Origin: Verrucomicrobiaceae bacterium
GTDB taxonomy: Bacteria > Verrucomicrobiota > Verrucomicrobiia > Verrucomicrobiales > Verrucomicrobiaceae
Assembly: GCA_027487315.1 (NCBI GenBank)
Contig: JAIYDW010000141.1
Span: 1-32,266, forward strand
DNA length: 32,266 nucleotides
Reading direction: 5' to 3'
Position numbers and translations under genes: made by a program. A model generated the notes under the pieces. It did no database searches and was not told where the DNA came from. It saw only the letters and a program-made list of their open reading frames with translations. This document shows positions 1 to 32,266 of this stretch, piece by piece; position 1 is the stretch's first letter; every line of letters begins with the position of its first letter.

Positions 1-753
1 CTGCGGGAATTCATCACCTTGAATCGGACGGAGCGGGCGGATCATGAGGTGCTGTTCTGGGCGTTTTTTGTGTTCACGCCGCTGCACTATGTGCTGGTGG
101 GGATTCAGTGGTATGGGATGTTTAGCGTCTTCATACCGGTGTATGCGTTTGTGTTCATTCCGTTTCGGCGGGTGCTGACGGGAGAGACGAAGGGGTTTCT
201 GGAGAGCACGGCGAAGATCCAGTGGGCGTTGATGGTGTGCGTGTATGCGGTGAGTCACATGCCGATGCTGCTGACTTTGCCGCTGCGGGATTTTGAGGGG
301 CAAAATGCGAAGCTGTTGTTCTTCTTTGTGATGACGGTGCAGATGAGTGATGTGCTGCAGTATGTGTGGGGCAAGACGTGTGGGAAGAGGCCGGTGGCTC
401 CACGGGTGAGTCCGCATAAGACGTGGGAGGGGACGTTGGGAGGGATTGGAACGACGGTGCTGCTGAGCACTTGTTTGTGGTGGGCGACGCCGTTCAATCC
501 GTGGCAGGCGGCTTTGATGGCGCTCTTAATCTGTTTGGCGGGATTCTTTGGCGGGTTGGTGCTGTCGGCGATCAAGCGGGATTTGGGGGCGAAGGACTGG
601 GGGAACTCGATAGCGGGTCACGGGGGATTCATGGATCGGATTGATTCGTTGTGTTTTGCGGCGCCGTTGTTTTTCCATGTAACGGCGTTTTACTTTGGGA
701 CGGGGATTGATCCGAGGCCGCCGGGGTGGGTGTTGGAGTGGTTGGGGAGATGA
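1..753 (+). CDS. cdsA: Phosphatidate cytidylyltransferase (CDP-diglyceride synthase), 5'-truncated by window edge
   Basis: It makes CDP-diacylglycerol from phosphatidic acid and CTP in the inner membrane, the branch point for phospholipid synthesis. The frame is open to base 1, so the N-terminus lies outside the window; about 250 residues are visible. The C-terminal part carries the family signature: S-x-x-K-R (SAIKRD), then KDWG, then GHGGFMDRID, which holds the conserved metal-binding Asp residues. Several hydrophobic stretches (for example VLFWAFFVFTPLHYVLVGI and LLICLAGFFGGLVL) fit a polytopic membrane enzyme. The motifs PHKTWEG and QMSDVLQYVWGK also match this family. A TTG at 19 is only an internal possible start. 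The next gene begins 47 bases downstream and is functionally unrelated. Family assignment is firm. Whether this is the main CdsA or a second YnbB-like paralogue cannot be told from a partial sequence. Confidence 0.9.
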   Translation: MREFITLNRTERADHEVLFWAFFVFTPLHYVLVGIQWYGMFSVFIPVYAFVFIPFRRVLTGETKGFLESTAKIQWALMVCVYAVSHMPMLLTLPLRDFEGQNAKLLFFFVMTVQMSDVLQYVWGKTCGKRPVAPRVSPHKTWEGTLGGIGTTVLLSTCLWWATPFNPWQAALMALLICLAGFFGGLVLSAIKRDLGAKDWGNSIAGHGGFMDRIDSLCFAAPLFFHVTAFYFGTGIDPRPPGWVLEWLGR

Positions 754-799
754 GGGGGATTGGGGATTGCGGAATTTTTGGGGTGAGGTTGAGTGGGGG

Positions 800-1945
800 G
801 TGATTTATTTGGATTCGAATGCGACGACTCAGCCTGCGCCGGAGGTGGTGGAGGCGATGTTGCCGTATTTGCGTGAGCGGTGGGTGAATCCGTCGTCGAG
901 TTATCGGGGGGCGCGGGAGGTGAGGAAGGCGATTGAGGGGGCGAGGGGTGCGGTGGCGGAGTGGATCGGAGCGGAGGTGGAGGAGGTGGTGTTTACGAGT
1001 TGCGGAACGGAGTCGGTCAATGCGGTTCATGACTCGGTGCGGGCGCTGTGGCCGGAGCGGAGGCGATTGATTGTGGGGGCGACGGAGCATGCGGCGGTGA
1101 TGGAATCGGCCGAGCGATGGGTGAGGAATGGGGGTGAGAAGGTGGTACTGCCGGTGGGTCGGGATGGGGTGGTGGAATTGGGGGTGTTGCGGGAGATGTT
1201 GCGGGAGCCGACGGCGTTGGTGTCGGTGATGTGGGCGAACAATGAGACGGGGGTGGTGGCGCCGATGGCTGAGGTGGTGGCGATGGCGCATGAGGCGGGG
1301 GCTTTGGTGCATACGGATGCGGTGCAGGCGGTGGGGAAAGTGGCGGTGGATGTGCGGGAGGTGGCGGTGGATTTTTTGAGTTTGAGCGGGCACAAGGTGC
1401 ATGCGGCGAAGGGAGTGGGAGCGTTGTTTGTGAGTCGGCGGGCGCGGTATTTGCCATTGCTGGTGGGGGGTGGGCAGGAGAGCGGGAGGCGGAGTGGGAC
1501 GGAGAATGTGGCGGGGATTGTGGGTCTGGGGGTGGCGGTGGCGTTGATGAGGGGGCAGGATGGGCCGCGGGTGACGGCGATGCGGGATGCGTTTGAGGCG
1601 GGGGTGTTGAAGAGGGTGCCGGAGGTGGTGGTGAATGGGCTGGAGGCGCGGCGGTTGGGGACGACGAGCAGTTTGACTTTTCCGGGCGTGGATGCTGCTG
1701 GGATGTTGATTTTGCTGGATAAGGCGGGGGTGTGTTGTTCGGCGGGGTCGGCGTGTCACACGGGGGCTTTGCATGCATCGCATGTGCTGGAGGCGATGGG
1801 TTTGGATGCAGGGCATGCGGGGAGCACGCTGCGGTTTTCGTTTTGTCGGTATAACACGATGGAAGAGGTGGAGCGGGCAGTTGAGGGGGTGGTGGCTGGG
1901 GGGGAGAAGATGCGAATGTTGATGGGGGTGGTGGTTGGTGGGTGA
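800..1945 (+). CDS. Cysteine desulfurase (NifS/IscS-like, class V aminotransferase)
   Basis: A PLP-dependent enzyme that takes sulfur from L-cysteine as an enzyme persulfide and passes it to Fe-S cluster assembly or tRNA thiolation. The N-terminus IYLDSNATTQPAPEVVEAML is typical. The PLP lysine is in SGHKVHAAKG (about K199) and the persulfide cysteine is in CSAGSACHTG (about C319). The cofactor-binding stretch ANNETGVVAPM and the RSGTENVAG motif are also present. I chose the GTG at 800 because it places the conserved YLDSNAT close to the N-terminus; the frame is open further upstream (to 695), but that extension is Gly/Trp-rich and lies over the previous gene. Length (381 aa) is normal. No iscU, iscR or suf genes are in view, so its partner pathway is unknown. 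The stop overlaps the start of the MATE gene, suggesting translational coupling. Confidence 0.93.
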   Translation: MIYLDSNATTQPAPEVVEAMLPYLRERWVNPSSSYRGAREVRKAIEGARGAVAEWIGAEVEEVVFTSCGTESVNAVHDSVRALWPERRRLIVGATEHAAVMESAERWVRNGGEKVVLPVGRDGVVELGVLREMLREPTALVSVMWANNETGVVAPMAEVVAMAHEAGALVHTDAVQAVGKVAVDVREVAVDFLSLSGHKVHAAKGVGALFVSRRARYLPLLVGGGQESGRRSGTENVAGIVGLGVAVALMRGQDGPRVTAMRDAFEAGVLKRVPEVVVNGLEARRLGTTSSLTFPGVDAAGMLILLDKAGVCCSAGSACHTGALHASHVLEAMGLDAGHAGSTLRFSFCRYNTMEEVERAVEGVVAGGEKMRMLMGVVVGG

Positions 1946-3320
1946 GCATGAATCAGCAAGTTTGAATGTACCGGATCGGGTGTGGCCGAGTCTGGCGGAG
2001 GAGTCGCGGTCGCTATTGAAACTGGCGGTGCCATTGATTTCGGGTCAACTCACTCAGATGCTGATGGGGGTGGTGGACACGGTGATGATCGGGGGGATCG
2101 GGGTGGTGCCGCTAGGGGCTTCGACGTTTGCGAATTCGTTGTTAGCGGTGCCGTTTGTGACAGGCATTGGACTCATGACGTCTGTGTCGGTGAGGGTATC
2201 GCAGGGACACGGAGCGAATGATCCTGAGGCGGTGGGATCGGTGCTGAGACATGGGACGTGGCTGGCATTGATGTGGGGGCTGATGGTGGTGGCTGTGGTG
2301 GGTGGGTTGCTGGGTTTTTTGGATCGGTTTGGGCAACCTGCTGAAGTGGTGGAGCGGGCGCCGGTTTATTTGATGACGTGCGCGGTTTCGATGGTGCCGG
2401 TGATGCTGACGATGGCGTGGAAGAATCATGCGGACGCGTTGAGCCAGCCGTGGACGCCGTTTTGGATTGGGTTGGGTGCGATTGGGTTGAATGCGTTTTT
2501 GAACTGGCTGTGGATTCATGGGCACTGGGGTTTTCCGGCGATGGGACTGGAGGGGGCGGGATATGCGACGTTGGTGGCGCGGGTGGTGGCGACGGGGGTG
2601 CTGTTTGTTTGGCTGAATCGGAGTGCTAGGTTGAGGAAGTGGGTGCCTTTGCGATGGTTGGCGAGGTGTGATTGGAAGGGGTTTGCGGAGTTGCTTCGAA
2701 TCGGGGTGCCAGGGAGTTTGCATTTGCTGACGGAGGTGACGGCATTTGTGATGGCGTCGTTGATGATTGGGACGCTGGGAGTGGTGCCGTTGGCGGCGCA
2801 TCAGGTTGCGATGACGTGTGCGGGGACAGCCTTCATGGTGCCGCTGGGGATGGCGATGGCGACGACGGTGAGGGTGGGAGAAATTGTGGGTGCGAATGAA
2901 AGGCCGCGGCTGCATCGGGTGCTGAGTTTGAGCTGGCTTTTTGCGGCGGGATTTATGTCGGCGTCGATGGTGTTGTTCTTCTTTTTTGGGAAGCCTTTGG
3001 CGGGCTTGTTTGTGGCGGATGAGGCGGTGGTTTCGAGTGCGGCGGCGCTTTTGGTGGTGGCGGTCGTGTTCCAGTTGTTTGATGGGCTGCAGGTGGTGTC
3101 GGTTTCGGCGTTGCGGGGTGTGAATGATGTGGCGGTGCCGGCGTGGATGGCGGCGTTTGCGTATTGGGGGCTGGCGATGCCGTTGGGGTGGTATTGGGGG
3201 TTGAAGCTGGGTTGGGGGGCGTCGGGGGTGTGGCTGGCGATGGCGGTGGGTCTGGCGGTGGCGGCGTTGTTGCTGGGGAGGCGGGCGTGGCGTTTGCTGA
3301 ATTCACGTGTTTTTGACTGA
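1935..3320 (+). CDS. MATE-family multidrug/cation antiporter (NorM-like)
   Basis: An inner-membrane exporter of the multidrug and toxic compound extrusion family, which usually expels cationic compounds in exchange for Na+ or H+. The 461-residue protein has about twelve hydrophobic segments in two halves. The first half opens with LLKLAVPLISGQLTQMLMGV-type sequence, the classic MATE start, followed by VDTVMIGGIG; the second half repeats it with ELLRIGVPGSLHLLTEV and AAHQVAMTC. Start choice is uncertain: TTG 1935, GTG 1938 and TTG 1962 are all in frame, and there is no in-frame ATG nearby. Either of the first two overlaps the cysteine desulfurase stop, so the two genes are probably co-transcribed. 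The substrate cannot be inferred from sequence. Confidence 0.92.
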   Translation: MVGEHESASLNVPDRVWPSLAEESRSLLKLAVPLISGQLTQMLMGVVDTVMIGGIGVVPLGASTFANSLLAVPFVTGIGLMTSVSVRVSQGHGANDPEAVGSVLRHGTWLALMWGLMVVAVVGGLLGFLDRFGQPAEVVERAPVYLMTCAVSMVPVMLTMAWKNHADALSQPWTPFWIGLGAIGLNAFLNWLWIHGHWGFPAMGLEGAGYATLVARVVATGVLFVWLNRSARLRKWVPLRWLARCDWKGFAELLRIGVPGSLHLLTEVTAFVMASLMIGTLGVVPLAAHQVAMTCAGTAFMVPLGMAMATTVRVGEIVGANERPRLHRVLSLSWLFAAGFMSASMVLFFFFGKPLAGLFVADEAVVSSAAALLVVAVVFQLFDGLQVVSVSALRGVNDVAVPAWMAAFAYWGLAMPLGWYWGLKLGWGASGVWLAMAVGLAVAALLLGRRAWRLLNSRVFD

Positions 3321-3353
3321 CAGTTTTGTTGAAGGTGTGCATACTTGAGGTGA

Positions 3354-6152
3354 ATGGAGCCCATTAAAAACTCTCGGACTTACCTCGGCGCTGAGGGCAA
3401 GGGGAGTGGTGTGCGTTCGGGGAAGGGTGGGAAGAACAAGCGCGACGGGCTTGGACGAGGCAGTCCGGCGATGATCGATGATCATATCGAGACGATCTGC
3501 AGCATTCTGCCGGATGGAACGTTTGCGTATGTGAATGATGTTTTTTGCCGGGTGTTTGGCAAGAAGCGGAGTCAGTTCGTTGGGAAGAAGTGGGTGGGGA
3601 TGGTCGAGGAAGAGGATTTGGAGAGGATTCAGAAGCAGTTGCAGCAGTTGAGGCCGGAGATTCCGGTGGTGGTGGTGGAGCACCGGGTGCAATTAGGAGC
3701 GGGGGGTGCGCGGTGGATGCAGTTTGTGAATCGGGGGATGTTTGACGAGCGGGGGAATCTTCTTGAGACGCGGGTGGTGGGTCGGGACATCACGGAGCGG
3801 GTGGAAATGGAGATGGCTCTGAAGGAGAGCCGGGAGCGGTGGAAGTTTGCGATTGAGAGTTCGGGGGACGGTGTTTGGGATTGGAACGTGGCGACAGGAG
3901 AGGTGAAGTTTTCGGATCGATGGAAGGGGATGCTGGGGTATTTGCCGGAAGAGATTTTGGGAGGGTTTGAAGAATGGGAGTCGCGGGTGCACCCGGATGA
4001 TTTGGCGGATGCCAAGGCGGGGTTGAAGGCGCACTTTGAGGGGGTGAAGGCGTCGTTCGTGCAGGAGTTTCGGATGAAGTGCAAGGATGGGAGTTGGAAG
4101 TGGATCTTGACGCGGGGGAAGGTGATTGCGCGGGATGGGAAGGGGGCGCCGTTGCGGGCGATCGGAACGCACACGGACATATCGGAAGCGAAAGCGGCGA
4201 AGGCGCGGGAGGCGGAGAATTTGAGGTTGATTGCGGAGGGAGCGCCCTGTGATTCGGTGTTGGATGCGATCGTGCGCCATGTTGAGGCAGAGCATCCGGA
4301 GATGTATTGCAACGTGATGGCGGTAGATCATGTCGCGGGGGTTTTGAAGGTGCGTGCAGGTCCGAGAATGCCTAAGTGGTATTTGAAGGCTGTGGATGGA
4401 GCGAAGATTGATCGGTTTGGAGTCTGCAGTTGTGCTGCGGTGCATTCTGGTGAGCGCGATGTGACGGAGGACATTCGGGTGGATGAGCGGTGGAAAGAGC
4501 GGCGTGAGTTGGTGGCCAAGTTGGGGATGGTGGCTGGCTGGGCGGAGCCGATTCGGAGTCGCTCGGGTTTGGCGTTGGGGGCCTTGGCGTGTTACCATCG
4601 AGAGCCGCATTTGCCGACCTGGGCGGAGATTGAGACGGTGATGAATGCGGTGTCGTTGGCGGCGGTGGCGCTGGAGCGGGAGCAAGAGGAGAGGGCGCTG
4701 CGGGAGAGCGAAGGGAAGTTTCGGGCGGTGTTTCAGCAGGCGGCGGTGGGCGTGGCGGTGTTGGAGACGGCGACGGGTCGGTTTTTGGATGTCAATCAGC
4801 GCATGTGCGAGATCAACGGTTTGACGCGAGAGGACATGCTGAAGACGAATTTCATGGCACTGACGTTGCCGGAAGATTTGGGGGGTGATTTGGCTCAGAT
4901 GAAGCGGTTGGTGGCGGGTGAGATTCCGAATTTCACGATGGAGAAGCGGAATATCCGAGGTGATGGACAGATTTGCTGGGTCAACTTAACGGTATCGCCG
5001 CTCTGGCAACCGGGAGAACCTCCGTTACGTCATGTGGCAGTGTTGCAGGACATTACGGGGAGCAAGTTGGCGGAGGCAAACTACCGGAGGCAGTTGGAAT
5101 ACAATCGAGCGTTGGTGGCGAACACGAGTGCCTACATGGTATCGTTGGATTCGAAGGGGCGGTTTGTGCATGTTAATGATTCGTTTTTGAAGGGTTCGGG
5201 ATACGCGTTGGAGGAGGTGTTGAACCGGAGGCCGTGGGAGATTGGATTGATGAACAAGGAGGATGCGATGCGTTCGAAGGAACGGTTTGGGGTGGTGTTG
5301 TCAGGGGAGGAGAGTCCGCCGATTGAGCTGAGGTTGAAGACTCGCGGTGGAAGCTGGCGGGTGGTCGAAGTGAGGAGTGCGATGACCCGGACTCCTGACG
5401 GGAAACCGGATCGCATCATTGTCACGGGAACGGATCTGACGGAGCGGAATCGATTGCAGCAGGAGGTGCTGAATGTGGTGGAGAGGGAGCAGGCACGGCT
5501 GGGGCATGATTTGCACGACGGGGTGGGGCAGACGATGACGGGAGTGGTGGCGTTGATTGACGCGCTGGAGGAGGGCTTGAATGGGGAGGCGAAGCAGGAT
5601 GCGGCGAGGATTCGGAAGTTGATTCAGGACGGGGTGTCTGAGATGCGGCGGATGTCGCATGGGCTATCGCCGATGAGTGTGAAGTATCGGGGACTGGAGG
5701 GATCGCTGGAGTTGTTGGCGGAGACGGTGCGACTGAATCATCGGACGCCGTGTGTGTGTGTGATTGAAGAGGGGATCGTGATTGAAGATGACGACACGCA
5801 GACGCATCTTTATCGCATTGCTCAGGAGGCGGTGAACAATGCGCTGCGTCATGGCGATCCGAAGACGATCTGGATACGGCTGAAGACGGAGAGTATAGGG
5901 GTGAGCGTTTTGAGTGTGGAAGATGACGGGTCGGGGATCAAAAAGGCAAAAGGCAAGGGGACTAAGAGTGAGGGGGGGGCGGTTAAAGCGGGGATTGGGA
6001 TGCGAGTGATGGAGTATCGGGCGAACTTGATCGGGGCGGAGTTGGAGGTAAAATCGCGGGTGGGTGGGGGAGTGATTGTGACCTGTCGTTTGCGGGCGCC
6101 AGGTGCGTCGAGGAGCAAAGGACGTGAGTTTAAGGTGACAAAGCGAGGTTAG
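3354..6152 (+). CDS. Soluble multi-PAS/GAF sensor histidine kinase (NarL-type, HisKA_3)
   Basis: A 932-residue two-component sensor kinase. Approximate order: PAS (40-150), PAS_3-like (155-275, with GYLPEEI and RVHPDDL), GAF (285-440), PAS (445-570), PAS (575-700), HisKA_3 dimerisation domain (707-775), HATPase_c (815-920). The phosphoacceptor is the His of HDLHDGVGQ (about H721). The ATPase N-box is EAVNNALRH, and the G-boxes are EDDGSGI and GIGMRVMEYRA. I see no membrane segment or signal peptide, so it should sense cytoplasmic signals through its four PAS modules and the GAF domain. HisKA_3 kinases normally pair with LuxR/NarL-type response regulators, but none is adjacent, so this is an orphan. 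ATG 3354 follows a GAGG at 3347-3350. The N-terminal ~40 residues are low-complexity and basic. Confidence 0.93.
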   Translation: MEPIKNSRTYLGAEGKGSGVRSGKGGKNKRDGLGRGSPAMIDDHIETICSILPDGTFAYVNDVFCRVFGKKRSQFVGKKWVGMVEEEDLERIQKQLQQLRPEIPVVVVEHRVQLGAGGARWMQFVNRGMFDERGNLLETRVVGRDITERVEMEMALKESRERWKFAIESSGDGVWDWNVATGEVKFSDRWKGMLGYLPEEILGGFEEWESRVHPDDLADAKAGLKAHFEGVKASFVQEFRMKCKDGSWKWILTRGKVIARDGKGAPLRAIGTHTDISEAKAAKAREAENLRLIAEGAPCDSVLDAIVRHVEAEHPEMYCNVMAVDHVAGVLKVRAGPRMPKWYLKAVDGAKIDRFGVCSCAAVHSGERDVTEDIRVDERWKERRELVAKLGMVAGWAEPIRSRSGLALGALACYHREPHLPTWAEIETVMNAVSLAAVALEREQEERALRESEGKFRAVFQQAAVGVAVLETATGRFLDVNQRMCEINGLTREDMLKTNFMALTLPEDLGGDLAQMKRLVAGEIPNFTMEKRNIRGDGQICWVNLTVSPLWQPGEPPLRHVAVLQDITGSKLAEANYRRQLEYNRALVANTSAYMVSLDSKGRFVHVNDSFLKGSGYALEEVLNRRPWEIGLMNKEDAMRSKERFGVVLSGEESPPIELRLKTRGGSWRVVEVRSAMTRTPDGKPDRIIVTGTDLTERNRLQQEVLNVVEREQARLGHDLHDGVGQTMTGVVALIDALEEGLNGEAKQDAARIRKLIQDGVSEMRRMSHGLSPMSVKYRGLEGSLELLAETVRLNHRTPCVCVIEEGIVIEDDDTQTHLYRIAQEAVNNALRHGDPKTIWIRLKTESIGVSVLSVEDDGSGIKKAKGKGTKSEGGAVKAGIGMRVMEYRANLIGAELEVKSRVGGGVIVTCRLRAPGASRSKGREFKVTKRG

Positions 6153-6172
6153 GGGATAAAGATGGCGGTGAT

Positions 6173-6430
6173 ATGAGCACGCTTCCGAAAGTTTTTGATG
6201 TCAAACCTTGCGCGGTGGAACTTGAAGCGGGGGACCACTGGTGGTGTGCCTGCGGACTTTCGGGGCATCAGCCGATGTGTGATGGAGCGCACAAGGGGAC
6301 GGGGTTGGGGCCACGGAAGTTCACGCTGACGGAGGCGAAGAAGGTTTGGCTTTGCAACTGCAAGCACAGCAACAATCCGCCGTTTTGTGACGGCAGTCAT
6401 TCGAAGTTGCCGGCGACGGAGACGGAGTGA
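6173..6430 (+). CDS. Tandem CDGSH iron-sulfur domain protein
   Basis: A small (85 aa) protein with two CDGSH-type [2Fe-2S] sites (zf-CDGSH, mitoNEET type 3 family). The first site is CACGLSGHQPMCDGAH and the second CNCKHSNNPPFCDGSH. Each has the three Cys and one His that ligate a labile, redox-active cluster. Proteins of this type are thought to act in electron or Fe-S cluster transfer, but the exact role in bacteria is unsettled. It starts 20 bases after the histidine kinase stop on the same strand and may be in its operon. The thiol interchange gene follows after about 52 bases. Start ATG 6173 gives the usual family length. Confidence 0.93.
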   Translation: MSTLPKVFDVKPCAVELEAGDHWWCACGLSGHQPMCDGAHKGTGLGPRKFTLTEAKKVWLCNCKHSNNPPFCDGSHSKLPATETE

Positions 6431-6482
6431 GGAAAAGCTGAGCAGGGGAATATTGGGTGGGTTGGGAACGTCTTAGTTTGAG

Positions 6483-8327
6483 ATGAAGCGGATTTTACAG
6501 TTGGGGATGATGCTGGCTTTGGCTCTGTTTGGGCTGGGGGGTGATTTGGGTGCGCAGTCGATTGGGCTGGCGTTGCCTGAGGATTCGCCGGTGAAGGCGA
6601 CTTTGGTGGCGGAGGTGACGGTGGGGGTTTCCGGGGTGCCGTTTCGGGCGGCGGTGAAGCTGGAGCATGCGCCGGAGTGGCATACTTATGGGAAGGTGTT
6701 GCCACCGGAGGTGATTGGGAAGCCGACGTCGTTGAAGTGGACGCTGCCGGAGGGGTGGACGGTGGAGGAGTTGCCGTGGCCGGAGACACATGAGGTGCCT
6801 TCGACGGATGGGAAGAAGAGTGTGGGGTATGATGGGACGGTGTATTTGCCGGTGAAGGTGACGCCGAAGGGTGGGGTGGGGACGAGTGCGGAGATCAAGG
6901 TGAAGGTGGACGCGCTGGCGTGTGATCCGAAGAACTGCATGCCGCAGCGGCCTGAGGCATCGATGACGTTCGCTTTGGGGGAGGCGGTGGTGATGAATGC
7001 GGAGTTGGCGGGGGAGTTTGCGAAGATGGCGGCGTTGGTGGTGCCGAAAGCTGAGGCGGTGGTGGGGCCGAAGGTTGAGACTGAGGCGGTAGTGGCGCCG
7101 GTGAAGAAGGCGGAGCGGTCGTTTTTTGGGTATCTGGTGTTTGCGTTCGTTGGGGGATTGATTTTGAACGTGATGCCGTGCGTTTTCCCGGTGCTGGGAA
7201 TTAAGATCATGAGTGTGGTGCAGCAGGCGGGGGGAGATAAGCGGCAGGTGCTGATGCATGGGCTGGCTTACACGGTGGGGATTTTGATTTGTTTTTGGGC
7301 GCTGGGAGGGTTGGTGATTTCGCTGGGCAAGACGTGGGGGTTTCAATTGCAGTCGGCGGGGTTTGTCTTTGGGCTGGCGGCGTTCTTTTTGATTTTTGGA
7401 TTGAACATGGCGGGGGTGTTTGAGATTGGGGCGTCGGCGGTGGGTGTGGGAGCGAATCTGCAGGCGAAGCATGGGTTGAGCGGATCGTTTTTCTCCGGCT
7501 TGCTGGCGGTGGTGGTGGCGACGCCGTGCTCGGCGCCGTTTTTGGGGTCAGCGTTGGGTTACACGGTGACGTTGCCGGGGGTGCAGGCGATGCTGATGTT
7601 CACGATGATTGGGATCGGGCTGGCGAGTCCGTTTTTGGTGCTGTCGCTAGTGCCATCGTTGGTGTCGGCGCTGCCGAGGCCGGGGGCGTGGATGGAGAGC
7701 TTTAAGCAGGGGATGTCGTTTTTGTTGTTTGGGACGGTGGTGTTTTTGGTCTGGGTGCTGACGGGGATGATTGAGGGTCAACCGATGCTGTTCCTGTTGT
7801 TTGGGTTGGTGGTGGTGGCGCTGGGGTGCTGGATTTATGGGCGGTGGTCGCTGCCGCACAAGTCGCAGCGGACGCGTTTGATTGCGGTTGTGCTGGCGGG
7901 GTTGGCGGTGGTGGGTGGGTTAGCTTTCGGGTGGCCGGAGGTGGAGGTGGCTTCGGTGGAAGAGGGGAGTCATTCCGAGGGTGGGTTGACGTGGGAGGCG
8001 TGGTCGCCGGAGAAGGCGGCGGCGCTGCGGGCGGAAGGGAAGGCGGTGTATATTGATTACACGGCGAAGTGGTGCTTTACATGCCAGGTGAACAAGCGGG
8101 TGTACAAAGACCCGGCGGTGCAGAAGGCGATTGCGGATAGGAACGTGGTGCTGTTGAAGGCGGACTGGACGAATGAGGATCCTCGGATCAGTCAGGCGCT
8201 GTCAGAGTTGGGGAAGGCGGCGGTGCCTGTGAATGTGCTTTATTTGCCGGGGGTGAAGGAGCCGGTGGTGCTGGACGAGTTGTTGTCGGCGGATGGGGTG
8301 GTCAAGGCGATTGAGCAGGTGCCTTGA
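6483..8327 (+). CDS. dsbD: Thiol:disulfide interchange protein DsbD (full length)
   Basis: It moves reducing power from cytoplasmic thioredoxin across the inner membrane to periplasmic thiol proteins. The 614-residue protein has all three modules. A signal peptide (MKRILQLGMMLALALFGL...) leads into a periplasmic DsbD N-terminal domain (about 25-190) with HAPEWHTYGK and a cysteine pair at about C147/C152. The membrane core (about 210-480) carries NVMPCVFPVLG (C233) and ATPCSAPFLG (C349). The periplasmic thioredoxin domain has the active site AKWCFTCQVNK (C531/C534). All three redox pairs needed for the relay are therefore present. It converges on the metallo-hydrolase gene with only a few bases between stops. 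A second, stand-alone homologue of its N-terminal domain lies at 14512-15381. Confidence 0.94.
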   Translation: MKRILQLGMMLALALFGLGGDLGAQSIGLALPEDSPVKATLVAEVTVGVSGVPFRAAVKLEHAPEWHTYGKVLPPEVIGKPTSLKWTLPEGWTVEELPWPETHEVPSTDGKKSVGYDGTVYLPVKVTPKGGVGTSAEIKVKVDALACDPKNCMPQRPEASMTFALGEAVVMNAELAGEFAKMAALVVPKAEAVVGPKVETEAVVAPVKKAERSFFGYLVFAFVGGLILNVMPCVFPVLGIKIMSVVQQAGGDKRQVLMHGLAYTVGILICFWALGGLVISLGKTWGFQLQSAGFVFGLAAFFLIFGLNMAGVFEIGASAVGVGANLQAKHGLSGSFFSGLLAVVVATPCSAPFLGSALGYTVTLPGVQAMLMFTMIGIGLASPFLVLSLVPSLVSALPRPGAWMESFKQGMSFLLFGTVVFLVWVLTGMIEGQPMLFLLFGLVVVALGCWIYGRWSLPHKSQRTRLIAVVLAGLAVVGGLAFGWPEVEVASVEEGSHSEGGLTWEAWSPEKAAALRAEGKAVYIDYTAKWCFTCQVNKRVYKDPAVQKAIADRNVVLLKADWTNEDPRISQALSELGKAAVPVNVLYLPGVKEPVVLDELLSADGVVKAIEQVP

Positions 8328-8334
8328 GGGGCGG

Positions 8335-8991
8335 CTAATCGTCGAGGAGGAAGGGGTTTTGGAGTCGTTCGCGGGCGATGGTGGTGGAGGGGCCGTGGCC
8401 GGGGTGGACTTGGGTTTCGTCCGGGAGGGTGAGGATTTTGTTTTGGATGCCGCTGAGGAGGGTGCGGGTGCTGCCGCCGGGGAAGTCGGTGCGGCCCATG
8501 CCGTCGCGGAAGAGGACGTCGCCACCGAAGAGGTGTCCGGTGGCGGGGGAATGGAAGCAGATGCTGTCGGGTGAGTGGCCAGGTACGTGGAGGACGGACC
8601 AGGAGGTGCCGAGGAGGTCGAGAGTTGAGGATTCGGTCACGAGGTCGGTGACGGTGAAGGGGGTGACGGAGAAGCTGATGCCGGCGGAGATGCCGAAGAG
8701 GCGCTCGAGGGTGAGGTCGGGGGAGTAGGGGGCGAAGGCGATGACGGGACAGGCGTGGGAGTCGGCGATGGCGGCGGCGTCGAGGACGTGGTCGAAGTGT
8801 TGGTGGGTGAGCAGGAGAGCGTTGAGTTTGACGCCCTGGGTGGAGAGCCAGACGGACATGCCTTCGGGGGGGTCGATGGCGATGGCTTGGTCGGCGAGGC
8901 GTAGGAGCCATCCGTTGGTTTGGGCGATTCCGCCGGTAAAATGGGACAATGTGAGCATTTGAGCAGTAATGAGAGGGAAACTGTTGGACAT
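8335..8991 (-). CDS. Metallo-beta-lactamase-fold hydrolase (glyoxalase II-like)
   Basis: A 218-residue MBL-fold enzyme with a binuclear metal site. Visible motifs: THQHFDH (HxHxDH), VPGHSPDS (third metal His), GGDVLFRDGMGRTDFPGG (bridging Asp and the loop typical of YcbL/glyoxalase II-like proteins) and HPGHGPSTT (last His). The family hydrolyses thioesters or similar; the substrate here is unknown. It is short for classic glyoxalase II, lacking the C-terminal helical domain, and fits the compact YcbL-like group. The first ATG is at 8991; an ATG eleven codons in (MLTLSHFTGG) is also plausible. It converges with dsbD and diverges from the protease gene across about 70 bases. Its coding strand is C-rich, as in the window's other minus-strand genes. 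Confidence 0.9.
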   Translation of the reverse strand: MSNSFPLITAQMLTLSHFTGGIAQTNGWLLRLADQAIAIDPPEGMSVWLSTQGVKLNALLLTHQHFDHVLDAAAIADSHACPVIAFAPYSPDLTLERLFGISAGISFSVTPFTVTDLVTESSTLDLLGTSWSVLHVPGHSPDSICFHSPATGHLFGGDVLFRDGMGRTDFPGGSTRTLLSGIQNKILTLPDETQVHPGHGPSTTIARERLQNPFLLDD

Positions 8992-9042
8992 TTCAACCTG
9001 TAAGCCTCAAAATTAGAAGCGATTTCGGCTTTGGCCGACGTT

Positions 9043-9048
9043 TATGAT
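9043..9048 (+). promoter_or_regulatory. Possible -10 hexamer for the tail-specific protease gene
   Basis: TATGAT matches the sigma70 -10 consensus at five of six positions and lies 15 bases before ATG 9064 in the divergent gap. I see no good -35 at the right spacing, and the implied leader is very short. A candidate only. If real, it would exclude the upstream TTG at 9031 as the start. Confidence 0.22.
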
Positions 9049-9063
9049 TCATACAACCCCTCT

Positions 9064-11388
9064 ATGATCCGCGTCTTCTCTGTTTTTTCCGCAGTGGCTT
9101 TGCTGGCCACACTTGGAACTTCTGTCACCGCGAAAGCAGAGACCAACTTCGGACAAGTGGCGATGCATGTGGCTTACATGCTTCAAAATCATCACTACTC
9201 GAGGAGGGATTTTGACGACAAGGTTTCAGCGCAGATGCTGGACAACTATCTGGACCTGCTGGACTTCCGGCATGTCTTTTTCACGCAGGAGGATGTGGAC
9301 GGATTCCGGGCGAAGTATGGGACGACGCTGGATGACCATATCTTGATGCGCAATGTTGCACCAGCGCAGGAGATTTATGATGTGTATGTGGAGCGAGTGA
9401 AGGATCGGGTGGCTTACGCGCGGAAGACTTTGGAGAGCACGGAGTTCAAGTTTGATTCAAAGGAGACGGTGGAGTTGAAGCGTGACAAGGCGCCGTGGCC
9501 GAAGAATCTGGCGGAGTCTGACAAGCTGTGGAAGCTTCTGCTTGAGGAGAACATGCTTTCGGAAACGATGATCGCGGAGAATCGTGAGCGGGACAAGGTG
9601 AAGAAGGAGAAGGAAAAGGCTGAGAAGGCGGCTGAAGCGGCGAAAGAGGGCAAACCGGAAGAGGCCAAGAAGGAGGAGGAGAAGTCCAAAGATGTGGCGA
9701 AGGTGGAGAAGGATGACGATGAGGATTTGTCGCCGAAGGATCGGGTGATCAAGGACTACGACCGTTTGCTGGAAAACTTGAAGGAGAACGATGCGGAAGA
9801 TGTCGTGAATTTTTTCCTGTCGTCGCTTTCGTCGGCGTATGATCCGCACACGGAGTACATGAGTCAGACGGAGATCGACAGCTTCAACATTTCGATGAAG
9901 CATTCGTTGGTGGGGATCGGGGCGTTGCTGGAGTCGAAGGATGATGTGGCGGAGATTCGCGGCATTGTGGTGGGCGGTCCTGCGGACAAGCAAGGAGAGC
10001 TTCAACTGGGAGACCAAATTTTGTCGGTGGCGCAGGGAGAGAAGGACTTTGTGGATGTGAAGTTCATGAAGTTGCAGAAGATCGTGGACATGATTCGTGG
10101 TGATGAAGGGACGACGGTGCGAATCAAGGTGTCGCCTGCGAATGATCGGAACACGACGAAGCTGATATCGATTGTGCGGGCTGAGGTTGAATTGAAGGAG
10201 AAACTGGCGAACGCGGAGATGATTTTGACGCCGGATGCGTTGGGAAAGCCGATGAAGGTGGGTTGGATCATGATGCCGTCTTTCTATGCGGACATGGAGG
10301 AGGGGAAAGTGAGCATGACGGAGGATGTTTCGAAGTTGTTGAAGCGCCTGATGAAGGAGAAGATCGATGGGTTGGTGCTGGATTTGCGTGGCAATGGAGG
10401 TGGGTCATTGGAGGAAGCGATCAAGCTGACGGGATTGTTTGTGCCTGCGGGTCCGGTGGTGCAGGCGAAGGATTGGAGGGGGAACATCACCTGGCGTGAG
10501 AGTGAGACCCCTGATGCGCTTTACACGGGGCCGATGGTGGTGTTGACGGACAAGACGAGTGCGTCGGCTTCTGAGATTTTGGCGGCAGCGCTGCAGGATT
10601 ATCGGCGTGCGTTGGTGGTGGGTGATCAGAGCACGTTTGGGAAGGGAACGGTGCAGACGATTTTGCCGGTGGAACGGTTCATGCCGTTCTTCAGCGACAA
10701 GTCGCGAGCCGGGGCTTTGAAGGTGACGATTCAGAAGTTTTATCGGATTGCAGGTGGGTCGACGCAATTGAAGGGTGTGGTACCGGATTTGAAGCTGCCA
10801 TCGGTGCGTGACGTGTTGGACATTGGTGAGAGTGCATCGCCGAATGCGTTGGAGTATGACACGATTCCGGCGCGGGAGTTTGCCTTCAGTCGGAAGGATG
10901 CGCTGCCTGTGGAGCAGCTGAATGCGAGCATGCAAAGCCGGTTGGCGACGAATACGGAGTTTCAGTTTGTGATGGAGGAGTCGAAGCGGATCAAGGAGCG
11001 GATTGACAAGAACGTGGTGAGCTTGAGCATTGAGGATCGGCGTCGGGAGCGTGATGAGGGGGAGGCGCGTCGGGAGAAGCAGGAGGAGCTGCGCAAGAGC
11101 CGGGCTGAGGAAGTGGCGAAGCAGGTGGGAGACAAGGGCTTCAAGACGTATCAACTGACGTTGGACAATGTGGATGCCAAGGAACTGACTTTGATGTCCG
11201 ATGTGACCAGTGAGCAGCGGTCGGGGATGCGGGTGGCGGCGGATGCTGAGGGCGATGAGAAGTCGGCGAGTGAGTTTCCTTATGGGATTGAGCCGGCGAA
11301 GCTGGAGACTTTGAACATCATGCGAGACTACATTCAGGTGCTGAGCGGGCAACCGACGACGGCGAAGACTACTGAGAAGAAGGAGTAG
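9064..11388 (+). CDS. prc: Carboxy-terminal processing / tail-specific protease (S41 family)
   Basis: A periplasmic serine protease that cleaves proteins near their C-termini, related to E. coli Prc/Tsp. From ATG 9064 it is 774 residues with a signal peptide (MIRVFSVFSAVALLATLGTS). An upstream TTG at 9031 is in frame but would put ten extra residues before the signal peptide. After the N-terminal helical region comes a Lys/Glu-rich low-complexity insert (about 174-226). A PDZ domain follows (about 270-365), then the S41 core with DLRGNGGGSLEEA, SASASEI (catalytic Ser, about S501 by alignment with Tsp) and FGKGTVQ (catalytic Lys, about K527). The C-terminal domain, rich in charged residues, matches the Tsp-specific extension. 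It probably helps envelope protein turnover alongside the folding factors in this window. Confidence 0.93.
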   Translation: MIRVFSVFSAVALLATLGTSVTAKAETNFGQVAMHVAYMLQNHHYSRRDFDDKVSAQMLDNYLDLLDFRHVFFTQEDVDGFRAKYGTTLDDHILMRNVAPAQEIYDVYVERVKDRVAYARKTLESTEFKFDSKETVELKRDKAPWPKNLAESDKLWKLLLEENMLSETMIAENRERDKVKKEKEKAEKAAEAAKEGKPEEAKKEEEKSKDVAKVEKDDDEDLSPKDRVIKDYDRLLENLKENDAEDVVNFFLSSLSSAYDPHTEYMSQTEIDSFNISMKHSLVGIGALLESKDDVAEIRGIVVGGPADKQGELQLGDQILSVAQGEKDFVDVKFMKLQKIVDMIRGDEGTTVRIKVSPANDRNTTKLISIVRAEVELKEKLANAEMILTPDALGKPMKVGWIMMPSFYADMEEGKVSMTEDVSKLLKRLMKEKIDGLVLDLRGNGGGSLEEAIKLTGLFVPAGPVVQAKDWRGNITWRESETPDALYTGPMVVLTDKTSASASEILAAALQDYRRALVVGDQSTFGKGTVQTILPVERFMPFFSDKSRAGALKVTIQKFYRIAGGSTQLKGVVPDLKLPSVRDVLDIGESASPNALEYDTIPAREFAFSRKDALPVEQLNASMQSRLATNTEFQFVMEESKRIKERIDKNVVSLSIEDRRRERDEGEARREKQEELRKSRAEEVAKQVGDKGFKTYQLTLDNVDAKELTLMSDVTSEQRSGMRVAADAEGDEKSASEFPYGIEPAKLETLNIMRDYIQVLSGQPTTAKTTEKKE

Positions 11389-11518
11389 TTAGGCGGGTGA
11401 GCCGCCTTGGAGGAAGCCCGCCTCGGAGAGGCGGGGTACGTTAGGCGACAGGGGTTGATGGTGGTGAACAAGGGAGGCAAGCCAGCGGCTTGCTCCACTG
11501 GGGGCGACTGTGATGGGG
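11389..11518. repeat. Intergenic gap with two kinds of hairpin repeat
   Basis: The convergent gap between the protease and the DUF58 gene holds no gene. It contains AGGCGG-GTGAG-CCGCCT, then a perfect 8-bp hairpin CCCGCCTC-GGA-GAGGCGGG (11417-11435), then a copy of the GCAAGCC-AGC-GGCTTGC element with its TCCAC tail (11476-11498). The last is identical over 23 bases to 24008-24030. The first hairpin may also serve as a transcription end, but no T-run follows. Confidence 0.8.
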
Positions 11519-12373
11519 TCAGGCGAGTTCGATGGCGCCGGAGGGAAGGCCTTCGGATTGCATGGCTTCGAGGAAGGCGGGTTCGGCGGGGATGCGGGCG
11601 AAGAGGGTGCGGTGTCGGGCGGCTTGTTCGCGCCAGAGTTGGAAGTGGGTGTGGTAGGCGCGGTGGTAGCGAGATTTTAGCTCTGGGGTGACGCGGCGGC
11701 TGCTGCGCTGGGAGGACTCGCAGTCTTCGAAGTCGATGTTGCCATCCCAGTCGGGTTCGGCTTCGTCGAGGGTGGCTGGAGCGAGAATGAGGGTGCGGCC
11801 CTGGGCGGCGGTGAGCAAGGGGAGGGTGGATTCGGGAGGGGAGGGGCTGAGGAGGTCGGAGATGAGGATGCGGAGGGAGCCCTGGCGGAGGGGGGTATTG
11901 GACAGGGCCGAGGGGAGGTCGAGGGTGGGGGATGGGGGTTCGGGCCAGGAATAGGCGAGGGCGTTTTGGAGGGGGAGATCGGAGGGGGAATTGCCGAGGA
12001 GGTGAAGGCGAAGGCTGCCGCCGAGGCGGAGGCTGCTTTCGATGCAGAAGTAGATGAGTTCCCAGGTGCGTTGGGATTTGGCGGGGGTGAGGTGCATGGA
12101 GCTGGAGAGGTCGAGGAGGAGGTCGACTCTGGGGGTGACTTCCTGGCGGAAGAGTTTCATGGTGGTGTTGCCGGTGCGGGCGGTGGCTTGCCAATTGATG
12201 TGGCGTGGGTCATCGCCGGGGACGTATGCGCGCTGGTCTTGGAAGTCGATGGAACTGCCGGTGCCCTGGCCGAGGACGGTGCCGCCGGAGCCGCGCCAGT
12301 GGCCACCACGGAGGGGGAGGCGGAGGGCGCCGGTGGTGGCGCGCATGGATTCATGGAGGGTTCGGTGATCCAA
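11519..12373 (-). CDS. DUF58 domain protein
   Basis: A DUF58 family protein of about 284 residues (275 if the ATG at 12346 is the start; the TTG at 12373 is the longer alternative). The family signature is clear: YVPGDDPRHINWQATARTG, then KLFRQE and a VDLLLDLSSSM stretch resembling a von Willebrand A metal site. DUF58 proteins are usually encoded next to a MoxR AAA ATPase and BatA/BatB-type vWA membrane proteins, and may act with them in envelope-related assembly or stress. Neither partner is adjacent here; a BatA-like gene lies at 27216-29075. The biochemical role is not established. It diverges from the flavoprotein-CBS gene across about 100 bases. Confidence 0.88.
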   Translation of the reverse strand: MDHRTLHESMRATTGALRLPLRGGHWRGSGGTVLGQGTGSSIDFQDQRAYVPGDDPRHINWQATARTGNTTMKLFRQEVTPRVDLLLDLSSSMHLTPAKSQRTWELIYFCIESSLRLGGSLRLHLLGNSPSDLPLQNALAYSWPEPPSPTLDLPSALSNTPLRQGSLRILISDLLSPSPPESTLPLLTAAQGRTLILAPATLDEAEPDWDGNIDFEDCESSQRSSRRVTPELKSRYHRAYHTHFQLWREQAARHRTLFARIPAEPAFLEAMQSEGLPSGAIELA

Positions 12374-12476
12374 GGGGGAGTGGAATTGGGATAATGATGA
12401 GGGCGGAGGGAGGGGGGAGTCAAGGATGGGGTGAATGAGAGGGTGCAGTCGGCGTGAGGTTTGCTATGGGAGGGGT

Positions 12477-14504
12477 ATGACTCAGAGTTCCAGGCATTTC
12501 CAAATTGCGATTGTGGGGGGTGGGTTTGGGGGGATTTACTGTGCGCAGCGGGTGTTGAAGCGATTGAAGCATTTGGAGGATATCAAGGTGGGGTTGATTG
12601 CGCAGGAGAACTACATGGTGTTTCAGCCGATGCTGGCGGAGGTGGTAGGGGGATCGCTTTCGCCACGGCATGTGGTGAATCCAGTGCGGTTGCTGGTGCC
12701 TGGGGCGGATGTGCTGAAGGCGGAGGTTTTGGCGGTGGATTTGAAAAACAAGACGCTGACGCTGGATGGGGGGCCGTTTGTGCCGACGCTGACAGTGACT
12801 TTTGATCAGTTGGTTTTATCACCCGGAGCGGCGATGGATTTGTCGCGATTTCCGGGGATGGCTGAGCATGCGTATCTGATGCGGAATGTGGGGGATGCGA
12901 TGAAGTTGCGGTCGTCGATCATCGCGCGGATGGAGGAGGCGAACTTGGTGAGTGATGCGGCGGAGCGGCGGCGGATTTTGTCGTTTGTGGTGGTGGGAGG
13001 CGGGTATTCGGGCGTGGAGACGGCGGGGCAGATGGCGGATTTGCTGGGGAGTGTGTGCTCGTACTATGAGTTTGTGAAGCCGGATGAGGCGTCGGTGACG
13101 CTGATACATTCGCGGGAGGCGTTGTTGCCGACGCTGGACCGGTCATTGGGGGAGTACACGAAGCGGCAGTTGGAGAAGATGGGGGTGACGGTGAGGTTGA
13201 ACACGCGAGTTAGGTCGGTGACGGCGAGGACGGTGCAGTTGGGGGATGGGGAGTGTTTGGAGGCGACAACGGTGGTTTGTACGATTGGGAACACGCCGCA
13301 TCCTTTGCTGGCGAAGTTGGCAGCGAGTGGGGAGGTGCCGATGGAGCGGGGTAAGATCGCTGTGGAGGCGACGGGGCAGGTGAAGGGGGTGCCGTGGTTG
13401 TGGGCGGTGGGGGATTGCGCGGTGTTTCCGAAGGCGGATGGGGGGAGTTGTCCGGAGACAGCGCAGTTTGCGATGAGGGAGGGGTTTTGTGTGGGAGAGA
13501 ATTTGGCGGCGACGGTGTTTGAGCGGCCGTTGATGCCGTTCACCTTTACGGGGCTGGGTGAGTTGGCGTCGATTGGGCACCGAACGGCGGTCGCTCAGAT
13601 TGCGGGTATCAACTTCTCGGGGTTCATCGCGTGGTTCATGTGGCGTTCGATTTATTTGATGAAGTTGCCGGGGCTGGATCGGAAGTTGAGGGTGATGGTG
13701 GAGTGGACGTTTGATTTGTTTTTTCCGCGAGACATCAACTTGCTGACGCCGGATTATTCATCGCCCCTGCAAGAGATGCATCTCAATGAGGGGGATGTGT
13801 TGTTTCGGGCTGGGGAGCCGGCTTTTTCGTTGTATGCGGTGAGTGCGGGGCAGGTGGACATTTTGGATGAGGAGGGGCATGTGGTGAAGAGCGCGGGGCC
13901 GGGGGATCACTTCGGGGAGCGGGCGCTGCTAGAGGACAAGATTTGGCGGTACAAGGCGGTGGCGGTGAAGCCGACGACTTTGGTGGCGATTGGGGCGCGG
14001 ACGTTTGAGAAGATGGTGGGGTCGATGGGGGAGTTGGGGTCTTTGTTCCGCAGAACGGCGGGGACGTATACTTCGGCGGATCAGGTACAGGCGACTTTGG
14101 AGTCGCTGCCGGAGGGGATGCGGGGGCGGACGGTGCGCGAGGTGATGTGCGCGGAGGTGGCGGCGATTGGATGTGATGATCCGGTGGCGTCAGTGCTGGA
14201 GGTGTTTCAGAAGCAGCACCACAGTTCGTATCCGGTGGTGAATGGGCAGGGGCAGGTGTTGGGACTGCTGAAGCGTTCAGCGCTTTATGAGTGGGTGCAG
14301 AGCCGGGGGATGAAGCCGGGGGTGTGTGTGACGGAGGTGCCGCTGGTGCAGGCGGTGCGGGTGCCGCCGGATCGGCCAGTGGCGGCGTTGTTTGAGGAGT
14401 TGATTCGGTGTGGGGCGTCGAAGGCGGTGGTTGTGGATGAGAAGGGGGTGTTGATGGGGATGGTGACGTTGTTTGATTTGATGAAGGGGACGGAGGGGCG
14501 GTGA
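12477..14504 (+). CDS. NDH-2-like FAD/NADH oxidoreductase fused to cyclic-nucleotide-binding and CBS domains
   Basis: A 675-residue fusion. Residues 1-420 are a type II NADH dehydrogenase-like flavoprotein: FAD-binding IVGGGFGG at the N-terminus, NAD-binding VVVGGGYSGVETAG around 170-185, the second FAD motif WAVGDCA, and a quinone-site-like TAQFAMREG (A329/Q330). NDH-2 enzymes oxidise NADH and reduce quinone without pumping protons. A hydrophobic/aromatic segment (FIAWFMWRSIYLM) near 385-400 could anchor it to the membrane. A cNMP-binding domain follows (about 430-545; PGDHFGERALLED matches the phosphate-cassette region), then two CBS motifs (about 557-672; VREVMCAE and SKAVVVDEKGVLMGMVTL). 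The last parts suggest control by a nucleotide ligand. ATG 12477 is preceded by a strong GGGAGGGG. Another in-frame start at 12435 lacks this. Confidence 0.92.
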   Translation: MTQSSRHFQIAIVGGGFGGIYCAQRVLKRLKHLEDIKVGLIAQENYMVFQPMLAEVVGGSLSPRHVVNPVRLLVPGADVLKAEVLAVDLKNKTLTLDGGPFVPTLTVTFDQLVLSPGAAMDLSRFPGMAEHAYLMRNVGDAMKLRSSIIARMEEANLVSDAAERRRILSFVVVGGGYSGVETAGQMADLLGSVCSYYEFVKPDEASVTLIHSREALLPTLDRSLGEYTKRQLEKMGVTVRLNTRVRSVTARTVQLGDGECLEATTVVCTIGNTPHPLLAKLAASGEVPMERGKIAVEATGQVKGVPWLWAVGDCAVFPKADGGSCPETAQFAMREGFCVGENLAATVFERPLMPFTFTGLGELASIGHRTAVAQIAGINFSGFIAWFMWRSIYLMKLPGLDRKLRVMVEWTFDLFFPRDINLLTPDYSSPLQEMHLNEGDVLFRAGEPAFSLYAVSAGQVDILDEEGHVVKSAGPGDHFGERALLEDKIWRYKAVAVKPTTLVAIGARTFEKMVGSMGELGSLFRRTAGTYTSADQVQATLESLPEGMRGRTVREVMCAEVAAIGCDDPVASVLEVFQKQHHSSYPVVNGQGQVLGLLKRSALYEWVQSRGMKPGVCVTEVPLVQAVRVPPDRPVAALFEELIRCGASKAVVVDEKGVLMGMVTLFDLMKGTEGR

Positions 14505-14511
14505 TGAGTGA

Positions 14512-17528
<3,017 letters not shown>

Positions 17529-17665
17529 AAAGAGGGTGGAGTGGGGTGTTTTACTTCAAAAGTGCAGACCATTTTGGAAAAACATCTTGCGCGGGTTTGG
17601 AGTTATGGTACTACTTCCGCCCCCCTTTCCTTGATTTGGGGTTGAACCTTCTTTGTTTTTTCATC
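17529..17665 (+). promoter_or_regulatory. Leader/promoter region of the rpmJ-rpsM-rpsK-rpsD operon
   Basis: This 137-base gap should hold the operon promoter. A weak candidate pair is TTGCGC (17587-17592) and TACTAC (17609-17614), 16 bases apart. The stretch before rpmJ is pyrimidine-rich with T-runs and shows no Shine-Dalgarno sequence. I do not recognise a known ribosomal-protein autoregulatory fold. Confidence 0.35.
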
Positions 17666-17779
17666 ATGCGCGTACGTCCCTCTGTCAAACCTCTCTGTGA
17701 AGCCTGCCGTGTTATTCGGCGCAAGGGTATTGTTCGTGTGGTGTGTAAGAACCCACGGCACAAGCAGCGCCAGGGCTAA
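17666..17779 (+). CDS. rpmJ: 50S ribosomal protein L36
   Basis: A 37-residue large-subunit protein, too short to stand out among open frames. [20 protein letters not shown] and the tail [12 protein letters not shown] are diagnostic. The zinc ligands are intact (C-x2-C, then C and H), so this is the zinc-binding form. It is the first gene of the cluster, 30 bases before rpsM. There is no Shine-Dalgarno sequence upstream of the ATG. Confidence 0.97.
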
Positions 17780-17809
17780 TCCATTTTTTCACTCTGACCT
17801 TACTCTCTT

Positions 17810-18187
17810 ATGGCCCGTCTCATTGGTGTTGAAATCCCGAACGAAAAGAAAATCGAATACTCGCTGCCGTATATCTACGGGATCGGGCTGCCGTTGAGCC
17901 GGAAGATTCTGGCGGCGACGAAGATTGATCCGAATACCCGTGCGGGTGAACTGACTGACGAGCAGCTTGCGGTTTTGACCCAGGCGATTCAGGCGACCAA
18001 TCTGCCGATGGAAGGTGACCTTCGTCGTGAGATCGGGGCGCACATGAAGCGGATTTTGAGCATCAATTGCTACCGTGCGCACCGCCATCGTCGTGGTCTG
18101 CCATCCCGCGGTCAGCGGACTCACACGAACGGACGTACTCGCAAGGGTAGTCGCAAGACCGTCGGCGCCCAAGCCAAGAAGAAATAA
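17810..18187 (+). CDS. rpsM: 30S ribosomal protein S13
   Basis: A head protein of the small subunit that contacts 16S rRNA, L5 and the P-site tRNA. MARLIGVEIPNEKKIEYSLP and YIYGIGLPLSRKIL form the H2TH region; the basic tail RGQRTHTNGRTRKGSRKTV reaches towards the tRNA. Length is 125 residues, normal for S13. The order rpmJ-rpsM-rpsK-rpsD is the conserved alpha-operon order. The leader before ATG 17810 is pyrimidine-rich (TTACTCTCTT) with no Shine-Dalgarno match. Confidence 0.98.
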   Translation: MARLIGVEIPNEKKIEYSLPYIYGIGLPLSRKILAATKIDPNTRAGELTDEQLAVLTQAIQATNLPMEGDLRREIGAHMKRILSINCYRAHRHRRGLPSRGQRTHTNGRTRKGSRKTVGAQAKKK

Positions 18188-18233
18188 TCTGGCTGCGTCG
18201 CGCTGAACAAGACCCTCTAGCATTCCCAAAAAC

Positions 18234-18806
18234 ATGGCTGACGAAACGACCGAACCGAATCCCGCTGAGCTTGAAGCTGCTGCGGCCCCTGCTGAAACCC
18301 CTGCCGTTGCGGCTGCTGCCCCTGCAGCGCCTGCCACCGCTGAACGCGCTGCGCCAACCGGAGGTGACAAGGCAGTGTCTCAATCCGTGTGGGTGGAGAT
18401 CGGTGCGGGTGATGGAACTGAAGGTGCTGGCAAGATCATCAAGGCGAAGGGTTCCAAGAATGTTCATTCCGGGATCGTTCACGTGAAGGCGACCTTCAAC
18501 AACACGCTGGTGACGATCACGGATCGCATTGGCAACGTGATTGGCTGGTCGAGCTCCGGTAAGATGGGCTTCCGCGGCAGCCGGAAAGGTACGGCTTATG
18601 CGGCTCAAGTGGTTTCTCAAGATGCCTGCCGTCAGGCGATGGGCCACGGTTTGCGCGAAGTGGAAGTGCGTTTGTGCGGGCCTGGCTCCGGTCGTGAGTC
18701 AGCAGTGCGTGCGATTCAATCTCTTGGAGTTGAAGTGATGGTCATTCAAGACGTGACACCGATTCCTCACAATGGCTGCCGTCTCCCCAAAGCACGTCGC
18801 GTTTAA
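18234..18806 (+). CDS. rpsK: 30S ribosomal protein S11 with long Ala/Pro-rich N-terminal extension
   Basis: A platform protein of the small subunit near the mRNA exit. The S11 core spans about residues 75-190: [38 protein letters not shown] and the terminal [17 protein letters not shown]. coli S11 has about 129 residues; this one has 190. The extra ~60 N-terminal residues are acidic and low-complexity (runs such as [20 protein letters not shown]). The ATG at 18234 is the only good ATG before the core; an in-frame GTG near 18390 would remove most of the extension. The extension uses the same codon style as the rest of the gene. Function of the extension is unknown. Confidence 0.96.
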
Positions 18807-18837
18807 TCCCTGATCCTTTTCCCCGAAAACTTAAGTT

Positions 18838-19449
18838 ATGGCACGTTACAGAGGTCCCCGTGAGAAAATCGCCCGCCGTTTTGGTGTGGCATTGTTTGGT
18901 CCGTCGAAGGCGCTTGAGCTGCGCAATTTCCCCCCTGGTCAGCATGGGGTGCGCAACACCCGCCGCAAGCTGTCCGAATACGGCACGGCCTTGGCTGAGA
19001 AGCAGAAGATGAAGTTTCAGTATGGCGTCTTGGAGCGTCAGTTCCGCAAGATGTTTGCCGAAGCGCAACGCCGCAAGGGTGTGACTGGTGAGATCCTTTT
19101 GCAGATGCTTGAGCAGCGTTTGGACAACGTGGTTTTCCGCATGGGCTTTGCAAACACGCGCTTTTCGGCCCGTCAAGCAGTGAGCCATGGTCACATCACG
19201 GTGAATGGCAAGCGTGTGAACGTGGCCAGCTATCAGGTGCAGCCTGGTGATGTGGTGGCGGCGAAGGCTTCGGCGAAGTCGCAGCAGTTGATCGGTCGGT
19301 TCTTGGAGATGACCCTGGGTTCTCCGACGCCGGACTGGACGACGGTGGATCGCGACAAGATGTCGGGTGTGTTCAATCGCATTCCGGTGCGTGAGGAAAT
19401 CAATCCGCTGGCGAATGAGCAGCTGGTGGTTGAGCTTTACTCGCGTTAA
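18838..19449 (+). CDS. rpsD: 30S ribosomal protein S4
   Basis: A primary 16S rRNA-binding protein that starts assembly of the small-subunit body. MARYRGPREKIARRFGVALF, then FPPGQHGVRNTRRKLSEYG, and the S4 RNA-binding domain RLDNVVFRMGFANTR...ARQAVSHGHITVNGKRV. Length 203 residues is normal. The N-terminal region has no zinc-binding cysteines, so this is the C-minus form. It is the last gene before a hairpin terminator; rpoA and rplQ, which often follow, are absent here. No Shine-Dalgarno sequence precedes the ATG. Confidence 0.98.
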   Translation: MARYRGPREKIARRFGVALFGPSKALELRNFPPGQHGVRNTRRKLSEYGTALAEKQKMKFQYGVLERQFRKMFAEAQRRKGVTGEILLQMLEQRLDNVVFRMGFANTRFSARQAVSHGHITVNGKRVNVASYQVQPGDVVAAKASAKSQQLIGRFLEMTLGSPTPDWTTVDRDKMSGVFNRIPVREEINPLANEQLVVELYSR

Positions 19450-19473
19450 TCGGAGGAGAGACAGCATTTTGGG

Positions 19474-19504
19474 AAGGAGCGTCCTTTGGGGCGCTCCTTT
19501 TTTT
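19474..19504 (+). terminator. Rho-independent terminator after rpsD
   Basis: AAGGAGCG pairs with CGCTCCTT around a 10-base loop, followed by a run of T. It lies 25 bases after the rpsD stop and closes the ribosomal operon. Confidence 0.88.
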
Positions 19505-19756
19505 GTGGGGCTGCTGCGGGGCAGGCAGAGGCGCGGAGGGATTGGGAGGCGCAGAGAGGGAGGGAAGGAGGGAAGGGGAGATTGGAACCACGAAAGGCAC
19601 GAAGTTCACGAATGGGGGGCTTTGGATGTGTTGTGGTGAGGGGCTGAAGGGATTTGCTTGATTGGAAGTGGGCGCAAGCTGGCAGGTTGCACCACGGGGG
19701 ATGGTTTGGGTGGATACGGGGTTGATGGGAGCGGGATTTGGGGTTTGAATGGGGTG
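19505..19756. repeat. Repeat-rich gap upstream of the DUF971 gene
   Basis: No gene seen. The gap holds a purine-rich stretch of related GGCGCAGAG/GGCGCGGAG units (19521-19560), three tandem nine-base units CACGAAAGG, CACGAAGTT, CACGAATGG (19589-19615), and an imperfect copy of the GCAAGC hairpin with its ACCACGGGGG tail (19674-19700). Confidence 0.75.
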
Positions 19757-20059
19757 ATGATTAAACCTGAAAGGATTGTGGCGATTGGGGATGAGATGGC
19801 GATTGCTTGGAGCGATGGGAGTGAGAGTTATCTGGCGATGGAGAAGCTGCGGGCGTATTCGCCGAGTGCGGAGAATGTGGGGGAGCGGGATTTGTTGGGG
19901 CGGCAGATTGGGGGGCATCAGGGGCCTCGGGAGTTTCCGGGGGTGACGGTGACGGGGTGGCGGGTGATTGGAGGGTATGCGGTGCAGTTTGATTTCAGTG
20001 ACGGGCACAACACGGGGTTGTATGGGTTTGAGTATTTGAAGAAGTTGGAAAGTGTTTGA
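19757..20059 (+). CDS. DUF971 / gamma-butyrobetaine hydroxylase-like N-terminal domain protein
   Basis: A 100-residue protein with the DUF971 (GBBH-like_N) fold: IAWSDGSESYLAMEKLRAYS, then GWRVIGGYAVQFDFSDGHNTGLYGFEYLKKL. This small domain occurs alone in many bacteria, sometimes linked with Mrp/ApbC Fe-S carriers, and as the N-terminal domain of gamma-butyrobetaine hydroxylase. In the zinc-binding versions the LR is followed by a CPCAxC-type cluster; here it reads LRAYSPSAENVGE, so those cysteines are absent. ATG 19757 (or GTG 19754) starts the homologous region. The frame is open to 19658, but that part is encoded by repeat DNA. Function unknown. Confidence 0.82.
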   Translation: MIKPERIVAIGDEMAIAWSDGSESYLAMEKLRAYSPSAENVGERDLLGRQIGGHQGPREFPGVTVTGWRVIGGYAVQFDFSDGHNTGLYGFEYLKKLESV

Positions 20060-20315
20060 GGTGAGGATGGGGAAGCGGGTTTTTTGGACAGGATTGCAGG
20101 ATTGACGGGATTTGGGTGAGGGGGGGCTGGTAGAAAGATGGGGGGCAGGAAAAGGAGATGGAGGGGGGGATTGGGGAGAGGGGGCGATTTGCACCGCAGA
20201 GGTGGGATGGCCGCAGAGGGGGAATGCAGGAGGGTGTTGGTGGTGATTTGGGGGGTGATTGAGAGGGGGTTTTGGTGAGGTGGGCAGTGATTGGGATGTT
20301 GGGAGATGGGGGCAC
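20060..20315. repeat. Repeat-rich gap downstream of the DUF971 gene
   Basis: No gene seen. It contains an ACAGGATT/GCAGGATT/GACGGGATT period-8/9 repeat (20081-20114), related to 24948-24992. It also has two CCGCAGAGG units (around 20188-20220) in G-rich DNA. Confidence 0.7.
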
Positions 20316-20345
20316 GAAAAACGGGCTCCTTTTTGGGGAGCCCGT
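20316..20345 (-). terminator. Rho-independent terminator of the beta-strand-repeat PEP-CTERM gene
   Basis: On the minus strand ACGGGCTCC pairs with GGAGCCCGT across a 7-base loop, followed by a T-run. It lies 45 bases beyond the stop of the gene at 20390-22384. Confidence 0.88.
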
Positions 20346-20356
20346 TGAGGGGGAGA

Positions 20357-20373
20357 CCGCCTGGGACAGGCGG
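20357..20373. repeat. CCGCCTG hairpin repeat
   Basis: Perfect CCGCCTG-GGA-CAGGCGG hairpin, sharing the GGA loop and CCGCCT stem of the hairpin at 11417-11435. It lies between the terminator and the stop codon of the PEP-CTERM gene. Confidence 0.65.
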
Positions 20374-20389
20374 GGGACTTTTGGAGAGG

Positions 20390-22384
20390 CTAGCGGCGGC
20401 GGCGGAGGGTGAGGGTGAGGAGGCCGAGGGTTAGGAAGAGGGTGCGGGAGGGTTCGGGGACGATGGAGAAGGTTCCTGAGAGGCGATCAAATTGGCCGAT
20501 GAGATCTCCAGAAAGACCTAGATTGGTGTAGTCCACGTTGAAGTCATCGGTGATGGTGCCTCCGCCTGTAAAATCAAACAGGTGCCATGAATCTCCCAAG
20601 GCGAAGGTGGTGGGGCCGATTCGGTTTGTGATCACGATGGTTCCGAGATTTGGGCCCATGCTGTTGTTGTTGAGGGTGCCAGGGAGTTTGATGTAGTCAG
20701 CGGAGCCGAGGGGGTTGGCACCGCCAATGCGGGTGAAGAGATCGAAGTGGAAGAGGGAGGAGGTGGAGGTCGTAGTGACCCCACTGCCAGAGGTCGTGAG
20801 GGTGATGGAAGAGGCGACGGGGGAGCCGAGGGTGGTGTCGCCGACGATGAGGCTGCCGTTGAGGTTAATGTTTGTGTTGATGGCTGGGGCGATGATGCCG
20901 GTGCCGGAGAGTGTGCCGGTGGAGTCGAGGGTGAGTGCGCCAGTGCCGGTGGCGGAGCCCGAGCCGTTGGTGACGTTGAGGGTGCCGCCTGAGATGGTGG
21001 TACCGCCTGTGTAGGTGTTGGTATCGCCCAAAGTCTGAGTGCCAGAGCCAGATTTGACGAGACTGATCGCTCCTGTGATAATGCCAGAGTTCGCATTGGT
21101 GCCGTCCCCGTAGCTGTAGGTTCCGCTGCCACCGATGGTGAGGGTAGCAGTACCACCGGAAGTCACGGTGTTATTGGTGGGAGTTGCATTGCTGCCGGTC
21201 GTTGAGTTAAGGCCAGCGATCTGCTGGCTGCGGCTGTTCAGGTCGAGCGTGCCGAGGTTAGCACTGGAAGCCTGACCAAGGGCAACCACGGTGCCGGTGG
21301 GCAAGCGGTCGTTGCCGGTGGTGAGTTGAAGGGTTCCCTGCTGGATACTGGTCGCCCCGTCATATGTATGCACGCCAGCGGCAATGAGGATTCCGGTTCC
21401 CACTTTGGTGAACGATCCTCCTGCGGTGCCTGCAACAACATTCGTCAGGGTGATGGTTCCTCCTGTAGTGTCGAAGGTTCCTCCACTTGCACCCAAGGTG
21501 AGCCCACGATTGCTGCTGAAGTTCACACTTCCCGTGGAACGGATTCCACCCCCATTCAGGGTGATTTGATCTGCGACATTAGAAGCAGGGTTTGCGCCGA
21601 ACATGCTTTCGCCACTGCCTGCAACAAAGCCCGCATTGATCACGGTCTTGCCCGTGAAGGTATTGTTGGTTGCCAAAGTTAGAGTGCCCGTGCCTGTTTT
21701 AGTGAAGCCCGAGTTCGTTGACAGTTCACTGATGATACTTGAGATCGTCAGCGTTCTACCGGATGCAATATCGAAGATGCCGTCAGTGATGCCCAATCGC
21801 AAGCCCATTGTATTACTGCCCGAAATGTTAGGTGCAATTGTAAAGTCAGCCGAGCCAGCAACTCGGACTAGAGTTTTTCCGACCGAGTTAATTGTTGCTC
21901 CGTTGACCTGGAGAATTCCGTTTGTGCCAGAGTTGTTTCCAATGGTTAGACCAGTGGTGTTTGTTTTGTTAAAGTCGATCCCACCTAGCGTTAAGGTAGC
22001 ACCCAAACCATTGGCCCCAGTAGCTGCAAAGTTTAAACCAATCGTGCTCGCGGCATTGGTTGCCCCAACTGCCATAATGTCTGTTGCGAGACCTGGCGTG
22101 CCATTCGCTGGTGTCCTCGTCGATAACCCTGCGAACGTACCAGAGGGGTTCCAGTTAGTGCCATTTGCCCATGACCCTCCAGTGGAGCCTGTCCAAGTGC
22201 GGGTTGTCTGTCCCCAAGCCACTGGACCGAACGCTAAACATAGAACGACGGCGAGAGCGAGTTTTGGGTTTGGGGAAAGCTTAAAGCCATGCCCGGGAAT
22301 TACGCGGATAAGACCTTTGAGTGCGAGGAAAAGTTCGAAATACTTCGATCGAAGGAAAGGGGGCGTGGCAAAGATTCTGTTCAT
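20390..22384 (-). CDS. Autotransporter-associated beta-strand-repeat protein with PEP-CTERM sorting signal
   Basis: A 664-residue secreted surface protein. The signal peptide has an unusually long N-region; the hydrophobic core is KLALAVVLCLAFGPVAWGQ at about 42-60. The body is rich in Gly, Thr, Asn and Ser and has repeated units of the autotransporter-associated (PATR) type: a TGTGTLTLA-type start, then NTFTGKTVINAG, HTYDGATSIQQGTL or NTYTGGTTISGGTLNV. These form a right-handed beta-helix in related proteins. There is no outer-membrane autotransporter barrel. Instead it ends in PEPSRTLFLTLGLL plus RRRR, a PEP-CTERM signal processed by an exosortase, so it is likely anchored or released at the cell surface. 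No exosortase gene is in view. It has its own terminator. Confidence 0.9.
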   Translation of the reverse strand: MNRIFATPPFLRSKYFELFLALKGLIRVIPGHGFKLSPNPKLALAVVLCLAFGPVAWGQTTRTWTGSTGGSWANGTNWNPSGTFAGLSTRTPANGTPGLATDIMAVGATNAASTIGLNFAATGANGLGATLTLGGIDFNKTNTTGLTIGNNSGTNGILQVNGATINSVGKTLVRVAGSADFTIAPNISGSNTMGLRLGITDGIFDIASGRTLTISSIISELSTNSGFTKTGTGTLTLATNNTFTGKTVINAGFVAGSGESMFGANPASNVADQITLNGGGIRSTGSVNFSSNRGLTLGASGGTFDTTGGTITLTNVVAGTAGGSFTKVGTGILIAAGVHTYDGATSIQQGTLQLTTGNDRLPTGTVVALGQASSANLGTLDLNSRSQQIAGLNSTTGSNATPTNNTVTSGGTATLTIGGSGTYSYGDGTNANSGIITGAISLVKSGSGTQTLGDTNTYTGGTTISGGTLNVTNGSGSATGTGALTLDSTGTLSGTGIIAPAINTNINLNGSLIVGDTTLGSPVASSITLTTSGSGVTTTSTSSLFHFDLFTRIGGANPLGSADYIKLPGTLNNNSMGPNLGTIVITNRIGPTTFALGDSWHLFDFTGGGTITDDFNVDYTNLGLSGDLIGQFDRLSGTFSIVPEPSRTLFLTLGLLTLTLRRRR

Positions 22385-22825
22385 GAGTGTGGAAATTAGT
22401 GCTGAGCCGAGGAGTGGGGGCGGCTTTCACAGGGGGTGAGCTCTTCGGGTAGGAGCGGTAGGGAAGGATGTTTTTGGGGTGTTGGGTGAGGAATGGAATT
22501 GGGGTTGTTTAAGAATTCGGAAGGGGAAATATGAGCCATGAGGTGTAACAAGGACGGGGGATGCGACGCTAGGCAGTGAATCGTGAGCGTGGGGAACTAG
22601 GGGGCAATGATATCCAGGTTAAAGTGGGAAATCTGGTGTTAGAAGCAAAGAAATTGAGGGGGCGATTTTGTCACTGTGGGGATGATTCTAGTGCAGCATG
22701 ATGGGGGCCAATGGGTTGATTTTGTTGGGATTGGATGGTGTTTTGTTAGGTTAGGAAATTGTTTGGATTAGAACTAAGTGGGTTGTGTTGAAATTTGAGA
22801 GGTGTGGTGTTGGGGGCGTGGGGCA
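22385..22825. other. Intergenic region between the two PEP-CTERM genes
   Basis: About 440 bases without a convincing gene on either strand. It should contain the promoter of the downstream minus-strand gene, but I cannot point to a clear one. Composition is more AT-rich than in neighbouring genes. Confidence 0.5.
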
Positions 22826-22859
22826 CAAAAAACCGCCGGGGTCTTGCGACGCCCGGCGG
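22826..22859 (-). terminator. Rho-independent terminator of the second PEP-CTERM gene
   Basis: On the minus strand CCGCCGGG pairs with CCCGGCGG across an 11-base loop, followed by TTTTTT. It lies 22 bases beyond the stop codon. Confidence 0.9.
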
Positions 22860-22881
22860 GAGAAGAGGGATGATGATCGAA

Positions 22882-23598
22882 CTATTGGCGGCGGCGGCGG
22901 AAGATGAGGCCTAGGCCGCCGATGCCGAGGAGGAGGGCGCGGGAGGGTTCGGGGATCGCGACTAGGTCACCGTTGAGAACCAGATCATTTGCAGCAGTAT
23001 CTAAAGGGTCATTGAAATAGAAGGTTCCTCCGACTGTGGTTGCTCCCCACGCTATCAAACGGAACGTGACGGTTTCCGTAACGTTTTGTAGTGCGCTGAT
23101 TCCACTCAAATCAATCAACGACTGAGGGTTGCCAGCGGCAGTTGTGATGGCTCCCCACGTGATATCGCTTCCAATATCAGCAAATGAGCCTGTGCCAATT
23201 CGGTATTGCCATTGTCCTGTTGATGGGCCGCTGGACGAGCGCCGGATATTATACGCTCCAATGCTTTCGAACGACATTGCAATCAGAGGATCAGGAGTAA
23301 TGCTGAAAGAATAAAAGTTATTGGCGGTAATTGCACTGGCCTCGCTAGGAGTTACAATATTGAAGTTATTTGCACCCCAGGCATTGGCGGCACCGCTTCC
23401 GGTGCCAAGTGTGTGATTTCGGGTCAACCCGACAGCAGAGACGTCATTATCTATGGTGCCTGGTGCGTAAGGAGAGGCCCCGAAGTTGCCGCTTCCGCCG
23501 GTTAGAGTGCTGAAATCCCATCCTACCAACACGACAGAGGCGTTGGCGGAGATATTTATGAGGCAGACACAGACTAGCAGGAGAAGTTTTGTTTTCAT
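22882..23598 (-). CDS. PEP-CTERM sorting domain protein, unknown body
   Basis: A 238-residue exported protein. The signal peptide MKTKLLLLVCVCLINISANA is clear from ATG 23598; the frame is open 51 codons further upstream, but that part looks non-coding. The body (WDFSTLTGGSGNFGASPYAP onward) resembles the beta-sandwich type seen in other PEP-CTERM proteins, with a FSITPDP... and a DLSGISALQ stretch, but I do not recognise a named domain. The C-terminus is IPEPSRALLLGIGGLG followed by FRRRRQ: the PEP motif, a hydrophobic segment and a basic tail. It should be processed by an exosortase. Codon usage is less G-skewed than in the neighbours. Function unknown. Confidence 0.87.
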   Translation of the reverse strand: MKTKLLLLVCVCLINISANASVVLVGWDFSTLTGGSGNFGASPYAPGTIDNDVSAVGLTRNHTLGTGSGAANAWGANNFNIVTPSEASAITANNFYSFSITPDPLIAMSFESIGAYNIRRSSSGPSTGQWQYRIGTGSFADIGSDITWGAITTAAGNPQSLIDLSGISALQNVTETVTFRLIAWGATTVGGTFYFNDPLDTAANDLVLNGDLVAIPEPSRALLLGIGGLGLIFRRRRQ

Positions 23599-24124
23599 GG
23601 TTTTGAAGTATTGGGATGTGTGATGATTGGCGAAGAAAGTTGATACCTGGGGTGCTATTTTCAATTTAAGTAGGGAAACGAGTTTGTCACTGAGGTGAGG
23701 GCGTTTGCTATGCGTTTTGGGTTTAGGGTTCGAAGGATCTAACTCTGGCAAGTACCTCGTTAAGCATAGGGGGTGCCAAGTTGTGTGGAAGAAACTTAGT
23801 TTTTTTGAGATGGAAATTATGGTGGGGGTGGTGATCTGGGATCAGTAATCAGCATTCAGTGGTCGGCCGTTGGTGGTTAGGGTGGGTTTAGGATATGGTC
23901 TTTGGGTTTTGGGCTGGAGGGAGTTGGGAGTGATGCATGGTGGGAAGGAGGGGATGGGTCTATGGGGGAGGGTAGTGCGAGTGAGGTGATTGCGTTTGTT
24001 TTTTGGGGGCAAGCCAGCGGCTTGCTCCACGGGGGAGGGGGAGTGCAAGCAAGATGCTTGCACCACCTTGGGGGGAGGTGAGGCGGGGGCTTGCACTGGT
24101 TTTGGGGATGGGTAGGGTGGGGGG
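23599..24124. repeat. Intergenic region with heptamer and hairpin repeats
   Basis: No gene seen. Upstream of the PEP-CTERM gene the sequence is AT-richer and probably holds its promoter. At 23838-23878 is a heptamer series (AGTAATC, AGCATTC, AGTGGTC, GGCCGTT, GGTGGTT). At 24008-24030 is the GCAAGCC-AGC-GGCTTGC element with a TCCAC tail, and at 24044-24062 a perfect TGCAAGCA-AGA-TGCTTGCA hairpin with a CCACC tail. Confidence 0.75.
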
Positions 24125-24922
24125 ATGGAGGAATATCATCGTTTGTTGCGCAAGGTGCTGGAGCAGGGGAGCTACCGGGAGGATCGGACCGGGGTGGGGG
24201 CGTACTCGGTGTTTGGGGAGCAGAGTCGCTATGATCTGAGTGAGACGTTTCCTCTGGTGACGACGAAGAAGCTGCACTTGCGGTCGATCATTCACGAGCT
24301 GCTGTGGTTTCTGAAGGGGGACACGAATGTTTCGTATCTGCGGGAGAATCAGGTGACGATCTGGGATGAGTGGGCGGATGCGAACGGGGACTTGGGGCCG
24401 GTGTATGGGGCGCAGTGGAGGAGGTGGCAGGGGTCGCCGGAGGCGGAGCCGGTGGATCAGGTGGCGCGGTTGATCGAGGGATTGAAGACGAATCCGTTCA
24501 GTCGGCGGCACATTGTGAGTGCGTGGAATGTGGCGCGCATTGACGAGATGGCGCTGCCGCCGTGTCACTGTTTGTTCCAGTTTTTTGTGTCAGGGGATCG
24601 GCTAAGCTGTCAGTTGTATCAGCGGAGTGCGGATTTGTTTTTGGGGGTGCCATTCAACATTGCGTCTTATGCGCTGCTGACGCTGATGGTGGCACAGGTG
24701 TGCGGGCTGAAGCCGGGGGAGTTTGTGCACACGTTTGGGGATCTGCATTTGTATGCGAATCACTTGGAGCAGGCGCGGCTGCAGTTGACGCGGGAGCCGA
24801 AGGCGCTGCCGGTGATGCGGTTGAATCCGAAGGTGACGGCGATTGACGGGTTTCGGTATGAGGATTTTACGCTGGAGGGGTATGAGCCTTGGCCGGGGAT
24901 TAAGGCGGAGATTGCGGTGTGA
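24125..24922 (+). CDS. thyA: Thymidylate synthase ThyA
   Basis: It methylates dUMP to dTMP using 5,10-methylene-tetrahydrofolate. The 265-residue protein aligns along its whole length with E. coli ThyA (264 aa). Conserved parts are [16 protein letters not shown], the folate/dUMP region [13 protein letters not shown], the catalytic cysteine in [11 protein letters not shown] (about C147), [20 protein letters not shown], and the C-terminal [14 protein letters not shown], which closes the active site. The cysteine two residues later (CHC) is uncommon at that position but not disruptive. Dihydrofolate reductase, which often follows thyA, is not adjacent. ATG 24125 gives the standard length. Confidence 0.97.
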
Positions 24923-25024
24923 CGATTGCGGATTGCGGATTGCGGCGTTTTTTTGGACAGGATTGACAGGATTTTTGGATTAACGGGATTTTTTGAGGAG
25001 GATAAAGGGGATTAGGGGTGTTTG
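24923..25024. repeat. Tandem GATTGCG heptamers and ACAGGATT repeat
   Basis: Immediately after the thyA stop are three perfect GATTGCG units (24924-24944), then a period-9 stretch with GACAGGATT-type units and AACGGGATT (24948-24992). The latter resembles 20081-20114. Confidence 0.75.
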
Positions 25025-25158
25025 GGGAATCGGAGGGTCAGGGGCATTTGCTTGCGCTTTGCTTCACCCTTCGGGCAGCCTATGGCTGGCTACCTCCCTT
25101 CGGTCGGTTCGCGGAGCGATGACGGGTACTTTGGGGGTGACTTGGTTGGGGGTGAGCG
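25025..25158. repeat. 134-bp direct repeat, copy A
   Basis: By eye it matches 25813-25946 at 131 of 134 positions (differences at 25046, 25079 and 25149). It contains several tight hairpins with 3-base loops: CCC-TTC-GGG, AGCC-TAT-GGCT and TCGC-GGA-GCGA. No open frame, terminal inverted repeat or target-site duplication is apparent. Confidence 0.88.
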
Positions 25159-25222
25159 ATTGGCGGATTGCGGATTTTTTGGGAATTTTTGACTTTGGGG
25201 GGTGGTGGTGGGAGGATGGGGG

Positions 25223-25762
25223 ATGAAACGGGTTTTGCTGCTTTTGATGGAGGGGTTTGAGGAGATGGAGGCTTTGGTGCCGGTGGATGTGTTGCGTCGG
25301 GCGGGGGTGGAGGTGGTGATGGCGTCGCTGGGGGAGGGGATCCAGGTGAGGGGTCGCTGCGGGGTGACGGTGCATGCGGATGCGATGCTGGAGGGGATGA
25401 CGGGGGCGGGATTTGATTTGCTGGTGATTCCGGGCGGGCCAGCGGTGAAGGCGATGCGGGTGGATGGGCGGGCGGCTGCGCTGGCGGTGGGGTTTGTGGG
25501 GCAGGGGAAGCCGGTGGGGGCGATCTGTGCGGGGCCGTTGGTGCTGGCGGATGCGGGGTTGCTTTCGGGGAGACGGTTTACGGCGCATCCGTCGGTGTCG
25601 GGGGAGTTGCCGGGGGTGCTGGGTGGGGAGAAGGTGGTGGAGGATGGGCTGGTGGTGACGAGTCGGGGGGCGGGGACGGCTTTGGAGTTTGGTTTGGCGT
25701 TGGTGAGGCGGTTGTGTGGGGAAGGGGTGGTGGAGGAGGTGGTGAGGGGGATGGCGGGGTAG
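25223..25762 (+). CDS. DJ-1/PfpI family protein (YajL-like)
   Basis: A 179-residue member of the DJ-1/ThiJ/PfpI superfamily. MEGFEEMEAL holds the conserved Glu, AICAGPLVLADAG holds the nucleophile-elbow Cys (matching DJ-1 C106), and TAHPSV holds the conserved His. Family members are reported to act in oxidative stress defence, as chaperones or as glyoxalase/deglycase enzymes; which applies here is unknown. ATG 25223 is preceded by GGGAGG at 25210-25215; a GTG at 25202 would add seven residues. The gene lies between two near-identical 134-bp direct repeats, so it could be lost or duplicated by recombination. Confidence 0.9.
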   Translation: MKRVLLLLMEGFEEMEALVPVDVLRRAGVEVVMASLGEGIQVRGRCGVTVHADAMLEGMTGAGFDLLVIPGGPAVKAMRVDGRAAALAVGFVGQGKPVGAICAGPLVLADAGLLSGRRFTAHPSVSGELPGVLGGEKVVEDGLVVTSRGAGTALEFGLALVRRLCGEGVVEEVVRGMAG

Positions 25763-25812
25763 GGGATTTTGGATTGCGGATTGCGGTGGATGAAGGGGTT
25801 TGGGAGAATTTA

Positions 25813-25946
25813 GGGAATCGGAGGGTCAGGGGCGTTTGCTTGCGCTTTGCTTCACCCTTCGGGCAGTCTATGGCTGGCTACCTCCCTTCGGTCGGTTCGC
25901 GGAGCGATGACGGGTACTTTGGGGGTGACTTGGTTGTGGGTGAGCG
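25813..25946. repeat. 134-bp direct repeat, copy B
   Basis: Second copy, 788 bases after copy A. The change C to T at 25867 turns a G-C pair of the AGCC-TAT-GGCT hairpin into a G-U pair in the plus-strand RNA. After 25946 the copies differ by a 7-base deletion and then rejoin at GGATTGCGGA. Confidence 0.88.
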
Positions 25947-26032
25947 GATTGCGGAGGGGGTGTCGCGCGGGGCGAGGACGAGAAGGGTGAGGTGGGGGTT
26001 GAAGTTTTGGGGTTGTGGTTTGAGGGTGGGGG

Positions 26033-27112
26033 ATGGAGCGGTTTCCTTGGCGGTTTTTGGTTTACCTTTTGGCGGGGGTGTATCTGTTTGTGGACATGGT
26101 GGTTTGGCGGGGGCCGGTGCATCGGCGGTTGACGCGGCCTTGGGGATTGGAGGGGGATGCGGTGGGGAATGGGGAGGCGGTGGCAATGGTTTACGGGAAG
26201 CCGATTACGAAGCTGGAATTGGCGGAGGCGATTCGGGGGTATGCGTGGAGGCGGGGGGAGGTGTGGGGGTCGCTGAGTGCGGAGGCGCAGAAGATGACGC
26301 GGGCGGTGGTTTTGGAGCAGTTGATTAATGATCGGCTGGTGCGGGCTTTCCGGGTGATGAATGGTTTGGATGTGCGAGTGCCGGAGGCGGCGGCGGAGCG
26401 GGAGGTGGAGATGATGCGGCGGCAGTTTCCAGCGGAGGGGGAATGGGTGGCGCGGCTAACTGGGCAGGCGATGACGGAGGCGGAGTTTGCGGAGGAGGCG
26501 CGGGAGGCGCTGGCGGATGAGGCGTGGATCGAAGAGAAGATCAGGCATCGGGTGGTGGAGGTAACGGAGGAGGTGGTGCGGGCTTGGTATGAAGAGCATG
26601 CGGTGGAGATGACGGTGCCGGAGCGGTTTCAGGTTTCGCATTTGTTTTTGACGGCGCATGATCCGGAGAAGCGGGATCGGGCGGCGGAGGTGGCGGCGGT
26701 TTCGGCGAGAGTGGTGGAAGCGGATGAGGCGGCGTTTGTGAAGGTGGTGGCGGAGGTGTCGGAGGATGAGCGGACGAAGTTGAAGGGGGGTGATTTGGGG
26801 TGGTTCGCGTCGCAGCGGATGCCAGGGGATTTCATGGCGGCTGTTCGAGCGGCGCCGGTGGGGGAGACGTCGGGTGTCGTGAAGACCGAGTTGGGATGGC
26901 ATTGGCTGCGGGTGCAGGCGCGGGAGGCGGAGCGGGTGCCGGAGTATGAGGAAGTGAAGGGGGAGATCCGGGTGATGCTGGAAGGGGAGCGAAGGGAGAT
27001 GGCGGTGAAGGCTTTGATGGGGGAGTTGAGGGTGAGGTCGGTGAAGCCGACACGGTTTTTGCATGTGTTTCAGTCGGTGGTTGAGGGGGTGGGGGGAGTG
27101 AGTGATCAGTAA
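26033..27112 (+). CDS. SurA/PpiC-like peptidyl-prolyl cis-trans isomerase
   Basis: A 359-residue membrane-anchored or exported folding factor. An N-terminal hydrophobic segment (FLVYLLAGVYLFVDMVVW) is followed by a SurA_N-like helical region (about 50-190: VAMVYGKPITKLELAEAI, LEQLINDRLV). A parvulin domain (about 200-310) carries the recognisable FQVSHLFL, GGDLGWFASQRMPGDF and SGVVKTELGWHWLRV motifs. Parvulins speed proline isomerisation and assist outer-membrane protein folding. It fits with the DsbD and Prc proteins of the window. The last codons (Ser-Asp-Gln) and the TAA stop come from the heptamer repeat at 27101-27135. ATG 26033 starts 86 bases after repeat copy B. Confidence 0.88.
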   Translation: MERFPWRFLVYLLAGVYLFVDMVVWRGPVHRRLTRPWGLEGDAVGNGEAVAMVYGKPITKLELAEAIRGYAWRRGEVWGSLSAEAQKMTRAVVLEQLINDRLVRAFRVMNGLDVRVPEAAAEREVEMMRRQFPAEGEWVARLTGQAMTEAEFAEEAREALADEAWIEEKIRHRVVEVTEEVVRAWYEEHAVEMTVPERFQVSHLFLTAHDPEKRDRAAEVAAVSARVVEADEAAFVKVVAEVSEDERTKLKGGDLGWFASQRMPGDFMAAVRAAPVGETSGVVKTELGWHWLRVQAREAERVPEYEEVKGEIRVMLEGERREMAVKALMGELRVRSVKPTRFLHVFQSVVEGVGGVSDQ

Positions 27113-27159
27113 TCAGTGATCAGTATTCAGTAGTGATGAGCGATCGGAGATCGGAAGTG
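27101..27159. repeat. Heptamer tandem repeat (AGTNATC type)
   Basis: Five contiguous seven-base units: AGTGATC, AGTAATC, AGTGATC, AGTATTC, AGTAGTG, then a 3-base offset and more degenerate units (AGCGATC, GGAGATC, GGAAGTG). Resembles the short tandemly repeated repetitive sequences described in cyanobacteria. It encodes the end of the isomerase gene. Confidence 0.8.
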
Positions 27160-27215
27160 AGGTGAAGCGGGTGTTTGGGCGTTGACTGGGAGGGGTAGGG
27201 GGGTTTGGTGGGGGG

Positions 27216-29075
27216 ATGCGTTTTTTGGCTCCGGGGTTTTTGCATCTGGCGTGGCTGCTGGTCATTCCGGTGGCGCTGTATTTGTATCGGCGTCAGGCGC
27301 GGCGGGTGCAGGTGAGTACGCTGTTGTTTTTCAAAGTGCTGGCGAGGGAGCATCAGGAGTCGGCGTGGTTGAGGAAGTTGAAGCGGTGGCTTTCGCTGCT
27401 GATGACGCTGTTGATTTTTTTGGCGCTGATGCTGGCGCTGGGTCGGCCGATTTGGTCGGGGTTGGGTGAGGAAGGGGAGTTGGTGGTGGTGGTGGATCGG
27501 TCGGCGTCGATGGGGGCGAAGGATGCGAGCGGGGAGACGCGATTGGAGGCGGGGGTGAAGCTTTTGAAGGGGCGATTGGCGAGCGTGCCGGAGTCGGTGG
27601 CGGTGACGGTGATTGCAGGGGATGCGCGAGGGGAGGTGGTGCTGTCGCGGAGTCGGAATCGGCGGGAGTGTTTGCGGGTGCTGGAGGGGTTGGAGACGAG
27701 ACCGGTGGAGGGGAGTCGGGACGCGGTGTGGCGGGTGGCGAGGCCGATGCGGGAGATGGTGACGGGGAGTGGGTTGTGGTGGGTGACGGATGAGGTGGGT
27801 GGGGAGTTGGGGGAAGGTGGTGAGGGGGTGGTGTGGTTGGGGGTGGGTTTGCGGGAAATGGTGAATGTGGGGGTGACGGGATTTCAGGTGCGGGCGTTGC
27901 CTTTGGAGCGGGAGCGGTTGGAGGGGTTTTTGCAAGTGAGTGCGGCGAGTGGGAATGCGGGGGCGGTGACGGCGAAGGTGGAGGTGACGGTGGGGGGGCG
28001 ATTGGTGCATCTGCGGGAGGTGGAGATGGCGCCGGGGAAGTCGGTGGCGTTGAGTTTGCCGATTGAAGGGGGGCGCGGGCAGGTGGTGGAGGCGCGGGTG
28101 ACGACGGAGGGGGATTGTCTGGCGTGGGATGACGGGGTGGTGGCGAGGCTGCCGAGCGGCCAGGCCCTGCGGGTGGCGTGGTATGCGGAGGAGGCGGATC
28201 CATTTACGGAACTGGCGTTTCAGTCGCTGGTGGATGCGGGGCGAGTGGAGATGGTGCGGGGGAATGTGGCGGCCTTTCCACCGAGGGAAGAGCCGGATGT
28301 GTATGTGTTTGAGAACTGGCTGCCGGAGGTGTGGCCGGAGGGCAGGGCGGTGATTGCGCTGAGACCGCCGAGGTCATTGGGGCCGCTGGAGGTGGCGGCG
28401 CTGCCGGGCGGTGGGGTGCCGCATTCCGGGGTGCGGGTGGTGAGAGGTGAGCATCCGGTTTTGCATAGGGTGACGGCGTCGCGGGTGGCGGTGACGCAGA
28501 GTGGTGTGCTGGGGTTGGGGAGGGGACTGGAGGCGCTTTGGATGGCGGGGGACGAGGTGTTGCTGGCGGCGGGTGAGGTGAGTGAGGGGCAGCGAGTGGT
28601 GGTGGGAGCGTTTACGCCAGCGCGCTCGGAGCAGTTGACGATGCTGCCGGCGTTTCCGTTGGTGTTGGGCAATGCGTTGTTTTGGTGTGGGGAGGAGTCG
28701 GTGTTGAGGCGCGGGCTGGCGGTGACACGGACGGGGGAGATGCTGGAGCTGGGCGGAAGGGCGGAGTGGACGTGGTGGGATGGGACGGCGTTTCAGACGG
28801 GGGTGGAGACGGAGGCTGGGTGGGCGGAGGTGGACCGTATTGGGACGTGGGTGGCGGAGGATGGGCGGACGGGGATGACACTTTTGGCGTCGGCGAAGGA
28901 GACGGAGGTGCCGATTGTCCTGGAAGGTGAACGGCCAGCGGGGGGGGCGGCTAACGGGGCAGTGACTAAGGTGTCAGCGGGGCCGGGGTGGACGGTGGTG
29001 AAGTGGCTGCTGGTGGGGCTGCTGGTGCTGCTTCTGGGGGAGAGCTTTTTGTTTCACCGGCGGGCGGTGTATTGA
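27216..29075 (+). CDS. BatA-like membrane protein with von Willebrand A domain
   Basis: A 619-residue membrane protein. The BatA N-terminal region (about 1-80: LAPGFLHLAWLLVIPVALYLYRR, then a second membrane segment LSLLMTLLIFLALMLALG) precedes a periplasmic or exposed von Willebrand A domain (about 90-250) starting VVVVDRSASMGAKDASG, with an intact DxSxS metal site. The middle part is a large beta-rich domain of unknown role. A final membrane segment (VVKWLLVGLLVLLLGESFLF) lies near the C-terminus. BatA-type proteins usually sit with MoxR and DUF58 genes and are linked to envelope stress and aerotolerance, though the mechanism is not settled. Here it stands alone; the DUF58 gene is at 11519-12373. 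It converges with prfA, 15 bases between stops. Confidence 0.85.
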   Translation: MRFLAPGFLHLAWLLVIPVALYLYRRQARRVQVSTLLFFKVLAREHQESAWLRKLKRWLSLLMTLLIFLALMLALGRPIWSGLGEEGELVVVVDRSASMGAKDASGETRLEAGVKLLKGRLASVPESVAVTVIAGDARGEVVLSRSRNRRECLRVLEGLETRPVEGSRDAVWRVARPMREMVTGSGLWWVTDEVGGELGEGGEGVVWLGVGLREMVNVGVTGFQVRALPLERERLEGFLQVSAASGNAGAVTAKVEVTVGGRLVHLREVEMAPGKSVALSLPIEGGRGQVVEARVTTEGDCLAWDDGVVARLPSGQALRVAWYAEEADPFTELAFQSLVDAGRVEMVRGNVAAFPPREEPDVYVFENWLPEVWPEGRAVIALRPPRSLGPLEVAALPGGGVPHSGVRVVRGEHPVLHRVTASRVAVTQSGVLGLGRGLEALWMAGDEVLLAAGEVSEGQRVVVGAFTPARSEQLTMLPAFPLVLGNALFWCGEESVLRRGLAVTRTGEMLELGGRAEWTWWDGTAFQTGVETEAGWAEVDRIGTWVAEDGRTGMTLLASAKETEVPIVLEGERPAGGAANGAVTKVSAGPGWTVVKWLLVGLLVLLLGESFLFHRRAVY

Positions 29076-29090
29076 GGGACGGGCAAGGGC

Positions 29091-30167
29091 TTAGTGGAGG
29101 CCGGCTTCGGCTAGGCGTTCTTGGAGGTCGCTGGCGAGGAGGCGGTCGGTCATTTCGTCGATTTTGCCTTCCATGAAGCCGGTGAGGTTGTAGAGGGTGC
29201 ACTCGATGCGGTGATCGGAGACGCGGTTTTGGGGATAGTTGTAGGTGCGGATTTTTTCTTCGCGTCCACCGGAGCCGATGAGGCTGCGACGGTGGGCGGA
29301 GTATTTGGCGGCTTCTTCCTGCTGGCGCCGTTCGAGGAGGCGGGAGCGGAGGATGGTGAGGGCCTTCTCTTTGTTTTTGATTTGGCTGCGACCGTCCTGA
29401 CAGCGGACAATGGTGCCGGTGGGGACGTGGAGGACTTGGACGGCGGAGTCGGTGGTGTTAACGCCCTGGCCGCCGGCACCGGAGGAGCGGCAGACTTCGA
29501 TGCGGACTTCGTTCATGTTGAGATCGAGGTCGATTTCTTCGGCTTCTGGAAGGACGGCGACGGTGGCGGCGGAGGTGTGGATGCGGCCCTGGGCTTCGGT
29601 GGAGGGGACGCGCTGGACACGGTGGACGCCGCTTTCGTATTTGAGGATGCGGAAGACGTCCTCACCGGAGATTTTGGCGACGACTTCTTTGAAGCCGCCG
29701 ACTTCGGAGGGGCTGGACTCGAGGATTTCGGAGCGCCAGCCGCGGGCTTCGGCGAAGCGGGTGTACATGCGGAGCAGATCCGCGGCGAAGAGGGAGGCTT
29801 CGTCGCCACCGGTGCCGGCGCGGATTTCGAGGAGGGCGTCGCGACCTTCGAGGGGGTCGGGAGGGAGGATGGAGAACTGGATGGAGGTTTCGAGTTCGGA
29901 GATGCGTTGTTCGAGAGCGGGGATTTCTTCCTGGAACATGGAGGCCATGTCTTCATCGCCTGACTCGACCATTTCGCGGGCGTCGCGGAGTTCGTCCTGG
30001 GTTTTGAGGTAGGTGGACCAGTCGGTGAGAAGGCGTTGAAGGAGGCGGTGTTCGCGCAGGGTATCGGCGCTTTTTTTGGCGTCATCAAAGAAACCGGGGA
30101 TGCCCATGAGGTCTTCGAGTTCGTCGAAGCGTCGGCGTTTGGTTTCGATGATTGAGGAGTAGTCCAT
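29091..30167 (-). CDS. prfA: Peptide chain release factor 1
   Basis: It recognises UAA and UAG stop codons and triggers peptide release. The 358-residue protein is typical in length. The GGQ catalytic motif is in SSGAGGQGVNTTDSAVQ, and the stop-codon reading region is HRVQRVPSTEAQGRIHTSAATVAV, with a PST tripeptide where RF1 proteins have PxT (RF2 has SPF). The C-terminal part (RRSLIGSGGREEKIRTYNYPQNRVSDHRI) is standard. It lies downstream of rpmE on the same strand, a common bacterial gene pair, though here a strong terminator separates them, so prfA may have its own promoter. Confidence 0.97.
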   Translation of the reverse strand: MDYSSIIETKRRRFDELEDLMGIPGFFDDAKKSADTLREHRLLQRLLTDWSTYLKTQDELRDAREMVESGDEDMASMFQEEIPALEQRISELETSIQFSILPPDPLEGRDALLEIRAGTGGDEASLFAADLLRMYTRFAEARGWRSEILESSPSEVGGFKEVVAKISGEDVFRILKYESGVHRVQRVPSTEAQGRIHTSAATVAVLPEAEEIDLDLNMNEVRIEVCRSSGAGGQGVNTTDSAVQVLHVPTGTIVRCQDGRSQIKNKEKALTILRSRLLERRQQEEAAKYSAHRRSLIGSGGREEKIRTYNYPQNRVSDHRIECTLYNLTGFMEGKIDEMTDRLLASDLQERLAEAGLH

Positions 30168-30235
30168 GGGGGTTGCGGTGTTTGAGTGCTCGGTGAGGAG
30201 GGATCAGTGATGGGCGAGTCGCGGGCGGGGGTAAA

Positions 30236-30272
30236 GAAAAACGGTGCCGTGTCGCGGGGACACAGGCACCGT
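30236..30272 (-). terminator. Rho-independent terminator after rpmE
   Basis: On the minus strand ACGGTGCC pairs with GGCACCGT, with an inner stem TGTC/GACA, followed by a T-run. It lies 26 bases past the rpmE stop. Confidence 0.9.
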
Positions 30273-30298
30273 TTGAAGTGGGTAGAAGATGAGGGGAA

Positions 30299-30541
30299 CT
30301 AAGCGCCGGCGGCGCTGAGTTTTGGCTTGGCGCGACGAGCGGCGGTGGAGCCGTAGCGTTGGGCGAACTTGTCGACGCGACCAGCGGTGTCGACGAAGCG
30401 GGTTTCACCGGTGAAGAAAGGGTGGCAGGAGGAGCAGATACCGATCTTCAGGTTTTGAACGGTGGAGAACGTCTGAAACACTGCGCCGCAAGTGCAGCTG
30501 ATGGTGGTTTCGAAGGTGGTGGGGTGGATAGCGTCTTTCAT
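30299..30541 (-). CDS. rpmE: 50S ribosomal protein L31 (zinc-binding form)
   Basis: A large-subunit protein bridging the central protuberance to the small subunit. MKDAIHPTTFETTISCTCGA and the later CSSCHPFFTGETRFVDTAGR and VDKFAQRYG are diagnostic. Cysteines at CTC and CSSC make it the C-plus, zinc-holding form, which in other bacteria serves as a zinc store. From ATG 30541 it has 80 residues; another in-frame ATG at 30556 would add five. The Ala/Lys-rich tail ARRAKPKLSAAGA is slightly longer than usual. No Shine-Dalgarno sequence is seen. Confidence 0.95.
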   Translation of the reverse strand: MKDAIHPTTFETTISCTCGAVFQTFSTVQNLKIGICSSCHPFFTGETRFVDTAGRVDKFAQRYGSTAARRAKPKLSAAGA

Positions 30542-30753
30542 GGGATGATGGTCCACGGGAGACTGGCGAGGCTTAAAGGTGCGAGCACGGTGCTTTCGCC
30601 AGAGCGTGGGGGAGGAGAGAGTAAGGGTAAATGGGGGAGGGTCAAAGGGTTTTTACGGCAGGGGTGGATTGCAAAGTGGGATGGGTTTTGGAGTTTTCTT
30701 TCGAGTTAGAGTGGGTAGGATGCGCGTCGAAGCAGATAGGATTCTTCTTGATT

Positions 30754-32085
30754 TTGAGCACTCAACCGACGGCATTTCAGAAAAAGGCGTTGTGGACAGC
30801 CATCACGGCTTTGTCGCTGACGGTGACGGGAGCGATTGCAATCGGGTTGATTTATGAGTGCACGCAGGTGCTGGCGTTCATGCAGCCGTTTTTGGTGCCA
30901 TTTGCGATTGCGGGGGTGCTGGCGTATTTGTTGGAGCCCGGGGTGGTGTGGTTGGAGCGGCGGGGTTTGACGCGATATCGGGCTGTGCTGCTGGTGTTTG
31001 CTGCGTTTTTGTTGGGGTTTGGTGGTTTGGGATGGTGGATGGTGGCGAAGGTGGGATCGCAGACGGGGAATCTGGATACGAAGTTGGTGGGGTATGCGGA
31101 GAAGGCGCGGATTTCGGTGCTGAAGTTTGCCGATGAGATGGACGCGAAGTACGGGATTGATTTGGTTTCGCTGCTGCCGGCAGCTCCGGAGGTGAGTGGT
31201 TCGAGTGACGTGAAGGTGGTGGAGAAGAAGCCGGTTGAAGGAGAGGCGGTGAAGGAGGAGGTGGGTGGGGTGGTCGAGGAGGTATTGGAAGGTGATCCGG
31301 GTGATGGGGGGATGACGTTGAAGGATTTTTTGTCGGGCAACTGGGTGAAGCAGGCGCTGCCTGTGGTGGTGACATCGGTGTGGAAGACGATTCGGTCGAG
31401 TGTGGGTGGGGTGCTGGGGGTATTTGGCTTTCTGCTGTCGATGGTGATCATCCCGCTGTACTTGTTTTATTTCCTGATTGAGAGCGCGAAGATCAAATCG
31501 ACCTGGGCGAACTATCTGCCATTGCGAGCGTCGGCCTTTAAGGACGAGGTGGTGGATTGTTTGATGGAGATTAATGGGTATTTGGTGGCGTTCTTTCGGG
31601 GGCAGTTGTTCGTCAGTGTGTTGAACGGGATCACGACAGGTTTGGGATTGATGATTGTGGGGTTGGACTTTGGTTTGATGATTGGGTTGTTGTTATGTGT
31701 GTTGGGGATCATTCCGTATTTGGGAATCGCGATTTGCTGGATTCCGGCGGTGGTGATTGCGGCGGTGCAGGGCGGGAGTGCGTTGGTGCCGGGGGATCCG
31801 TGGTGGATGCTGCCGTTGGTGGTGACGATCATTTTTGCGGTGGTGCAGCAAATTGACGGGCTTTTCATCACGCCGCGAGTGGTGGGTGAGTCGGTGGGGC
31901 TGCATCCGATGACGGTGATTGTGTCGGTGCTGGTGTGGAGTCTGTTGTTGGGGGGATTGCTGGGGGCTATTTTGGCAGTGCCGCTGACGGCGTCCGTGAA
32001 AGTTTTGTTTCAAAGGTATGTGTGGCTCGCGAAACTGGCACCGCAGACAGTAGGTGGGGCGCGACAGGGTCAAAGCATCGATTAG
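30754..32085 (+). CDS. AI-2E/PerM family (UPF0118) membrane protein
   Basis: A polytopic inner-membrane protein of the AI-2E/PerM family, some of which export autoinducer-2 or act as Na+(Li+)/H+ antiporters; the substrate here is unknown. The hydrophobic core starts ALWTAITALSLTVTGAIAIG, and the family's C-terminal part is clear: LYFLIESAKIKSTW-like region, GQLFVSVLNGITTGLGLMIV, LGIIPYLGIAICWIPAVV, and QQIDGLFITPRVVGESVGLHP. A soluble stretch with an acidic, Val/Glu-rich insert lies between the membrane blocks (about 140-190). Start uncertain: TTG 30754 fits the homologous region, and TTG 30748 is also possible. ATG 30631 would add 41 residues that read like non-coding sequence. About 443 residues. 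Confidence 0.87.
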   Translation: MSTQPTAFQKKALWTAITALSLTVTGAIAIGLIYECTQVLAFMQPFLVPFAIAGVLAYLLEPGVVWLERRGLTRYRAVLLVFAAFLLGFGGLGWWMVAKVGSQTGNLDTKLVGYAEKARISVLKFADEMDAKYGIDLVSLLPAAPEVSGSSDVKVVEKKPVEGEAVKEEVGGVVEEVLEGDPGDGGMTLKDFLSGNWVKQALPVVVTSVWKTIRSSVGGVLGVFGFLLSMVIIPLYLFYFLIESAKIKSTWANYLPLRASAFKDEVVDCLMEINGYLVAFFRGQLFVSVLNGITTGLGLMIVGLDFGLMIGLLLCVLGIIPYLGIAICWIPAVVIAAVQGGSALVPGDPWWMLPLVVTIIFAVVQQIDGLFITPRVVGESVGLHPMTVIVSVLVWSLLLGGLLGAILAVPLTASVKVLFQRYVWLAKLAPQTVGGARQGQSID

Positions 32086-32266
32086 GCGTTGGAACAGGTG
32101 GAGACAAAGAAATAGTGCGAATAGGCACAAAAAAGCGGTCTTTTTGCGGCGTTACGCACAGCTAAGTCTTGCAAGTGCAATGATTTCGTTTCAAAACTGA
32201 ACGGTTCTGGGCCTAAACGGTCCGAAAATGTTCCAAACCATCCAACTGACCTATGTTACTTACTGC
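32086..32266. other. Terminal intergenic stretch, AT-richer
   Basis: No gene seen to the end of the window. A weak CAAAAA/TTTTTG inverted repeat (around 32127-32146) could mark transcription end for the membrane protein. The last ~100 bases are less G-rich than the rest and may be the promoter region of a gene outside the window. Confidence 0.35.

Follow-up and report, generated by a model that had tools for sequence, protein, structure and literature searches.

The window (the whole 32,266-nucleotide stretch of DNA that was analyzed) encodes a protein in which an NDH-2-type dehydrogenase continues, in one reading frame, into a cyclic-nucleotide-binding (CNB) domain and a CBS pair. The reading that we favor on balance is that of an NAD(P)H:quinone oxidoreductase in the membrane, working alongside complex I and controlled through its tail, where CBS2 would hold an adenine nucleotide and the CNB domain would act as a rewired sensor. 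The folds of the NDH-2 core, the CNB domain and the CBS pair are each known; for their combination we found no published study.

Gene Structure and Domain Layout

ORF analysis of the window identified an uninterrupted open frame at 12435-14504 on the forward strand (689 aa). Translation from the Met codon at 12477 yields a protein of 675 aa, and this start agrees with that of most orthologues. Pfam searches returned, all above the curated cut-offs, Pyr_redox_2 at residues 8-336 (7.9e-48), NDH2_C at 360-419 (2.2e-12), cNMP_binding (PF00027) at 434-514 (7.5e-17) and two CBS (PF00571) stretches, the best of them at 553-606 (1.1e-14). The features of the gene are as follows.

12468..12475, +: purine-rich, Shine-Dalgarno-like sequence GGGAGGGG, directly 5' of the ATG at 12477
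12477..14504, +: complete gene for NDH-2 core, membrane domain, CNB domain and CBS pair (675 aa plus stop)
12516..12533, +: FAD-binding GxGxxG, residues 14-19 (Pfam, alignment)
12996..13019, +: NAD(P)H-binding GxGxxGxE, residues 174-181 (alignment; includes E181)
13107..13109, +: His211, at the position of the NADH-selecting acid (alignment to Ndi1)
13461..13478, +: quinone-site motif AQFAMR, residues 329-334, of the AQxAxR variant (alignment, family survey)
13554..13733, +: NDH2_C membrane-anchoring domain, residues 360-419 (Pfam)
13776..14018, +: cyclic-nucleotide-binding fold, residues 434-514 (Pfam, structure match)
13911..13958, +: equivalent of the phosphate-binding cassette, FGERALLEDKIWRYKA, residues 479-494 (E481 kept; W490 at the canonical Arg position, then R491)
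14133..14294, +: CBS1, residues 553-606, without the T..D nucleotide motif (Pfam, alignment)
14322..14489, +: CBS2, about residues 616-671, start taken from the model (Pfam, model)
14457-14477, +: GMVTLFD in CBS2, residues 661-667, keeping T664 and D667 (alignment)

The first-pass annotation had described a single-frame fusion of NDH-2, cNMP and CBS parts, and this was borne out by the open frame, by the order of the Pfam domains and by orthologues elsewhere. The two motifs that it singled out, FGERALLED and AQFAMREG, were both found in the protein. As the fusion recurs in dozens of independent genomes, it is real and not an accident of assembly.

The Predicted NDH-2 Core

The full-length predicted structure (alignment of 33 sequences) had a mean pLDDT of 84.8 and a pTM of 0.65, the latter leaving the placement of the tail relative to the core uncertain. 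The NDH-2 fold, the CNB fold and the CBS pair were each recovered by structure prediction, a check that had been suggested earlier. The nearest solved proteins were mycobacterial NDH2, B. subtilis YjlD, yeast Ndi1 and the NDH-2s of C. thermarum and S. aureus, with structural Z scores of about 40-46 against NDH-2s for the full-length model. In the alignment of tailed relatives, G14, G19, G174, G176 and G179 were conserved, indicating that both Rossmann GxGxxG motifs are present, and E181, D313 (GD motif) and Q330 were invariant in 71/71 proteins. E181 is the counterpart of the catalytic residue E172 of the S. aureus enzyme and E242 of Ndi1. W389 and Y393, both invariant in the alignment, fall at X379 and X383 of the S. 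aureus numbering when aligned via Ndi1, and a Trp at X379 is reported for 53% of NDH-2s (PMC5299459). NDH2_C supplies the membrane-interacting C-terminal domain typical of the family. By sequence and predicted fold the protein is therefore assigned as an NDH-2-type enzyme, from which its activity would follow. It shares with Ndi1 and the C. thermarum and S. aureus enzymes the fold, the FAD and NAD(P)H motifs, the catalytic Glu, the GD motif, the quinone-site AQxAx[QR] and the membrane C-terminal domain, but differs from them in having about 250 more residues (CNB domain plus CBS pair), AQxAxR at the quinone site and a His for the NADH-selecting acid.

At the second Gln position of the quinone-site motif the protein has an Arg, which had been taken as a hint of a different acceptor; comparison with the family lends this hint no particular weight. 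In a survey of 1762 NDH-2s, AQxAxQ accounted for 62%, AQxAxR for 15% and APxAxQ for 10% (PMC5299459). The Gln-to-Arg change is a known variant of the motif and so does not in itself point to a different acceptor. The Arg was invariant in the tailed clade (71/71), and on this alignment it reads as a mark of the clade and no peculiarity of the window protein.

Possible Electron Donors and Proposed Place in the Respiratory Chain

His211 sits at the position of Ndi1 E272, the acid associated with NADH preference, on which the first-pass annotation was silent. A His was present there in 70/71 tailed relatives and in their tail-less sister (L066); the ordinary NDH-2s in the alignment, including the paralogue in the same genome (L002), mostly had Asp or Glu. 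With a His instead of the NADH-selecting acid, we propose that the enzyme may use NADPH, or NADH and NADPH alike, as its donor, possibly across the whole tailed clade. NDH-2-type enzymes with Gln or Asn at the acid position are described as using NADPH (PMC5877776; PMC11670749). There is an exception to this acid rule, as Ogataea Ndh2-3 has Gln and yet is stated to oxidize NADH and not NADPH (PMC11670749).

The window genome (5.87 Mb, 98.7% complete) encodes complex I and a second, tail-less, ordinary NDH-2, and no match to Nqr/Rnf was found in it. These additional enzymes, together with His211, would also be consistent with a dedicated NADPH-dependent quinone reductase of quinone synthesis or repair, resembling plant NDC1 and cyanobacterial NdbB in role, and NDH-2-type NADPH enzymes with a function of this kind are known (Fatihi et al. 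2015, in PMC5877776). We consider this quite improbable, as no quinone-biosynthesis genes were present among the neighbors examined and the Ogataea enzyme weakens the acid rule. Under our favored reading, the gene product would be a membrane-bound, non-proton-pumping NAD(P)H:quinone oxidoreductase whose cytosolic CNB and CBS tail would control allosterically how electrons enter the quinone pool. Alongside complex I and the ordinary NDH-2 of the same cell, the enzyme would represent a third, switchable valve through which excess reductant is oxidized whenever energy or redox signals allow it.

For two carrier genomes with no complex I and no other NDH-2 (G077 and G142), a role as the sole site of NADH entry was considered; it was abandoned since each of them has a match to the Nqr/Rnf family PF03116.

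Distribution, Selection and Lineage Types

The fusion was identified in 29/36 genomes of its own family, in 26/288 genomes sampled across the phylum (E<=1e-70, with partial and CBS-less matches counted) and in about 22/60 relatives of an Obscuribacterales genome. The carriers comprise Verrucomicrobiota beyond the family, Obscuribacterales and Deltaproteobacteria, with full-length orthologues at 41-64% identity. The first-pass annotation had raised the prospect that the architecture is common and already characterized; it is widespread, but no published characterization was found. Our search found no relevant literature on NDH-2s with CBS or cyclic-nucleotide domains, most subscription papers lying outside it, and a main survey of the NDH-2 family is described as having excluded fused-domain proteins before analysis (PMC5299459).

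A 93-95% identical orthologue in a same-genus MAG is split over two contigs (L005 / G001:C160). The cassette of this nearest relative reads FGG, not FGE, which may be a sequencing error. Comparison with the same-genus relative gave dN/dS values of 0.12 for the CNB domain, 0.12 for the CBS region, 0.04 for the membrane domain and 0.07 for the core piece 246-336. The tail, with a dN/dS of about 0.12, is therefore under purifying selection and maintained. A value of 2.35 for residues 8-245 was discarded, as it arose from a shifted codon alignment. Compared with five family members, the CBS region of the window protein was the fastest-evolving folded part (41% identity versus 64% for the core).

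The tailed proteins fell into four types, distinguished by their cassettes and by the T..D residues of the CBS nucleotide motif. Type I proteins (Obscuribacterales and some Verrucomicrobiota) have the canonical cassette FFGEQALxxNxPRxAS and keep T..D in CBS1, with T..D absent from CBS2; L063, from Deltaproteobacteria, resembles this type with a His replacing the Arg. Type II proteins (the window protein, its family, some Opitutales, Spartobacteria and others) have the cassette FGERALLxDxxWR[FY] and T..D in CBS2, and most are without T..D in CBS1. In type III (Akkermansiaceae-like) the cassette FGERALVHGGGYLYDA has a Tyr at the phosphate-Arg position and is without Arg, and the D is present in nearly all CBS repeats. 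Type IV proteins are about 530 residues long, with a cassette without FGE and no CBS pair. Five fusions of about 530 aa (L096, L098, L099, L100 and L059), with FGE lost and the CBS pair absent, have the appearance of a natural loss series, and in three proteins (L061, L065 and L095) the CNB domain is present and the CBS pair absent. Across the clade, the tail is therefore non-essential to the enzyme, as some relatives are without the CBS pair or the cassette.

In a tree of the catalytic part, the tailed proteins formed one clade in which types II, III and IV grouped together, with the tail-less L066 at the base. The simplest history would be a single gain of the CNB domain, after which the ligand site was altered or lost several times over. 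One further locus, L108 (G030:C8:171000-174500), has a K+ channel/TrkA_N-like frame that continues into the NDH2_C and CNB stretch of the fusion gene and then degenerates, and is either an assembly chimera or a real remnant of recombination.

The CNB Domain and Its Putative Ligand Pocket

When the tail was modeled alone (26 sequences; mean pLDDT 83.7), its CNB fold matched MloK1 (Z 18.0, 107 aligned, 3.5 A) and 5v4s (Z 18.0, 102 aligned, 1.4 A), with further matches to SthK, HCN, PKG and PKA. The first-pass annotation had recognized a Crp-like phosphate cassette in this domain. That description is right as far as the Glu for the ribose 2'-OH is concerned, which is present as E481 (E in 34/36 type II proteins); the canonical phosphate Arg, however, is replaced by W490, with R491 next, and this position varies across the clade. 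W490 was assigned to the position of PKA R209/R333 because the alignment from FGE to the next conserved strand has no gap against type I relatives, PKA and MloK1. An equivalence of R491 with CAP R82, arrived at by residue counting, was dropped in favor of this gap-free alignment. The CAP cassette is one residue longer, and by count from CAP R491 would match R82. The window protein thus has the CNB fold and the FGE-x-A of the cassette in common with MloK1, SthK, PKG and the PKA R subunits, but a Trp and then an Arg where these have the phosphate Arg.

The regulatory subunit of trypanosomatid PKA likewise has a CNB fold with the canonical Arg replaced and binds nucleosides, not cAMP; having also a Glu at the A202 position, it is reported to respond to inosine, guanosine and adenosine (PMC6440977; PMC10959531). 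In the window protein an Ala is kept at this position (A483), and therefore the nucleoside signature is absent and the protein matches neither PKA signature. The pocket, rewired so that it retains the ribose Glu and has Trp-Arg in place of the classical Arg-Ser/Ala/Thr, probably senses a small molecule.

These residues bear on whether cAMP or cGMP at the CNB domain switches the dehydrogenase in the classical manner. FGE and A483 are kept, R491 is invariant in 36/36 type II proteins, the type I relatives have a canonical cassette, and replacement of the phosphate Arg in mammalian PKA is reported to cost only about fivefold in cAMP potency (EC50; PMC6440977). Class III cyclases are present in the window genome (5 matches) and in 37/41 carrier genomes, with none found in G142 (type II), G287, G298 and G344. 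As the cyclases occur in carriers whether or not the canonical Arg is present, their co-occurrence does not discriminate. Against classical gating are W490 at the phosphate-Arg position, the Tyr of type III, the loss of FGE in type IV, the four genomes in which no class III cyclase was found and the FGG of G001. We regard classical cAMP/cGMP gating of the window protein as doubtful and, as an account of the tail, unlikely. Of the earlier proposal that quinone reduction is gated by energy charge or a cyclic nucleotide, the idea of a regulated NDH-2 holds, whereas W490 speaks against its cAMP/cGMP form.

The CBS Pair and Proposed Control of the Enzyme

The CBS pair of the tail model matched 2p9m (Z 16.8, 129 aligned, 2.8 A) and MtCorB with Mg-ATP (Z 16.4, 120 aligned, 2.2 A), and CBSX2 and DarB (with AMP) were also among its matches. 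Two CBS motifs had been noted previously; both repeats were detected, but the nucleotide residues are kept in CBS2 only. The motif G-h-h-T/S-x-x-D is present there (T664/D667), and CBS1, with K599/A602, is without it. Among the type II sequences with letters at these positions, the T/S was present in 34/34 and the D in 34/34. The fold and the CBS2 motif are shared with the adenine-nucleotide CBS pairs of CorC/CNNM, DarB and CBSX, from which the window lineage differs in its degenerate CBS1 half-site. These conserved residues make an adenine nucleotide, for example AMP, ADP or ATP, the most likely ligand of the CBS2 half-site in this lineage.

CBS pairs commonly dimerize and NDH-2s are homodimers. 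The tail might accordingly be structural, for dimerization or for docking to the membrane or a partner, with no regulatory ligand, and the drift or disappearance of cassette residues in several lineages in which the CNB fold is usually kept would be in agreement with this. However, the T and D of CBS2, E481 and R491 are near-invariant in the window's own lineage across several families, beyond what a scaffold needs, and we think a purely structural tail improbable. Returning to the gated oxidoreductase that we favor, a more specific form of it is offered only tentatively. In that form two different nucleotide-type signals would directly gate one chain throughout the clade, the CNB pocket of the window's lineage (Arg to Trp-Arg) would be rewired for a ligand distinct from cAMP and cGMP, and the enzyme would be a signal-controlled NADPH-to-quinone valve.

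Direct control at the level of a ligand does not belong to the standard view of bacterial NDH-2. The closest parallel is the EF-hand NDH-2s of plants and fungi (NDB type, Ca2+-dependent), in which an added ligand-binding element likewise serves as a gate and some members without the NADH-selecting acid use NADPH. Their Ca2+ site is described as an insertion that lies after GD and before the following helix (PMC5299459), in contrast to the C-terminal CNB and CBS tail here, and a common origin is not suggested. If the tail does act as a sensor, small signal molecules may directly switch the respiratory enzymes of an entire clade, and this clade-wide control of electron entry would be a bacterial counterpart of the Ca2+-gated enzymes. 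The clade also provides a natural series, in which one catalytic core carries a cassette with Arg, Trp-Arg or Tyr or no cassette at all, and this makes the question of orphan CNB ligands directly testable.

Gene Neighborhood

No gene neighbor was conserved across the lineages examined, and no link to a signaling system was found in them. The neighbors are LigA, DsbD-like and DUF58 proteins in the window, and LpxK, a tRNA synthetase, a phosphorylase or kinases elsewhere. Operon context was dropped as a clue to function, as the neighbors differ between lineages and no functional partner could be named. In two Obscuribacterales-type loci (L060 and L062) the fusion directly follows a TPR protein, which is preceded in L062 by a glycogen/carbohydrate phosphorylase and in L060 by an ORF of similar size, a setting with a possible link to carbon storage.

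Several other genes of the window were noted. The gene at 3354-6152 (+) encodes a sensor kinase of 932 aa that combines several PAS domains with a HisKA_3/HATPase output, and the one at 20390-22384 (-) a 664-aa, autotransporter-like protein with three passenger-associated transport repeats. Separate proteins with DsbD N-terminal domains are encoded at 6483-8327 (+) and 14512-15453 (-), one of them a full DsbD-like protein with a thioredoxin domain and the other consisting of the N-terminal domain only.
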